Shown here: positions 1-64,000 of the stretch, in pieces
Position numbering within the stretch: the stretch's first letter is position 1
Layout: each line of letters begins with the position of its first letter
Assembly: GCF_001747105.1 (NCBI RefSeq)
Contig: NZ_MDGQ01000003.1
Coordinates: 868,001-932,000 of the forward strand
Direction of reading: 5' to 3'
Length of the DNA stretch: 64,000 bases
From: Roseivirga misakiensis
GTDB lineage: Bacteria > Bacteroidota > Bacteroidia > Cytophagales > Cyclobacteriaceae
Program-made: the position numbers and the translations under genes
The notes under the pieces: generated by a model
Database searches by the model: none
What the model was told of the DNA's origin: nothing
The model's input: the letters and a program-made list of their open reading frames with translations, nothing else

Positions 1-199
1 GTAACGATAAAGCGTCAAAATCATCGATTATCCCCACTATTCAATTCAAAATCCACTTTGGCACCATATTTAATCTAAAGAATTCGGTTGAATGAAGTTC
101 ACTATATCACGTGAAACTTTTACTTAAACTGAAATACAGTCATTTCAAGGGAGGGTTTTTCTTCAATTGAGACTATATAGAAAGAATCACATATAGTGA

Positions 200-232
200 T
201 TGAATATGTTTTTTTGATGACACTAATTTTTG
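200..232 (+). promoter_or_regulatory. Candidate Bacteroidota-type promoter for the first giant gene
   Basis: TTG at 200-202 and TAATTTTTG at 224-232 are separated by 21 bases, close to the Bacteroidota -33/-7 pattern (TTTG, about 20 bases, TAnnTTTG), with one extra base inside the -7 box. The short inverted repeat 186-200 (ATCAC-atata-GTGAT) overlaps the -33 element and could be an operator. Pattern reading only. Confidence 0.35.
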
Positions 233-278
233 AGAAGTTTTAATCGAAAAAATATAATAAAAGTTAATTTTATGGCGC

Positions 279-293
279 TGAGCCACTGGCTCA
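279..293 (+). promoter_or_regulatory. Hairpin in the 5' leader of the first giant gene
   Basis: TGAGCC (279-284) and GGCTCA (288-293) form a perfect six-pair stem with a three-base loop, just before the reading frame of the surface protein. There is no following T-run, so it is not a typical terminator; it may affect translation or mRNA stability. Confidence 0.4.
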
Positions 294-345
294 ACACCTA
301 GACATCAGAACCATACTTACTAATAAATACATAGCGCTACTCATA

Positions 346-3300
346 GTGGCACTGACCCTTGGGTTATGTGAAAATCTGTATGCCCAATCGGATATTACCA
401 CGATCAATACCACTACCGTTTCTGGTACTGCTACCTCTAATCTTAATGTAGAAATCCCGAGTGATGCTGGAAACTCGCTAGCTGATGACGCTGGTGAAGA
501 AATAACGGTTAACTATGGCGTGGGGAACAACATCAAAGTAAGCTCTTATATAGTTGGTGGTGTAACATATGATCGTTTTCTAGCACCTGATACCCTTGTA
601 CTTAATAGAGCTTTATCCACCGATCGATTGGTAAACATTTGGTTTACGCTAAATAGCACATTAGTCGACAATACACCTCCTACGGATGACATCGCGAACC
701 TAGATGCCGACGAAGTTGAAGATGCCGATGCAATTTATCTAAGCGGAAATCTAAACGCAGGATATGACAATATTTTGGTAAATATCGATGATGCAGCATC
801 CGGGAGTATTGAAGTAGAAACAGAACGCGTGGATGTCGTCTGGTATTCAGGAATACAAACTTCAGATCCAACAACAGCGGTTTTTCCAGTCATAGAAAGA
901 GGCGGAAATGATAATATTGCTATTGCGGCAATTACCAGCCTCAACTCAGACGGTACGCCGGCATCCTATGGTACATTGATAGGAATTTCAGAGAATGATT
1001 GGCCAGGAACTGGGTCGACTTTTAACAATTACCTTATCCTAAGAAGAGAAACATCTGGCAGTACTCCTCTTCCATTGCTCAATATTGGCACAGACGTTTT
1101 CCAAACTGCTCAAACAATTCAGGGAGTTGCTGTATCTTTCACTGAACTCGGAATCTCTGCTAACCAATCAATTTTTGGTTATTCTATATTCCCAGCCGAT
1201 GTAGTTAACGGGTACGTTTCTAATGCTGGCAATGCCGTAACAAGTGGAGCAGTAACGGTAGCTGCTGGTGTAGATTTGACAGACATCAGTACCTTTCCTA
1301 ATGATACTAGATCTAATGACTCTGGACTTGATCTTGTGGCTGGGGTATCCGCTGCTGTGGCAAGTGACGATAACCTTATCGAAACTGTTGGGCCTGGGGG
1401 TTATAAGGCCAATAATGTCTTAAGAACATGGCTCAAAGCGAATGACGGCGCCTTTGTATCCAACGGAGGTGCTGCTTCTACAGAAGGTGGTTCTGTAGGC
1501 TTTTGGGAAGATCAGTCTGTGGCAGACAATGATTACACGACACTCGGTACCGCACCAACTTTCCGTAGTTCAACTAGTTCAATCAACTTTAATCCAACAG
1601 TAGATTTCTTAACTGGTTCTGACACGGGTCTTCAAACACCTGACAGTGATGACTACAATATAAATGGCCCCTTTACTCGAAAATCTATCAATATTGCTTT
1701 TAGAACAAGCACTACGGATGTTACCACAAGGCAACAAATCTTTGAAGAGGGCGGTGGTGGAAATGGTCTAGGAATTTACATTGATGGGGGCACATTGTAC
1801 GGTGCTGTTTGGAATAGGAATAATGACACAAGTGCCGGCGCACCATGGAACAACGGCACACCCACGAGTTTCGTGAGCACAAGTATCGCCATTGATACAG
1901 AATATATCTTGACCCTCGAGTTTGATGGTAGCACTGATTTTACAGGAACCGTGACGCTCTTTTTGAACGGGCAGAGCTTTGGCTCGCTCAGTAGTGTGGG
2001 CATCCTCTATAACCACGGGAATGATATTGGCTTGGGTGATCAAGATGGAGGGTCTCGTTATCACAATAACACAACAGATGCAGATTCTTATCAAGGAGAA
2101 ATTGCTGAATTTATCTACTGCAATGACCCTGCAGCCTTAACTACTGCCGGAAGAAATAGAATAGAAAGCTATTTGGCCATAAAGTACGGGATCACATTGG
2201 ATCAATCAACCCCAATAAACTATGTCAATTCTGCTGGAGATATCATCTTTAACACCACGAGTAGCGCAGCCATAGGTGGTTATTTGGAATACAACAATGA
2301 TATCGCTGGAATCGGTCGAGACGATGATTCTGAGTTAGACCAACCGGCCTCAAGGAGTGAAAATGCAGGCAGTGTGGTGACCATTGACAGAGGCGCTTCC
2401 ATCAGCACAGATGATACTTGGCTCATTTGGGGAAATGACGGAGGTGCATTGACAGAAAGTTCGTCTGTAACTTCACCAAGCACCATTGATACGAGATTGG
2501 AGCGGGTCTGGAGAGTAGCGGAAGAAAACGAAGTATTGACTACCTCCGTTTCGTTCGATATTACAGGCTTGGGGTTAAGCACGAATCCAGATGATTTTAG
2601 CCTTTTAGTCGCTTCGAACAGCTCTAATGGTGACTTTAGTAACGCCACCGTTTTAACTGGAGGGACGCTTGTAGGCAATACATTGACATTCACCGGAGTA
2701 GATTTAGAAGATGGTGAATATTTCACGCTTGGCACAGCTTTCTTCTTCTGTACGCCAGGTAACTACAATGATGGAATACTAATGTGGCTTCGGGCCGATG
2801 AAGGCGTAACCACAGCGACAGAAGGCGCTAATGTGACCATTTGGGATGATCAGACACCATCAAATAACGATGCAGTAGTCCTAACAGCCCCTATCTATAG
2901 AGCTACTACAAATTTGGTCAACTTTAATCCCACAATTGACTTTAATACCGGGAGCACTGGTCTTTTTATCGCCAATGTTGGCGGCTTTAATGCTGATGAA
3001 TCGACCTCTAAAAAATTCACAATAGCCTTCAGAACGGGTGATGACATTACTACACAGCAAGTGATTTATGAGCAAGGTGGGGCCACACGCGGAATCAACC
3101 TATACATACAATCTGGTGTACTACATCTTTCCGCTTGGAACCAAGCCAGTGACGGGATTGGTGCTCCATGGAATACAGCAGGAGCAATAGCAACTGTAAA
3201 CACCTCTTCAATTGCAGTCAATACCGACTACATCGTCACGTTTGATTACGCCGGCAACGATGCTATCACAGGAACCGTAACAGGTTATTTAAATGGCGCC

Positions 3301-6300
3301 AGCTTTGGGACTCCGTTATCAAATGTTGGCCGATTGTATCCTCATACTGATCCAATTGGACTTGGTGATGAGAATTCTGCATCACGTTATGGCGATGGTA
3401 CAACCAGTGGAGCGTCATCATTCGTAGGTTTTATCTCAGAAATGAGTTTTTATAATGAACCGAGTTCTTACTCTGCGGCAGATAGAAACAGAATTGAAAG
3501 CAGTATGGCCATCAAGTATGGAATTACGTTGGATCAGACTAGTGCCACTGATTTCACATCCTCTGACGGTATAGCGATTTGGGATGCATCCGTCAATCCG
3601 GGTTATGATGTAAATATTGCAGGCATTGGGCGTGATGATGATGCTTGTTTAGAACAAAAGCAATCCAGAAGCGGAAATGATGATGCGATTGTAACTGTTG
3701 GTTTGGGAGAAATCGCCGCCACCAATGATGCCAATAGTAACTCCTTTGATGATGACGGGGATTTCTTTACATGGGGTTCAGATGGTGCAAGTACGGACTT
3801 TGCCAATATTACGACCGCAGGTACTCCAGGAACGGTAACAGACCGGATGCTTCGTGTATGGAAAGCTCAGGATACAGGAGATGTTGGTGCAACGGATATC
3901 TCATTCGACCTTACCTCTTTGCCAGGATACAGCGGAAATGCAGGAGACTATCAACTTATAATTGCCAATGGTGGTGATAATACCTCATTAGAAAACGGTA
4001 CAACAATAACTGGCGGAACTTTTAATGGGGGTGTCCTCACATTTAGTGGGGTAGATTTAACTGATGGTCAATTCTTTACACTCGGTGTTGCTTCGGAATT
4101 CTGTGCCCCAGGTGGTGTTACCAGTAGTATGGTACTATGGCTAAGACCTGACCAAGGGACCTCGACCCTAGTGGACAACACTACTTTAACCACTTGGACT
4201 GATCAGTCTACAGCTTCAAACAATGCAATTGATGATGGCAATCCACCATTGTATAGAGACAATACAACAGACAATATCAACTTTCAACCAACTATGGAAT
4301 TTGATGGTTCTAATGATCGCCTTAGCCTTGGGGATCTTAGTGAAATTAAATCCGCTTCTGGGACAGGTCAGTATAGTATGTTTGGTGTTGGTCTGAGAGA
4401 CGATGGATCGACCAACTACGTTCTAGGCTCTACTGGAGGAACGACTAACCAAGACCTACACTTTGGCTATCGAAATAGTACTAATGCTACCATTGCCCAC
4501 TGGGGTAATGATTTGGATGTACCAGTCAATGCTTTTAATAGTCCAAATACTCCTTTCCTTGTCGGCGCTACCTATACTAGTGGTGATAGAGTCGTTGAGG
4601 AACTCAGGTCAGATGATTTTAACAGAGCTACCGATGGTAATACTACCCCCATCAGTGGTACACAGACCAATTACGTTGGAGACCTTGTTTCAGTTGGAAG
4701 TTATGATGGCTTTATCAGTGAGGTGCTCGTGTACAATAGAGAGGTGACTGATTTGGAGAAACTACGTATCTATTCCTACTTCTCTATCAAGTATGGTATT
4801 ACCGTACCACAAGACAACAATAATAATACAACACTTAATGAATCAATTGGAGTTGGATCTGTTCAAGAAGGTGACCTGGTTGCATCAAATGAGACAACTA
4901 TCATCTGGGATGAATCAAATGGTAATAGCACTTACCACAATGGCATGGCAGGTATTGGTAGAGATGACGCTGCTTGTTTAAACCAGAAACAAAGTACCAG
5001 TGCTTCAGATGGAACTATTCTAACCATCGGTTTAGATGCAATTGCTACCAATAATGCTTCGAACTCAGGAATACATGACGATCTTGATTTCTTAGTCTGG
5101 GGACATGATGGTGTTGCAACTAACCAAGCAACGGCTGCTGGAGATTTAAGTGACTTGCCAAGTACTGTTTCTGAAAGAATGAGAAGAGTCTGGAGGGTAG
5201 AAGATACAGGAACCGTTGGCGAAACTGAAATTCAATTTGATTTAACTGGGCTAAACTATTCGAGCGATGCGGCTGATTTTAGACTTATCATCGCTGATGC
5301 AGGTAGTGGAGGAACAATGGCCGGCGGTACCTTAGTCGCTGGGGGAACATTTAATGGCGATGTACTTTCTTTCTCTGGTATCAATCTAACTGATGGACAG
5401 TACTTTACCCTAGGTACGGCTTTGGAAACCTGTGGCCCTGGTGGGGTTAACACAAATATTGCCCTTTGGTTAAGAGGTGACTTAGAAGCATTCTCCGATG
5501 CAGGATCAACCGCAGCTACTGATGGAGACAATGTACTCCAATGGAATGATCAAAGCTCGCCTGCTGACAATGGTAGTGAATCTAACCTCGGTGGTGGCGG
5601 GCCTATCGAGCCTACCTTTGAAGCAAATGAAATCAACTTCAATCCTGCCCTTAGGTTTGTTGATCCTAACTCTAATAATGCCTCTTACATTGAAACGAGT
5701 TCTAATACGGTTTCAGGTGATATGACATTGATCTCTGTCTTTAAAACTGGACAAGCCGCGGGTACGGCCGGTGACTTCGTCAACTCCCCTGCCCTGATCG
5801 GAGCTAGTGAAACAGGAAGCACATTTGACTATGGTCTTGGTATGGAAAACGGTACTATTTGGGTCAATGCAAATACCTCAACAGGATTTGACGCGGAAAC
5901 TGCCACTACCTTCAATAATAACTCCCCTCATTTTGTGACAGCCACAAGGACACAATCATCTGGGGCTATCACCGTCTTTGTCGACGGTAACAGTGAAGCC
6001 ACAGGAACTGGAAGTACTTCTGCACTTACTGCACCTTCCTCATTCGGTATTGGAAACCACAGTGACGGTGATGTAGATGCACAGTTCGCCGGCGATATTG
6101 CCGAAAGTATTGTATTCTCAAGCGTGCTGAGCTCGGAAGAACGCAATAGAGTAGAATCCTATTTGGCACTCAAGTACGGTCTTACAATGAATGCCTCCGA
6201 TAATGGAGCAACCGGCGGAGTCGACGAGAGAGATTACCGTGCAGCTGATGGGGATGTCATTTGGGACTTCGATGGACAAGGCACGACTTATTACAACGAC

Positions 6301-7335
6301 ATATTCGGTATCGGTAGAGATGATCTTTCTTGTCTTTCCCAAACAAGCTCTAAAAGTGAAAATAGTGATGCACTAGTTACCTTCACACAGCCAGGTGGCG
6401 TATTCAATAATAATGATGCGTTTATCGTATCTGGAAATGATAATGCGGCTATCGAGAATTCAGATAACCGAGAATTTGATGGCGCTCAGGTACAAAGTCG
6501 ACTCAACAGAGAGTGGCGAGTTCAGGAAACAGGCACCCTTGGTGACATTGAGGTCACATTTGATCTTACGAGCATTACAGGACCATTAGGCGTAGGTACC
6601 AACAACCTAACGCAACTGAGACTTATGGTTGATGATGACGGTGACTTCTCTAATGGCGGAACAACTTACATTAGTCCTTCAGCAATTGATGGCGGTGGAA
6701 ACACAGCGACATTTACGGTTAACTTTACCAATGGCCAGTACTATACATTGGGTTCTATTGAAGTTGCCGCCTTACCAATTACATTACTCTCTTTCGAAGC
6801 TGAAGTAAATGAGCAAGGTCAAGTTCAACTTGATTGGGTGACTGCCTCTGAAGTGAATAACGCTTTCTATACCATAGAAAACAGTACCGACGGGGTGAAT
6901 TTTAACGAAGTAGCAAATATAGATGGAGCAGGAAATAGTGATGCGGTGTTATTCTATACCTACACCCATACTAAGCCTGCTAACGGACTATCGTTCTACA
7001 GGCTAAAGCAAACTGATTTTAGCGGAGAATTTGAATACTCGGAAATCAGATCGGTGAGAGTAGAAAGCCAATTCGAAGCTACTTACAAGGCGTATCCTAA
7101 CCCAATAAGAAAGGGTGAAACATTGAGAATAGCTTATCAGGTACAAGAAGACAAAGAATTACAATTGATTTTACTGAATAGAACTGGTAAAGTCTTAAGA
7201 AAGGAAGTTCATACAGCGTTGGCTAGAAACGAGTACCTCGAAGTAAGTACAACAGGTTTTAATGCTGGATTAAACCTCATTAGAATCATCGATCAAACTG
7301 GAAACACGACTACACTCAAAGTGATTGTCCGGTAA
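346..7335 (+). CDS. Giant T9SS-exported modular surface protein, paralogue 1
   Basis: Predicted cell-surface or secreted protein of 2329 residues from the GTG at 346. The N-terminal ~345 residues form a domain shared with the next gene. Four modules follow, starting near residues 349, 802, 1253 and 1696. Each has a jellyroll (LamG/concanavalin-like) half that opens with '(C)xPGG...WL+A/P(D/N)' and a second half with 'NRIESYLAIKYGIT', 'IAGIGRDD', 'RxxRVW(R/K)' and 'DGQ(Y/F)FTLG'. From about residue 2142 there is a fibronectin-like linker and a type A T9SS sorting domain ('AYPNP...' to the terminal 'LKVIVR'). The start is uncertain: in-frame codons before the GTG continue as 'NKYIALLIVAL', completing a normal signal peptide ending 'NLYAQ', but no ATG, GTG or TTG lies between the upstream stop (265-267) and 346. 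Ligand unknown; adhesin or polysaccharide binding is inferred from fold only. Confidence 0.85.
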   Translation: MALTLGLCENLYAQSDITTINTTTVSGTATSNLNVEIPSDAGNSLADDAGEEITVNYGVGNNIKVSSYIVGGVTYDRFLAPDTLVLNRALSTDRLVNIWFTLNSTLVDNTPPTDDIANLDADEVEDADAIYLSGNLNAGYDNILVNIDDAASGSIEVETERVDVVWYSGIQTSDPTTAVFPVIERGGNDNIAIAAITSLNSDGTPASYGTLIGISENDWPGTGSTFNNYLILRRETSGSTPLPLLNIGTDVFQTAQTIQGVAVSFTELGISANQSIFGYSIFPADVVNGYVSNAGNAVTSGAVTVAAGVDLTDISTFPNDTRSNDSGLDLVAGVSAAVASDDNLIETVGPGGYKANNVLRTWLKANDGAFVSNGGAASTEGGSVGFWEDQSVADNDYTTLGTAPTFRSSTSSINFNPTVDFLTGSDTGLQTPDSDDYNINGPFTRKSINIAFRTSTTDVTTRQQIFEEGGGGNGLGIYIDGGTLYGAVWNRNNDTSAGAPWNNGTPTSFVSTSIAIDTEYILTLEFDGSTDFTGTVTLFLNGQSFGSLSSVGILYNHGNDIGLGDQDGGSRYHNNTTDADSYQGEIAEFIYCNDPAALTTAGRNRIESYLAIKYGITLDQSTPINYVNSAGDIIFNTTSSAAIGGYLEYNNDIAGIGRDDDSELDQPASRSENAGSVVTIDRGASISTDDTWLIWGNDGGALTESSSVTSPSTIDTRLERVWRVAEENEVLTTSVSFDITGLGLSTNPDDFSLLVASNSSNGDFSNATVLTGGTLVGNTLTFTGVDLEDGEYFTLGTAFFFCTPGNYNDGILMWLRADEGVTTATEGANVTIWDDQTPSNNDAVVLTAPIYRATTNLVNFNPTIDFNTGSTGLFIANVGGFNADESTSKKFTIAFRTGDDITTQQVIYEQGGATRGINLYIQSGVLHLSAWNQASDGIGAPWNTAGAIATVNTSSIAVNTDYIVTFDYAGNDAITGTVTGYLNGASFGTPLSNVGRLYPHTDPIGLGDENSASRYGDGTTSGASSFVGFISEMSFYNEPSSYSAADRNRIESSMAIKYGITLDQTSATDFTSSDGIAIWDASVNPGYDVNIAGIGRDDDACLEQKQSRSGNDDAIVTVGLGEIAATNDANSNSFDDDGDFFTWGSDGASTDFANITTAGTPGTVTDRMLRVWKAQDTGDVGATDISFDLTSLPGYSGNAGDYQLIIANGGDNTSLENGTTITGGTFNGGVLTFSGVDLTDGQFFTLGVASEFCAPGGVTSSMVLWLRPDQGTSTLVDNTTLTTWTDQSTASNNAIDDGNPPLYRDNTTDNINFQPTMEFDGSNDRLSLGDLSEIKSASGTGQYSMFGVGLRDDGSTNYVLGSTGGTTNQDLHFGYRNSTNATIAHWGNDLDVPVNAFNSPNTPFLVGATYTSGDRVVEELRSDDFNRATDGNTTPISGTQTNYVGDLVSVGSYDGFISEVLVYNREVTDLEKLRIYSYFSIKYGITVPQDNNNNTTLNESIGVGSVQEGDLVASNETTIIWDESNGNSTYHNGMAGIGRDDAACLNQKQSTSASDGTILTIGLDAIATNNASNSGIHDDLDFLVWGHDGVATNQATAAGDLSDLPSTVSERMRRVWRVEDTGTVGETEIQFDLTGLNYSSDAADFRLIIADAGSGGTMAGGTLVAGGTFNGDVLSFSGINLTDGQYFTLGTALETCGPGGVNTNIALWLRGDLEAFSDAGSTAATDGDNVLQWNDQSSPADNGSESNLGGGGPIEPTFEANEINFNPALRFVDPNSNNASYIETSSNTVSGDMTLISVFKTGQAAGTAGDFVNSPALIGASETGSTFDYGLGMENGTIWVNANTSTGFDAETATTFNNNSPHFVTATRTQSSGAITVFVDGNSEATGTGSTSALTAPSSFGIGNHSDGDVDAQFAGDIAESIVFSSVLSSEERNRVESYLALKYGLTMNASDNGATGGVDERDYRAADGDVIWDFDGQGTTYYNDIFGIGRDDLSCLSQTSSKSENSDALVTFTQPGGVFNNNDAFIVSGNDNAAIENSDNREFDGAQVQSRLNREWRVQETGTLGDIEVTFDLTSITGPLGVGTNNLTQLRLMVDDDGDFSNGGTTYISPSAIDGGGNTATFTVNFTNGQYYTLGSIEVAALPITLLSFEAEVNEQGQVQLDWVTASEVNNAFYTIENSTDGVNFNEVANIDGAGNSDAVLFYTYTHTKPANGLSFYRLKQTDFSGEFEYSEIRSVRVESQFEATYKAYPNPIRKGETLRIAYQVQEDKELQLILLNRTGKVLRKEVHTALARNEYLEVSTTGFNAGLNLIRIIDQTGNTTTLKVIVR

Positions 7336-7384
7336 TTAATCTAACCAACTTGTTATCTTGAAATCAATCGAAGTATTGGAACTA

Positions 7385-7403
7385 AATTCCCAATATGGGA
7401 ATT
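7385..7403 (+). promoter_or_regulatory. Perfect hairpin between the two giant genes
   Basis: AATTCCC (7385-7391) and GGGAATT (7397-7403) form a perfect seven-pair stem with a five-base loop, 50 bases after the stop codon of the first giant gene. No T-run follows, so it may be a 3'-end stabiliser or operator rather than an intrinsic terminator. Confidence 0.4.
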
Positions 7404-7417
7404 AATTATCGCCGTTT

Positions 7418-7480
7418 ATACAAAAAATTGTATGCGAACAGTGTTTTTGTGCATGTAAAGCGAATTGTTGCTTATATTTA
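7418..7480 (+). promoter_or_regulatory. Candidate promoter region of the second giant gene
   Basis: An inverted repeat ATACAA-aaaa-TTGTAT lies at 7418-7433. A TTTG at 7446-7449 is followed after 23 bases by TATATTTA at 7473-7480, which matches seven of eight positions of TAnnTTTG. The spacer is longer than the usual ~20 bases. The likely transcript would begin 20-30 bases before the ATG at 7523. Confidence 0.3.
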
Positions 7481-7522
7481 CATTCTGGAATAGTCTTTGA
7501 CTACTGACGCCAAAACGCTGAC

Positions 7523-10500
7523 ATGTTACCGAATAGATTATGCCTAGTTATAGGCATTATTTTCTTACTGCTACTAGGGACTAATTCCTACGCACAAAAT
7601 CCACTAACCGATATTCGGTTTGATTGGATTGATGTGAATAATTCTGCCAATGACTACACCGCAACGTCATCTCCAAGCTCTGGTCAGACAATTGACGATA
7701 ACGTTTCTTATGATATATTCTTTTCTCGTAATACGACAACAGAAAACAACAGACGAATTACGGGATACACGCTTGGTGGTATAGATTACGACTTCCTTTT
7801 GGATCCTGATACACTCGCACTAAGGAGATTAGGATCAGCTTCGCGTTTAAGTTTATGGATTGAAGCAGACGGTGCTGTAGATAATACAGCGGACGAAATT
7901 TACTTAGCCCCTGAGCGTCAAGTACCCGAGCGATCTTTATATCAAGCTAACCTACTAAATATCGGTTATGATAACGTACTCGTAAATTCTGGAACAAATG
8001 CCTCGAACATTGAAAGAATAGACGCTATTTATCGTACTGGTATGGCTACTTCCACTCCAGCTAATGCAGCCATTCCTGTAATGGACCGTGGTGCCAACGG
8101 AGAGTTTAAAATCGCCATGATTTTAAGTTTAGATGCGAATGGTGATCCAGCATCTTATGGAAACTTAGTAAGTGTAGCGCCCGGTGATTTTGGATCTGGA
8201 GTTGTAGATCTTGGCTTGTCTATATTATTCCTCCAGCAAGCCTTGGGTGAAGACCCAATTCCAACGGGAAGTAGTACGCAAGCACTAGGTGGTACTGGAA
8301 TAACCTTTGCAGAGCTTGGTATTACGGCAGGCCAAATCGTATATGGATACTCCCTATTTGGTGTAGACGTAAATACTACTGATCATGACTTAACGGATAT
8401 TAGTACCTTCCCGTCAAATTCCAATAATAGTGGACTTGACATGGCAGCAGGTGCGGTATCTGCGGTTTCAAGTGACGGCGAATTAGTAAGAACAACAGGC
8501 CCAGGCGGATATAAAGCGGCGCTAAATACTTGGTTAAAAGCCAACGAAGGAGTCACCACCGCAACTGATGCTGCTTCAGTAACAGATTGGCAAGACCAGT
8601 CTTTGGGAGATCATGATGCGACTACTCTTGGTACAGCTCCTACTTACCGAGATGGTAGTGCGTCTGCTGCCGAAGCCATCAACTTTAACCCAACAGTAGA
8701 TTTCCTTGATGCCAGTGAAACTGGATTACAGATCGCCAATAACTCTGATTACAATGTCGGCGGTGAGCCATATACCACCAAGTCATTCAACATCGCTATG
8801 CGAACCGGTAACAACATTACCACGAAGCAGCAAATTTACGAACAGGGTGATGATGACCGAGGAATTGATATGTATGTAGAATCAGGTAGTCTGGTGGTTA
8901 CAGCTTACAATATTAGTGACGATTCAGGTTCTGGTGTTTCTTCACCTTGGAACAACGGTGGCACACTTTCGACAATCAGTACAGCGCTTACTACCGAAAC
9001 CGAATACATTATAACATTTGAATTTAATGGCAGTGCCTCGGGCACTGGTACTATAACAGCTTACCTCAATGGACAAAGCTTTGGTAGCTTTAGTGGAGTA
9101 GGTCAATTAGCTGATCATTCTGATCAAATAGGTCTAGGTGATTTTAACTCGCAAACGATAGTTACAACACCAGCAGAGTGCCCCGTACCTGCTACAGATG
9201 GTATTGAATCCCAGTCTGGAGTCACTAATTCTACTAACATAATCGGGCTACCGGATGGAGCATTTGCGCAAGTATATACCGATGGAAATACTATCATTTT
9301 AGATTTTGGGGAAGAATATCCTTTGGGCACCGAGTATGACATTACTTGGAGGAAAAAAACTACTGCTGGAGCTGGATCTGCTATACCAATCATCAGAGAA
9401 TCTACAGTTAGTGATGTGTCAACTTTTACGGAGGTAACCCCACTTTCTACCACATCTACAACATTTATAACAAATACCATTACATCAAGCCAAGCCTTCA
9501 GATATTTACTAATCACTAAAGAAGATGCAATTACTGGTAGTCAAGTAGATTTTGATTTAGACGCCATTGTTGTGGACTGTACCACTGAGTCTGTTACCTT
9601 GGATGAAGGTGATGCAGCGTCTTTTTACGGCTCAATTCCTGAGTTCATCTATTGCAACGAACCTGGGTCATTTTCTGCTGCTCAGCGGAACCGAATTGAA
9701 AGCTACTTGGCCATTAAGTACGGAATAACTCTGGACCAAAGCAGCCCGGTCAATTATGTAAACTCTGATGGAACTACAATTTTTAACACAACAACTAGTG
9801 CTAGTATCGGAGGGTACTTGGAATACAACAACGATATTGCCGGAATTGGCCGAGATGATAATTCTGAACTTGATCAGCCAAAATCCAAGAGTGAAAACTC
9901 AGATGCAATAGTCACCATTGATCGTGGTGCAACTATCAGTACAAACGATACTTGGCTTATCTGGGGTAACGATAACGGCGCCCTGACAGAGTCAGATGTG
10001 GTTACGAAACCAGATACTATAGACAGCCGACTAGAAAGAGTTTGGAGAGTTGCCGAAAGAAATGAAGTACTTACAACTTCAGTTTCCTTTGATCTAGCTG
10101 GTCTTGGGCTCAGTGGAAATGAAAATGACTTTAGTTTATTGGTAGCCGGTAGTAGTTCTAATGCTGACTTTAGTAATGCAACAGTGCTGACAGGAGGAAC
10201 TATAGTGGGCGATGTGATCACTTTTACTGGAGTAGACCTTGAAAATGGTCAGTATTTTACCCTTGGAACTGACTTCGCTATTTGTTCTCCTGGTGGTGTA
10301 GAAACGAATCTGGCACTTTGGCTTAAAGCAGATGAAGATGTTTTCAATACAGGTACCACTTTAGCTACAGATGGGCAGACTGTTTCTGGTTGGGGAGATT
10401 CTAGTACTGGGGCCAACGATGCTGATGACCCTTCTAACCTTACAACATTCGAAACAAACACAGTTAACTTTAACCCAGCCATCTCCTTTGATAATGATGC

Positions 10501-13500
10501 CACGTCATTACAAGGTGATTTTACAACCACAACTGATGGCCTTACTATCTTTAGTGCTGGATTTATCAACAGTTCATCTGGAAACGATGATGCGTTGTTT
10601 GAGTTCCGCGGAGGAACAAGTGATGACCGAAGTTTCTTCATCAATTCACGCTACGCGGCGGCAGGAAATTATTCGACCAACTTAAATGAAGACAGTTGGA
10701 ATATATGGTCTATTGATCACCCTTCAGGAAACACTGCAAATATTTTTCAAAACGGTGCAAGCTTCGAATCATTATATAGCACTGGCGAATCAGATGCAGG
10801 CCTTGGAACTTACAATTATACGCTCGGTGATGATGATACGGGAGGCAACGACTTCGTAGGTTTTCTAGGTGAAGTAATTGTATATGCTGGTACCTTATCA
10901 GCTACAGATCGACAAAAAGTACAGTCTTATCTAGCCATAAAATATGGTATTACCATAGACCAATCTTCTAATACCGATTACTTAGCCTCAGACGATGGTG
11001 TAATTTGGGAAGCGAGCGTTAATTCCACCTATAATTCAGATATAGCTGGAATTGGTAGAGACGACATGTCATGCTTAGACCAAAAGCAGTCCGTAAGTCA
11101 AAACAGTGACGCCATAGTGACTATGGGCTTAGGAACGATTGAAGCAGATAATGCTTCTAATACCAACGAATTTGCTGCCGATGACTCCTTCTTGATTTGG
11201 GGTAACGATGATACTAATCCAAACCAAGCAAATGCATTGAACAACGTAACACTGCTTCCTGGCAACGTTACTGAGCGAATGCAACGTGTCTGGAAGGTTG
11301 ATGAAACAGGTACTGTAGGTGCCACAACCATAGAATTCGACATCACAGGCTTAGGGTATAGCACTAATGTGAGTGACTTTCAGCTTATCATATCAGACAC
11401 CAATGTTGGGGGTGATTTTTCAGGCGCTACCACTATTCCAGCTGCTTCATTGGTAGGGAACACACTTACATTTACCAATATCGACCTAACCGATGGACAA
11501 TTCTTCACTTTAGGGACGGCAAGAACTCAATGCGGACCAGGAGGAGTAACATCAGCCCTTTACGTTTGGCTAAGAGCAGATGCAGGAACATCTACTACGA
11601 CTGACAATACCACCTTAAGCACATGGTCGGATCAGTCAGGCACGAGTACCAACGCTGCGTCTGATGGAACGCCACCATTGTTTAAGAACAATACCACTGA
11701 TAATATCAACTTCAACCCTACCATCGACTTTGACGGAGCCGATGATAGGCTATCGCTTGGAAATCTTGCTAATATAAAATCTGGCGCTACTAATGGAGGA
11801 GATTATACAATGTTTGGCGTAGGTATAAGACAAGACGGTACTGAGTATAATTTCGTGCTTGGCTCACCAGGCGGAACAAGTAATGAAAACCTGCATTTTG
11901 GTTATAGAAATAATGATACGCAGGCCACTTTGGCGCATTGGGGAAATGATTTAAATGTTACCACCAATGGGTTCAACAGTCCTAGTGCACCTTTCATACT
12001 ATTCGGAGATTATGATGGCACTGGCCGTGTTTTAGAAGAAACTAGAGGTGGTAATTTTGCTCGGAATACAGATTCAAACACCACCGATCTTCAAGGCTCA
12101 AATACAAACTTTGTTGGTAATGTTGGAAGTCTAGGTAGCTATAATGGCCTTATTCCTGAAGTAATCGTTTTCGATAATGACATCACTGACATCCAGAAGC
12201 AACAAGTTTATACTTACCTAGCTTTAAAATATGGTATTACACTCACTGAGGACTCAGATAATGACACCAACCTAGGCGAAGTAATTTCAGGATCAGTTAC
12301 TGAAGGAGACTATGTTACATCTGATGGAACAACAGTCGTATGGGATTACTCTGCAAACTCTACCTACCACAACGATGTTGCAGGAATTGGTCGTGACGAT
12401 AATTCATGTTGGCAGCAAAAACAATCAACGGCTGAAGACACAGACGATATCTTGACTGTTGGGCTAGGCAGCATAGCTGATTCTAATGGTGAGAATGTAA
12501 GTACTTTCGACGATGATCATGACTACCTAATCTGGGGAAATGATAATGGGCTAACTGATGATGCGAACGTAAATACGAGTGATGTTCCAGAAACTGTTGC
12601 TGAGCGTATGGAAAGGGTATGGAAAGTTCAGGATACAGGAACTGTTGGTGAAACCGAACTGCAATTTGATTTAACAGGGCTTGGATATGATCTGAGTGAT
12701 CCTTCAGCCTTTTCACTACTGGTTGGTGGAACATCTACTATGGCAGATGCTGATATTATTACTGGAGGTACTCTTAACGGAAATATTCTTTCATTTACTG
12801 GCGTCAATTTAACCGATGGGCAATTCTTTACGATCGGTACGAATAATGTTACTTGTGGACCAGGAGGCGTAAATACGGATATAGCACTTTGGTTAAGAGC
12901 TGATTTGGGTACAAACACTACAACCGACAACGCTAATATTAGTACTTGGACGGATCAAAGTTCTCCAGCAAACAGTGCTACAGAGCAAAATGCAGGTGGT
13001 GGTTCGCCAGTAGAGCCCACTTATCAAGCGGACGAAATCAACTTTAACCCATCTATACGATTTGCCAATGCACAATCTACCAACAACTCTTGGTTAGAAA
13101 CATCGAGTAATTCAAGTACGGATAACCTAACGTTGATCAGTGTTTTCAAAACGGCTCAAAATGATGGCTCAGCAACTGACTTTGCAGAAGCACCTGCCCT
13201 TATTTCCAATGAAAATGGAGGCAATGACAACTATGGCCTTGGACTGGCCGAAGGAAGGCTTTATGTAAATGCAAGTAATAATGACGACTACAACATAAGG
13301 CCTGCTACACAATATATTGACGAAGTACCAAGAATTGCTACTGCCACTAGAGTAGATGGTAACCAAGCTGATGGTATAAACCTATATGTGAACTCTGAGA
13401 ATGTAGGTTCTGCAACTTCTGACAACACGGTGCTAGATAACGGTGGAACTTTTGCCATAGGAAATCACACGGCGTACGATGCCGATGGCCAGTTTGAAGG

Positions 13501-14716
13501 TGATATAGCAGAAGTACTTGTATTCGACAAAGTACTTTCAGCACAGGAAAGAGCTAGAGTAGAAACTTATTTGGCCATTAAATATGGTATTACTAGAGTA
13601 GTAAGCGGCTTAACTGAAACAGATGAAGATTACTTGGCAGCAGATGGCGATGCTATTTGGGATATAGATGGGCAAGGAAGCACTTATCATAATGATATTT
13701 TTGGTATCGGTAGAGATGACTTATCCTGTTTTGAACAACTGAAATCGAAGAGTATCAATAGTGATGCGATCGTTACTTTTGAACTGGACTCAGTAGCTTT
13801 CAGAGAAAACGATAGTTTTATTGTTTCTGGAAATGACAATGCATCCATTGAGGCGATTAACAATAATGAGCGGCCTGCAGGAATTAGTAGCCGATTGAAT
13901 AGAGAGTGGAAAGTCCAAGAAACTGGAGATGTAGGAACCGTTTTGGTTACTTACGACCTGTCTGGTGTAACAGGGACTCCATTCGGTGCCAATAACTTGA
14001 ACTTAGTTCGTTTGATGGTAGACGGCGATGACGATTTCTCAGACGGAGTCACTCTGATCGAACCTGTTTCCATCGATGGTCAAACGGTCACTTTTGAAGT
14101 AAACTTTACTGATGGGCAGTACTATACTTTAGGTTCTATCGAAGCCGACGCCCTTCCGATCACTTTGATTTCTTTTACAGCAGAAACGAGCCACGATGGT
14201 AAAGTAAAGCTTGATTGGGTAACTGCTTCTGAGACAAACAATGCATTCTTCACCATTGAAAGTAGTACTGATGGGGTCAACTTTAAAGAAGTGGCTAACA
14301 TTGATGGTGCTGGCAATAGCGATGCTGTACTTTTCTATAGCTATACGCACACTAAACCTGCCAATGGTTTGTCATACTATCGCCTAAAACAAACCGATTT
14401 CAGCGGCGAATTCGACTATTCAGAAATTAGATCGGTTAGGGTCGAAAGTCAGTTTAAAGCTTCCTATACGGCGTATCCTAACCCAGTGCGAAAAGGGGAA
14501 ACGCTAAGGATTGCCTACAGCGTAGACGAGGATAAAGATTTACAGTTAGTCATCATCAATAGAACGGGTCAAATAATTAGAAAAGAAGAGCACTCGGCAC
14601 TTGTTATCAAAGCGTACATTGACATAAGTACCGATGGGTTCGATTCTGGTCTGAACCTTATTAGAATCATTGATCAATCTGGTGATACAACCACATTGAA
14701 AGTGATTGTTCGCTAA
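7523..14716 (+). CDS. Giant T9SS-exported modular surface protein, paralogue 2
   Basis: Tandem paralogue of the preceding gene (2397 residues). A clear signal peptide (hydrophobic 'VIGIIFLLLLG', cleavage near 'SYAQ') precedes an N-terminal domain; four jellyroll + 'IKYGIT/GIGRDD' modules start near residues 326, 921, 1337 and 1778, then a linker from about 2209 and a C-terminal type A T9SS sorting domain ('AYPNPVRKGETLRIAY' to 'LKVIVR') nearly identical to that of its neighbour. Modules 1, 3 and 4 match modules 1, 3 and 4 of paralogue 1, so the whole gene was duplicated. Two differences stand out: module 1 carries a ~135-150-residue insertion (residues ~553-686) bounded by cysteines, and the jellyroll of module 2 is of a different subtype. 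The TAA stop overlaps the stop codon of the convergent methyltransferase gene. Surface or matrix role is inferred. Confidence 0.88.
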   Translation: MLPNRLCLVIGIIFLLLLGTNSYAQNPLTDIRFDWIDVNNSANDYTATSSPSSGQTIDDNVSYDIFFSRNTTTENNRRITGYTLGGIDYDFLLDPDTLALRRLGSASRLSLWIEADGAVDNTADEIYLAPERQVPERSLYQANLLNIGYDNVLVNSGTNASNIERIDAIYRTGMATSTPANAAIPVMDRGANGEFKIAMILSLDANGDPASYGNLVSVAPGDFGSGVVDLGLSILFLQQALGEDPIPTGSSTQALGGTGITFAELGITAGQIVYGYSLFGVDVNTTDHDLTDISTFPSNSNNSGLDMAAGAVSAVSSDGELVRTTGPGGYKAALNTWLKANEGVTTATDAASVTDWQDQSLGDHDATTLGTAPTYRDGSASAAEAINFNPTVDFLDASETGLQIANNSDYNVGGEPYTTKSFNIAMRTGNNITTKQQIYEQGDDDRGIDMYVESGSLVVTAYNISDDSGSGVSSPWNNGGTLSTISTALTTETEYIITFEFNGSASGTGTITAYLNGQSFGSFSGVGQLADHSDQIGLGDFNSQTIVTTPAECPVPATDGIESQSGVTNSTNIIGLPDGAFAQVYTDGNTIILDFGEEYPLGTEYDITWRKKTTAGAGSAIPIIRESTVSDVSTFTEVTPLSTTSTTFITNTITSSQAFRYLLITKEDAITGSQVDFDLDAIVVDCTTESVTLDEGDAASFYGSIPEFIYCNEPGSFSAAQRNRIESYLAIKYGITLDQSSPVNYVNSDGTTIFNTTTSASIGGYLEYNNDIAGIGRDDNSELDQPKSKSENSDAIVTIDRGATISTNDTWLIWGNDNGALTESDVVTKPDTIDSRLERVWRVAERNEVLTTSVSFDLAGLGLSGNENDFSLLVAGSSSNADFSNATVLTGGTIVGDVITFTGVDLENGQYFTLGTDFAICSPGGVETNLALWLKADEDVFNTGTTLATDGQTVSGWGDSSTGANDADDPSNLTTFETNTVNFNPAISFDNDATSLQGDFTTTTDGLTIFSAGFINSSSGNDDALFEFRGGTSDDRSFFINSRYAAAGNYSTNLNEDSWNIWSIDHPSGNTANIFQNGASFESLYSTGESDAGLGTYNYTLGDDDTGGNDFVGFLGEVIVYAGTLSATDRQKVQSYLAIKYGITIDQSSNTDYLASDDGVIWEASVNSTYNSDIAGIGRDDMSCLDQKQSVSQNSDAIVTMGLGTIEADNASNTNEFAADDSFLIWGNDDTNPNQANALNNVTLLPGNVTERMQRVWKVDETGTVGATTIEFDITGLGYSTNVSDFQLIISDTNVGGDFSGATTIPAASLVGNTLTFTNIDLTDGQFFTLGTARTQCGPGGVTSALYVWLRADAGTSTTTDNTTLSTWSDQSGTSTNAASDGTPPLFKNNTTDNINFNPTIDFDGADDRLSLGNLANIKSGATNGGDYTMFGVGIRQDGTEYNFVLGSPGGTSNENLHFGYRNNDTQATLAHWGNDLNVTTNGFNSPSAPFILFGDYDGTGRVLEETRGGNFARNTDSNTTDLQGSNTNFVGNVGSLGSYNGLIPEVIVFDNDITDIQKQQVYTYLALKYGITLTEDSDNDTNLGEVISGSVTEGDYVTSDGTTVVWDYSANSTYHNDVAGIGRDDNSCWQQKQSTAEDTDDILTVGLGSIADSNGENVSTFDDDHDYLIWGNDNGLTDDANVNTSDVPETVAERMERVWKVQDTGTVGETELQFDLTGLGYDLSDPSAFSLLVGGTSTMADADIITGGTLNGNILSFTGVNLTDGQFFTIGTNNVTCGPGGVNTDIALWLRADLGTNTTTDNANISTWTDQSSPANSATEQNAGGGSPVEPTYQADEINFNPSIRFANAQSTNNSWLETSSNSSTDNLTLISVFKTAQNDGSATDFAEAPALISNENGGNDNYGLGLAEGRLYVNASNNDDYNIRPATQYIDEVPRIATATRVDGNQADGINLYVNSENVGSATSDNTVLDNGGTFAIGNHTAYDADGQFEGDIAEVLVFDKVLSAQERARVETYLAIKYGITRVVSGLTETDEDYLAADGDAIWDIDGQGSTYHNDIFGIGRDDLSCFEQLKSKSINSDAIVTFELDSVAFRENDSFIVSGNDNASIEAINNNERPAGISSRLNREWKVQETGDVGTVLVTYDLSGVTGTPFGANNLNLVRLMVDGDDDFSDGVTLIEPVSIDGQTVTFEVNFTDGQYYTLGSIEADALPITLISFTAETSHDGKVKLDWVTASETNNAFFTIESSTDGVNFKEVANIDGAGNSDAVLFYSYTHTKPANGLSYYRLKQTDFSGEFDYSEIRSVRVESQFKASYTAYPNPVRKGETLRIAYSVDEDKDLQLVIINRTGQIIRKEEHSALVIKAYIDISTDGFDSGLNLIRIIDQSGDTTTLKVIVR

Positions 14717-15321
14717 GATTTCTCGAATAGCGCGGAAAATATCAACTGATTAGAAGAGTACTTCTCTTTTCTTATGACAAAATCAGCTGCTAATACGTGA
14801 TGCTTAATGTCTCGAAGTTTCTTTGATTCTAAGCGTGAAGCAATCCTAAAAAAAATATGCATTGACTTTAGCAAAAGGCTTTGTCTAAGGTTTGTTGGCA
14901 TAGAGAAATCCGTTACCAATAGCTTGCCATCTTTCACCAATAATTCGTTTAGCTTTTTGATAATCTCTGGCAACGCGTGTTGATCGAAGCAATCGAGAAA
15001 AAAGTTCGCGATAACAACATCGTAATCACCTGAAACTTTGCGAACATCCTCTTGGAGATAAGTTATCCTTTTGCCCTTAAAGCTTCTTTTTCGTGCCAAT
15101 TCGATCATTTTGGCTGATAGTTCAACATAAGCAACCGTTAGCCCCAGGTCTTTGGGTAGCCACTCTAGAATTTTTCCACTGCCCCCTCCTACTATGAGCA
15201 CGCGTGATCCTGGAGGAATATCATTTAGCAAGAGTCGCTGCGCTTTTTCAAGTTCATTACCGAAAATAAAGCTCGCCAAAGCATCATAAAATGGAGCAAC
15301 ATGATCGAAGTTGTTCCTCAT
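14713..15321 (-). CDS. Class I SAM-dependent methyltransferase
   Basis: A 202-residue Rossmann-fold methyltransferase of the UbiE/Methyltransf_11 type. The SAM-binding motif I is 'VLIVGGGSGKI' (residues 41-51), followed by an acidic 'VELSAKMIELA' strand-helix and 'DVVIANFFLDCF' as motif II. The opening 'NFDHVAPFYDAL' resembles quinone or lipid methyltransferases. I start it at the ATG at 15321 because that ATG overlaps the upstream stop codon (ATGA, 15318-15321), implying translational coupling with the UbiA-like membrane protein; the longer frame to 15360 would run into that gene. Its stop shares bases with the stop of the convergent giant gene, leaving no room for a terminator. Substrate unknown. 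Confidence 0.82.
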   Translation of the reverse strand: MRNNFDHVAPFYDALASFIFGNELEKAQRLLLNDIPPGSRVLIVGGGSGKILEWLPKDLGLTVAYVELSAKMIELARKRSFKGKRITYLQEDVRKVSGDYDVVIANFFLDCFDQHALPEIIKKLNELLVKDGKLLVTDFSMPTNLRQSLLLKSMHIFFRIASRLESKKLRDIKHHVLAADFVIRKEKYSSNQLIFSALFEKS

Positions 15322-16130
15322 ATAAAATACAAGCCTGGTAAGAAGAAAATACCGTCGCAAATAATTCTGTAAAGCTGGCCTTTAGTAAAGATCACATGCT
15401 TCGACAGGAGGACAAACAAAGAGAGGGTCATGGCTATTATTACATATTGGGCTTGCTGAAAACCGTTCTGGGTCACGAAGAAATAAACCACGATCAGTAC
15501 GTTAAGGCCCAAAATGAATAAGATAATTTTTTCGGCTTTACTTGCACCTACATACCTCACTAGTGAGTTTACATTGTCTTGCTCATCAATGCGTATTTCG
15601 TAAAGGGGAATGATCATCAAATTTGCGCAAGCCAATAAAAAAAATTGACCAATAAGTAACCAAACAGTCAATTCAACGGAGTCTAACAGGCTTAGGGGTG
15701 CTGTAAAAATGCCCGCTGTATATACAAATGCTGCAAAAAACTCCTTGCTTGCCTTTCGCTTACTCTTATAGATGTAAAAAAAGTAAAGTCCGCTGAGTAA
15801 TACCAGTATAAGTCCTAGCTCAATTGTTTTTACGGGTAAAAAAGTAGCATTGATGACTCCTACGATGAAGAGGGAAATGGCAGCGACGGTTAAGGGCAAT
15901 TTATAGTCATAATGGAAGGCATGCCGTGGGTTCACGGGTCTTGATTTTGCGAGTCGAGCGTCTCTTAAATGATCGAACGTATAGATGAGCCAGATAGCGA
16001 TACCAAGGCCAATAAGCATATGGTTATTAATATCGACTTGAAAAATCGCCCCAATGAATAAGCACGATATCATTGCCCCAATGGCAATATCGAGGCTCAG
16101 GTTTTGAACTATGGCGACAACTTTCTGCAT
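15318..16130 (-). CDS. UbiA-like prenyltransferase family membrane protein
   Basis: A polytopic inner-membrane protein of 270 residues with about eight hydrophobic segments. The first cytoplasmic loop has 'YTFDHLRDARLAKS' (about residues 50-63), reminiscent of the aspartate-rich Mg-diphosphate motif of UbiA prenyltransferases, and 'LYEIRIDEQDN' sits where the second acidic motif would be. Family membership is likely; the prenyl donor and acceptor are unknown. The ATG at 16130 is chosen because the longer frame (to 16223) would have to translate through the atp terminator and overlap atpG. The chosen ATG directly follows the terminator's U-tract. It is coupled by an ATGA overlap to the methyltransferase, so the two probably modify the same small lipophilic molecule (inference). 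Confidence 0.7.
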   Translation of the reverse strand: MQKVVAIVQNLSLDIAIGAMISCLFIGAIFQVDINNHMLIGLGIAIWLIYTFDHLRDARLAKSRPVNPRHAFHYDYKLPLTVAAISLFIVGVINATFLPVKTIELGLILVLLSGLYFFYIYKSKRKASKEFFAAFVYTAGIFTAPLSLLDSVELTVWLLIGQFFLLACANLMIIPLYEIRIDEQDNVNSLVRYVGASKAEKIILFILGLNVLIVVYFFVTQNGFQQAQYVIIAMTLSLFVLLSKHVIFTKGQLYRIICDGIFFLPGLYFI

Positions 16131-16159
16131 AAAAAAACCCTGACTATTTAGCCAGGGTT
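16131..16159 (-). terminator. Strong intrinsic terminator of the atp operon
   Basis: On the minus strand AACCCTGGCTA pairs with TAGTCAGGGTT (16149-16159 with 16136-16146), eleven pairs including one G-U with a two-base loop, followed by a T-run reaching 16131. It lies 29 bases after the atpG stop. The next gene's ATG begins on the base directly after the T-run. Confidence 0.9.
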
Positions 16160-16188
16160 CAATATATCTAGATTCGATTAAATCTTCA

Positions 16189-17067
16189 TTATTCTGAAGC
16201 CAAGGCCTCAGCACCACCAACAATCTCTAAGATTTCCTTAGTAATTGCTGCCTGACGTGTTCTATTGTAAGTCAGTTTCAACTCCTTCAATAGATCAGCA
16301 GCGTTATCAGTAGCTTTACCCATAGCTGTCATTCGCGCACCATGCTCTGATGCATTTGATTCGAGCACAGCCTTGTACATTTGAATCTTCAATGACTTAG
16401 GAATAAGCTCCTCAATAATAAAGTCTTTTGACGGCTCATAAATGTAGTCTGTATTAGTGTTAGAAGAACCCTTATCCGTAGCCACTTCCATAATTGGTAG
16501 GAACTGCTCAGTTCTTACGATTTGGGTCGCTACATTTTTGAATTCGTTGTACACTAATACAACTTTATCGTATTTACCTGAAGCAAAGCCTTCCATTGCT
16601 TCTTCGGCTGCAGTTTTTACAGCGTCGAAAGATAGGTTTCCGAATACATTCCAATGATCTTCATTCACTGGATTTTCTTTCTTCTTAAAGAAGTCGAAAG
16701 CTTTTTTACCAATTGGAAGAATTTCAACCTCAGCGTTAGCATACTCTTCATCAGTCAAGGCCGTTCTTACGGCTTTAAAGATATTTGAGTTAAATGCTCC
16801 ACAAAGACCTCTATCAGAAGTAACTGGGATAAAAAGCACACGCTTTACATCTCTTACTTCTCCGTAGGTATTCATTCCTTCTTCAGCATTACCAGAAGAA
16901 ACATTGGCTAAAAGGCCACCCAGTTTTTCAGAATAAGGGCGTAACTGGATAATACGGTCTTGTGCTCTTCTCAACTTAGCCGCCGCCACCATTTTCATGG
17001 CTTTAGTGATCTGTTGCGTAGAACTAACCGATACAATCCTTTCTTTTACTTCCTTTAAGCTTGCCAT
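16189..17067 (-). CDS. atpG: F1F0 ATP synthase gamma subunit
   Basis: Central rotor shaft of F1, transmitting rotation of the c ring to the catalytic head. Length (292 residues) is normal. The N-terminal coiled-coil helix is typical ('KEVKERIVSVSSTQQITKAM', then 'MVAAAKLRRAQ'), 'TSDRGLCGAFNSNIFK' is the conserved motif near residue 80, and the C-terminal helix has 'NRTRQAAITKEILEIVGGAEAL'. It is the last atp gene of this cluster, 36 bases after atpA, with a strong terminator directly behind it. Confidence 0.97.
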   Translation of the reverse strand: MASLKEVKERIVSVSSTQQITKAMKMVAAAKLRRAQDRIIQLRPYSEKLGGLLANVSSGNAEEGMNTYGEVRDVKRVLFIPVTSDRGLCGAFNSNIFKAVRTALTDEEYANAEVEILPIGKKAFDFFKKKENPVNEDHWNVFGNLSFDAVKTAAEEAMEGFASGKYDKVVLVYNEFKNVATQIVRTEQFLPIMEVATDKGSSNTNTDYIYEPSKDFIIEELIPKSLKIQMYKAVLESNASEHGARMTAMGKATDNAADLLKELKLTYNRTRQAAITKEILEIVGGAEALASE

Positions 17068-17081
17068 AGGCTATTGTTAAG

Positions 17082-17095
17082 TGGACAATTGTCCA
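17082..17095. repeat. 14-bp perfect palindrome in the atpA-atpG spacer
   Basis: TGGACAATTGTCCA at 17082-17095 is a perfect palindrome inside the 36-bp gap between atpA and atpG. In RNA it would give a small hairpin; in DNA it could be a dimeric protein site. Function unknown. Confidence 0.5.
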
Positions 17096-17103
17096 ATTCT
17101 TAA

Positions 17104-18678
17104 TTAATATTTAGAAGACACTTCACTTGCCACTTGCTTCAACGCTGCAAGCGCTTCATCGCTAAGTTTACCTGCTTTCAGGTCATTTAATGCGTCTGCG
17201 TGAGATGCTCTTAGAACAGTTAAGAATTCTGTTTCGAACTCTTTTACTTTTTCTACAGGCACTTTGTCAATCAGACCTTTAGTAGAGGCGAAAATAATCG
17301 CTACTTGCTCTTCCACTGGTACTGGAGAAAACTGTGCTTGCTTAAGAATCTCTTGGTTTCTTCTACCTCTATCGATCGTCAATTGAGTAGCTGCATCCAA
17401 ATCAGAACCGAACTTAGCAAAAGCTTCTAGCTCACGGAACTGTGCTTGGTCAAGCTTTAATGTACCCGAAACCTTTTTCATTGATTTAATCTGAGCACTA
17501 CCTCCTACTCGAGATACTGAGATACCTACGTTAATCGCAGGACGCACACCAGAGTTAAAAAGGTTAGTCTCTAAGAAAATCTGACCGTCAGTAATTGAAA
17601 TTACGTTGGTAGGAATATAAGCTGAAACGTCTCCTGCTTGTGTTTCAATAATTGGAAGTGCAGTTAGTGAACCACCACCTTTTACTTTTCCTTTCAAAGA
17701 ATCAGGCAAGTCGTTCATATCCGCTGCTATATCATCATTGTCATTCACTTTTGCAGCTCTTTCCAATAATCTTGAGTGAAGGTAGAATACATCACCAGGG
17801 TAAGCTTCACGTCCCGGAGGTCTTCTCAATAATAGAGAAACTTCACGGTAAGCAACTGCTTGCTTAGAAAGGTCATCATAAACCACTAGGGCCGGACGTC
17901 CTGTATCTCTAAAATACTCACCAATTGCTGCACCTGTAAATGGCGCGAAGAATTGCATTGGTGCAGGATCTGCAGCTGACGCAGAAACTACAACTGTGTA
18001 GTCCATTGCTCCACCTTTTTCAAGTGCTGCAACGATTCCAGCAACAGTAGATGCTTTCTGACCGATTGCTACGTAAATACAAAATACTGGCTCGCCAGCT
18101 TCGTAAAATTCTCTTTGGTTCAAGATAGTATCAATAACTACCGCAGTTTTACCTGTTTGACGGTCACCAATTACTAGCTCACGCTGACCTCTACCGATAG
18201 GAATCATAGAGTCAATCGCCTTAATACCTGTCTGTAATGGCTCATTTACCGGCTGACGATAAATTACACCTGGAGCTTTACGCTCAAGTGGCATTTCGTA
18301 AGTTTCACCAGCGATCGGGCCTTTACCGTCAATTGGGTTACCTAATGTGTCAACCACACGGCCAACCACACCTTCACCTACTTTAACGGAAGCGATACGT
18401 CCAGTTCTTTTTACGGTATCTCCTTCTTTTACACCTGCAGAATCCCCTAGAAGTACAGCTCCTACGTTGTCTTCTTCTAAGTTTAATACTAGTGCATTTA
18501 ATCCGTTGTCGAACTCTAAAAGCTCTCCTGACTGCGCTTGAGACAATCCGTAGATTCTAGCAACACCATCACCTACTTGAAGTACGGTACCTACTTCTTC
18601 TAATTCAGCTTCTGATCTGAAGTTTGAGAGTTGTTCTCTCAAAATTGCCGAAACTTCGTCTGGTCTTACATCTGCCAT
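17104..18678 (-). CDS. atpA: F1F0 ATP synthase alpha subunit
   Basis: Non-catalytic nucleotide-binding subunit of the F1 head, forming the alternating hexamer with beta (not encoded here). The 524-residue length is normal. The Walker A loop is 'GDRQTGKT' (residues 171-178), the beta-barrel domain is N-terminal, and '[29 protein letters not shown]' type core and '[18 protein letters not shown]' motifs are present. It follows atpH by 31 bases. Its codons are relatively uniform, consistent with high expression. Confidence 0.98.
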
Positions 18679-18709
18679 TTTATATTACAGTTATTGTTAT
18701 AAATCTTTT

Positions 18710-19267
18710 TTAGTAAGCTTTTTCGTAATGATTCTTAGTGAATTCTACACGTAAAGCTTGCAATCTTGAACTTACAGAATCATCAATCTGACGATCGCCA
18801 ATTTTTAGGATAAACCCTCCAATTAGAGATTCATCGATAACTTCGGTGAGCTCTACTTTTTTATTTGAAATTTGTTCTACCACTTTAGAAAATTCTGCTC
18901 TCATCTTATCAGTCAAGGCAAAAGTGGTGGTAACGGTTGCTTCTTCTATGCCAAGATTAGCATTATACTGATGATGAAACTCCTCAGCAATTTGCGGCAA
19001 GAATCCTTCTCTATGCTTTCTTGTCAGTATTTGGAAAATAGATAATGTAAGGTCACTTACTTTACCTTCAAACACTTCGTTTAGAATAGCGAGTTTTTTG
19101 TCGCTGGTGATAATCGGGCTTTTCAACATTAACACGAAGTCTCTGCTTTCTTCGATCATTCGAGAAAACATAACCATGTCATTGTTTACTTCTTCCAACT
19201 TTCCTTTCTCAACCGAAAGATCGAGCAAAGACTTAGCATATCTGGAAGCAATTCTATATTCAGACAT
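18710..19267 (-). CDS. atpH: F1F0 ATP synthase delta subunit
   Basis: Peripheral-stalk subunit that joins the top of F1 to subunit b. The 185-residue protein opens with 'RIASRYAKSLLDLSVEKGKLE' and ends with the family pattern 'IDESLIGGFILKIGDRQIDDSV' (C-terminal domain). It starts nine bases after atpF. Position between b and alpha and normal length make the call firm. Confidence 0.95.
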   Translation of the reverse strand: MSEYRIASRYAKSLLDLSVEKGKLEEVNNDMVMFSRMIEESRDFVLMLKSPIITSDKKLAILNEVFEGKVSDLTLSIFQILTRKHREGFLPQIAEEFHHQYNANLGIEEATVTTTFALTDKMRAEFSKVVEQISNKKVELTEVIDESLIGGFILKIGDRQIDDSVSSRLQALRVEFTKNHYEKAY

Positions 19268-19276
19268 TCGTCGGAA

Positions 19277-19771
19277 TTAGTTAAGGTTTAAATCATTTAC
19301 ATATTCGTCAACCAAGGCTTTCTGAGCTTTGTCATCACCTAGTTGTTTACGAAGCACTTTTTCAGTGATATCTAGTGAAAGTGCAGCGACCATTGTTTTA
19401 ATTTCAGCCATAGCAGCTTTCTTCTCAACTTCGATACTCGCTTTTGCATCATCCATCATTTTAGAAGCAATCTTAGAAGTTTCCTCCTTAGCATCTTCTT
19501 TGATTTTGTTTGCAGCGGCCATTGCTTCTTTCAACATAGCATCACGTTCTGATCTTGCTTCGGCTAAAAGCTTAGCATTATCAGCATTGAGTGCCTCCAT
19601 ATCTTTTTTAGCTTGTTCAGCAGAAAGTAAGGCTGTTTCTATAGTCTCTTCTCTTTCTTTTAAACCATCTAAAATAGGTCTCCAAGCAAACTTGCCGAGC
19701 AAGAATAATAGTAGCAAAAACGCCACTACTTGGAAGATAAATAAACCGGTATCTGGAGTTAATAAATCCAT
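19277..19771 (-). CDS. atpF: F1F0 ATP synthase b subunit
   Basis: Membrane-anchored peripheral stalk. One N-terminal membrane helix ('FIFQVVAFLLLLFLLGKFAW') is followed by a long charged, Ala-rich coiled coil that runs to the end of the 164-residue protein. It is separated from atpE by 74 bases containing a stem-loop, the largest gap among the F0 genes. Confidence 0.95.
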   Translation of the reverse strand: MDLLTPDTGLFIFQVVAFLLLLFLLGKFAWRPILDGLKEREETIETALLSAEQAKKDMEALNADNAKLLAEARSERDAMLKEAMAAANKIKEDAKEETSKIASKMMDDAKASIEVEKKAAMAEIKTMVAALSLDITEKVLRKQLGDDKAQKALVDEYVNDLNLN

Positions 19772-19801
19772 GTTTCTTTTTTTGGTTAGTTAAAGAAAAG
19801 C

Positions 19802-19829
19802 TTCAGGCCTGCCTAATGCAGCACCTGAA
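19802..19829 (-). promoter_or_regulatory. Stem-loop between atpE and atpF
   Basis: TTCAGG (19802-19807) and CCTGAA (19824-19829) form a six-pair stem with a possible inner TGC/GCA stem; on the minus strand it is followed by the U-rich stretch CTTTTCTTT. It lies just after the atpE stop. It could protect the atpE message or act as a partial terminator, helping the cell make more c subunit than b. This role is inferred. Confidence 0.5.
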
Positions 19830-19845
19830 ACTATTCAACTACTTC

Positions 19846-20106
19846 TTACAGTTTTTCAACGATAGATGTGTTTACTGCAAGTAAGAAACATGCAACAACA
19901 CCAAAAAGCGCGATTACCTCGATAAGTGCAGCAATAATCAACATACCAGACTGCAATTTACCTGCAGCTTCAGGTTGACGTGCCATACCTTCCATAGCAG
20001 AAGCACCAATTTTTCCGATACCAAGACCTGCGCCTATCGCAACAAGACCAGCACCAATACCAGCTCCCATTAGGGCATAACCAGCAGTTAATAAAATAGA
20101 TAACAT
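19846..20106 (-). CDS. atpE: F1F0 ATP synthase c subunit
   Basis: Proteolipid of the rotor ring, 86 residues, two membrane helices joined by the polar loop 'ARQPE' (42-46). The ion-carrying carboxylate is Glu63 in 'ALIEVIALFG'. The glutamine and the Ser/Thr after the carboxylate that mark sodium-type rings are absent (Ala19; Val64-Ile65), so proton coupling is expected. It follows atpB by 35 bases. Confidence 0.97.
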   Translation of the reverse strand: MLSILLTAGYALMGAGIGAGLVAIGAGLGIGKIGASAMEGMARQPEAAGKLQSGMLIIAALIEVIALFGVVACFLLAVNTSIVEKL

Positions 20107-20141
20107 AATTTGTTTGTTATATGTGAAACAATGGTTCTAAA

Positions 20142-21272
20142 CTAGTGGTGACCGTCATCAACAGCCTGTCCGATATACATCGAAGAGAACAACGTAAATA
20201 CATACGCTTGAATCATAGCCACTAAAATTTCAATTACAGTGATGATAGCAGAGAACAACGTTCCCACTACACCAAGTGCAAGACTATTTAATATAAAACC
20301 TAAACCGATGATACTTAGTACTACTATGTGCCCCGCCGTAATAGAAGCAAACAAACGTAGCGTTAAAGAAATTGGCTTAGTGAATATTCCGATTACCTCA
20401 ACTACCAAGATGATTGGTCTTAATGGAAGCGGCACCCCAGGAGTCCATAAAATATGCATCCAGTAGGCCTTTCTACCATTAAATTGAGTGATGAAAAATG
20501 TAAATAATGCCAAACATAAAGTCACTGCGATGTTTCCTGTAAGGTTGGCAGCACCTGGAGTTAGGCCTAATAAGTTATTGAATAGTATAAAGAAGAATAG
20601 TGTCAATAAGTATGGCATAAATCGCTGATACTTATCTGCACCAATATTCACTTTGGCTATATCGTCTCTAATGAAGACAATGATTGGCTCAAAGAAAGAT
20701 TGAAGTCCTTTTGGTGCTGCAACACCGTTTTTATATCGTTTAGCAACACTAGTAAACACAACGATCATCAAGACTGCACTTAAAAGCAGTGACGCCACAT
20801 TCTTTGTGATGGATAGATTCAAGAAGTCTGATTTCGCCTCAGAATGATCATCTGCAGCTGCACCATGATCATCATCAGATCCATGTCCATCACTCTCTCC
20901 GTGCGAATCAGCAGCTCCATGACCACCTTCCGCTCTTACTAATTTGCCATGAGAGATCATGTAACCTTCATGTGCGATTGGCTCATGATGCTCATCGTAG
21001 AAGTCAGATGACATGAAAAATTTGAGTTCTCCATGATCGTAAATAATCATTGGAAGAGGGATGGTAACATGCGTATGACCTAGGGTAACAATATGCCACT
21101 GATAGTCATCGGCAATGTGGTGCATAATGAAGTCTGTTGCACCTTCCTCTTTTTGCTCGTCTCCACTGTCCGAGGACGCTAACAAATTGGAACTATTTGA
21201 AAAACTGAAAAGCGCTATTAAGACGCTTATGATCAGTAAATTGGGAAAGTTAGTTCTGCTATTTTTCATCAT
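20142..21272 (-). CDS. atpB: F1F0 ATP synthase a subunit with long histidine-rich N-terminal extension
   Basis: Proton-channel stator subunit. The C-terminal ~220 residues are the classical a subunit, with the essential arginine at Arg306 in 'ISLTLRLFASITAGH'. Before them is a ~150-residue extension: a signal-like hydrophobic start, a folded-looking segment and a loop very rich in His, Asp, Gly and Ser (about residues 115-145). An extended N-terminus is common in Bacteroidota; I cannot say what the metal-binding-like loop does. The ATG overlaps the stop codon of the preceding membrane-protein gene (ATGA, 21269-21272). Confidence 0.95.
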   Translation of the reverse strand: MMKNSRTNFPNLLIISVLIALFSFSNSSNLLASSDSGDEQKEEGATDFIMHHIADDYQWHIVTLGHTHVTIPLPMIIYDHGELKFFMSSDFYDEHHEPIAHEGYMISHGKLVRAEGGHGAADSHGESDGHGSDDDHGAAADDHSEAKSDFLNLSITKNVASLLLSAVLMIVVFTSVAKRYKNGVAAPKGLQSFFEPIIVFIRDDIAKVNIGADKYQRFMPYLLTLFFFILFNNLLGLTPGAANLTGNIAVTLCLALFTFFITQFNGRKAYWMHILWTPGVPLPLRPIILVVEVIGIFTKPISLTLRLFASITAGHIVVLSIIGLGFILNSLALGVVGTLFSAIITVIEILVAMIQAYVFTLFSSMYIGQAVDDGHH

Positions 21273-21676
21273 GTCTTTTCGCCCTCAGTCGAAATCGCGC
21301 GCAAGTTAGATAGAATGGTATATATTTCAAACACTAAGTAGAATAAATAGACAGCAAAAAAATTAGCTACCCATAGGACTTTTCCTTCTAAGCCAGCAAA
21401 TACAACTATACCTATAAAAATCATACTCAAGAGTAGCCTCATCACCGTTAGGCCAAGAAATAAATTGGTCCTGGTTTGTGCATCTAAAGTTGTTAATCCC
21501 CAATGCCCAACAGCCACAACCAGCATACCTAAGAGTGCCGAGAAAATTACAATGGTCCAAATGCCTGGATGAATGAATTTCTCTGATGCTTCTATTTGAT
21601 GAAGGCCAAATATGACACCCGCCAAGAGCATTGAAGCTATCAATGATTTAAGGATTTCTTTACCCATACTTTGCAT
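21269..21676 (-). CDS. Small membrane protein in AtpI position of the atp operon
   Basis: A 135-residue protein with four hydrophobic segments ('LIASMLLAGVIFGL', 'IWTIVIFSALLGMLVVAVG', 'LFLGLTVMRLLLSMIFIGIVVF', 'WVANFFAVYLFYLVFEI'). Topology, size and position between atpZ and atpB match the AtpI assembly factor, which helps build the c ring in other bacteria, but sequence similarity is not obvious by eye. It is coupled to atpB by an ATGA overlap. A second in-frame ATG three codons in could also be used. Confidence 0.75.
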   Translation of the reverse strand: MQSMGKEILKSLIASMLLAGVIFGLHQIEASEKFIHPGIWTIVIFSALLGMLVVAVGHWGLTTLDAQTRTNLFLGLTVMRLLLSMIFIGIVVFAGLEGKVLWVANFFAVYLFYLVFEIYTILSNLRAISTEGEKT

Positions 21677-21754
21677 CGCGCAAAGGTAGGCATTTAGGAT
21701 ATAGTAAGGTATTGAAAGCCTGAAGTTTCTAAAGAATTCTGCAATTGTCCAGCG

Positions 21755-21958
21755 TCAATGCTTGGGCAATGACTTATATAATTGGTAAATGGCTCCCGTA
21801 GTACCAATAAGTATCATTAAAATGATGAATAATGGTTTTCCATTGTTCCACCAACTATCCATTTTGTAACCTAGCCAACCACAAATGCCGATGGTTAAAA
21901 AAAGTTGAATCCCCAACTGTGAATACTTCAAGTAGTTATTTGAGTTCTTTTCACTCAT
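21755..21958 (-). CDS. atpZ: AtpZ/AtpI family protein
   Basis: A 67-residue protein with two membrane helices ('LGIQLFLTIGICGWLGYKMDSW' and 'PLFIILMILIGTTGAIYQLYK'), the pattern of the F0F1-ATPase putative subunit family (AtpZ, earlier 'ATPase gene 1'). In some bacteria AtpI/AtpZ assist assembly or magnesium supply. Its ATG overlaps the stop codon of the thioredoxin-like lipoprotein (ATGA, 21955-21958), tying that gene to the atp operon. Confidence 0.85.
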   Translation of the reverse strand: MSEKNSNNYLKYSQLGIQLFLTIGICGWLGYKMDSWWNNGKPLFIILMILIGTTGAIYQLYKSLPKH

Positions 21959-23529
21959 GTGTCTTTAGCTACATATTCAGTTAATAAGGCCTCTAATTCC
22001 TTGTCCATTGGGCTAGGCGCGTTTCGTTCGACCAATTTACCTGCTTTGTCGAATACAAGATACCTCGGAATAGCATTCATTTTTAAGTTTTTCTTCATTT
22101 GCGACCTCTCGTGATTCAAAACTAAGTAGTTATGCGCATAGCCGCTTACGCCATCTGAATCACTCGCCTGTTTCCATACATCTTGACCTTTATCAATGGA
22201 AAAATAAACAAATACAACCCCCATTTCTTCCATCTTCTCTCTCATAGCCAATGAGTAAGGCATCGCCTGACGACAGGGGGCACACCAACTTGCCCAATAA
22301 TCAACATAGACAACTTTGCCTTTTAGGTCATTTAAAAGGCCTGTTAAATCCTTAGTCATTCCATTTTCTGTCAAGAGATTCAGTCCAATATTACTTTTTA
22401 CCAAGGCTTCTTGGGTCAACAGGAAGTTCTCTTGAAACTGGTTGATAAAAGCCGTGTCATTGGGGTAAGTATTTTGATAAAGCGTGACATACTTACCAAT
22501 GGTTTCATAGGAAACATTATTGGATACCATTCTCTCCAAACAGAATAGTCTTGCCCGAGCGAGCAGCTCACCTGAAAAGTGTTCATCTAACAGGTCATAA
22601 GCCTTAGGGTAGTCGACATATCGCTTATTCGATGTTTTAATTTCCTTACCAGCTAAAACCCCTTCCGATATATAATAGAACAAGTAAGCGATACCGTATT
22701 TGCTTTGCATTAGAAAGTCCTCTTCAAAATAGGAGCTTTCTAAAAGCCTTTTCTTGTAAGATTTGTCCTCTACTCTTTTAGATAGAAAAGAAAGCCTAAG
22801 AAAATGCCGGTGTAATTCAATTTCCTCCTTCATATCCAAACCAATACCATCATTTGGCATCTCATTATTTACTTTGTTCCTTATGCCCTCTACCTCTAGG
22901 TATACACCAGAATGAAACTCACTAAGAACATCTGGATTGTTATCCGTGAAATCCTTTTGAAACATAAGCGGATAAGCTCTCATTTTAGAATAATCACTAT
23001 AACCGAGGAAGCTTCTGGCACTATCGATATACGCTAACAGACCATATAGGGAATCTAGGCTGGCTGATTTAGGTGTTGGGAATTGTGCGGATAAGGTTTT
23101 TACGAGCAGTTCGTCCCGATTAGACGTTACATTCATCTGATCGTCTCTTAAGTCAATATATAATGAGTCTCCTGGAGAGACTAAGACATCCGTTGGAAGC
23201 GTAACCTTGCTTTCCAAAGTCAAAAGTCTCTCTTCTGGAAGCTTTATCACCAAGGTATCCAGAGACTTGACACTTAGATGGCTTTCTTGAATAGTATCAT
23301 TTAAACCTATTTGGAATTTAAGCCGAATGACGGCATCGGCTTGGTTTTTAATGGAGACCCAAACTGACTCTGGTTTCGGTGGTTCTTGAACAAGTGTTTC
23401 CTCTTCTGGAGTTGTCGATTGACAGGCTACAATCAAACAAATGATGCCAAGGCTGAAAAACAGTTTGATGATGCGTAAACCACTATAGTTTGTGAGCGTA
23501 TTTCGATCGTGGAGCAAGAACTTCAACAT
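21955..23529 (-). CDS. TlpA-like thioredoxin-fold lipoprotein
   Basis: A 524-residue periplasm-facing lipoprotein. The signal sequence has a lipobox ending 'IVAC' near residue 36, then a ~330-residue N-terminal part typical of Bacteroidota TlpA/DUF4369-like proteins, then a C-terminal thioredoxin domain with the redox motif 'WCAPC' (Cys416 and Cys419) and the cis-proline segment 'AIPRYLV'. Likely a disulfide reductase or resilience factor in the envelope. It sits between the bactofilin gene and atpZ, with an ATGA overlap to atpZ. Partner proteins are unknown. Confidence 0.88.
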   Translation of the reverse strand: MLKFLLHDRNTLTNYSGLRIIKLFFSLGIICLIVACQSTTPEEETLVQEPPKPESVWVSIKNQADAVIRLKFQIGLNDTIQESHLSVKSLDTLVIKLPEERLLTLESKVTLPTDVLVSPGDSLYIDLRDDQMNVTSNRDELLVKTLSAQFPTPKSASLDSLYGLLAYIDSARSFLGYSDYSKMRAYPLMFQKDFTDNNPDVLSEFHSGVYLEVEGIRNKVNNEMPNDGIGLDMKEEIELHRHFLRLSFLSKRVEDKSYKKRLLESSYFEEDFLMQSKYGIAYLFYYISEGVLAGKEIKTSNKRYVDYPKAYDLLDEHFSGELLARARLFCLERMVSNNVSYETIGKYVTLYQNTYPNDTAFINQFQENFLLTQEALVKSNIGLNLLTENGMTKDLTGLLNDLKGKVVYVDYWASWCAPCRQAMPYSLAMREKMEEMGVVFVYFSIDKGQDVWKQASDSDGVSGYAHNYLVLNHERSQMKKNLKMNAIPRYLVFDKAGKLVERNAPSPMDKELEALLTEYVAKDT

Positions 23530-23584
23530 CTAATGAAGGTATCGAAATACTTCAACTAATCAAATAGTTACCCCCTCTAGGCAC

Positions 23585-23992
23585 TTATTTTTCAGTTACT
23601 CTGCTCTCGGGAATTTCTATGACAATGTCTTTAGCGAGGTGACCCATTTTACAGCCACCATTAAAGGTCGCGCCAGGCTCTACCACTAACTGATTTGTAA
23701 GGATATCGCCATTGATAACTGCAGTAGGTTTTAAGATTAGGAGTTCAGATATCTCAATATTGCCATTCACCTTACCCGCAACCTCACCTGATCTGGCTAC
23801 CACATTTCCATCCACGTAGGCATCAGAACCCATTACAAATTTGGCCTTCGCTTTAGCATTTCCGTGAACTTTTCCTTCTACACGGATATTACCACCAGAT
23901 TCAATACTGCCGTCTAAGACGGTGGACTTTCCAATGATATTACTCGTTTGACTTAACTCGTTGGTGGACTTTTTTTCTTCTTTTGAAAACAT
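23585..23992 (-). CDS. Bactofilin family cytoskeletal protein
   Basis: A 135-residue protein with short unstructured tails around a right-handed beta-helix core of repeating short strands ('GKSTVLDGSIESGGNIRVEGKVHG', read here as residues ~21-44, then further turns with 'GEVAGKVNGNIEIS' and 'AVINGDILTNQLVVEPGATFNG'). Bactofilins polymerise without nucleotide and often recruit peptidoglycan enzymes. The gene directly follows an M23 peptidase gene (20-base gap), a recurrent pairing in which the bactofilin places the peptidase. Confidence 0.92.
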   Translation of the reverse strand: MFSKEEKKSTNELSQTSNIIGKSTVLDGSIESGGNIRVEGKVHGNAKAKAKFVMGSDAYVDGNVVARSGEVAGKVNGNIEISELLILKPTAVINGDILTNQLVVEPGATFNGGCKMGHLAKDIVIEIPESRVTEK

Positions 23993-24012
23993 GCTCTTGT
24001 CTATTTTTCAGT

Positions 24013-24867
24013 CTAAAACGATATAAATTCTACGGGATTTACGGCCGAACCGTTGTACCACAACTCGAAATGTAAATGTGGCCCTGAGGTTAGTTCGCCA
24101 GTGTTACCAATAATCGCCACAATCTCTCCAGCAGTTATGTAGTCTCCCACCTCTTTTATAAGGGTAGCATTATGCTTATAAAGTGAAATTAAATCATCTC
24201 TATGCTGAACAGCAATTACATTTCCTTCGGACTGTGTCCAGCTTGCCATTATAACAGTACCATCGGCGATCGATCGGACGGGTTCGTCTTTTTTCGAAAC
24301 GATATCCACTCCAAAATGCCCACCTTGCGGATCGAAAGACTCGGAAATTGTTCCTGTAATAGGCGAGAAAAAATAGAGCTGCCTCAATTCATCGTTTTGG
24401 ATTTCACCTGTCAGTAAAAAATCACTCCCCTGCTCAAATTCTGCTTTAAATATTGAGTCTGTCCTTTCTAACTGTTCAGTATCTGTGCCGCTAACTTGCC
24501 TGACTGGTTGATCAGCTGTGACTTCATCGGTACTGACATCCCCTTTCATGATTTTCTTGAAACTTGTGATAAACCGATCTCTACTTTCTAACTCTTGTGT
24601 CAATGAATCCAGTGAAATACTCATTTGCACTAAATCCTTCCGTGTTTCTTGTTCGGCATACCTCGGGTCAAACCATTGGGCCATCACTGTATTCACTAAG
24701 TAAATGCTTATGGTCAGTACGACTAGAAATGTGAGAAATGCAAAAAAAACAATCCTAGCATAGGTGAACTTATAAGTCGCCTTTTCTGAAAAATCTTCCT
24801 CGTTCTGAATGATGAAGATGTGCCTGGCGTTTAACCAGTTAGAAAGTGTTTTCTTAAATCTAGCCAC
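24013..24867 (-). CDS. M23 family (LytM) peptidoglycan endopeptidase, membrane-anchored
   Basis: A 284-residue protein with one membrane helix (about residues 37-60), a coiled-coil stretch (70-110) and a C-terminal LytM domain. Zinc ligands are visible: His184 and Asp188 in 'HFGVD', and the 'HLHFE' motif at 264-268; His222 is also placed as expected. It would cut stem-peptide cross-links in the periplasm. The start codon is GTG at 24867. It is the first gene of the minus-strand run leading into the atp operon and is divergent from porW across ~106 bases. Confidence 0.9.
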   Translation of the reverse strand: MARFKKTLSNWLNARHIFIIQNEEDFSEKATYKFTYARIVFFAFLTFLVVLTISIYLVNTVMAQWFDPRYAEQETRKDLVQMSISLDSLTQELESRDRFITSFKKIMKGDVSTDEVTADQPVRQVSGTDTEQLERTDSIFKAEFEQGSDFLLTGEIQNDELRQLYFFSPITGTISESFDPQGGHFGVDIVSKKDEPVRSIADGTVIMASWTQSEGNVIAVQHRDDLISLYKHNATLIKEVGDYITAGEIVAIIGNTGELTSGPHLHFELWYNGSAVNPVEFISF

Positions 24868-24973
24868 AATTAAAAAGCAAGGGAAACAAAAATATTCATT
24901 AAAACCTAACCAGATACCTTTTATTGTATTAATTGCGCATTATTCAACGTTGCTATTCAGTAGTCAATCTATT

Positions 24974-27541
24974 TTGAAAACCAACATTTCAAATATCAAG
25001 CATCTCGTTTACCTATTCCCGGTGATTATCCTTTGGGGATGTAACTCCAAGGGGTACCAAAACATGAATGCGCGCTACAATGGCTATTTCTATGCAAATC
25101 AGTATATAAACGATGTTTACCAGAGTCTGGAAGATAAATACGCCTACAATTTCAACGATGTCTTAAAGGTTTTTCCTGCGATTGATTCGGGTACCGTAAG
25201 TGGCAATAAAGAGAAGCTTGACGACGCATTTAAAAAAGCATCTCAGACGATAGAATGGTATAAATCCAGCGACTGGACGGATGATAGTTACATCTTGATA
25301 GGTAAAATCAGACACTTAAGGGCACAGTTTCAGTATGCTATAGAGACCTTTCAATATGTAAACCAAACAAGTAAAGATCCTGGCGCTAGACAGGCGGCCC
25401 TGATCGGCCTCATGCGTACTTATATGGATATGGGTGATATGGACAGGGCCCTTGAAGTATCTAACTACTTGCTTTTAGAGGAAGAACTTACCGAAAAGAG
25501 CAACCTTGACTACAAACTACTTCTGGCCTATTATCATCAGTTGGAGGGTAACGAGGCTGGAATGGTCACTGCCTTGGAAGAAGTTAATGAACTGATTAAA
25601 AACAGGGATCAAAAAGCACGGACTAACTTCATTTTAGGACAACTTGCCCAAAAAGAGGGTAGAAATGTAGAAGCCATCGATTACTACAACTTGGCGCTAA
25701 AAGGAAATCCACCTTACGAATTGGTATTCCATTCTCAACTGAACAAAATGTCTCTCGCTGATTTTGCCAATGCCTCTGAAGATCAGGTGGAAAAGGTATA
25801 CAAAATCTTCGATAAGCTTTTAAAGGATGGCAAAAACCTAGAGTACCAAGACAAAATCTATTATGTGTGGGGGATTTTAGAGGAAAGAAGAAAAAGGCTT
25901 CAGGTCGCCATGCGTTATTATCAGGTTGGCACGCAAGTAGAACAACCTGATACCAGACAACAAGGGCTTCTATTTCTTAAACTTGGAGAGCTCTATTTTG
26001 AGCCATTTCAAAACTATCAACAAGCCAGTCTGAATTATGACAGTGCAGTGAGCAAACTCCCAAATGATGAGGAGGGCTACGATCAAGTTGTTGAAAAGCA
26101 ATTGGTACTCAAAGATTTTGTAACCCAGCTGAACACCATCGCTCTTAATGACAGTTTGTTAGCATTAGCCGAGTTAAATCCAGTTTCGTTAGACGCTTTT
26201 CTTCAGAATTACTTCATAGCTGAAGAAGAAAAGAAAAAGGCTGACGAGAAAAAGAAGAAAAGAAGTGGTGGTGCCACAACTAATGTAGCCTCAAGCGCGA
26301 ATACTGATACTTCAGGAGATGACACTTGGTACTTTTACAATCAAGCGGCTATAGATCAAGGGCAACAAGAATTTAGACGTGTTTGGGGAAACAGACCTTT
26401 GGAAGATGATTGGAGAAGATCGAATAAGGTTTCCTCTTCTACCGACGTTAGTCAAAACCCGACTGATGATACGCCAAATACCAACTTATCTTTTTCACAG
26501 GACGCTAAAAGTAGTCAAGACTTATTTGCCGAAGAGAAAACAAAACTGTTAGCCACCATACCAACGAGTCCCGAAGCAAAAAAAGAAGCATACTTAGCCA
26601 TTCAGGATGCCTTATTTAATCTTGGCCGAATTTATCTTTTTGGGCTATCGAGAGAAGATAAATCAGTAACCAGCTACGAAACCTTACTCAGTCGCTTCCC
26701 AAATACTGAATTTAAATTAGAAACACTGTTCGCCTTATACACGATTTTTAAAGACAAGGACAGCGCTAGAGCAGAAGGCTACAAGAATCAAATCATTTCA
26801 GAATTTCCAGAAAGCTTAACAGCTAAGATTTTGATCAATCCTAACTATGTACAAGAAAAGGAGGAACGAAATATAAGGCTACAAAAACAGTACGCGGCTG
26901 CCTATGCGCAGTATGAAGCGGGTGATTATGTACAAGCCGACCAAATGATAGAGGAGGCGCTGGCTTCTTTCGAAGATGTAGACTTCCTACCTACTGTAGA
27001 ACTACTTTCTTCAATCATTAAGGGTAAAACCGTTGGGCTTTTTGCTTATGAAAAAGGTCTAAATGATTTTATGGCTAAGTATGAATCTGGCCCACTGGTT
27101 GATTATGCCAAAACACTCGTCGACGCCCTTAAGCCAACTAAAGTAGATATTTTGGGTGACAGAGGTTTCGATTTTAGTGAGGACTTTCAAGGGCTTCATT
27201 TAGTAGCCATCACCGTGGATACTACCTTAAATAAAAGTGAAGAGGTAATGGCAATTGTGAATGCGCTCAACAACGACAAGTTCAAAAGTCAACGTTTTTC
27301 TACTACAAGTCTTCAGTTTAGGAAAAACCCGAATATTGCGATCGTTTATGTCAATTCGTTTAAGACAAAATCTGCTGCACAGCGCTATCGAGATATATTG
27401 AGTGTGGCCTTAAAAGACATGATTAATCCTGATGACGTTAATTTTCATAATTTTGCAATATCAACGGACAATTTTCAGTTCTTGTTTGACAACGAGAAGA
27501 TAGAAGCGTACAAATCCTTTCACGAGAAATTTTATAAGTAA
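24974..27541 (+). CDS. porW: T9SS periplasmic lipoprotein PorW/SprE
   Basis: Tetratricopeptide-rich lipoprotein needed for T9SS and gliding in other Bacteroidota, thought to link the trans-envelope motor to the outer-membrane translocon. Lipid anchor motif 'LWGC' (Cys23), followed by 'MNARYNGYFYANQYINDV', multiple TPR-like helix pairs, a Lys/Glu-rich charged segment (about residues 410-430) and a C-terminal domain. I choose the TTG at 24974 because it gives a normal 22-residue lipoprotein signal peptide; the first in-frame ATG (24809) lies inside the divergent M23 gene and would add 55 residues unlike any signal sequence. The stop abuts the next gene's ATG with no gap. Confidence 0.85.
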   Translation: MKTNISNIKHLVYLFPVIILWGCNSKGYQNMNARYNGYFYANQYINDVYQSLEDKYAYNFNDVLKVFPAIDSGTVSGNKEKLDDAFKKASQTIEWYKSSDWTDDSYILIGKIRHLRAQFQYAIETFQYVNQTSKDPGARQAALIGLMRTYMDMGDMDRALEVSNYLLLEEELTEKSNLDYKLLLAYYHQLEGNEAGMVTALEEVNELIKNRDQKARTNFILGQLAQKEGRNVEAIDYYNLALKGNPPYELVFHSQLNKMSLADFANASEDQVEKVYKIFDKLLKDGKNLEYQDKIYYVWGILEERRKRLQVAMRYYQVGTQVEQPDTRQQGLLFLKLGELYFEPFQNYQQASLNYDSAVSKLPNDEEGYDQVVEKQLVLKDFVTQLNTIALNDSLLALAELNPVSLDAFLQNYFIAEEEKKKADEKKKKRSGGATTNVASSANTDTSGDDTWYFYNQAAIDQGQQEFRRVWGNRPLEDDWRRSNKVSSSTDVSQNPTDDTPNTNLSFSQDAKSSQDLFAEEKTKLLATIPTSPEAKKEAYLAIQDALFNLGRIYLFGLSREDKSVTSYETLLSRFPNTEFKLETLFALYTIFKDKDSARAEGYKNQIISEFPESLTAKILINPNYVQEKEERNIRLQKQYAAAYAQYEAGDYVQADQMIEEALASFEDVDFLPTVELLSSIIKGKTVGLFAYEKGLNDFMAKYESGPLVDYAKTLVDALKPTKVDILGDRGFDFSEDFQGLHLVAITVDTTLNKSEEVMAIVNALNNDKFKSQRFSTTSLQFRKNPNIAIVYVNSFKTKSAAQRYRDILSVALKDMINPDDVNFHNFAISTDNFQFLFDNEKIEAYKSFHEKFYK

Positions 27542-29866
27542 ATGAGTTTAAAAAGTAAGATCACCCAAAATAGACCACTACTGAAAAAGCTGACCATTGT
27601 GGCATGGGTGTTTTTTATTTTAGGCGTGATAGGACTGCCAACCTACATTTGGGCAGTTAGTTCAAATATGAATAATTGGTTTGGTGAATTGCCAAGTTAT
27701 AGCCAGTTAGAGAACCCCGATCTAAACCTTACCTCTACTCTCTATACATCTGATGGCCTACAGTTAGGCTCAGGCTATTTCCGGGATAATCGTAACCCAG
27801 TGACTTACGATCAATTGGGTGACAACCTTGTTAATGCCTTAACAGCCGCCGAGGATTTCCGTTTTGAAAGACACTCAGGAATTGACCTGCCAAGTATGTT
27901 TAGGGTAGCCTTTGGAGTACTTACGTTTAATCGAAAAGGTGGTGGTAGTACCATTAGCCAGCAATTGGCAAAGCAACTCTTTTCTACCAGGGTAATCACT
28001 GAGGATAAAAAGGGTAAGTTAGAAGGCCGCAATAAGTACCTAGATGAGTTGATTTATAAAACAAAGGAATGGGTACTTTCGGTAAGGTTAGAACGATCCT
28101 ACACCAAACAGGAAATTATGGCCATGTACTACAATACTGTAGAATTTGGCAACAACGCATTCGGCATTAAATCAGCGGCAAAAACCTATTTCAACAAACT
28201 TCCATCGGCACTGACAGTTTCTGAGGCGGCCGTACTCGCCGGTATGCAAAAAGGTGTGACTACTTACCGACCAGACATCAACCCTAACGCTTCTAAAAGA
28301 AGGAGGAATGTGGTAATGAACCAGATGGTGAAATACGACTTCTTATCACAAGAAGCCTATGACACGCTTAAAGTGCCGGACATAGAATTGAGCCTAAAAC
28401 AGCAAGATCAAAATACTGGATTAGCCCAATATTTCAGAGAAGTGGCCAGGGTGGACTTAAGAGAGCTTTGTAAAGAGCTCGGCTATGACCTGTATGCCGA
28501 TGGACTGAAAATTTTCACCACCATCGATAGCAGAATGCAAACATACGCTGAACAAGCCACTGACTCGGCGATGTCTAAACTTCAAGCGCTATTTGATAAA
28601 AAACTAACGGAAGAGGACCGATCGCTTTGGATAGATAGCAAAGGAAGACCAATACGAGATTTCTTGGAAGACAAAGTGTTGTCAAAATCTTCAGCATACA
28701 GAAACTTAGTGAAGCAATACGGGGAAGATTCAGATTCGGTCGACTACTACATGAACAAACCGAAAAATCTCACTGTATTTTCTTGGCAAGGCGAAATAGA
28801 TACTGTTATGAGTACTGTCGACTCAGTAAAGTATTATAAGCAATTTTTGCAAAGCGGATTCCTAGCCAGTGATCCTAAGACAGGTGCTATAAAAGCATGG
28901 GTTGGCGGTATTAACTTTAATTACTTCAAATACGACCACGTCAGAAGTGGTGGACGACAGCCTGGTTCCTTGTTCAAACCTTTTGTCTATGCCACGGCCG
29001 TTGAACAAGGTTACTCCCCGTGTTATGTCTTTAAAGATGAGGCGGTATCCATAGATATCCCCGACCAAGATGAACCTTGGAGCCCACAGAATGCAGAAGG
29101 TAGATTTAGTGGAAAAGAAATGACGCTAAAACAGGCCATGGCCAATTCCGTGAACTCAATTACAGCCAGAGTTATGGATATAGTAAAACCTGAAAAGGTG
29201 GTGGATATGACCAAGAGACTAGGAATTAAGAGTAGAATACCTCCATACTATTCGATAGCCTTAGGTACCGAGAATGCTACATTACACGAGCTCATTGGCG
29301 CTTACGGGGCTTTTGCCAATAAAGGCGTACATATAGAACCATACTATGTCAGCCGAATTGAAGATAGATTCGGGAATGTAATCTATAACGAGCCTCCTAG
29401 AAAAAGCAGGGCGATAAGTGAAGACGTAGCCTATGTAATGCTGAATATGCTTCAGGAAACCGTAAAATCAGGTTCAGGCCGAGGATTAAACTATACCTAT
29501 CAGTTAGTGGATGGTAAACAGGAGAAGAATGAGATTGGCGCAAAAACTGGTACAACACAAAATGCTTCAGACGGTTGGTTTATGGCGGTAACGAAAGATT
29601 TGGTTGCTGGTGCATGGGTCGGGGGCGATGATAGAGCCATACATTTCTCAAGTTGGATAGACGGCCAAGGTGCTAGAACCGCGATGCCAATTGTCGGTTT
29701 ATTTATGCAAAAGGTCTATGCCGATAGTACAATTGGAATAGAGCGATCATTTTTCGATAGACCTGCCGATTTGAACCGCGAAATAGATTGCCAGAAGTTC
29801 GCCGATATTGTTAGCCCATCTGATAGTACTATCATTTACGACGATGAAATCTATCAGCCGAAATAG
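27542..29866 (+). CDS. Class A penicillin-binding protein (PBP1A-type)
   Basis: Bifunctional peptidoglycan synthase anchored in the inner membrane (helix ~16-38). The glycosyltransferase 51 domain shows the catalytic 'AAEDFRFERHSG' (Glu104) and 'GGSTISQQLAKQLF' (134-147). The transpeptidase domain has the SxxK motif at Ser476-Lys479 ('PGSLFKP'), SxN at 536-538 and KTG at 668-670. All catalytic residues are intact and the 774-residue length is normal. The ATG follows the porW stop codon directly (TAA-ATG), so the two are surely one transcript. Confidence 0.95.
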   Translation: MSLKSKITQNRPLLKKLTIVAWVFFILGVIGLPTYIWAVSSNMNNWFGELPSYSQLENPDLNLTSTLYTSDGLQLGSGYFRDNRNPVTYDQLGDNLVNALTAAEDFRFERHSGIDLPSMFRVAFGVLTFNRKGGGSTISQQLAKQLFSTRVITEDKKGKLEGRNKYLDELIYKTKEWVLSVRLERSYTKQEIMAMYYNTVEFGNNAFGIKSAAKTYFNKLPSALTVSEAAVLAGMQKGVTTYRPDINPNASKRRRNVVMNQMVKYDFLSQEAYDTLKVPDIELSLKQQDQNTGLAQYFREVARVDLRELCKELGYDLYADGLKIFTTIDSRMQTYAEQATDSAMSKLQALFDKKLTEEDRSLWIDSKGRPIRDFLEDKVLSKSSAYRNLVKQYGEDSDSVDYYMNKPKNLTVFSWQGEIDTVMSTVDSVKYYKQFLQSGFLASDPKTGAIKAWVGGINFNYFKYDHVRSGGRQPGSLFKPFVYATAVEQGYSPCYVFKDEAVSIDIPDQDEPWSPQNAEGRFSGKEMTLKQAMANSVNSITARVMDIVKPEKVVDMTKRLGIKSRIPPYYSIALGTENATLHELIGAYGAFANKGVHIEPYYVSRIEDRFGNVIYNEPPRKSRAISEDVAYVMLNMLQETVKSGSGRGLNYTYQLVDGKQEKNEIGAKTGTTQNASDGWFMAVTKDLVAGAWVGGDDRAIHFSSWIDGQGARTAMPIVGLFMQKVYADSTIGIERSFFDRPADLNREIDCQKFADIVSPSDSTIIYDDEIYQPK

Positions 29867-29900
29867 ACAGATCTCGACATTCCTCTAAACTCAAGTGAAT

Positions 29901-29932
29901 TTTGGGCATTGACTTGGCTCAAGATACTTTAC
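29901..29932 (+). promoter_or_regulatory. Candidate uvrC promoter
   Basis: TTTG at 29901-29904 and TACTTTAC at 29925-29932 are 20 bases apart, a good fit to the Bacteroidota -33/-7 layout with six of eight matches in the -7 box. The ATG of uvrC is 17 bases further on. Confidence 0.4.
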
Positions 29933-29948
29933 CTACTAATTTCGGTTT

Positions 29949-31757
29949 ATGGAGGTAACTCGATTCAGCCCATCAGAAATATCTAAGCTTCCTGATAGCC
30001 CTGGGGTTTATCGGTATTTCAACGAAGAAGGCATACTGATCTACGTGGGTAAAGCCAAAAGCCTACGAAAACGAGTTTCGAGTTATTTCAATAAAAATCA
30101 AGGAGTAAATCGTAAGACGAAGAGACTTGTCACTGAGATAAAAGCGATTGAAATCACGCTCGTAAATTCGGAATTTGATGCTTTGTTGTTGGAGAATAAT
30201 CTTATCAAGCAAAACCAACCGAAGTATAATATTCTGCTCAAAGATGATAAGACGTTTCCCTACATCTGTGTTTCCAATGAGCGATTTCCGCGGGTCTATA
30301 GTACCAGAAAGCTGATACACTCAAATGGGACTTACTTTGGCCCTTATGCCAATGTGAAAGTCATGAATAACGTATTGAAATTGATCAACACACTATTTAC
30401 TCTGAGAACTTGCCGCTTCGATTTATCAGAAGAGAATATAAACAAAGGCAAATTCAAAGTTTGCCTGGAATACCATATAGGAAATTGTAAAGGCCCGTGT
30501 GAAGGTCTTCAAAGTGAGGAAGAATACCTGAAGGACATTGATCAGGCCAAAAACATTCTCAAGGGTAACTTATCTATTCCAAAGAATTACTTCAAAGAGC
30601 GGATGATTGAGGCTTCCACGCAATTGGAGTTTGAGCAAGCGCAACGCTTTAAAGAAAAACTAGATATGGTAGATAGGTTTCAGTCGAAATCTATTGTGGT
30701 CAGCCCTAAAATTGCCGACCTGGACGTGTTCACCATCATAGCTGATGAAAAATATGCTTTTGTCAATTACTTGAGGATCAAAAACGGCACGATCAACCTA
30801 TCTCAAACTTCAGAAGTCAAGAAAAAGCTCAATGAATCGGATGAGGAAATTCTAATGCTTCTTTTGGTTCAGCTTAGGGACCAATATCAGAGTAGTGCCA
30901 AGGAAGTTCTCGTGAATAAGCCTGTTTCTTTTGTTTCGGAAAACTTCAAAACGATCCAACCACAGATAGGTGATAAAAAGAAATTGATTGATCTATCATT
31001 AAAGAATGCTCTGTTTGCAAAGAAGGAGAAGTATGCTGCTTTAGAAAATGTCAAGGACAAAGGGAATAGGGTACTAAAACAGCTTCAAAGCGATTTACAG
31101 TTAAAAGAGTTACCAACCCATATCGAGTGTTTTGATAACTCAAATATTCAAGGTACAAACCCTGTGGCCTCCATGGTGTGCTTCAAAATGGGACGCCCAT
31201 CCAAGAAAGACTATCGCCATTATAAAATCAAAACAGTGGTAGGACCAGACGACTTCGGTTCAATGAAAGAGGTAGTCGGGAGACGCTATAAACGCTTGGT
31301 AGAGGAGAACTCGCCATTACCAAAACTTATCGTTATTGATGGTGGTAAAGGACAATTAAACGCAGCCTGCGACGCTCTAGTGGAACTAAACCTTTATGGG
31401 AAAATTCCGATCATTGGTATCGCCAAACGTTTAGAAGAACTCTATTTTCCCGGCGACCAATTCCCTTTACACATTGACAAGAAATCGGAAGCCCTGCGTT
31501 TAATTCAAAGGTTGAGGGACGAAGCTCATCGATTTGCGATTACTTTCCATAGAGACCTTAGAAGTAAGAACAGTTTTCAATTTGAGTTGGAGAATGTCAA
31601 AGGTCTAGGTCGCGTTACTGTTGACAAGCTATTGAAAGAATTTAGAACGATGAGTAAAATTGAAGCCGCCAGTACGGAAGAACTCATCCCTATAGTAGGA
31701 GAAGCTAGAGCAAGGCTTATTCAGAATTTCTTCCAACAAAAAGAACAAAAAAAATAG
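29949..31757 (+). CDS. uvrC: Excinuclease ABC subunit C
   Basis: Nuclease of nucleotide excision repair that cuts on both sides of a UvrB-bound lesion. The 602-residue protein has the GIY-YIG domain at the N-terminus ('GVYRYFNEEG...IYVGKAKSLRKRVSSYF'), a cysteine cluster ('TCRFDL...CLEYHIGNCKGPC'), the UVR motif around 215-250, the RNase H-like C domain ('IECFDNSNIQGT...VIDGGKGQ') and a terminal helix-hairpin-helix. The last codons are lysine-rich because they double as the U-tract of the terminator of the convergent gld operon. Confidence 0.97.
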   Translation: MEVTRFSPSEISKLPDSPGVYRYFNEEGILIYVGKAKSLRKRVSSYFNKNQGVNRKTKRLVTEIKAIEITLVNSEFDALLLENNLIKQNQPKYNILLKDDKTFPYICVSNERFPRVYSTRKLIHSNGTYFGPYANVKVMNNVLKLINTLFTLRTCRFDLSEENINKGKFKVCLEYHIGNCKGPCEGLQSEEEYLKDIDQAKNILKGNLSIPKNYFKERMIEASTQLEFEQAQRFKEKLDMVDRFQSKSIVVSPKIADLDVFTIIADEKYAFVNYLRIKNGTINLSQTSEVKKKLNESDEEILMLLLVQLRDQYQSSAKEVLVNKPVSFVSENFKTIQPQIGDKKKLIDLSLKNALFAKKEKYAALENVKDKGNRVLKQLQSDLQLKELPTHIECFDNSNIQGTNPVASMVCFKMGRPSKKDYRHYKIKTVVGPDDFGSMKEVVGRRYKRLVEENSPLPKLIVIDGGKGQLNAACDALVELNLYGKIPIIGIAKRLEELYFPGDQFPLHIDKKSEALRLIQRLRDEAHRFAITFHRDLRSKNSFQFELENVKGLGRVTVDKLLKEFRTMSKIEAASTEELIPIVGEARARLIQNFFQQKEQKK

Positions 31758-31774
31758 CCTTGATTTCTCAAGGC
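31746..31774 (-). terminator. Terminator of the gldKLMN transcript, embedded in the end of uvrC
   Basis: GCCTTGA (31757-31763) and TCAAGGC (31768-31774) form a perfect seven-pair stem with a four-base loop. Read on the minus strand it is followed by TATTTTTTTTGTTC, a strong U-tract complementary to the A-rich last codons of uvrC. It lies 28 bases after the gldN stop. On the plus strand the following bases are only moderately T-rich, so it may be weaker for uvrC. Confidence 0.82.
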
Positions 31775-31802
31775 CATTTCAAATTCATTTATTCTTTCAA
31801 GA

Positions 31803-32843
31803 TTAGTATTCCCAAAGATTATGCATCTTCTCAAGCAGTTCATTTCGCTTTTTGCGCGCTAATTCTATAATTGAATAATCATAGTCGGCTTTTCCATATA
31901 GCGTCTGAATATTGCTATCATCAGGATTCTGGAATTTAGTAATGTAACTACTAAATAGCCTTAAGTCGAAAGCATGTGAGAAATTGATCTCTTTATTTCT
32001 CGGGTTTCTTGGGTTGTACCAATAAGCCTTATTCTTATTTGATTCAGCGAAAACCTTTTCAACATAGTTAGCAAAGTCTTGATACTTTACGCGAACAATT
32101 TCACGCTCAGTACCATCAACTGATGCCGTTGAAGGTGATATCAAGCTAATAGATACAATATCCCATTTAGCAACAGACTCGTTTCTATCAAAGATTAAGT
32201 CTTCTTCTATTAATAACACGTTTAGGTTTCCTTTAATGGCAGGATCTAAAGCCTTCGCTGCAGATCTAGCTGAATACTCTAAATCAATGATAGAGTCTAA
32301 CCTCGCACTAGTATAATTCTCGTAAATACCACCGTCTCTAAGCTTCAAAGCTGTTCTATCCCTGGATCTAAGAGACTCATCATAGTTTCCTTGCTGAGTT
32401 GAATAATCAGACATCGCCTGATTGAAATCCTCTTGTAACATGATATCCTCCTCTTCAAAGCCCGTAGAGCCATCCTCCAAAGTCAAGTATGGAGTAATAC
32501 CCGATACCTGATCCAAAGCCTCATTTTTCGCATTATAGAATTCGTTGATACCATCAACTAAGAGTTGTGTGATTCTAGAATCCTTGGCATTCCAAGGTTG
32601 GTTCATTTTCTCGCTAAAGTTTAGTTTAGACCAAAGTCGAATACTAAACATCACATCCTCATCTCTGATTGGGCGAACAGAAAAGTCATTATGTATTTTA
32701 CGAGCGCTATTGAGGCCTGCTACTTTAGTAGTACTCTCAAGCGTACGTAAAAATTTTGCTGGATCAACCCCTGTACCTTCCTCTTGGGCAACGACAGAAA
32801 TCGACAGAACCAACAATAACAAACAGCTTAACTTTCTCCACAT
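31803..32843 (-). CDS. gldN: T9SS ring component GldN/PorN
   Basis: Periplasmic protein that, with the lipoprotein GldK/PorK, forms the large outer-membrane-associated ring of the T9SS. The 346-residue protein has a signal peptide ending near 'SVVAQ', the conserved GldN core with 'RPIRDEDVMFSIRLWSKLNFSEKMN' (residues ~57-81) and a C-terminal 'KWDIVSISLISPS' to 'YGKADYDYSII' region. It follows gldM by 11 bases and is last in the operon. Confidence 0.95.
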   Translation of the reverse strand: MWRKLSCLLLLVLSISVVAQEEGTGVDPAKFLRTLESTTKVAGLNSARKIHNDFSVRPIRDEDVMFSIRLWSKLNFSEKMNQPWNAKDSRITQLLVDGINEFYNAKNEALDQVSGITPYLTLEDGSTGFEEEDIMLQEDFNQAMSDYSTQQGNYDESLRSRDRTALKLRDGGIYENYTSARLDSIIDLEYSARSAAKALDPAIKGNLNVLLIEEDLIFDRNESVAKWDIVSISLISPSTASVDGTEREIVRVKYQDFANYVEKVFAESNKNKAYWYNPRNPRNKEINFSHAFDLRLFSSYITKFQNPDDSNIQTLYGKADYDYSIIELARKKRNELLEKMHNLWEY

Positions 32844-32854
32844 AATCTTAAATT

Positions 32855-34663
32855 CTAGTTAATTGTCATTTCAACCACACCAGTGAATGGAATTGGAATT
32901 TGCTTGTTAGCATAGTTCACTCTTGAAATCTCACTGATTGCCACAACTAAACGCTGACCTGACCTCATTCGTGAACGAATGGATGCTAGATCGACTTCTG
33001 TCTTCAGACCATCTATGTCAATAGACGCAATTCGGTTTTTACCAGAAGAAATTGTGATCAAACCTTTAGTTACAAAAAAGTTAGCATCATCTGGGTACTT
33101 ACTTTCAAAACCCGCATCAGCCTTTAAATTCAACGTAACCGTTGATGGGATATTATCTATTCCCACATTAGCATCGTAAGGGTTTCCGTCTACTCTTACT
33201 TCAAACGAAGGAAGAGGGACATTTCTTGCCTCAAACTCTCTTGAATCGATATACTGACCTGCACTTGAGACATCAATTTTAACAGCTCTGTTATTTGGTA
33301 CAATTGAAACCTCACCCTTTTTTGAACCTTGTGTTACTGTGCCTCCAGTAATACGGAAAGAAGGCTGGTAAGCAGGTCCAAGTGCTGGTACATTAATATT
33401 CAAATCATTTCTACAGTCTAAGTATAGGACATCCACTGACTGCGAACGAACATCAATTACAGGTCTTGCCACGAAATATTCATGGGTGGTAGTTCTCGTA
33501 ATCTCTTCACCAGTACCATCCTCAGCCACGATTTCTACTTCAAATGACTTCTTCGCCAATCCATTGGCATCATAGTCAGATAATGCTGCAGAAGCTTTTG
33601 TTGTATACAAACCTCTACCGTTAACTACATCAATCTCCTCACCATTTATTCTCACTTTTGGATTCAATTTAGAGTTACCCAACGTCAAGAATGTCTGCGC
33701 ATTGAAGTCCAAACCAGCGGTTACAATGTTCGACTCTGATAACACAATCGCTTGCGCATAATCAATACCTGCAAACTGACGGTCAAGAAAATCATCTGGA
33801 TCAATGTCAGTGCTAGCACTTCCATTAGAAGGATTACTTGGGCTACTTTGTGGTGTTTGTGCTACATCATCATTTGAAGCTTGCGGTTGTGGGCTAGCGC
33901 TTGGCGTTGCCGGCGCTGCTGATAAACCTCCCAGAGAACGAATGCTACTAGGATCAACAGTTACTGCTGTACCTACCAAAGACTTTAGTTTATTCAAAGC
34001 CACAGCTTCTTTGCTATAGATTTGATTTTTATAGAACGTCAATTGCGTTAAAACCGAAGCCAACGGTGCTTTGTAGAAGTTAAACTCAGAAAAGCCTTTC
34101 TTCTTCTCCTCTTGATTATCTTCATAAAACTTAATTCCGTTTGCATCTAAAGCGATACTCTCCATCCATTTCGGTGACATTCCTCCTTTTTCTAAATCAC
34201 TCACTGCAGCATTTACTTGCACTGGAAATGCATCTAGAACAGCTTTTAGAGAATCACCGTAATGCCTTTCATATAGGTAGTTAGATGGCTCCTCTATCTT
34301 CTTGAGGGTAGATCGCTTATAGACTTTAGCGGTATCACCACCACTTGCCTCAGCGCCAACATCCAATTTCATTTGCTCTATGTAGCCAATTACACCTCTG
34401 GTATAAGCTCTGATATTTTCGGCAGTTTTTTGTACTGCTATATCTCCAGGTTTACTTCCCTGGTTGCTTACATCAGACTGAATTGTTGTTAGAATTGTCT
34501 CGTTATAATCGAGTAGTGAACTATTAGATACCTCTAAGCCACTTTCCATTAATACAAACTTCTCAAGAACCGAGTCCTTGATCTGTAAGGCCAAAAGAGC
34601 AGTCAGCACGAGATACATCATGCCAATCATCTTCTGCCTTGGGGTTTCCTTACCTCCTGCCAT
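32855..34663 (-). CDS. gldM: T9SS/gliding motor protein GldM/PorM
   Basis: Inner-membrane protein with one N-terminal helix and a long periplasmic arm that couples the proton-driven motor to the GldK-GldN ring. The start 'MAGGKETPRQKMIGMMYLVL' contains Arg9 and Tyr17, residues known to be conserved and functionally important in the family. A low-complexity linker rich in Ala, Ser, Pro and Gln (about residues 250-290) separates the coiled N-terminal part from the C-terminal domains. Length 602 is longer than the ~510-520 common in Flavobacteriia. It follows gldL by 10 bases. Confidence 0.96.
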   Translation of the reverse strand: MAGGKETPRQKMIGMMYLVLTALLALQIKDSVLEKFVLMESGLEVSNSSLLDYNETILTTIQSDVSNQGSKPGDIAVQKTAENIRAYTRGVIGYIEQMKLDVGAEASGGDTAKVYKRSTLKKIEEPSNYLYERHYGDSLKAVLDAFPVQVNAAVSDLEKGGMSPKWMESIALDANGIKFYEDNQEEKKKGFSEFNFYKAPLASVLTQLTFYKNQIYSKEAVALNKLKSLVGTAVTVDPSSIRSLGGLSAAPATPSASPQPQASNDDVAQTPQSSPSNPSNGSASTDIDPDDFLDRQFAGIDYAQAIVLSESNIVTAGLDFNAQTFLTLGNSKLNPKVRINGEEIDVVNGRGLYTTKASAALSDYDANGLAKKSFEVEIVAEDGTGEEITRTTTHEYFVARPVIDVRSQSVDVLYLDCRNDLNINVPALGPAYQPSFRITGGTVTQGSKKGEVSIVPNNRAVKIDVSSAGQYIDSREFEARNVPLPSFEVRVDGNPYDANVGIDNIPSTVTLNLKADAGFESKYPDDANFFVTKGLITISSGKNRIASIDIDGLKTEVDLASIRSRMRSGQRLVVAISEISRVNYANKQIPIPFTGVVEMTIN

Positions 34664-34673
34664 AATCCTTCAA

Positions 34674-35483
34674 TTATGAGTTAGTTTGTTTCATAGCAGA
34701 TAACATAGCCCCGTATACCTTATTTAAGGAAGTAACGTTGGTATTCAATTTGGCCATTTGGCCTTGTAATTCTTCAGTTTGCTTCGCTGTATTCATGGCA
34801 CCTTTAATCATAGTCTCCATGTTAGCCAAGTAACCTTTCATGTATTTAGCGACTGATTCAGTATCAGCCAATTCGGATTTGTATGCTCCACTTAATGCTT
34901 GGAGTTGCGTAGCAGCCTCTTTTAACTGAGCTTGGTAGGCTTCAGTAGCGCCTTTTAGTTGAGTTTGATTAGCTCCAGAGCCTTTTACGGATGTCGCTAC
35001 TTCACTGAAAGCAGTGGCTGCTTGCGAAGTGGAAGCATCGATTTTAGCCAATGCTGCAGCGGCAGTTTTAGCATTTTTAGCGTACTCATCAGTAGCTACT
35101 GATGCACTAGACATATTGGCCATTTGCTTAGCGTTTGTTGCTAAGTTGTCCATACCTGCCTTTAAATTTTGAAGTCCTTCTTTATTGAAGGCAGCTTCTT
35201 TCAGTACTTTTTGAAAAGAGATATCATCTTTACTTCCTTGACCATTACTAGATCCTTCCTTTGAATGATCGTAGAGTAGTTTGGTGTAATCGGTTTGTTT
35301 CGGTTCAAAAGCAGAGAAAGCAAAAATTAAGGCTTCAACGCTAAGTCCAGTTACAAGCATTGCCGTAGCACCGGTCCATCCTTCCAACTTAAACATAGCC
35401 CCAATAATTACAACAGACGCTCCTAGTCCGTATATCTTGGGCATGACATTGCCATAAAATTTGTTTACTAAATTACTAGCCAT
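34674..35483 (-). CDS. gldL: T9SS/gliding motor protein GldL/PorL
   Basis: Inner-membrane partner of GldM; five GldL around two GldM helices form the proton-driven rotary motor. Two membrane helices at about 18-33 and 38-58, the second with the conserved Glu50 ('LSVEALIFAFSAFEP'), and then a long cytoplasmic Ala/Gln-rich coiled-coil tail to residue 269. The gap to gldK is 47 bases. All hallmark features are intact. Confidence 0.96.
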   Translation of the reverse strand: MASNLVNKFYGNVMPKIYGLGASVVIIGAMFKLEGWTGATAMLVTGLSVEALIFAFSAFEPKQTDYTKLLYDHSKEGSSNGQGSKDDISFQKVLKEAAFNKEGLQNLKAGMDNLATNAKQMANMSSASVATDEYAKNAKTAAAALAKIDASTSQAATAFSEVATSVKGSGANQTQLKGATEAYQAQLKEAATQLQALSGAYKSELADTESVAKYMKGYLANMETMIKGAMNTAKQTEELQGQMAKLNTNVTSLNKVYGAMLSAMKQTNS

Positions 35484-35530
35484 TTTTTTATTCAGTTAGG
35501 TTGAGTATTAATTGTATTAGGTGAAATCTT

Positions 35531-36763
35531 TTATTGTTGTTCTTGTCCTAGGTAATCCATTACACATCTGAATCCGATTGACGCCGAAGCCACATCGCGA
35601 TATTCAAATGATCTTGTCCCTGTTTGGATATAGTATGCAACATCGTTCCAAGCGCCCCCTCTAACTACTTTCTTTCCATAGTGAGGGTTATCAGCTTGTG
35701 TATCTGGATCGTAAAGGAAGAGAGGATTTAAATCCCAAACCAATGGGTTATAAACTGGTGAAAAGTCATCTCTACACCATTCAGCTACATTTCCAGCCAT
35801 ATTGAAAAGATTGAATGGATTTGGCAAAAAGGCATTTACAGGAGCCGTATATACATGACCATCATCGGCATAAGCACCTCTACCTGGCTTAAAGTTTGCT
35901 AAAAAACATCCATCCTTATTTCTAGTATATGGATTACCCCATGGGTATTTAACTATTTCTCTGCCGCCACGTGCAGCATATTCCCATTCTGCTTCTGTTG
36001 GCATTCTAAATTTAGGATATCTCGTCTCGATTGGTGATGTGTCAACAAATGTACTGACTTCTGCTCCTGTGGCTGCACCCGTTCCAGCTGGTCCAACTGG
36101 TGTTGCACCCAGCACTGGTCCAATATCTGCAGCAGCGTCGGCAGATTTTCTCTTTCCACCAAAAAGACCTCCACCACCGCTTCTGCCTTCATATTTAGCC
36201 TGCTGGCCGTTGTTTAACCAAATTGTTCTCCATTCTGCAAACTTTTCAGCTGCATCATAACTCACACCTACTACAGGGTAGTTATCGAAAGAAACATGTA
36301 CGTCGTAATACTGCACCATACGATCGGCATAGTGGTACGAAAATTCTTCCTCCCAAACTTTAGGGTTTGGCATTACTGAAGCAATCATCGTTGCGTCCCA
36401 GTAACGATCTCCATTTTGAGCTAATTCAGAAACATGGTAAAGGAATTGTCTGTATTCGTTATTCGTAATCTCTTCGGAATCCATGAAGAATGGACTAACC
36501 GTGATTTGTCTATTGAAGTTGATTTGCGAGGCGGCAACATCTTCATCAGCTTGGCCCATATAAAAGGTTCCTCCAGTAATCGGAACCATTCCGTAAGGTA
36601 ATTCTTGGTACCAACCATCTCGATCGAGAACGCCTAGTAGCTGACCATCTTCGATAAGCTTAGATTCCTTACCCCCGCCTGCTAAAAAGCCATCGAACAT
36701 ACTACAACTGACTCCAGAGCCGAGCAATAGTACAATCATAAGACCCAGTAACGTCTTTCTCAT
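35531..36763 (-). CDS. gldK: T9SS ring lipoprotein GldK/PorK
   Basis: Outer-membrane lipoprotein, partner of GldN in the T9SS ring. From the ATG at 36763 it has a lipoprotein signal ending 'GVSC' (Cys20), then a formylglycine-generating-enzyme-like fold ('PITGGTFYMGQADED', 'MPTEAEWEYAARGG', 'NMAGNVAEWCRDDF', 'VRGGAWNDVAYYIQ') used here as a structural domain. A low-complexity Gly/Ala-rich insertion (about residues 190-240) interrupts the domain just before 'YPKFRMPTEAEW'. The longer frame to 36808 would put 15 extra residues ahead of a perfect signal peptide, so the internal ATG is preferred. It is 130 bases behind porP, so it may also have its own promoter. Confidence 0.94.
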   Translation of the reverse strand: MRKTLLGLMIVLLLGSGVSCSMFDGFLAGGGKESKLIEDGQLLGVLDRDGWYQELPYGMVPITGGTFYMGQADEDVAASQINFNRQITVSPFFMDSEEITNNEYRQFLYHVSELAQNGDRYWDATMIASVMPNPKVWEEEFSYHYADRMVQYYDVHVSFDNYPVVGVSYDAAEKFAEWRTIWLNNGQQAKYEGRSGGGGLFGGKRKSADAAADIGPVLGATPVGPAGTGAATGAEVSTFVDTSPIETRYPKFRMPTEAEWEYAARGGREIVKYPWGNPYTRNKDGCFLANFKPGRGAYADDGHVYTAPVNAFLPNPFNLFNMAGNVAEWCRDDFSPVYNPLVWDLNPLFLYDPDTQADNPHYGKKVVRGGAWNDVAYYIQTGTRSFEYRDVASASIGFRCVMDYLGQEQQ

Positions 36764-36893
36764 CCTTTCAGTTTTTATAGTTTTCCCCTCGGCGTATCTG
36801 AGACACACCCACCAGGAATTAGTATTTTATTGTTTTTGATCTGAAGCACTGTCCAAGTTACTTTCCTCATAACTGTGCAACGGATCATTCTGT

Positions 36894-37889
36894 TTAGTAA
36901 CGGTATCTTGGAGTTCTTATGATATTCCTTCCAAGATTTCTTATTCTATTTTTTGACTTAAACGTGTAAATGAGCATAATCTCTTGCGAGGTAGGCTCTT
37001 TACTAGCGGCTTGGGTCAAAACAATATCAACTGCATAAGCCAACGATAAACTTCTATCCTTTAGTATTTTATATCCAACCATTGCCGAAGCAGATTCTGA
37101 TTGTCTATAAGATACTCCTCCCCATAACTGGTCTTGATAACGACCGATTACACTTAAGTCCCAATTATAGGCATCAAATCCTATTGATCTAACTAATAAA
37201 GTTGGGGTAATGGTGAGGTCAGGCGTTAACGCATAGTCGTAACCTGCAGTTAAATAATAATGTCGAAGTAATTGATTGGCTATTTGATCTTGACCGAAGT
37301 CAAATTCGGGTTGAATTAAATGATTTGTACTGAAACCACCAAAAAAATTTCCATTTCTATATAGCACCCCTATACCAATATCTGGTCTTATTTGGGATTC
37401 TTTTCCAGATAAATTAACCAGCCCATCCCGAGGATCTACCACAACCACTTGATCAAAATCTATGGCACTTGAGAACATTCCTAATTTAACTCCTATGCTT
37501 AAAGAGGCATTGTTAGGGAGTGAAAGAAAGTATGAACCTGAAATTTGGAGCTCGAAATTAGTAGATGGACCCAGGTTATCATTCACAACATGAAATCCTA
37601 AACCACCATTCCAAAGCTTAGAAGATGTATTGTAGCTAACCATTTGGGTGGAAGGTGCTCCGCCATCATTGATGGTTCCTTCATACCCAAACCATTGTGA
37701 TCTATGAATGGCTGTAAGTGTGTTTCCGTTTGATAGGCCTGCAAAAGCAGGATTGTAATAAAGGGAATTAAACATGTACTGGGTAAACTGAGCATCTTGC
37801 TGAGCTCGCAATCCAACATGACAGCACGCCAAAAGTATGGTTAGTACAAAGGTTCTAGTCATAAATTGGTAACGCGAAATCTTTCCCAT
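36894..37889 (-). CDS. porP: PorP/SprF family T9SS outer-membrane protein
   Basis: An outer-membrane beta-barrel of the PorP/SprF family that anchors or presents T9SS cargo and contacts the GldK-GldN ring. Signal peptide ending near 'GLRAQ', then the family opening 'DAQFTQYMFNSLYYNPAFAG' and a strand-rich body of 331 residues. The A-rich stretch upstream favours the ATG at 37889; an ATG nine codons in (37862) would give a tighter signal peptide. The porP-gldKLMN order matches porP-porKLMN in other phyla members. Confidence 0.93.
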   Translation of the reverse strand: MGKISRYQFMTRTFVLTILLACCHVGLRAQQDAQFTQYMFNSLYYNPAFAGLSNGNTLTAIHRSQWFGYEGTINDGGAPSTQMVSYNTSSKLWNGGLGFHVVNDNLGPSTNFELQISGSYFLSLPNNASLSIGVKLGMFSSAIDFDQVVVVDPRDGLVNLSGKESQIRPDIGIGVLYRNGNFFGGFSTNHLIQPEFDFGQDQIANQLLRHYYLTAGYDYALTPDLTITPTLLVRSIGFDAYNWDLSVIGRYQDQLWGGVSYRQSESASAMVGYKILKDRSLSLAYAVDIVLTQAASKEPTSQEIMLIYTFKSKNRIRNLGRNIIRTPRYRY

Positions 37890-37953
37890 TTATTTAATTT
37901 CCACGAACATATTACAACAGAACTCACAATTGCCCTTAGGGGTTTCGAGAATT

Positions 37954-38730
37954 CTAGAGTTTGTTCGCCTTCTTAATGTACAATTCTAACGCTCCTGTCA
38001 TAGACGGTGCATTAGGTTGTGGCGCCTCAATGTCTAGAATTAAGCCTGCTTCCCTAGCTGCTTTCGCAGTAGTTGGGCCAAAAACAGCCATTCTAGTGTC
38101 ATTTTGCTTATAATCAGCAAAATTTACAAAAAGTGAGTTTATGCCACTCGGACTATAGAACGCAATTATATCATAATAGACATCATCTAAATCAGAAAGA
38201 TCGCTCGCAACGGTCTCATAAATGACGGCTTCCGAAAATTGGTAACCACTATCCGCTAAAAATTTAGGAATATCATCCTTACGAATATTGGAACAAGGGA
38301 ATAAATATTTCTCGTTCTTATGCTTTTTCAAGATTTCGATCAAATCCTGTGCTGTTCTAGATCCAGTAAAAATCTTTCTCTTTCTAACAACTATGTATTT
38401 CTGAAGGTAATTAGCTGTCTGCTCAGAAATACAGAAGTATTTCATATCTGCAGGAATATCAATTTTTAAATCATTGCATATAGCAAAGAAATGATCTACC
38501 GCATTACGACTAGTAAAGATGATGGCCGTATGCTTTAAAATATCAACTTTCTGCTTTCTAAACTCTTTAGCTGAAATTGGGTCTACTTGAATAAAAGGCC
38601 TAAAATCAACCTTTATTCCGTATTTCCTTGCTAATGTGTAGTATGGTGATTTTGGATCTGATGGCTTCGGCTGTGATACAAGTAAACTCTTTACTTCTTT
38701 AAGCCTCTCCTCATTGATGCTATTAGACAT
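37954..38730 (-). CDS. hemD: Uroporphyrinogen-III synthase
   Basis: Tetrapyrrole pathway enzyme that closes hydroxymethylbilane into uroporphyrinogen III. The protein (258 residues from the chosen start) has the two-lobed HemD pattern with 'AIIFTSRNAVDHFF' in the first lobe and 'IIAFYSPSGINSLF' and 'MAVFGPTTAKAAREAGL' in the second. I choose the ATG at 38730 because it opens directly before 'LKEVKSLLVSQPKP', the usual Bacteroidota N-terminus, and avoids overlap with the preceding DUF4271 gene. Confidence 0.9.
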   Translation of the reverse strand: MSNSINEERLKEVKSLLVSQPKPSDPKSPYYTLARKYGIKVDFRPFIQVDPISAKEFRKQKVDILKHTAIIFTSRNAVDHFFAICNDLKIDIPADMKYFCISEQTANYLQKYIVVRKRKIFTGSRTAQDLIEILKKHKNEKYLFPCSNIRKDDIPKFLADSGYQFSEAVIYETVASDLSDLDDVYYDIIAFYSPSGINSLFVNFADYKQNDTRMAVFGPTTAKAAREAGLILDIEAPQPNAPSMTGALELYIKKANKL

Positions 38731-38758
38731 ATACTTCCCTACTTTAAACCCGATTTGG

Positions 38759-39460
38759 CTAGTTAAACAGTAATTTAAATCCAATTACAGTGGGTAAAAT
38801 TTCTGTGGTGCAAAGGTAAGAAAATATATATAACTTACTATATAATTTCAGTTGCCAGAGCTTGAAAAAAATGTTTAACAACCTGTAAAGCAAATAGATG
38901 ACAACAGTCGTCATTAATACTCCAGTCAAGTCTGGCGGAAAGTAGTAGTTGCTATAGATTGTAATGGTGCAGGTAGCCAATAGTAATAGCACAAAGCAAT
39001 TATTCAAGGCTTGAACTTCTTGATAATGCTTACTGACGCTTAAGGGCAAAGCAAACAAACCTCCAAACGCTGATAAAAACAAAAACTTCAACAAAAACAA
39101 GAGTTGCACACTGATGGTGAGCAGTAGCCAAATCAGTAAACCTGACCCGAAATTTGACGGAACTATCCAAGAAAGGTACTCCGGCAGGCTTGCAGAGAAC
39201 ATAAAGAGATTTAGCCCTACAAAACTGATTGATGCTGAGAGTAGCAAGGTGAAATAAAAATTCTCCGTGCTAAATAGCCTCATATTCGAGCCGAAATCTT
39301 CCTTTATTCTGAAACTTGTAAACTTAGAGAAGTTGTAGACGGCACTAAACATTTTAGGGAAAATCACCCTTGAAACAGCAAACGTTAATAACAAGATCAC
39401 CGAAATGGTGATAGAAATGTTTCGAAACAAATACTGTGAGCCTTCCGACAGTGTATCCAT
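38759..39460 (-). CDS. DUF4271 family membrane protein
   Basis: A 233-residue integral membrane protein with six or so hydrophobic segments, recognised as DUF4271 by its length, topology and its usual place directly upstream of hemD in Bacteroidota. Molecular role unknown. It starts one base after the BamA/TamA-like gene and precedes hemD by 28 bases, so all three are co-transcribed. Confidence 0.82.
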   Translation of the reverse strand: MDTLSEGSQYLFRNISITISVILLLTFAVSRVIFPKMFSAVYNFSKFTSFRIKEDFGSNMRLFSTENFYFTLLLSASISFVGLNLFMFSASLPEYLSWIVPSNFGSGLLIWLLLTISVQLLFLLKFLFLSAFGGLFALPLSVSKHYQEVQALNNCFVLLLLATCTITIYSNYYFPPDLTGVLMTTVVIYLLYRLLNIFFKLWQLKLYSKLYIFSYLCTTEILPTVIGFKLLFN

Positions 39461-39461
39461 G

Positions 39462-41222
39462 CTAAAAACGGGTGGTGTATCCGAAATGAATTTTCGACTG
39501 ATTAAAATTTAGCCCCCCAGTACTTTCTGATGTACCTAAGGCATAAACAAAGTTAAAGATTCCGTTTCCAGTAGAAAAGTTTATTCCTGCTCCGATCCCT
39601 AAAACTAACTCTTCCCCACTAAAACCTTCATCGTCGAAATCTCCTTTTATGTATCCAAAGTCCGAAAAGAGTGACAGATAAGATGTCTCATCAAAGAAAA
39701 GTCTTGACTCTACGGTAGAATAGGCGTATGTGGTCGCAAAAAAGAAATTCTCACTAAATCCTCTAATAGTATTTAGGCCTCCCAACCGGTACGCATCATT
39801 TCTAAATAGCCGGTCGTTTGAAAGAACCCCGCCTCTAACAGCACTATAAAAGATGTGCTTTGGATTGATCGACAGATAGTTGTCAATTCGCAGATCATAC
39901 TGGTACTGCAGTGTTTTTAAGTCAACACCTAAATAAAGTTCGCCGGGTAAATCCGCATTCTGCCGGATGGTCTTGTTTCCTACCGAAGCAGAAAGGTTCA
40001 GCTTGAACCCGCTTCTGGGCAGAAAGAGGTCGTCTAAATAATCCAGTTGAAAGCTCAATCCATACCGGCCTAATGAAAAATCAACGATATCCGGTAAGCT
40101 CGTGCTGTTTTCATATTGGCTGGTTGCTAGCAGATCAGTAGCTCGAAAATTGGTAAAGAAACTTAGTCTGCCATGAATGCTGAGGTCGTAAGCAAAATCT
40201 ATCTTAAAGTCTCTTCGAGTAAAAGTGGTGTCCTGCTTCAAAAACTCAAAATCTACATCCATAGACAATGGACTCCTCAATACATTGGGGTGAAAGTAGT
40301 TCATTCTTAAAGATTGTGTCTCTTCGCTCAACCTTCTCCAATGTAAGCCTATCTTCTTCCCCGTTGCAAAAGGGTTGTAAAGCTCTAAATCGAATTGTCC
40401 AGTAATCAAAAGTCCATTATCCCGACTAGTATTGGGTAAAAAACCAATGATTCCATCGATGGTATTAATCGGTCTTTTTTCAAGGCTTAGGCTTATTTTG
40501 GCTTCGCTATTCTGAAAAGTGAGTGCCGGGCTTTTGACCAACCTGAGATATGGCAACCTGCTGAGCCTTTGTACCACCCCATCTATGATGTTTTGGTCAT
40601 AATTTGCGCCTTGAGAAATCCCTAGATACCGAGTCGCAAAACTGGACTTAAGTACTTGCTCTCCTACAATTTCAACGGTATCGAACTTAATGAGCGGGCC
40701 AAGTTCCAAGTTTAAAGAAGCACTGAACTGATTATTTTCAATCCTCAAAGAGTCGTAACTGATAGCGGCGAAAGGGTAACCGTTTTCCTCTGCATAAGAG
40801 AGTACTTTATTCTCAATATTAGCCAGTTGTGTGTAGTCAAAACGATCGTTGCTAAAGCGACTTTTCTTATACGCAGTTTTTCTAATAATACTCTTATCGA
40901 TATTCCCTGGGGATAATAGTAGCCATTCAAACGGGTTTCCAGGGTCAACAATGGCGTTCATTTCTCCATTACTCATCCTGATCTCTGTGAAATTAGCCAA
41001 GAGATATCCGTCATTGTGGAGCTGTTTTACTAAAGATTGAATAGTCTGAATGGCACTGAGCGAATCTGTAGCTTTTGTGTTGTACTTATATCTCTTAATG
41101 ATCGATTGATATTCTGGTTTAGTCTCAATGTTAAGTGTCACCTCTTTTTGAGCAAAAAGAGATCCTGAAACCAACAGGTTTAGAAAAGAAATGACTAACA
41201 CGATTCTCAGTAAGGCAAACAT
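39462..41222 (-). CDS. BamA/TamA-like outer-membrane barrel protein
   Basis: Omp85-superfamily protein of 586 residues. Signal peptide ending 'LFAQ', POTRA-like segments (about 25-250; for example 'LIKFDTVEIVGEQVLKSSFA') and a C-terminal 16-strand-like barrel with 'RLGGLNTIRGFSENFFF', the RGF motif of loop 6, and a terminal strand ending 'IHFGYTTRF'. It is shorter than BamA, so a TamA-like or lineage-specific insertase is more likely. It begins the run leading to DUF4271, hemD, porP and gldKLMN. Confidence 0.88.
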   Translation of the reverse strand: MFALLRIVLVISFLNLLVSGSLFAQKEVTLNIETKPEYQSIIKRYKYNTKATDSLSAIQTIQSLVKQLHNDGYLLANFTEIRMSNGEMNAIVDPGNPFEWLLLSPGNIDKSIIRKTAYKKSRFSNDRFDYTQLANIENKVLSYAEENGYPFAAISYDSLRIENNQFSASLNLELGPLIKFDTVEIVGEQVLKSSFATRYLGISQGANYDQNIIDGVVQRLSRLPYLRLVKSPALTFQNSEAKISLSLEKRPINTIDGIIGFLPNTSRDNGLLITGQFDLELYNPFATGKKIGLHWRRLSEETQSLRMNYFHPNVLRSPLSMDVDFEFLKQDTTFTRRDFKIDFAYDLSIHGRLSFFTNFRATDLLATSQYENSTSLPDIVDFSLGRYGLSFQLDYLDDLFLPRSGFKLNLSASVGNKTIRQNADLPGELYLGVDLKTLQYQYDLRIDNYLSINPKHIFYSAVRGGVLSNDRLFRNDAYRLGGLNTIRGFSENFFFATTYAYSTVESRLFFDETSYLSLFSDFGYIKGDFDDEGFSGEELVLGIGAGINFSTGNGIFNFVYALGTSESTGGLNFNQSKIHFGYTTRF

Positions 41223-41244
41223 CTAATCGAAGACTTGTCTATTC

Positions 41245-41397
41245 ATGATTGAAAAATGGACTGAATATATTTTAGATACGCTCGACCTCAGCTTTAACCT
41301 ATTCATTGAGACGTTTTTTACGACAAGAGGCATCTTAAATATGAAAAAGTTTACCAGAAACGCTGAACCTCTTATCTTTCGGAACCCGACATTTTAG
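41245..41397 (+). CDS. Possible 50-residue small protein upstream of hemW
   Basis: An ATG at 41245 opens a 50-codon frame ('MIEKWTEYILDTLDLSF...' to '...FRNPTF') that fills most of the gap between the BamA-like gene and hemW and ends 16 bases before the hemW start. Codons look ordinary for this genome and it is amphipathic rather than strongly hydrophobic. I do not recognise it. It could be a real small protein, a leader for hemW, or chance. Confidence 0.25.
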   Translation: MIEKWTEYILDTLDLSFNLFIETFFTTRGILNMKKFTRNAEPLIFRNPTF

Positions 41398-41413
41398 TTA
41401 AAATAACGAAACT

Positions 41414-42538
41414 TTGGCCGGATTATACATCCACATTCCTTACTGTAAGAAAGCTTGTCATTATTGTGACTTCCATTTCACGCAATCTATAAAACAGATA
41501 GATGAGATGGTCGATGCTATTTGTGTTGAGCTAGAGATGCAAAAGGACTTTTTAGGCCATGATACGGTTTACACGATTTACTTTGGTGGTGGTACGCCGT
41601 CATTGCTTGGCGAGGAACATTTAAGAAAAATCATGCGGATAATTCAGCATGAGTACAGCCTGTCAAGCAATCCAGAAGTCACACTCGAAGGAAACCCCGA
41701 TGATCTGACGCTCCAAAAACTAACTACCTTTTTTGAGCAAGGTATTAATCGGTTAAGTATTGGCGTACAGTCTTTCAATGATGAAAAATTGAAATGGATG
41801 AATCGCCAACATTCAAAATCGGAGGCCATCGATACATTCCATACTGCACGCCAAGTTGGTTTTGAGAATATTAGTTTAGATTTAATCTATGCCTTACCAC
41901 ATACCAATCACGATATATGGCTTTCTGATCTGAAACAAATACTTGCCCTAAGACCTGAGCATATTTCTTCTTATTGTTTGACTATTGAGCCCAAAACGGC
42001 CTTTGGTAATTGGCTTCAGAAAGGTAAGATCAAACCTATAAATGAAGACTTTGCGGCAGAGCAATTCGAAATACTGCTAGATACTCTTTCCGGGAGAGGT
42101 TACGACCAATATGAAATTTCCAACTTTGCTTTGCCTGGGTATGAATCTCAACATAACAGTGCTTATTGGAAAGACGAGAAGTACCTTGGCATTGGTCCTT
42201 CGGCCCATTCTTACAATGGAAAATTCCGAAAAGCTAATGTGGCAAATAATGGCAAGTACCTAAAGGGCATCGGTGAACGACAAATCCCTTTTGAAGTAAT
42301 TACGCTCTCTCCAGAAGACCAAGTCAATGAATATTTGCTGACCTCGCTCAGAACAAAATGGGGCTGTGATTTAAACTTGTTAAAAGTTAAGTATGATGTA
42401 GACTTACTGTCATCTCAAAAGCACTATCTCAATAAGATCGCTAAAGAAGATTTAATCTTCGAAGATGAAGGCTTTCTCATTTTAACAGATAAAGGAAAGC
42501 TGCTAGCCGACAAAATTGCCAGCGACTTGTTTATTTAG
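41414..42538 (+). CDS. hemW: Radical SAM haem chaperone HemW-like protein
   Basis: A 374-residue radical SAM protein of the HemN/HemW group. The cluster motif is Cys11-x3-Cys15-x2-Cys18 followed by Asp-Phe ('CKKACHYCDF'), which lacks the extra cysteine of true coproporphyrinogen oxidase HemN and fits HemW, a haem chaperone. 'IYFGGGTPSLL', 'GVQSFNDEKLKWMNR' and 'YEISNFALPGYESQHN' are family motifs. The only start between the upstream stop and the motif is TTG at 41414, giving the usual 'MAGLYIHIPYC' beginning. It overlaps the convergent DUF6090 gene by eight bases. Confidence 0.9.
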   Translation: MAGLYIHIPYCKKACHYCDFHFTQSIKQIDEMVDAICVELEMQKDFLGHDTVYTIYFGGGTPSLLGEEHLRKIMRIIQHEYSLSSNPEVTLEGNPDDLTLQKLTTFFEQGINRLSIGVQSFNDEKLKWMNRQHSKSEAIDTFHTARQVGFENISLDLIYALPHTNHDIWLSDLKQILALRPEHISSYCLTIEPKTAFGNWLQKGKIKPINEDFAAEQFEILLDTLSGRGYDQYEISNFALPGYESQHNSAYWKDEKYLGIGPSAHSYNGKFRKANVANNGKYLKGIGERQIPFEVITLSPEDQVNEYLLTSLRTKWGCDLNLLKVKYDVDLLSSQKHYLNKIAKEDLIFEDEGFLILTDKGKLLADKIASDLFI

Positions 42539-43316
42539 GCTCGCCAGCCTTAATTTCATCAAGCATTTGCTGAAAATCCTCATCGCTATATTGCGGGAAG
42601 TATTGATCGAATAATTCTTTGATAAAATCGATTTCGACACCCAGAGACACATATTTTTCCAATAAAGCTGTATCGACCACTCGGGCCTTTTCTGGTCCTA
42701 TTTCTTCATTAATCAATTTGATTACCTCGGAAGAAGCCTGCCACACTCGTCTCAATTCCCCAGCTCTGTCTCGAGAAAAATTCTTGAATTTGTAAAAATG
42801 AAATCGGTTTTCCGCTGCAAGAATAGCCCCTTGCCCTTTGGTTTTATCTAGATCATTGGGAATGATATTATACTTCATTCCTAATTCTGTCAAGAGTCTT
42901 TCCGTATGCTCAAGTTTCTTGATTTCTAAGTAAATCTGAGAAAGCATGGTATACAATTCGAAAGAAACTATATCGGTACCTTTCTGATTCAAGGCATACT
43001 CTATAATTGTGAAGTTGTATTGTGGCTCTATGTATCGCCAATCATAATAGGTGGCCACTTCCCCCACTCTAAAAAGCGAATCCCACTCTTTCACTTTTCC
43101 ACTTTGAAAATCGGCAAAACGTTCGAAACCAGTTCTGAATTCTTCCAGTTCAAGTTTTAAACCAACAAGTACCTTTTCTTTTTCCTTCTTAATATTCGTC
43201 TTTTCTGCATATCCTTGAAAAAGGAACGCTAAGTATACCCCGATAAAGACAATCAGTAGTTCTAGTGTTAACCACTTTGCTTTATCACCAATCTTAAAAA
43301 GCTTTCGAATAAACAT
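42531..43316 (-). CDS. DUF6090-like single-pass membrane protein
   Basis: A 261-residue protein with a short basic N-terminus, one membrane helix ('LTLELLIVFIGVYLAFLFQGY', split here as residues ~16-36) and a long, mainly helical extracytoplasmic or cytoplasmic tail rich in Lys and Glu. The helix followed by an acidic/basic helical domain resembles DUF6090 proteins that occur in many copies in Bacteroidota. Function unknown. Its 3' end overlaps hemW by eight bases. Confidence 0.65.
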   Translation of the reverse strand: MFIRKLFKIGDKAKWLTLELLIVFIGVYLAFLFQGYAEKTNIKKEKEKVLVGLKLELEEFRTGFERFADFQSGKVKEWDSLFRVGEVATYYDWRYIEPQYNFTIIEYALNQKGTDIVSFELYTMLSQIYLEIKKLEHTERLLTELGMKYNIIPNDLDKTKGQGAILAAENRFHFYKFKNFSRDRAGELRRVWQASSEVIKLINEEIGPEKARVVDTALLEKYVSLGVEIDFIKELFDQYFPQYSDEDFQQMLDEIKAGEPK

Positions 43317-43383
43317 GAGCTCAAACTTTGGGATAAATATTGACTAAATTCAACCTAATGACAAATTGATCACGCTGAATCAG

Positions 43384-43391
43384 TAATTTTG
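43384..43391 (+). promoter_or_regulatory. Candidate -7 promoter box for dciA
   Basis: TAATTTTG matches TAnnTTTG exactly and lies 20 bases before the ATG at 43412. A good -33 TTTG at the ideal distance is not present (the nearest TTG, 43366-43368, is only 15 bases away), so support is partial. Confidence 0.35.
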
Positions 43392-43411
43392 AATACCGAG
43401 TCAGTATTTAT

Positions 43412-43726
43412 ATGAAACAAAAGCGAGTCTATAAAAGTAGAAAAAGCGAGCCCGAAACGGTTGGGAGTGCTATTTCTCAAATGCTCAAGGCTTTTAAGAT
43501 AGAAGGTAAGTTTTTCGAAACTGACCTTGTCAACTCATGGGAGCGTGTAATGGGTAAGGCTATAGCCAATCGCACCAGTAAACTCTACATTCGTAACAAA
43601 AAACTCTACGTTCATATTTCTTCCGCCCCTTTAAAACATCAACTGAGCATGTCAAGGGAGAAAATACTTGTTTTACTTACCAAAGAGTTTGGTCAGCAGG
43701 TGGTAAACGAAGTGATAATCAAATAG
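43412..43726 (+). CDS. dciA: DciA/DUF721 family protein
   Basis: A 104-residue protein of the DUF721 family; DciA loads the replicative helicase DnaB in bacteria lacking DnaC. The conserved core is visible: 'WERVMGKAIANRTSKLYIRNKKLYVHISSAPLKHQL' type segment (residues ~44-78), followed by 'LLTKEFGQQVVNEVIIK'. A basic N-terminal tail precedes it. Monocistronic, facing the M16 peptidase gene across a terminator. Confidence 0.85.
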   Translation: MKQKRVYKSRKSEPETVGSAISQMLKAFKIEGKFFETDLVNSWERVMGKAIANRTSKLYIRNKKLYVHISSAPLKHQLSMSREKILVLLTKEFGQQVVNEVIIK

Positions 43727-43734
43727 CTTCTAAC

Positions 43735-43770
43735 AAAAAAGGGCCTCGACCTAAGCCGAAAACCCTTTTC
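43735..43770. terminator. Bidirectional terminator between dciA and the M16 peptidase gene
   Basis: AAAAGGG (43737-43743) pairs with CCCTTTT (43763-43769), with A-run on one side and T-run on the other, so each strand sees a stem followed by U-rich sequence. The 19-base interior may add GGC/GCC pairing. It lies between two convergent stops. Confidence 0.6.
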
Positions 43771-43798
43771 TTTAGTAAAGCATCTGATTTAGTATATG

Positions 43799-46651
43799 CT
43801 ATTTTTTCTTAACCTCCTGATTCAAATCTTTGTCTTTATAGCTTTCAGGAAGCTTAGTAATGCTAATGATGTTTTCCTTGGTTAGGTATTTATTGGCCAT
43901 TGCTATTACAGCCTCTTTCGTGATTGCATCAGCTCTTTCGTTTCCTTTTAGTATCTCCTCAAAATTCGTTTCTCCGTCTTTCAAGTAAGAAGTCATCAAT
44001 GAAGACCAGTACCTATTTTGCTTGATTGACTCGTCAAAATTTTGCTTTCTGGCGGTGATAATTTTCTGTAAATCCTCATCAGTAAATTCACCATTTTTAA
44101 TTTTCTCCAATTCTTTCATGGCTGCCGCAGTCAATGCCTCCACATTTTCAGGTTTACAAGGGAATGAAATTTGAAAAATAAACTGTGGTTTCGGTCTAGG
44201 CGTTGGCGATGCATTAGCGCCAACACCATATACACCACCCATTTCTTCTCTCAGGGTTTCGATCATTTTGTTGGTCAAAATACCTGCGATAGCACTCATG
44301 ACACCATTATTTTCGCGACTATAATCGTAACCGCCGCTCAGTAAAATCATCACCTGACTCTTTTCATCGACCCCTACATAAACGTTTTCGTCGATTACAC
44401 CTTTCCGAATGTTCAACCCAACGTCTTTGTAAGTTTCATTGCTATTCTTTGACGGAAGACTGGCAATGTACTGCTCTACTAATGGCCTAAATTGCGCCAT
44501 TTCAAGGTTTCCGACGAAAACGAATTGGAAATTGCTCGCATCAGCAAATCTTTCTTTATAAATATCTACAGCCCTATCCATACTCACCTCGTCGAGTTTT
44601 TCTTGAGTTGGAAAAGCAATCCATGGATTATCCTCTCCCATCATTATCTTCTGCATTTCAATCTGGAATTGGAAATCTGGGCTTGATGTTACATTGGCAT
44701 AAAGGTTCTTTATTCTACTCAACCAGCCATTGAAAGCTTTTTCGTCCTTTCTTGGTGATGTAAGCTTTAAGTGCAGCAGTTGCATAAACGTTTCAAGGTC
44801 TTTTTTACTTGAAAAACCAGAAATGCTCTCCTCATAAATGCCAATACCTGTATTAACCGAGGCAGTCTTTCCAGTCATAAACTTTCGCAGGTCAACCGCA
44901 TTAAATTCGCCATAACCCATCTCGCTGATCGCTTGGTCAGCCATTTGGGCCGACATTAAATCTTCAGGACTATATAAAGAACCACCACCAAAGCTGTAGG
45001 CATTTAAAAGGACCTCGTCGTTCTTAAAATCCGTTGGTTTTAAGAATAACTTGGCACCGTTTGACAATACCATTTCGGTGACACCTGTTGTTTCATCAGT
45101 AGTTTCTGAAACAATACTCCCTGCTTTTGGAGTAGTTTCTAGCAGACTAGTCGCAAGCTTTTCTTCCGTGTAAGCTGTTATAGAATTATCATTTCTGGCA
45201 TTATCTAGAATACTCACTAGTTCCTCTTCTGTAGGAATCTTATCTACATCTGCCGCTTTCGCATTAATCTCAATGGTACGATTGGTTGTAGTGATCCACC
45301 CTTTTACTAGGGCATTCAATTCTTCGATTTTAATGGTCGGAAGTACAGTATTTAAATATTCGAGCCTTTGAGCTGGATTTAATAGTGACCCACCATTCAA
45401 GAAATGATTTACATAACTACCTACAAGCCTCCTTGATTCCGATTTGTCAGCCTCTCTTGCACTTCTTTCGTAACCATTGCGAAATAGCGCTTTTGATCTC
45501 TCTAATTCTGCTTGGGTAAATCCGTAGCGTCTTACTTGTTCATTCACATCAACCGCGGCTTTCAAGCCTTCCTTAAACTTATCGTCTTTTATACCTACGT
45601 ACATAGAATAAGCCGACTTATCTCTACCCAGTGTTCCTCCATAGCTACTAAAACTGTATTGAAACGGTGGGTTTTCAGACTGAATCAACTCATCAAGTCT
45701 TTGATTTATCATTCTGGCGTATAGACCTCTTATTACAGAGTTTCTAAAATTTTCTAGTGTATTTTCAGTCTTAGTCTTACCTGGGGTAATAAACTCAACA
45801 CTAATAGAATTGTCTGTTGCCTCTTCATCGCTTGCCACTGCAATTCTAGTTCCTTCAAAGTCATCTCTAGAATAGTAGATTCGTTCTCTTGGGTTCTCCG
45901 GTGATTTCATCGCCCCAAAGAGTTTTGTGATTTTCTTTTCAAGTGCAGCAGCATCAAAATCGCCGACAGCAACAAGGGCCATTAAATCTGGACGATACCA
46001 ATCTCGATAAAAACGCTTAGCAGCATCATAATCGAAATTCTCGAGAACTTCTGGCTTTCCTATTGGCAATCTTTCGGCATAACGCGATCCTGCCAAAGTA
46101 ACTGGCCAAATTTGTTGACGCATTCGCTCACTGGCTCCTAATCGCAAGCGCCATTCTTCCATCACAACGCCTCGCTCTTTATCGATTTCCTCGTTATCGA
46201 AAGTGGCTTGATATGCCCAATCGCTCAGTACAGTGAGGGCTTCATCCAAGTTTCCCTCCTCTTCGGTAGGAATTGGAAGAAAATAGACCGTTTCGTCAAA
46301 GCTTGTGTATGCATTTAAATCTCCACCGAATTCTAAACCCATTTTCTGAAGAAAATCTATCAGTTCATTCTTTTGGAAATTTTTAGTCCCATTAAAAAGC
46401 ATATGCTCAGTAAAGTGAGCTAAACCTTGTTGGTCATCATCTTCTAGAATGGACCCTGCCTTGATCGCTAACCGGAATTCTACCCTGTTCTCAGGTCTTG
46501 GATTTTCTCTTAAGTAGTATGTAAAGCCGTTGTCCAGTTTACCTATTTTCACCGAAGGATCTACCGACAGTTCCTGAAAACTAAAAAGCGATAGTGGTGT
46601 CAGCAAAATCGCAAGCACTACGAGGCCAACACTTATTTTTAAATTCTTCAT
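43799..46651 (-). CDS. M16 family zinc metallopeptidase (pitrilysin-like)
   Basis: A ~950-residue exported peptidase with two M16 halves. From the ATG at 46651 it has a signal peptide, then the inverted zinc motif HxxEH at 79-83 ('HFTEH') with the expected downstream acidic ligand region ('DKERGVVMEEWR'); the C-terminal halves contain an 'R-Y' type pair region ('RYWSSLMTSYL') found in substrate binding. It probably degrades peptides in the periplasm. The longer frame (to 46699) would add 16 residues before a clean signal peptide, so the internal ATG is chosen. Confidence 0.9.
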   Translation of the reverse strand: MKNLKISVGLVVLAILLTPLSLFSFQELSVDPSVKIGKLDNGFTYYLRENPRPENRVEFRLAIKAGSILEDDDQQGLAHFTEHMLFNGTKNFQKNELIDFLQKMGLEFGGDLNAYTSFDETVYFLPIPTEEEGNLDEALTVLSDWAYQATFDNEEIDKERGVVMEEWRLRLGASERMRQQIWPVTLAGSRYAERLPIGKPEVLENFDYDAAKRFYRDWYRPDLMALVAVGDFDAAALEKKITKLFGAMKSPENPRERIYYSRDDFEGTRIAVASDEEATDNSISVEFITPGKTKTENTLENFRNSVIRGLYARMINQRLDELIQSENPPFQYSFSSYGGTLGRDKSAYSMYVGIKDDKFKEGLKAAVDVNEQVRRYGFTQAELERSKALFRNGYERSAREADKSESRRLVGSYVNHFLNGGSLLNPAQRLEYLNTVLPTIKIEELNALVKGWITTTNRTIEINAKAADVDKIPTEEELVSILDNARNDNSITAYTEEKLATSLLETTPKAGSIVSETTDETTGVTEMVLSNGAKLFLKPTDFKNDEVLLNAYSFGGGSLYSPEDLMSAQMADQAISEMGYGEFNAVDLRKFMTGKTASVNTGIGIYEESISGFSSKKDLETFMQLLHLKLTSPRKDEKAFNGWLSRIKNLYANVTSSPDFQFQIEMQKIMMGEDNPWIAFPTQEKLDEVSMDRAVDIYKERFADASNFQFVFVGNLEMAQFRPLVEQYIASLPSKNSNETYKDVGLNIRKGVIDENVYVGVDEKSQVMILLSGGYDYSRENNGVMSAIAGILTNKMIETLREEMGGVYGVGANASPTPRPKPQFIFQISFPCKPENVEALTAAAMKELEKIKNGEFTDEDLQKIITARKQNFDESIKQNRYWSSLMTSYLKDGETNFEEILKGNERADAITKEAVIAMANKYLTKENIISITKLPESYKDKDLNQEVKKK

Positions 46652-46737
46652 TAATCTATGATTTAGTATTATATGATTCAAATTATTGACAGCATCCAAT
46701 TAACGAAAATAATTCTGATTAATTCACGGTATATTAA

Positions 46738-46754
46738 TAAATCTTTGAGATTTA
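46738..46754 (-). terminator. Hairpin directly after lspA, possible terminator
   Basis: TAAATCT (46738-46744) and AGATTTA (46748-46754) form a perfect seven-pair A/U-rich stem with a three-base loop touching the lspA stop codon. The minus-strand sequence after it is only mildly T-rich (TTATTAATATA), so termination strength is doubtful. Confidence 0.4.
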
Positions 46755-47336
46755 CTATTTTGAGCGAGCAATAAATCGCTTTTGAAAGATCAAAATGGTG
46801 AAAACGCCTATGAAAATAGCCACATCGGCAATATTGAAGATTGGCCAGAGTGCCACTTTTTTTCCTCCCCAAAACGGAATCCAGTCGGCCACGTATCCTT
46901 CCCAGAAATCTAGATAGATCATATCGATTACTTGACCATGAAACCATGGGGTGATCACATCATAAGGGGCATTATCTAAAAGCACTCCATAAAATATGCT
47001 ATCGATTAGGTTACCGATAGCACCACCAAGAATGGCAGCAACACTCCAAAGAAGTCCAGCGTGATAGTTCTTTTTAGATAGATAATAAAGGATATACCCT
47101 ATCACTATCATGGCAAGCAACCTAAAGATGGTCAAGCTTAGCTTTCCATATTCAAAGCCAAAGCGTAAACCAAAGGCCATTCCTCTATTTAGAATGTAAT
47201 GGAGCTTAAACCAGTTACCGAAAACACTGATTTCGCCAGCTGACCCCATGGCCATATTAAAATGAACAAGAAGCTTAACCACCTGATCGATGATTATGAT
47301 ACCTAGTGTAAGTAGAAAATATCTTAGAGGCTTCAA
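46755..47336 (-). CDS. lspA: Lipoprotein signal peptidase (signal peptidase II)
   Basis: Aspartic protease of the inner membrane that removes the signal peptide of prolipoproteins. Four membrane helices; catalytic aspartates Asp112 ('GGAIGNLIDS') and Asp171 ('FNIADVAI'); 'NRGMAFG' (50-56) is the third conserved block. The 193-residue length, with a longer loop between helices 3 and 4, is usual in Bacteroidota. The start is TTG at 47336, the only start codon between the frame's upstream stop and the first helix. It follows ileS by seven bases. Confidence 0.94.
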   Translation of the reverse strand: MKPLRYFLLTLGIIIIDQVVKLLVHFNMAMGSAGEISVFGNWFKLHYILNRGMAFGLRFGFEYGKLSLTIFRLLAMIVIGYILYYLSKKNYHAGLLWSVAAILGGAIGNLIDSIFYGVLLDNAPYDVITPWFHGQVIDMIYLDFWEGYVADWIPFWGGKKVALWPIFNIADVAIFIGVFTILIFQKRFIARSK

Positions 47337-47343
47337 ATTTCGC

Positions 47344-50300
47344 TTATCTCACAGAAATATAGAGATTAAGTGTCCATTCATCAATCTCAACAGTCTGAGC
47401 ATCGCTTAATTCATCGACAATTTCTAGGCTCAAAGCTTGAGTTTCCTCGCAGATATAGTCCGAGTTTGCAGATAAAGCAGCATTAATCAGTGCCTCATTC
47501 TTAGCAACTTTAATGTCAATTTTATCCTGAACATCTAAGCCCATATCTTTTCTTAGATTTTGGACTCTATTGACCAAGTCTCTCGCAATCCCCTCTTGAC
47601 GTAATTCTTCCGATATTGTCATGTCCAAAGCAACGGTCGTTTTGCCTTCTGAAGCCACGGCCCATCCAGGAATATCTTCGCTGCTGATTTCTACATCTTC
47701 CAGCGATAATTGAATCGTTTCGCCTTCGATCGATAAATCGAACTGATTGTCTCTTTCTATTGCTGCAATTTCCTCTTGCCCCCACTGATTTACAGCGCCG
47801 GCAATAAATTTGACTTTAGGACCAAATTTTTGACCTAATGCCCTGAAATTTGGCTTGATTTTTTTCACTAAAATGCCTGATGTATCATCTAGGAACTCAA
47901 CAGTCTTAATATTTACCTCAGATTTAATCAGGTCGGCTACTGCCTCCACATGATGTCTAGTGGAATCATCTAAGACTGGAATCATGATTTTTGATAATGG
48001 CTGCCTTACTTTGATCTTCTCCTTTTTTCTGAGGGAATGCGTCAAAGAAGATATGGTCTGTGCCAAAGCCATTTGCTCCTCTAAATCTTGATTGATCATT
48101 GATTCATCAACTTGAGGGAAGTCCGTTAAATGTACTGACTCACCGTTGTCTTTTCCACTGACCGTATTTAGATCTTGATATAGTTTTTCCATGTAGAAAG
48201 GCGCTATTGGAGCACCAATCTTAGCGATGGTCATTAAACAGGTATATAGTGTTTGATAAGCTGCTCGTTTATCATCGTTGTATTCACCTTTCCAGAAACG
48301 CTTTCTGTTTAGGCGAACATACCAGTTACTCATTTCATCGGCTACGAAATCCATGATCATTCTGGCCGCACGAGTCGGTTCATACTCATCGTAAGCTTGG
48401 TCTACCGATTTAATCAGCGTATTGAGCCTAGATAGAATCCAACGATCGCTTTCTGGGCGATCACTTAATGGAACGGAAGCTTCTTCGTACTTAAAACCAT
48501 CGAGGTTGGCATATAGTGCAAAGAAGTTATAGGTGTTATAAAGTGTGCCAAAGAACCTTCTTTGCACCTCGCCAACTCCTTCAACATTGAATTTTAAGTT
48601 ATCCCAAGGGTTGGCATTTGAAATCATATACCAACGGGTAGCATCTGGACCGTATTCACCGATGGTTTTAAATGGATCAACTGCATTGCCTAATCTTTTA
48701 GACATTTTGTTGCCATTCTTATCAAGCACCAATCCGTTCGCTATTACATTTTTGAAGGCTACTTTATCATGTAGCATCACGCCAAGCGTATGTAGGGTAA
48801 AGAACCAACCTCTGGTTTGGTCGACTCCCTCGGCAATAAAGTCTGCCGGAAAACTCTTCTTGAAGATGTCGTCATTTTCGAACGGATAGTGCCACTGCGC
48901 ATAAGGCATGGCTCCCGAATCGAACCAAACGTCGATAAGATCGAGTTCTCGCTTCATTTTTTGGCCAGAATCACTGACTAATATGATATCGTCGACATAA
49001 GGTCGGTGTAAATCAAAGTCATCGCCGATTTGCTCCGCCATAAAACCAGCATCCACCGATTTCTGCACCTCAGACTTCAGTTCAGCTATTGAGCCGATGC
49101 ATTTTTGCTCTTTTCTATCTTCTGACACCCAAATAGGCAGTGGCGTTCCCCAATACCTAGATCTGCTCAGGTTCCAATCAACAAGATTCTCTAACCAGTT
49201 TCCAAAACGACCTTCTCCAGTTGAAGCTGGTTTCCAGTTGATCGTTTTATTCAATTCTACCAAGCGGTCTTTGTAAGCCGTGGTTTTAATGAACCAAGAG
49301 TCTAATGGATAGTAGAGTATTGGTTTATCCGTTCGCCAACAGTGTGGGTAGGAGTGCTCGTATTTTTCTACTTTAAATGCCTTATTCTCTTCTTTAAGCT
49401 TAATAGAGATAAGTACGTCTAGTGATTTCTCAGGGGCCTCCTCTGTTTTATAGTATTGGTTTTTTACATACATGCCTGCGAAGTCTGTAATCTCTTTTAC
49501 ATACTTCCCTTGTTTGTCAACAATCGGCACGTCGTTGCCTTCTTCATCTTTGACGAAGACTCCCGGTAAGTTGTATTGTACCGAAGTTTTAAAGTCATCG
49601 GCACCAAAGGTCTTTGATATATGTACTATACCTGTACCATCTTCAGTGGTCACGAAGTCACCAATTACCACGGTAAAAGCAGGCTTTTCTAACGGGATAT
49701 ACGGCATTAGTTGCTCGTAATCCATGCCTTCCATATCTCTTCCTTTAAAGCTGTCAATGACTTCAAAAGGAATCAGTTTATCACCTGGTTTGTAATCTTC
49801 TATTTTCAGGTCTTTGGCCTTATCATTGAAATAGTAGCTCAGTCTATCTTTCGCTAAAATCACATTGATTGGCTCGAAGGTATATTGGTTAAAGGTTTTA
49901 ACCTTTACATAGTTAATTCCAGCGCCAACAGCTAACCCATTATTAGCTGGCAGTGTCCATGGAGTTGTGGTCCAAGCTAGGATGTAGTCATTATCCGTAC
50001 CTGACACTTTGAACTGGGCCACCATGGAGGTGTCCTTAATATCTTGATATGTACCTGGCTGATTCAGCTCATGCGAGCTTAAACCCGTTCCAGCAGCCGG
50101 GGAATAAGGCTGGATCGTATATCCTTTATAAATTAAGTCTTTGTCGTAGAGTTCTTTGAGCATGCTCCACACAGACTCGATATACTCTTTTTCAAAAGTG
50201 ATATATGGATTTTCTAAATCAACCCAATAGCCCATTTTCTCGGTCAGGTCGTCCCAAATATCTTTGAAACGCATCACGGTTTCACGGCATTTTTGATTGT

Positions 50301-50649
50301 ACTCGTCTACCGATACTTTCTTACCGATATCTTCTTTTTTAATGCCTAATTCCTTCTCTACCTGTAATTCTACTGGCAAACCGTGGGTATCCCAACCGCC
50401 TTTTCTTTTTACCTGAAAGCCTTTTTGGGTTTTGTAACGACAAAAAATGTCTTTTACCGTTCTGGCCATTACGTGGTGAATACCAGGCGTACCATTTGCA
50501 GATGGTGGCCCTTCAAAGAAAGTAAACGTTGGCTTGCCTTCTTTTTCAGCAACAGACTTTTCAAAGATTCCGTTGTCTTTCCAGAACTGAAGTATGTCTT
50601 CTCCAACTTTGGCAAATTCGGGTTTCTTATACTCGTTGTACTTATTCAC
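47344..50649 (-). CDS. ileS: Isoleucyl-tRNA synthetase, type 2, with GxHH active-site motif
   Basis: Charges tRNA-Ile. The 1101-residue enzyme has a class I catalytic core, editing domain ('DWNLSRSRYWGTPLPIW', 'GWDTHGLPVE') and a eukaryote-like C-terminal region without the zinc-binding cysteines of type 1 enzymes, so it is IleRS2. The KMSKS loop is KMSKR at about 648-652. Where other class I enzymes have HxGH, this one reads Gly-Ile-His-His at residues 56-59 (codons GGT ATT CAC CAC, 50484-50473), the swapped GxHH form associated with hyper-resistance to mupirocin. The start is GTG at 50649, supported by AAGGAG five bases upstream (50655-50660). Confidence 0.97.
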   Translation of the reverse strand: MNKYNEYKKPEFAKVGEDILQFWKDNGIFEKSVAEKEGKPTFTFFEGPPSANGTPGIHHVMARTVKDIFCRYKTQKGFQVKRKGGWDTHGLPVELQVEKELGIKKEDIGKKVSVDEYNQKCRETVMRFKDIWDDLTEKMGYWVDLENPYITFEKEYIESVWSMLKELYDKDLIYKGYTIQPYSPAAGTGLSSHELNQPGTYQDIKDTSMVAQFKVSGTDNDYILAWTTTPWTLPANNGLAVGAGINYVKVKTFNQYTFEPINVILAKDRLSYYFNDKAKDLKIEDYKPGDKLIPFEVIDSFKGRDMEGMDYEQLMPYIPLEKPAFTVVIGDFVTTEDGTGIVHISKTFGADDFKTSVQYNLPGVFVKDEEGNDVPIVDKQGKYVKEITDFAGMYVKNQYYKTEEAPEKSLDVLISIKLKEENKAFKVEKYEHSYPHCWRTDKPILYYPLDSWFIKTTAYKDRLVELNKTINWKPASTGEGRFGNWLENLVDWNLSRSRYWGTPLPIWVSEDRKEQKCIGSIAELKSEVQKSVDAGFMAEQIGDDFDLHRPYVDDIILVSDSGQKMKRELDLIDVWFDSGAMPYAQWHYPFENDDIFKKSFPADFIAEGVDQTRGWFFTLHTLGVMLHDKVAFKNVIANGLVLDKNGNKMSKRLGNAVDPFKTIGEYGPDATRWYMISNANPWDNLKFNVEGVGEVQRRFFGTLYNTYNFFALYANLDGFKYEEASVPLSDRPESDRWILSRLNTLIKSVDQAYDEYEPTRAARMIMDFVADEMSNWYVRLNRKRFWKGEYNDDKRAAYQTLYTCLMTIAKIGAPIAPFYMEKLYQDLNTVSGKDNGESVHLTDFPQVDESMINQDLEEQMALAQTISSLTHSLRKKEKIKVRQPLSKIMIPVLDDSTRHHVEAVADLIKSEVNIKTVEFLDDTSGILVKKIKPNFRALGQKFGPKVKFIAGAVNQWGQEEIAAIERDNQFDLSIEGETIQLSLEDVEISSEDIPGWAVASEGKTTVALDMTISEELRQEGIARDLVNRVQNLRKDMGLDVQDKIDIKVAKNEALINAALSANSDYICEETQALSLEIVDELSDAQTVEIDEWTLNLYISVR

Positions 50650-50654
50650 TTTAA

Positions 50655-50660
50655 CTCCTT
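50655..50660 (-). promoter_or_regulatory. Shine-Dalgarno site supporting the GTG start of ileS
   Basis: AAGGAG on the minus strand lies five bases before the GTG. Strong Shine-Dalgarno sites are uncommon in Bacteroidota, so it helps to fix this non-ATG start. Confidence 0.6.
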
Positions 50661-50671
50661 TTCAATGGTAA

Positions 50672-53095
50672 TTACTTGTCGGTAGAACCTACAAATGGGT
50701 CGTTTTCTTTAATCAATAGGTTTTGTGTATCAATTTCTTCGTCTTCATCCTCTATGTAGAACTCGTAGTGTTCTATTAATGGATGAATTTTTTGGTTCCT
50801 TTTACCACTATCGAAAACCATGAGCAGTGCTGGAAGCAATGTCAGGTTTGTAATCATAGCAAAAAACAGGGTAAGCGAGGTGAGTAAACCTAGTGCTACT
50901 GTTCCTCCAAAATCCGAAAACACAAATATTATAAATCCAAAAAACAGGATGATCGACGTATACAACATACTCGAACCTGTTTCTTTAATACTATTACTAA
51001 TAGCGATCGGCACGAAGAAGTTCTTCGCGAAAAGCTCTTGTCTATATTTGGCCAAAAAGTGAATAGAATCATCCACCGAAATACCAAAGGCGATACTAAA
51101 TATGAGCGCTGTACTGGGTTTCAACGGTATGCCGAAGAATCCCATTATTCCAGCAGTCATTATTAATGGTATAAAATTCGGGATCAGGGAAATGATGATC
51201 ATCCTGATATTCGCGAAAAGTATAGCCATAATCACCGCAATGATCGCAAATGCTAGTAGAAGAGAGAATCGGAGGTTTTCAATTAAAAACTTGTTTCCCT
51301 TTACAAATAGTAGCGTCGATCCTGTAACAGCAGTGTCAATATTTTCATCGTCAAAGACCTTGTCAATTTCTGGTTGAACCACATTGGTTATCAACGAGTC
51401 CATTTTTTGAGACCCAATATCGGCGATCTTTAAGGAAACGCGCATCACTTGGCCTGTAGAGTCTACGAACGAGTTTAAGAAATCGGAGTCATCTGACCGA
51501 TTGCTCAAATAGCTAAGTATAACGTTCCGATCGCTGGGGCTTGGCAAACCATAGAATCGTTCGTTACCATTATAAAAGGCTTGCCTGACTGCTTTGGCGA
51601 AGGATACAATTGAAATAGGCGAAGAAATATTCTCTAATGGATCGAGTGCTTTTTCCAAGCGATCGACCTTTCGTAGATTCCTCGCGTTTATCGTTGATTT
51701 AGGTTTACCAAAGTCGATAATGATTTCTAGCGGCATTACCCCACTGAAATTATCCTCAAAAAAGTAAAGGTCTTGCTTTAAGGTAGACTGTTCTGGAATA
51801 TCGTCAACCATGTATGCCACGGAGTACAGCTTCGTCAGTCCGAAAATAGCGACACCCAATATAACCGCAGTTACGCCGAATACTCTATATCTATGTCGGT
51901 GAACAATTGAATCAAGCAGTCCGAGAAACTTGCCTACTGCTTTGAACTCTAAGTGTTGTAGGTGCTTTTTCTTCGGGCTTGGTAAATAAGAAAGTATCCC
52001 AGGAATTAGGATAATACTTACTATAAAGGTTGCTAGAATATTGATCCCTGCCACCAAACCAAACTCTTTAAGCAGCTTGATATCGGTTGTAATCAAAACC
52101 AAGAAACCGATGGCGGTAGTAAAATTGGTGATAAAGGTTACCAGTCCAATTTTTCGAACCATTCTGCTGAGCGCTTTGGGCTTATTGCCGTGCCGTGCAA
52201 ACTCTTGATGGTACTTATTAATAAGGTATACGCCATTGGGTATTCCTATAACGACTATTATGGACGGGATTAGTCCCATTAGAATAGTAATATTATAGTT
52301 AAAGAGCCCGATTGTACCCAGTACCCAGACTACAACGACGCTAATAACGATAAGGGGAACGAAAACGGAAGTCCACGATCTAAAGAAAAGGAAAAGTATA
52401 ATTGCAGTGATGCTTAGCGATAAAACGATAAAAAGCCTCAGTTCTTTATCGGTTTTTTGCTGCATGATCGTCCTAACGAAAGGCATACCTGAGTAGTGCA
52501 ACTCGATTTCCGTATCGGCTACAAACTCTTCTCCCAAGGCCTTAATCTCGTTTACCAGATCGTTTCTGCCTTTGGAATTGAGCACCTCTCGCTCCATGTT
52601 TACCAAAATGAGCGTCGCTCCATTTTCAGGATTCAGCAACTGACCTGTATACAGCTTTAACTTTACGGCTTCTTCTAGTAGCTTATCTAGTGCTTCTTGA
52701 GTTTCAGGGTAACCTTCCATTAAAGGAACCAAGTCGAAGCTTCTGTTGTCTCTGTTTTTAACTATACGCTGTAGTGATGCGAGCGAGATCACATTACTAA
52801 TGCCGTCCAAATTGGTAATGGTCTCGTTGAGCTTTTTGTACTTGTTGAAGTTCTCAAGCTCATATAGGGAGCTATCTTTTACGCCCAATACCAGGATATT
52901 ACCATCTTCACCAAACTTTTCTTTGAAGCTTTGGAAGTATTTGAAATTCTCGTCGGTTGATGGAACTGCGGTATTGAAGTTAAAAGCCATCTTCACATCT
53001 CTGGCTTGATAGGCCATAAAGCCAGTCAGCACAAAGATCGAGATGATCAATATCAACCTGTATTTCAGTACGATATGGGGGAGTTTAGACCACAT
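50672..53095 (-). CDS. MMPL/RND family transporter
   Basis: An 807-residue inner-membrane protein with twelve hydrophobic segments in two repeats, each with a large periplasmic loop after the first helix. The second half has the typical 'FSIAFGISVDDSIHFLAKY' and the first 'IPSIIVVIGIPNGVYLINKYHQEF' of MMPL/sterol-sensing-like RND proteins. Such proteins often export lipids or hopanoids, but the substrate is not evident. The C-terminal tail is strongly acidic. It sits between dgt (78 bases away) and ileS (22 bases). Confidence 0.9.
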   Translation of the reverse strand: MWSKLPHIVLKYRLILIISIFVLTGFMAYQARDVKMAFNFNTAVPSTDENFKYFQSFKEKFGEDGNILVLGVKDSSLYELENFNKYKKLNETITNLDGISNVISLASLQRIVKNRDNRSFDLVPLMEGYPETQEALDKLLEEAVKLKLYTGQLLNPENGATLILVNMEREVLNSKGRNDLVNEIKALGEEFVADTEIELHYSGMPFVRTIMQQKTDKELRLFIVLSLSITAIILFLFFRSWTSVFVPLIVISVVVVWVLGTIGLFNYNITILMGLIPSIIVVIGIPNGVYLINKYHQEFARHGNKPKALSRMVRKIGLVTFITNFTTAIGFLVLITTDIKLLKEFGLVAGINILATFIVSIILIPGILSYLPSPKKKHLQHLEFKAVGKFLGLLDSIVHRHRYRVFGVTAVILGVAIFGLTKLYSVAYMVDDIPEQSTLKQDLYFFEDNFSGVMPLEIIIDFGKPKSTINARNLRKVDRLEKALDPLENISSPISIVSFAKAVRQAFYNGNERFYGLPSPSDRNVILSYLSNRSDDSDFLNSFVDSTGQVMRVSLKIADIGSQKMDSLITNVVQPEIDKVFDDENIDTAVTGSTLLFVKGNKFLIENLRFSLLLAFAIIAVIMAILFANIRMIIISLIPNFIPLIMTAGIMGFFGIPLKPSTALIFSIAFGISVDDSIHFLAKYRQELFAKNFFVPIAISNSIKETGSSMLYTSIILFFGFIIFVFSDFGGTVALGLLTSLTLFFAMITNLTLLPALLMVFDSGKRNQKIHPLIEHYEFYIEDEDEEIDTQNLLIKENDPFVGSTDK

Positions 53096-53173
53096 TTTAA
53101 AACAAGATCACAAAGGTAGTATTTTCCCCTTTGTATCATATCTCAATCAACTGTAATTCAATAGCGGTGATCG

Positions 53174-54484
53174 TTATCTCATTCCCGGCAGTGAGATGCC
53201 CATTAGTTTGCGATAAAGACTCATGGCATTTGAATCAGTAAGGCCTGAAATATAGTCTAGCAGTGCACGTAACGACTCATAGGTGCTTTCGGAAGATTTG
53301 AGCTCTAATTTGACATCTGCTGGTAACAATCTGAAGGCAACGGACTGCCTTTTGTTCATTTGACCAATATTAAGAGCGGCCGGAACGAATGCCTCTAAAA
53401 GCCCATTCAACACATTGAATCCTGCGGCTTCAATTTCTACCACGTTTCTGGAACGGTAGATTTTATCGATAGACACTTTCTTGATATCCAACAAAGCTGG
53501 TTCAGCTGAAATCTCATCGGTTAAGGAAGTGTCATAAGACCCGTCCAGTATGGCTGCTTCGTTGTCCAGAAATAAGGTTTCGCACTGAGCGATCAATTCT
53601 CCAATGGCTAAGGCCCTAAGCAAACCTATTTGCTCAGCCTTACTATTAATAGCATTTAGTTTCTTACGATTAAACCGATCGCCAATTACTTCGGCATAAA
53701 GCTCAACGGTTTCTTCATGTGACACTAAGCCCAAATTGCAGCCATCTTCTAGGTCTATAATATGGTAACAGATATCATCCGCAGCTTCTACCAAAAAAGC
53801 CAAGGGGTGTCTCACCCATTGATGCTCGGCGAGCGCCCTTAATTGTAGGTCAGCCGCTAGTGACTTAAAGATTTCTCCTTCCGTATAATAGTAACCGTAT
53901 TTCTTCTGGCTTCTTCTTGGTTTAAAATTATCCGACACCTTCGAAGGCCTTGGATACTTAGTGAAAGCCGCTAGTGTGGGAGCCGTAAGCCTTAATCCTT
54001 GATAACCACTCTTGTTTAATAGTCTAAAACCTTGAGCATTACCTTCAAAGTTCACAAGATCGAACCATTGCTGCTCCTTAAAGGAGGATTCGAGTAAATC
54101 CTTATTCGCTAAAAAGTAGTCTGAGATGGCGTCTTCCCCTGAATGTCCGAAAGGTGGATTACCGATATCGTGTGCCAAAGCGGCAGAAGCTGTAATTACA
54201 CCCAAATCACTAGCGCTAAATTGTGTTTTGAGTTTAGGGTGTCTATCTAATATTTTGGAGCCAACCCCTCGCCCCAAAGATCGACCTACACTAGACACTT
54301 CTAAACTATGCGTCAAACGATTGTGTACAAAATCGTGCTCTGGTAAGGGGTGAACCTGTGTTTTATCCTGTAGTTTCCTAAAGGGATGTGAGAATATAAT
54401 TCGGTCAAAATCTCTATCAAACATGGACCTATCCATATTCTTTTCGTGAAATTCAGACCCTCCTAGAAGCACTTCCCAGTTCAT
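53174..54484 (-). CDS. dgt: dGTP triphosphohydrolase (dNTPase)
   Basis: HD-domain enzyme that splits dGTP (or other dNTPs) to deoxynucleoside and triphosphate, controlling dNTP pools. 436 residues. Metal-binding residues are visible: His59 in 'RLTHSLEV', the HD pair His105-Asp106 in 'AHDIGNPPFGHSGED', and a later 'EAADDICYHIIDLED' segment supplying the last aspartate. It is the first gene of the minus-strand group dgt, MMPL, ileS, lspA and divergent from susC. Confidence 0.93.
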   Translation of the reverse strand: MNWEVLLGGSEFHEKNMDRSMFDRDFDRIIFSHPFRKLQDKTQVHPLPEHDFVHNRLTHSLEVSSVGRSLGRGVGSKILDRHPKLKTQFSASDLGVITASAALAHDIGNPPFGHSGEDAISDYFLANKDLLESSFKEQQWFDLVNFEGNAQGFRLLNKSGYQGLRLTAPTLAAFTKYPRPSKVSDNFKPRRSQKKYGYYYTEGEIFKSLAADLQLRALAEHQWVRHPLAFLVEAADDICYHIIDLEDGCNLGLVSHEETVELYAEVIGDRFNRKKLNAINSKAEQIGLLRALAIGELIAQCETLFLDNEAAILDGSYDTSLTDEISAEPALLDIKKVSIDKIYRSRNVVEIEAAGFNVLNGLLEAFVPAALNIGQMNKRQSVAFRLLPADVKLELKSSESTYESLRALLDYISGLTDSNAMSLYRKLMGISLPGMR

Positions 54485-54581
54485 ATCGCTACATTTTTCC
54501 CTGAAATTAGAAATGATAAATGATCTGACAAAGGTTTGGTTCTGTAAAGCAACAAGTAATTGTCTAGGGCTAGGTTTGTGT

Positions 54582-54592
54582 GAAACGTTTGC
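54582..54592. promoter_or_regulatory. LacI-type operator-like site 1
   Basis: GAAACGTTTGC has a perfect AAACGTTT core (54583-54590), the central pattern of LacI/PurR family operators. It lies ~98 bases upstream of dgt and ~260 upstream of susC. The regulator is not in the window. Confidence 0.35.
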
Positions 54593-54639
54593 ACAAAATG
54601 TGACCTAAAATGCCCAAATCAAACCCGCAGGCTCCTTGC

Positions 54640-54660
54640 TTAACAATGGGTTAACAATGG
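54640..54660 (+). repeat. Tandem direct repeat TTAACAATGG
   Basis: TTAACAATGG occurs at 54640-54649 and 54651-54660, an 11-base period that puts both copies on the same face of the helix, as seen for activator sites. Function unknown. Confidence 0.5.
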
Positions 54661-54724
54661 TTGGTTTGAAAAAAAAGTGTCCGCTGAGCAATTCTTGCCT
54701 AGAAGGCTGTAAAGCACGATTTCT

Positions 54725-54736
54725 GCAAACGATTGC
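54725..54736. promoter_or_regulatory. LacI/PurR-type operator-like site 2
   Basis: GCAAACGATTGC differs by one base from the symmetric GCAAACGTTTGC pattern of LacI/PurR family operators. With site 1, 143 bases away, it could allow looping. It is 115 bases upstream of the susC ATG. Confidence 0.4.
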
Positions 54737-54807
54737 GTTAATTTTAAGTTAATTAACCTATGAATTGCCGCACAGTCATTGTACTTTAAGCATTCGATTG
54801 CACTTTT

Positions 54808-54825
54808 TTGGCCAAGTACGGCCAA
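54808..54825 (+). promoter_or_regulatory. Inverted repeat in the susC leader
   Basis: TTGGCC (54808-54813) and GGCCAA (54820-54825) form a perfect six-pair stem with a six-base loop ending 26 bases before the susC ATG. It may be an mRNA hairpin near the ribosome site or a DNA operator. Confidence 0.4.
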
Positions 54826-54851
54826 TAATCAAGTAAATTTAAAATGATTGT

Positions 54852-57842
54852 ATGAAAAAGTTTTTACTAACTCTACTTGTTATGTCAGTAGGTTTCCAAG
54901 GAGCGCTACTGGCTCAAACAAAGACTGTAACCGGTACGGTTACAGGTGGGGATGATGGTTTAGGAATCCCTCGTGTGAGTGTGACTATTAAGGGCACAAC
55001 ACGTGGAAATGCCACTAACCTAGATGGAACGTATTCTGTCGAGGTTGCATCCAACGAAACCCTAGTATTCTCTTTTGTAGGCTATGTCTCTAAAGAAGTA
55101 CTTGTGGGTAACCAAACTACGATTGACGTAGTATTAGAGCCTGATTACGCCGAACTAGAAGAGGTTGTAGTTGTAGGTTATGGATCTCAAGAAAGAAAAG
55201 AGATCACGAGTGCTGTAGCCAGCCTTAAGCCTGATGATTTTAACAGCGGGAACATTTCTAACCCGACTCAATTACTTCAAGGTAAAGTGGCAGGTCTTTC
55301 AATTACTAGACCAGGTGGTGACCCGAACGGCGGATTTAACATTCGTTTAAGAGGTATCTCTACTTTCGGTGCCAACTCATCTCCACTAATTGTATTGGAT
55401 GGTGTTCCTGGTGCTGACCTTGGTAATGTTGACCCTAATGACATTGCTTCAATTGACGTATTAAAGGATGGTTCGGCTGCTGCTATTTACGGAGCTAGAG
55501 GATCTTCTGGTGTTATCCTTATTACTACTACTAAAGGTAGCGGTGAAGATGGTGTAACTAGTATTTCATTGAACACTTTCGCTACAGTAGAAACTAAAGC
55601 TATTGATAAAATCAGCGTACTAAGCCCTACAGAGTTCGTTGCGGCAGGTGGTACTGATTTCGGTTCTGAAACTGACTGGGTAGATGTAATTACTCAAAAC
55701 TCACTGTCTTATGCGACTAACCTTAGTGTAAGCGGATCATTCGGTGGAACTTCTTACCGTGCTTCAGTTAACTACAGAAATAATGAGGGTATTGTAAAAG
55801 GTTTCAAAAACGAGAGATTAAATACTCGTTTAAATGTAACTCACAATGCGATCAATGATCGTTTAAGATTAACAGCTAACGTAAACATTACTAATGGTTC
55901 TTACGGTGCTAGAAACAACGGTCTTTTCGATTTCGCATTGACTTACAACCCAACTGCTCCAATATTTGATGATGGAACTTTAAGTTCTAACAGTGTTGGT
56001 GGATTCTTCCAGACACTTGCATCTTCTGATTACTTCAACCCTGAAGCACTTAGACAACAGCAAAAATTCTCTGGAACGACTAAAACGTCTTTACTTTCTT
56101 TCAGAGGTGAGTTTGATATTCTTGATAACTTGACTATCGCTTTACAGTACAACCAAGACAGATCTAATGGCCTAAACAGCCAAGTTTGGTCTAAAACTGA
56201 TTTTGCTCAAGGATTTGGACAGAACGGTCAAGCAGGTAGAACTGTAGATGATAGATTCACTGAAATCATTACAGGTACTTTAAACTGGGATACTGAGATT
56301 TCTTCTGACTTAAACGCAACATTATTAGTTGGTTTAGAGCAGCAAACTCAGAATTTCGAAGGTTTTGGTCTTCAGACTCGTCAGTTCTTATTTGACTCTT
56401 TTGGAGCTAACAACTTAGGTGCAGGTGCTATTGTAACTGGTCCTAACACGAACTATTACTCTTATAAGTCTCAAAACATCTTGAACTCTGCTTTCTTCAG
56501 AGCTAACTTGAATTACAAAGGTATTTACTTCGTATCTGCCAGTGTAAGAGCGGATTCTTACTCAGGATTTGGTGAGAACAACAAGACTGGTTACTTCCCA
56601 ACTGTTTCTGCAGGTGCTGAATTAACTGAGATTGCTGACCTTGGGCCTATTAGCCAATTAAAGTTCAGAGCTTCTTATGGTATCACTGGTGCACTTCCTG
56701 GCGCATCTGATTACGCACTTCCTGTTATTAGAAATGGTGGTAGAATTGACCTTGATGGTGATGCTAACACTACTGATGATATCAGAATTGCTCCACAGCA
56801 AACTCAAAATGCAAACCCTGATTTGAAATGGGAAACTAAAAAAGAGTTTAACATAGGTTTTGATTTCTCAATCCTTGATGGAAAAATCACTGGTACTACT
56901 GATTACTATACAAGAAACATTGAAGATCTAATCTTCAACATTATTGTACCAATTGGAGCACCAAGTGCATTTGACATTGGAAACTTCAATACAGTAAATA
57001 ATACTTGGGTAAACCTAGCTGATTTAAGATCTGCAGGTTTTGAGTTCGCCGCTGCTTACAACGGTTTAAAGTTAGGTGACGTTTCTTGGACACCTTCAAT
57101 CAACTTCACTATCTATGACAAAACGACTATTGAGTCTTTAACCTTAGATAATGGATTAGGATTTGAAAACCTAAGAGGTGGTAACCTAGGTTCTCCTGGA
57201 CAAAACAACACTCAGATCATCTTCAACGAAGTAGGTCAGACATTGGGTAACTTTGTAGGTCCAAGATTCATTGGAATCGACGAGAACGGTCAGTACATCT
57301 TAGAAGATGCTAACGGTGTTAGAGGTTCTTCTGCAGCTGATTTCAACATTGATGACTTACCAGTAATTGGTAACGCACTTCCAGATGCTGAATTCGGTAT
57401 CACTAACCAGTTTGGTTATGGTAACTGGAGCTTAATGTTCTTCCTAAGAGGTACAGTAGGTCATGAGTTATACAACTCATTCAGAGGTTTCTACGAAAAC
57501 CAAGATGCTAGTACTAGTGCTTGGAATAGTATCGTAACTGACAAAACACCTAATGTTTCTGCTTCTCCTACCTTCTCTGATCTATTCATTGAGGATGCAA
57601 GTTTCATCAGATTAGATAACTTGCAGCTAGGTTACAGACTTCCTTCGAATTCTGATTGGATCGAGAACATTAACCTTTACTTCGCAGCACAGAACTTATT
57701 CACTATTACGAATTACCAAGGTTTAGATCCTGAAGCGAGAAATGACGACGGTGGTAACCAATTAGTGCCAGGGTTAGAAAGAAGAAATACTTTCATCCCT
57801 ACTAGACAGTTCACTTTAGGTGTAAAATTCAATATTAAATAA
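54852..57842 (+). CDS. SusC/RagA family TonB-linked outer-membrane protein
   Basis: A 996-residue TonB-dependent importer barrel. Signal peptide ends near residue 22 ('LLAQ'); a carboxypeptidase-like beta domain covers ~25-95 ('VTGTVTGGDDGLGIPRVSV'); a TonB-contact segment 'LEEVVVVGYGSQ' at 102-113; then the plug (to ~225) with 'LQGKVAGLSI' and 'DVLKDGSAAAIYGARGSSG', and a 22-strand barrel ending 'RQFTLGVKFNIK'. Paired with susD eight bases downstream. Codon choice is strongly biased (TCT, GGT, AGA, ACT, GTT), suggesting very high expression. The imported nutrient cannot be read from sequence; no sugar enzymes are adjacent. Confidence 0.95.
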   Translation: MKKFLLTLLVMSVGFQGALLAQTKTVTGTVTGGDDGLGIPRVSVTIKGTTRGNATNLDGTYSVEVASNETLVFSFVGYVSKEVLVGNQTTIDVVLEPDYAELEEVVVVGYGSQERKEITSAVASLKPDDFNSGNISNPTQLLQGKVAGLSITRPGGDPNGGFNIRLRGISTFGANSSPLIVLDGVPGADLGNVDPNDIASIDVLKDGSAAAIYGARGSSGVILITTTKGSGEDGVTSISLNTFATVETKAIDKISVLSPTEFVAAGGTDFGSETDWVDVITQNSLSYATNLSVSGSFGGTSYRASVNYRNNEGIVKGFKNERLNTRLNVTHNAINDRLRLTANVNITNGSYGARNNGLFDFALTYNPTAPIFDDGTLSSNSVGGFFQTLASSDYFNPEALRQQQKFSGTTKTSLLSFRGEFDILDNLTIALQYNQDRSNGLNSQVWSKTDFAQGFGQNGQAGRTVDDRFTEIITGTLNWDTEISSDLNATLLVGLEQQTQNFEGFGLQTRQFLFDSFGANNLGAGAIVTGPNTNYYSYKSQNILNSAFFRANLNYKGIYFVSASVRADSYSGFGENNKTGYFPTVSAGAELTEIADLGPISQLKFRASYGITGALPGASDYALPVIRNGGRIDLDGDANTTDDIRIAPQQTQNANPDLKWETKKEFNIGFDFSILDGKITGTTDYYTRNIEDLIFNIIVPIGAPSAFDIGNFNTVNNTWVNLADLRSAGFEFAAAYNGLKLGDVSWTPSINFTIYDKTTIESLTLDNGLGFENLRGGNLGSPGQNNTQIIFNEVGQTLGNFVGPRFIGIDENGQYILEDANGVRGSSAADFNIDDLPVIGNALPDAEFGITNQFGYGNWSLMFFLRGTVGHELYNSFRGFYENQDASTSAWNSIVTDKTPNVSASPTFSDLFIEDASFIRLDNLQLGYRLPSNSDWIENINLYFAAQNLFTITNYQGLDPEARNDDGGNQLVPGLERRNTFIPTRQFTLGVKFNIK

Positions 57843-57850
57843 TAATAGAA

Positions 57851-59341
57851 ATGATAAAATATACTAAAACGACTGCCCTCCTACTAGCCATGCTATTCAT
57901 AGTAGCTGCTTGTGAGGAGCCTGAGCAGGAGATCTTCGACGGTATTACACCGGAAGAACTCGCGCAAAGTACCGATCCAGCGTTGATCGATGTACTTAAA
58001 GCATCTGCTTACCGTAGGATTATCGGTACATGGGGAGGTCATAACTCTCTATGGTCTATGCAAGAAGTAGCATCTGACGAATTAGTTATTGCCCATAAAG
58101 GTGCTGACTGGGAAGATGGTGGACAGTGGCTTAGAACTCACAGACACGAATATGTGCCTACTGAGGAAGCTATTAACAACGGATGGGATTACTGCTATGC
58201 TGCAGTAGGTGATATCAACTTGTTGATTAACCAAAATCCAAACGTAACTGCGCTTGTAGCTGAGCTTAAAGTGTTGAGAGCATTAATCTACTACTGGTTA
58301 ATTGATGCTTACGGTAACGTTCCTATCATCACCGAAGATGATACGGATCCAACGCCTCCAACACGTTCTAGAGCTGATGTATTCACTTTTATTGAGAATT
58401 CAATTATCGATAACATTGGTGAATTATCTACTGATAACACGAAGACAACTCTAAATCAGTGGTCTGCTAGAATGATCTTAGCAAAACTTTACTTAAATGC
58501 TGAGGTTTATACAGGAACAGCAAGATGGACAGATGCGGAAACTCAAATTGACTTAATCATCAACGGTGGTGTGTTTAGTTTAGAGAATAACTTCTTCTCA
58601 AACTTTACTACTAACAACGAAGGTTCAAGCGAAAATATCTTGACTTTACCATATGATGAAAACAATGCTGGTGGATTTAACATTGCTCAAATGACTGGTC
58701 ACTACCAGACTCAAGCAACTTTCGATCTACAAGAATCTCCATGGAATGGATATGCTTCCTTGGAAGAATTCTACAATGCATATGAAGACAATGATGCTCG
58801 TAAATCTGGATTCCTAGCAGGTCCTCAGTTTGCTTCTGATGGTTCTCGTTTAACTGACGACAACGCTGAGGCAAATGACCCTGATGGAGCAGACCTTACT
58901 TTTACTCCAGAAATCAACGAATTAGCACCTAACTCTTTAAGACAAGCGGGTGTTAGAGTTGGTAAGTGGGAATACAGAAGCGGAGCAACTCAAAGTTTGA
59001 GTAACGATTTCTCTTTATTCAGATATTCAGACGTTTTATTAATGAAAGCTGAAGTAATGCACAGAGCTGGAAACAGTACCGGAGCATTGGTTTACGTAAA
59101 TCAAGTAAGACAAAGAGCTGGAGCGGACCCATTAACTACACTGACTGACGAGATTCTTCTTGCAGAAAGAGGTAGAGAATTATTCGCTGAAGGACACAGA
59201 AGATCTGATTTAATTAGATTCGGTGCTTACAACGGAACATGGTGGGAGAAACCTGCATCTGATGCAACTAGAAACATCTTCCCTATTCCGCAAAATCAAA
59301 TTGATGCTAACGCAGATTTGGTACAAAACCCAGGTTATTAA
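57851..59341 (+). CDS. SusD/RagB family nutrient-binding lipoprotein
   Basis: Surface lipoprotein that closes as a lid over the SusC barrel. 496 residues, lipobox 'IVAAC' (Cys21), helical TPR-like N-terminal half ('LKVLRALIYYWLIDAYGNVP' at about 136-155) and C-terminal 'QVRQRAGADPLTTLTDEILLAERGRELFAEGHRR' type SusD block. It ends with 'FPIPQNQIDANADLVQNPGY', the usual SusD ending. It shares the codon bias of the susC gene and is followed by a strong terminator. Confidence 0.95.
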   Translation: MIKYTKTTALLLAMLFIVAACEEPEQEIFDGITPEELAQSTDPALIDVLKASAYRRIIGTWGGHNSLWSMQEVASDELVIAHKGADWEDGGQWLRTHRHEYVPTEEAINNGWDYCYAAVGDINLLINQNPNVTALVAELKVLRALIYYWLIDAYGNVPIITEDDTDPTPPTRSRADVFTFIENSIIDNIGELSTDNTKTTLNQWSARMILAKLYLNAEVYTGTARWTDAETQIDLIINGGVFSLENNFFSNFTTNNEGSSENILTLPYDENNAGGFNIAQMTGHYQTQATFDLQESPWNGYASLEEFYNAYEDNDARKSGFLAGPQFASDGSRLTDDNAEANDPDGADLTFTPEINELAPNSLRQAGVRVGKWEYRSGATQSLSNDFSLFRYSDVLLMKAEVMHRAGNSTGALVYVNQVRQRAGADPLTTLTDEILLAERGRELFAEGHRRSDLIRFGAYNGTWWEKPASDATRNIFPIPQNQIDANADLVQNPGY

Positions 59342-59369
59342 TTAGTATAACTTTACATAATCATTGAAA

Positions 59370-59398
59370 GGGCCCCGATAATTCGGGGCTCTTTTTTT
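59370..59398 (+). terminator. Intrinsic terminator after susD
   Basis: GCCCCGA (59372-59378) pairs with TCGGGGC (59383-59389), extended by one G-U and one G-C pair, with a four-base loop and a run of seven T (59392-59398). It separates the SusCD transcript from the CRTAC1 genes, which start 27 bases later. Confidence 0.92.
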
Positions 59399-59424
59399 GT
59401 CCTTTTTTTAGCATCTTTACCCCC

Positions 59425-62400
59425 ATGTTTCAAAGACTAAGGCCCATATTAGTTTTGCTGCTAATAATCACAATAACAAGTAGTTGTGATCGAGAAGAAA
59501 ACACTAATCAACTGTTTTCTAAAGTGAGTTCTAAGGCTTCTGGAATCACCTTTGAAAACCGTCTGGAATACACGGAGAAACTCAATGCGTATACTTACAA
59601 AAATTTCTACAATGGAGCTGGTGTTGCCATTGGTGACATCAATAATGACGGGCTATCGGACATCTACTTTTCCGGGAACCTTGTAGACAACAAGCTGTAC
59701 TTAAACAAAGGAAACTTAGAATTTGAAGATATTTCCATATCCGCTGGGGTTGATTGTCCGAATATTTGGTCTAGCGGAGTATCCATGGCCGATGTAAATG
59801 GCGATGGATTTCTAGACATATTCGTCTGTAAGTCAGGACCACTAGGTGGCGAAAAACGTTACAACCAACTTTTTATAAACAACGGTGATCTTACCTTCAC
59901 CGATATGGCCAAATCTTACGGTGTAGATGAAATAGGCCTTTCAATTCACTCCGCATTTTTTGACTATGACCGCGATGGTGATTTAGATTTCTACTTATTA
60001 AATAACAGCACAAGATCAGTTGGCGCCTACGACTTAAGAAAAGATCAAAGAGAAAAAAGAGACCCAAATGGTGGAAATAAACTTTATAGAAATGATGGAG
60101 ACCATTTCACAGATGTAAGTGAAGAGGCAGGTATTTATGGAAGTGCGATCGGCTTTGGTTTAGGAGTAACTATAGCTGATGTAAATCAAGACAACTGGCC
60201 TGACATATTTGTGTCAAACGACTTTTTCGAACGTGACTACCTATATCTCAATAATCAAGATGGCACCTTTAAAGAAGCTTTAGAAAACATGATTAATGAG
60301 ACCAGTATGGGTTCAATGGGTGCTGATATCGCCGATTTGAATGAAGACGGGTTTCCAGAAATCTATGTCACAGAAATGCTGCCCAAAACGAACGATCGGG
60401 TAAAGACAAAAACCCTTTTCGAAAGCTGGGATAAATATCAAGCGAACCTAGCCAGTGGATATCACCATCAGTTTACAAGAAATACACTACAACAAAACAT
60501 TGGAACAAACCCAGACAATCCAAAAGAAGTAGTTTTCAGTGAAGTGGGTAGGTTGAAAGGAGTTCATGCCACAGATTGGAGCTGGGGAGCGCTACTATTC
60601 GACTATGATAACGATGGCAAATCAGACATTTTTGTAGCGAATGGAGTATACAAAGACCTAACTGATCAAGATTATATCAATTTTTACGCTAATAACACGT
60701 TAGCCTTTGAGCAATACCGAGATGATAGTCTAATCGTCACAAAGCTTTTAGATGCCATTCCGACTGTACCTTTGGCAAATCACCTGTTTAAAAACCAAGG
60801 AGACTTCAACTTTCAAGATCAAGCAGTTCAAAGCGGATTAAAAGATAAAGTCTTTTCCAACGGGGCAGCCTATGGCGATTTAGACAATGATGGAGACCTT
60901 GAATTGGTCGTGAATAACATCAATAGCCCAGCAATTCTCTACGAGAATAAGACCAACGAAAACACAACAAACAACTACCTAAAAATTGAATTTGAGCCAA
61001 GTGAGTCTCACAGCCTTTTTGGTACTAAAGTTAAAGTCGTGACAGGCAACCTTAGCCAAACCAAAGAATATCATCCTGTAAAAGGCTATATGTCATCCAT
61101 GGATCACCTATTACATTTCGGTATAGGCGAAAAAACGACTATTGACAAAATTGAAATTGTTTGGCCAGATGATACAAGGTCAACCCTAAAAGAAGTTAAA
61201 GGAAACCAGCAACTTACCGTCTCCCAAAAGGAATTGCCAGCTTCCAAACCAACTACTGGAAAAACACAGAAACCTCTTTTTCAGAAAACGACTTTTGCAG
61301 ATCCAATCTATCATAAAGAAAATCAGTTTTCAGATTTCGATCGTGACCGTTTATTATTTCAGATGAGCTCTAACGAAGGACCAGCAGCTGCCGTTGGTGA
61401 TGTTAACAACGACGGATTGGATGATTTTTATCTTGGTGGTGCAAAAGGTAAAAACGGCACCCTCTTTATCCAAAATGAAAAAGGTGAGTTAAATGCTACC
61501 TCCCCTTTTGAAAACAACGCCTTATCGGAAGATACTGACGCTACCTTTGTCGACATTGATAATGACAATGACCTTGATCTATTAGTAGCCAGTGGTGGTT
61601 ATGAATATGGTGCAAATGACCCTTCTTTCCGGGATCGAATTTACCTCAATGATGGCAAAGGAAATTTCCAACGACTGGATTGGACAAAGTTCACAGCAGT
61701 AAGTGAAAGTTCTAGTTTTCTAAAACCAATTGACTTCGATGCTGATGGCGACTTGGATTTAATTGCAGGAACCCGAAGCATCCCTTTTGCCTATGGCGTA
61801 CCAGGAAGCATTCATCTATACGAAAACAAAAACAACCAGTTCACCGAAGTCCTCGGTCAAGAAGTAGGCGTTTTTAAAGCGCTAGGAATGCTTACAGACG
61901 CCGAAGTAGCAGATATTGATGCCGATGGAGATGAGGACATCGTTGTATTAGGAGAATGGATGCCAATCATCATATTTACTAATACCAATGGGAAATTTAC
62001 CAAAACGGAATTACCAAATACCGAAGGACTTTGGCATGATATAAGCCTATCAGACCTCAATAATGATGGACGTTTGGACATTATAGGCGGCAATCATGGA
62101 AATAATAGTCGGCTTAAAGCGGATGCTGATCACCCATTGAGAATGTACATTAACGACTTCGATAAAAATGGAAGCATCGAGCAAATAGTAACTCAATTTG
62201 AAGGAGATAAGTCCTACCCCATCACTTTATTGCCAGATTTAGTCAAGCAATTACCAGGTTTGAGGAAGAAATACGTGAAACACGAAAGCTATAAAGACCA
62301 AACCATAACAGATATTTTCGAAGCCGTATCCCTAGAAAACTCCATTACGCTGAGCGCAAAAATGCTGGAAACGACCGCTTTCATTCAAGACGAAAACGGA

Positions 62401-62736
62401 GGCTTCAACAGCATCAGTCTTCCAAACGAAGTACAGTTTTCACAGGTTTTCGCCATACTTCCGACCGATATTAATGGAGACGGCGCCATAGATTTGATTT
62501 TGGGTGGAAACCAGACTAGAATGAAGCCCGAAATGGGTATCAATAATGCCTCATATGGCTTAACTTTACTCAACGATGGCAATGGACAATTCAAAGCCCT
62601 AAAGCCATCTGAATCAGGTATTTTGGTAAAAGACGATACCCGTCAAATCCAAAAGATTAATCTGGGTGGACAAGCGATATATTTATTTGTCAGAAACAAT
62701 GCAAAAAGTATTGGCTACAAAAAAATTGAAGAATGA
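59425..62736 (+). CDS. CRTAC1-like FG-GAP/ASPIC lipoprotein
   Basis: A 1103-residue surface or periplasmic lipoprotein (lipobox 'ITSSC', Cys21). Repeated Asp-rich calcium-binding FG-GAP/VCBS blades are clear ('GVAIGDINNDGLSDIYFSGN', 'SMADVNGDGFLDIFVCKSG', 'ADLNEDGFPEIYVTE', 'GDLDNDGDLELVVNN'), forming a predicted beta-propeller in each half. An ASPIC/UnbV domain at ~530-600 ('HPVKGYMSSMDHLLHFGIG', 'IEIVWPDDT') separates them. Such proteins are often found behind SusCD pairs in Bacteroidota, possibly binding glycans or proteins at the surface. Its TGA overlaps the ATG of the next gene. Confidence 0.92.
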   Translation: MFQRLRPILVLLLIITITSSCDREENTNQLFSKVSSKASGITFENRLEYTEKLNAYTYKNFYNGAGVAIGDINNDGLSDIYFSGNLVDNKLYLNKGNLEFEDISISAGVDCPNIWSSGVSMADVNGDGFLDIFVCKSGPLGGEKRYNQLFINNGDLTFTDMAKSYGVDEIGLSIHSAFFDYDRDGDLDFYLLNNSTRSVGAYDLRKDQREKRDPNGGNKLYRNDGDHFTDVSEEAGIYGSAIGFGLGVTIADVNQDNWPDIFVSNDFFERDYLYLNNQDGTFKEALENMINETSMGSMGADIADLNEDGFPEIYVTEMLPKTNDRVKTKTLFESWDKYQANLASGYHHQFTRNTLQQNIGTNPDNPKEVVFSEVGRLKGVHATDWSWGALLFDYDNDGKSDIFVANGVYKDLTDQDYINFYANNTLAFEQYRDDSLIVTKLLDAIPTVPLANHLFKNQGDFNFQDQAVQSGLKDKVFSNGAAYGDLDNDGDLELVVNNINSPAILYENKTNENTTNNYLKIEFEPSESHSLFGTKVKVVTGNLSQTKEYHPVKGYMSSMDHLLHFGIGEKTTIDKIEIVWPDDTRSTLKEVKGNQQLTVSQKELPASKPTTGKTQKPLFQKTTFADPIYHKENQFSDFDRDRLLFQMSSNEGPAAAVGDVNNDGLDDFYLGGAKGKNGTLFIQNEKGELNATSPFENNALSEDTDATFVDIDNDNDLDLLVASGGYEYGANDPSFRDRIYLNDGKGNFQRLDWTKFTAVSESSSFLKPIDFDADGDLDLIAGTRSIPFAYGVPGSIHLYENKNNQFTEVLGQEVGVFKALGMLTDAEVADIDADGDEDIVVLGEWMPIIIFTNTNGKFTKTELPNTEGLWHDISLSDLNNDGRLDIIGGNHGNNSRLKADADHPLRMYINDFDKNGSIEQIVTQFEGDKSYPITLLPDLVKQLPGLRKKYVKHESYKDQTITDIFEAVSLENSITLSAKMLETTAFIQDENGGFNSISLPNEVQFSQVFAILPTDINGDGAIDLILGGNQTRMKPEMGINNASYGLTLLNDGNGQFKALKPSESGILVKDDTRQIQKINLGGQAIYLFVRNNAKSIGYKKIEE

Positions 62737-63305
62737 AGAAGGGATTAATTAGCACGATCATATTAGTGATCATCTTGGCATACACATCGTGCCAACGTAA
62801 ATCAGAATATCAAAAGCTGGTAGACACTGAGTTGGCCTCAAATGTGAGACAAGACAGTTTATTCTTAGGTATTAGTCTCCAAATGGACTCTAAAACCTTT
62901 TTCGGGCATTGCTGGGAGCTAAATAAAAAAGGCGTACTCACTAATGGTGTCGGGAGCCAGATAAAATATGACGCCAGTGAATACTTCGAACATGACACAG
63001 ATATGTTCTTTTATCCGAAATTTCAGGATAAGAAAATCATTGAAATGCCCATGCATTTCAAATATGCCAATTGGTCGCTGTGGAATGAGGAGCTGAAAGT
63101 AGAAACCTTAATAGAAGAGGTAAAAGCTGCGCTAGTAAACTGGTACGGAGGCGAATTCATAAAAATGGTGAGCGACGATGGTTCAAAAACTGTTTGGGTC
63201 AAAGTAGATGGTAACAGGAGAATCAGAGTTTACCGACAGAGTATTTCATCAGTGGCGGTAGTCATTACTGATCTTTTAGCCCCTGAAAAAGAAGAAAAAT
63301 CATAA
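62733..63305 (+). CDS. Small lipoprotein of unknown function between two CRTAC1 genes
   Basis: A 190-residue lipoprotein (lipobox 'AYTSC', Cys20). The mature part has 'DSKTFFGHCWELNKKGVLT', 'IEMPMHFKYANWSLWNEELK' and 'VWVKVDGNRRIRVYRQ', an alpha/beta-looking domain I have not been able to name; similar-looking hypothetical proteins occur in Bacteroidota. It is coupled to the preceding CRTAC1 gene by an ATGA overlap (62733-62736) and followed 13 bases later by a second CRTAC1 gene, so it probably acts with them. Confidence 0.8.
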   Translation: MKKGLISTIILVIILAYTSCQRKSEYQKLVDTELASNVRQDSLFLGISLQMDSKTFFGHCWELNKKGVLTNGVGSQIKYDASEYFEHDTDMFFYPKFQDKKIIEMPMHFKYANWSLWNEELKVETLIEEVKAALVNWYGGEFIKMVSDDGSKTVWVKVDGNRRIRVYRQSISSVAVVITDLLAPEKEEKS

Positions 63306-63318
63306 GGCACATCATCAA

Positions 63319-64000
63319 ATGAGATTCTTAAAAACAACCCTTTCTCTTAGTCTTTTGGTGATTCTATTCGGATGCTCAACCCCCACTGATCAGGAGAAAG
63401 TATTTAACAAGTTGACGCCACAGGCATCAGGTGTCTCTTTTACGAATGACCTTCCTTTTGATGAGGAATTCAATATTTACACCTACCGAAATTTCTACAA
63501 TGGCGGAGGAGTAGCTATTGGAGACATAGACAATGACGGTCTAAGCGATATCTACTTCACGGGAAACTTAGTAAAGAACAAACTTTACAAGAATTTAGGA
63601 GACTTAAAGTTTGAAGACATCAGTGAAAAATCGGGTGTATCAGGTCAAAGAGCTTGGAGCACAGGAGTGAGTATGGCCGATGTAAACGGCGACGGATTTC
63701 TAGACATATACGTTTGTAATTCCGGCGATATAGCTGGTGATAACAAGCAAAACGAGCTCTTCATCAACAACGGAAACGGTACATTTTCAGAACAAGCGGA
63801 AGCCTATGGACTAGCCGATAGAGGATTTTCGACGCATGCCGCATTCTTTGATTATGACAGAGACGGAGACTTAGATGCTTACCTCCTCAACAACTCTTAC
63901 ACAGCCATCAAAAGCTTTAATCTTAGGAAAAATGAGCGACCAATTCGCGATGAAGTTGGTGGAGACAAATTATATAGAAACGATAGTGGGAAATTTGTCG
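63319..64000 (+). CDS. Second CRTAC1-like FG-GAP lipoprotein, cut by window edge
   Basis: An ATG at 63319 opens a frame that runs to the window end (227 codons, no stop). It begins with a lipoprotein signal ('LVILFGC', Cys19) and continues with 'GGGVAIGDIDNDGLSDIYF', 'SMADVNGDGFLDIYVCNSG' and 'FFDYDRDGDLDAYLLNNS', clearly paralogous to the gene at 59425. The C-terminal ASPIC region lies beyond the window. Together with its neighbours it forms a CRTAC1-lipoprotein-CRTAC1 array. Confidence 0.9.
   Translation, partial: MRFLKTTLSLSLLVILFGCSTPTDQEKVFNKLTPQASGVSFTNDLPFDEEFNIYTYRNFYNGGGVAIGDIDNDGLSDIYFTGNLVKNKLYKNLGDLKFEDISEKSGVSGQRAWSTGVSMADVNGDGFLDIYVCNSGDIAGDNKQNELFINNGNGTFSEQAEAYGLADRGFSTHAAFFDYDRDGDLDAYLLNNSYTAIKSFNLRKNERPIRDEVGGDKLYRNDSGKFV

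Follow-up and report, generated by a model that had tools for sequence, protein, structure and literature searches.

A GxHH signature motif in the sole type 2 isoleucyl-tRNA synthetase of Roseivirga misakiensis and its distribution across the Bacteroidota

The window analysed here, a stretch of 64,000 nucleotides from Roseivirga misakiensis, carries on its minus strand the ileS gene for a type 2 isoleucyl-tRNA synthetase (IleRS) of 1101 amino acids (47344..50649). The product matches TIGR00392 (isoleucine--tRNA ligase) with 995.2 bits against a cut-off of 621.4, from position 3 to 858 of the 861 of the model, and profile searches found the domains PF00133, PF08264 and PF19302 (DUF5915). The frame begins with GTG, and all IleRS residue numbers given here hinge on this choice of start. 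Since the sequence AAGGAG, a possible ribosome-binding site, lies five bases upstream of the GTG (50655..50660, minus strand), we regard the numbering as sound. At residues 56-59, which align with the HIGH motif of E. coli, the class I signature HxGH is swapped to Gly-Ile-His-His (50473..50484, minus strand). This exchange had been reported in the initial annotation and is read directly from the codons GGT ATT CAC CAC (G56, I57, H58 and H59; window positions 50484-50473); the aligned relatives agree. With Gly at the first and His at the third place of the motif (GIHH, 56-59), the protein belongs by sequence to the G/AXHH type 2 IleRSs, which have Gly or Ala first and His third. The same kind of reading gave the canonical HxGH in the IleRS of E. 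coli and in the ValRS of one relative. In the own genome, ValRS, LeuRS and MetRS read HMGH, HVGH and HIGH, respectively, and the swap is therefore confined to IleRS; CysRS reads HLGN. A pseudogene is ruled out by the open frame.

When compared with structures in the PDB, the protein was closest to four chains of Priestia megaterium IleRS2 (845-856 bits). The best of these, 8c8w, reads PGVHH in the aligned stretch and is an engineered swap mutant. Thermus thermophilus IleRS2 came next (778 bits). No type 1 chain exceeded 329 bits, so that the enzyme is closer to type 2 than to type 1 enzymes (856 versus 329 bits). It also contains HYPFE (residues 587-591; 48877..48891, minus strand), a type 2 or eukaryote-like mark described as a signature of the eukaryote-like IleRS group (PMC4861432). 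Marks of type 1 enzymes, among them the bacterial signatures Tyr59 and NKIL (PMC4861432), are replaced, with Ser50 for E. coli Tyr59, ARTV for NKIL and Leu640 for the Phe of HGF. No CxxC occurs in the whole protein and a single Cys (1067) lies within its last 241 residues; for comparison, the E. coli enzyme ends with CPRC...CGRC. As had been annotated, the C-terminal zinc cysteines of type 1 are thus absent. Judged by its sequence, the window enzyme is a type 2 IleRS, an assignment that was likewise made before and is borne out by the PDB ranking, HYPFE, the replaced type 1 marks and the absence of the zinc-binding C-terminal subdomain.

Seven bases downstream of ileS lies lspA, encoding a lipoprotein signal peptidase (46755..47336, minus strand; PRK14788 with 229.8 bits, cut-off 200; PF01252). 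An operon of the two genes had been proposed; the common strand and the 7-base gap stand, and the operon as such is a reading from strand and spacing only. We compared 73 of the nearest loci (those of at least 15,000 bases among the best 80 of at least 592, 7 shorter ones being left out). In 63 of them lspA lies downstream of ileS in the same orientation, and in 18 it does so at a distance of no more than 153 bases, with gene boundaries taken from tblastn. E. coli likewise has ileS-lspA, and this neighbourhood is ordinary. On the other side, a gene for an MMPL/RND-type membrane transporter (50672..53095, minus strand; PF03176) ends 22 bases upstream of the ileS start. A relative of it adjoins ileS in 14 of the 73 loci (from the best 80 of at least 592; tblastn boundaries), and the transporter appears to be a mere neighbour. 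Further along, a dGTP triphosphohydrolase-like gene is found at 53174-54484 (TIGR01353, 346.7 bits; 191 bits with an anti-phage dGTPase model, below its cut-off of 400). On the plus strand, translations from 54852-62736 show SusC-like and SusD-like genes followed by a large VCBS/ASPIC-like repeat protein, a stretch that looks like a glycan-uptake locus.

The genome (4.45 Mb, 5 contigs) is scored 99.95% complete and contains one gene above the ileS cut-off of TIGR00392. Weaker matches to this model are ValRS, LeuRS, CysRS and MetRS, and no second IleRS was found by this search. The expectation that this is the housekeeping copy was therefore upheld: the gene encodes the sole, housekeeping type 2 IleRS of this Cytophagales bacterium. 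A mobile resistance gene of the MupA/MupB type was ruled out, as the two models (NCBIfam NF000257 and NF000258) gave 817.5 and 789.6 bits, far below the cut-off of 1900. Copy number was judged for the own genome, for 23 genomes of the phylum and for a set of 19 (18 relatives and the own genome). Among the 23 genomes, 22 have one gene above the ileS cut-off, in three of them as two pieces of one frame, and one has none. In genome G211, a weak full-length match (344.9 bits) was considered as a possible IleRS1 and rejected; from its ValRS-type signature NVTGVLHMGH and the lack of a C-terminal CxxC it is read as a ValRS. Genome G176, scored 100% complete, gave no ileS match, and in G208 ileS is split between two contigs, neither piece reaching the cut-off. 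Both genomes were left out of the motif reading, and these oddities are probably assembly gaps.

Next to this genome, GxHH was found in every relative that was read. All 80 nearest loci (the best 80 of at least 592 matching stretches) carry it, 71 as GIHH and 9 as GVHH. Identity runs from 81% in Roseivirga seohaensis down to about 60% in Flavobacterium and its relatives. As far as can be told from the titles, these best 80 of at least 592 are from Bacteroidota, with one labelled Thalassobius as the exception. Thalassobius is an alphaproteobacterial name. The contig in question, titled uncultured Thalassobius, bears a Bacteroidota-like ileS with 65% identity; it is presumably from a metagenome bin and mis-binned or mislabelled. 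For a wider view, 198 genomes drawn evenly from the phylum were searched, of which 197 have ileS above the cut-off. The motif was read in 112 of these 197, with one to several per genus, covering the 102 other genera of the sample; 34 of the 112 are from the same class or nearer and 78 from other classes. GxHH is present in 112 of 112 (96 GIHH, 14 GVHH, 1 GMHH and 1 GLHH). These 112 genomes correspond to 115 loci minus three, L146, L147 and L148, which cover again the genes of L145, L143 and L144, respectively; L146 is without the motif, its match being limited to the second half of the gene. L149-L153, matches below the cut-off without an IleRS frame, were also dropped. In addition, nine IleRS genes were read out of the 18 relatives besides the own genome, three from the same genus and six from other families of the order, and all nine are GIHH.

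No canonical HxGH was thus seen in IleRS among the 112 phylum genomes, the best 80 of at least 592 loci and the nine further relatives; the 112-genome set and the 80-locus set may overlap, so that the counts are not additive. Sequencing error or chance as the source of GxHH is ruled out by this agreement (80/80, 112/112 and 9/9), and the same counts show that the motif is compatible with housekeeping function. The weight that the initial annotation gave the swap implied something special to this genome, and the comparison does not bear this out. GxHH looks like the standard form of the phylum and the one expected for the lineage, not like a peculiarity of a single genome. The kind of enzyme is already known, and what is new here is the distribution of GxHH across the phylum. 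In the texts searched we found no statement of a phylum-wide fixation of GXHH and a single paper on the motif, that of Brkic et al. from 2023 (PMC10485003). No word beginning with Bacteroid occurs in the main text of that paper; its tree figure, source data and supplements may well show such enzymes.

Around the motif, the residues PP, NG, P55, Gly56, His58, His59 and Arg63 are invariant in the 112 genomes and the 80 nearest loci (best 80 of at least 592). Ser50 (50500..50502, minus strand) aligns with E. coli Tyr59, the Tyr of PPYANG, whose role is described in PMC4861432. This position is occupied by Ser in all 34 same-class sequences and in all of the nearest ones (best 80 of at least 592); all 78 sequences from other classes have Thr. 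The second class I signature reads KMSKR, not KMSKS (residues 648-652; 48694..48708, minus strand). Of the 34 same-class sequences 33 have KMSKR, as do all of the nearest ones (best 80 of at least 592); among the 78 from other classes just 2 have it, while 68 have KMSKS. In these alignments, KMSKR is a class-level change in the second catalytic motif. Since GxHH spans a wider range than KMSKR, the swap in the first motif is presumably older.

In the CP1 post-transfer editing domain, FGADD with the conserved Asp352 is present (49594..49608, minus strand), and in the alignment WTTTPW and Asp352 are intact. Within 49594-49620, the usual HxAP reads HISK, with Lys346 in place of Pro. All 78 sequences from other classes and 31 of the 34 from the same class retain this Pro, and among the best 80 of at least 592 nearest sequences 10 have Lys and 3 have Ser. 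The window enzyme has the Gly of the EG motif (Gly608), as do 190 of the 192 relatives in the alignment (the 112 and the best 80 of at least 592). In Staphylococcus aureus IleRS1 this Gly contacts mupirocin; it is lost in Streptomyces griseus IleRS2, and the loss was suggested to add to resistance (PMC4861432). As Gly608 is kept, one possible further contributor to resistance is absent here.

The link between GxHH and mupirocin hyper-resistance, already named in the initial annotation, is in print and was shown by mutation in other enzymes. Brkic et al. found G/AXHH in 86 of 379 IleRSs, all of them of type 2; exchanging the motif in three type 2 enzymes shifted the mupirocin Ki about 175- to 823-fold (PMC10485003). 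Changing ALHH to HVGH in DrIleRS2 lowered the Ki 823-fold, and changing HVGH to GVHH raised it about 175-fold in TtIleRS2 and about 430-fold in PmIleRS2, while type 1 enzymes lose activity upon the same exchange (PMC10485003). In type 2 enzymes the tip of the signature helix is displaced, which leaves room for a third His, with its nitrogen positioned where the first His of HxGH would be. Binding of mupirocin pushes the motif back, and the third His then clashes with the drug (PMC10485003). By analogy with the enzymes of P. megaterium and D. radiodurans, His58 would stand in for the absent first His in catalysis, and Gly56 would fill the place left by that His, as the displaced type 2 helix tip permits. 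Binding of mupirocin would force the motif back, so that His58 would clash with the drug, and the Ki of the window enzyme is expected to lie far above those of canonical type 2 enzymes. The catalytic role of His58, its clash with the drug, the height of the Ki and the resistance of the organism are inferred by homology; the analysis itself showed the sequence, the type, the single copy and the occurrence throughout the phylum.

Resistance of the enzyme and of the organism to mupirocin is a well-founded prediction. The size of the effect would depend on the background, and hyper-resistance in size is not guaranteed: the absolute Ki was 35 uM for the mutant GVHH-TtIleRS2 and 6600 uM for the natural ALHH-DrIleRS2 (PMC10485003). 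In the literature searched, most of it outside subscription, we found no mupirocin Ki or MIC for any Bacteroidota species or IleRS, and no structure of the window enzyme or of any Bacteroidota IleRS. In PMC13085705, a model predicted that mupirocin at 5 ug/ml raised the diversity of Bacteroidaceae on plates, which fits resistance without proving it. Taken together, we are highly confident that this is a sole housekeeping type 2 IleRS in which His58 would replace the first His, with a Ki predicted to be raised and a swap that probably dates from an early ancestor of the phylum.

Other explanations were weighed. IleRS1/IleRS2 pairs occur in some Bacillaceae (PMC10485003), and the protein could by this precedent be an additional IleRS that serves resistance alone, next to a sensitive IleRS1 that is hidden; with only one gene above the cut-off in a 99.95% complete genome, and with ileS adjoining lspA as it does in E. 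coli, we consider this extremely improbable. For the motif in general, Brkic et al. inferred that GXHH was gained at least twice and reverted once, and they supposed antibiotic selection, and the motif does raise mupirocin resistance (PMC10485003). Yet an adaptation to mupirocin-like compounds in the present habitat, confined to this organism or its nearest relatives, is very unlikely, since GxHH in all 112 genomes of 102 other genera and in all nearer relatives read excludes a recent local event. Without an exception in the 102 other genera, the swap looks old and fixed, and a recent local cause is unlikely. The ancestral claim rests on this distribution within the phylum, by which the swap most probably goes back to an early ancestor.

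Such an ancient swap may also have been near-neutral and tolerated by type 2 sites, resistance being a by-product in an organism that may never meet the drug. Fixation without exception across the phylum sample, the normal catalytic efficiency of natural DrIleRS2 and the reversion in Deinococcus-Thermus (PMC10485003) are in favour of this. However, the swap requires two substitutions, and engineering it into enzymes impaired kcat and KM by up to 10-fold (PMC10485003), so that a free neutral path is disfavoured, and ancient selection by some inhibitor is also conceivable. We therefore see near-neutrality as a serious possibility, if somewhat short of an even chance. A further proposal adds proofreading: a single fixation of the swap at the root of the phylum would have made intrinsic mupirocin resistance a by-product at the level of the phylum, and the enzymes would be without tRNA-dependent pre-transfer editing, like the GXHH enzyme of S. 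griseus, and rely on CP1 alone. Yeast IleRS edits though it is also without Tyr59 (PMC4861432); replacement of Tyr59 alone therefore does not decide the loss of editing, which counts against this proposal, and we regard it as tentative and rather unlikely. If true, it would tie the motif swap to a different way of proofreading throughout one of the largest bacterial phyla.

The single window gene itself is of modest meaning, as it has the form expected for its lineage. More generally, the swap affects the catalytic motif that is best conserved among class I synthetases and shows that two residues can exchange positions with function kept, and mupirocin resistance becomes predictable from sequence through the swapped motif. 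By this survey the swapped form appears to be the rule in the phylum, giving a large natural set for probing why type 2 enzymes tolerate it. The same set could test whether resistance or something else, for example proofreading, explains the spread of the swap.

Among known systems, the G/AXHH type 2 IleRSs (DrIleRS2 with ALHH, SgIleRS2 with GXHH; PMC10485003) share with the window enzyme the swapped signature, the status of sole housekeeping enzyme and the predicted hyper-resistance. The window enzyme differs from these two in having GIHH, KMSKR and Ser at the place of Tyr59 and in coming from the Bacteroidota, and it is known here from sequence. Unlike S. griseus IleRS2, it has also kept the Gly of the EG motif. 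P. megaterium IleRS2 (8c8u, 8c8v and 8c9d; engineered GVHH, 8c8w) gives the best PDB matches, over residues 18-1090 of the window IleRS, but the natural enzyme has HVGH and is a second copy beside IleRS1. T. thermophilus IleRS2 (1ile, 1jzq and 1jzs; 778 bits over residues 4-876) is also of type 2, but has HVGH and a mupirocin Ki of 0.20 uM. MupA and MupB belong to the same type 2 family as the window IleRS; they are acquired genes by their family name, whereas ileS of the window is chromosomal and the sole copy.
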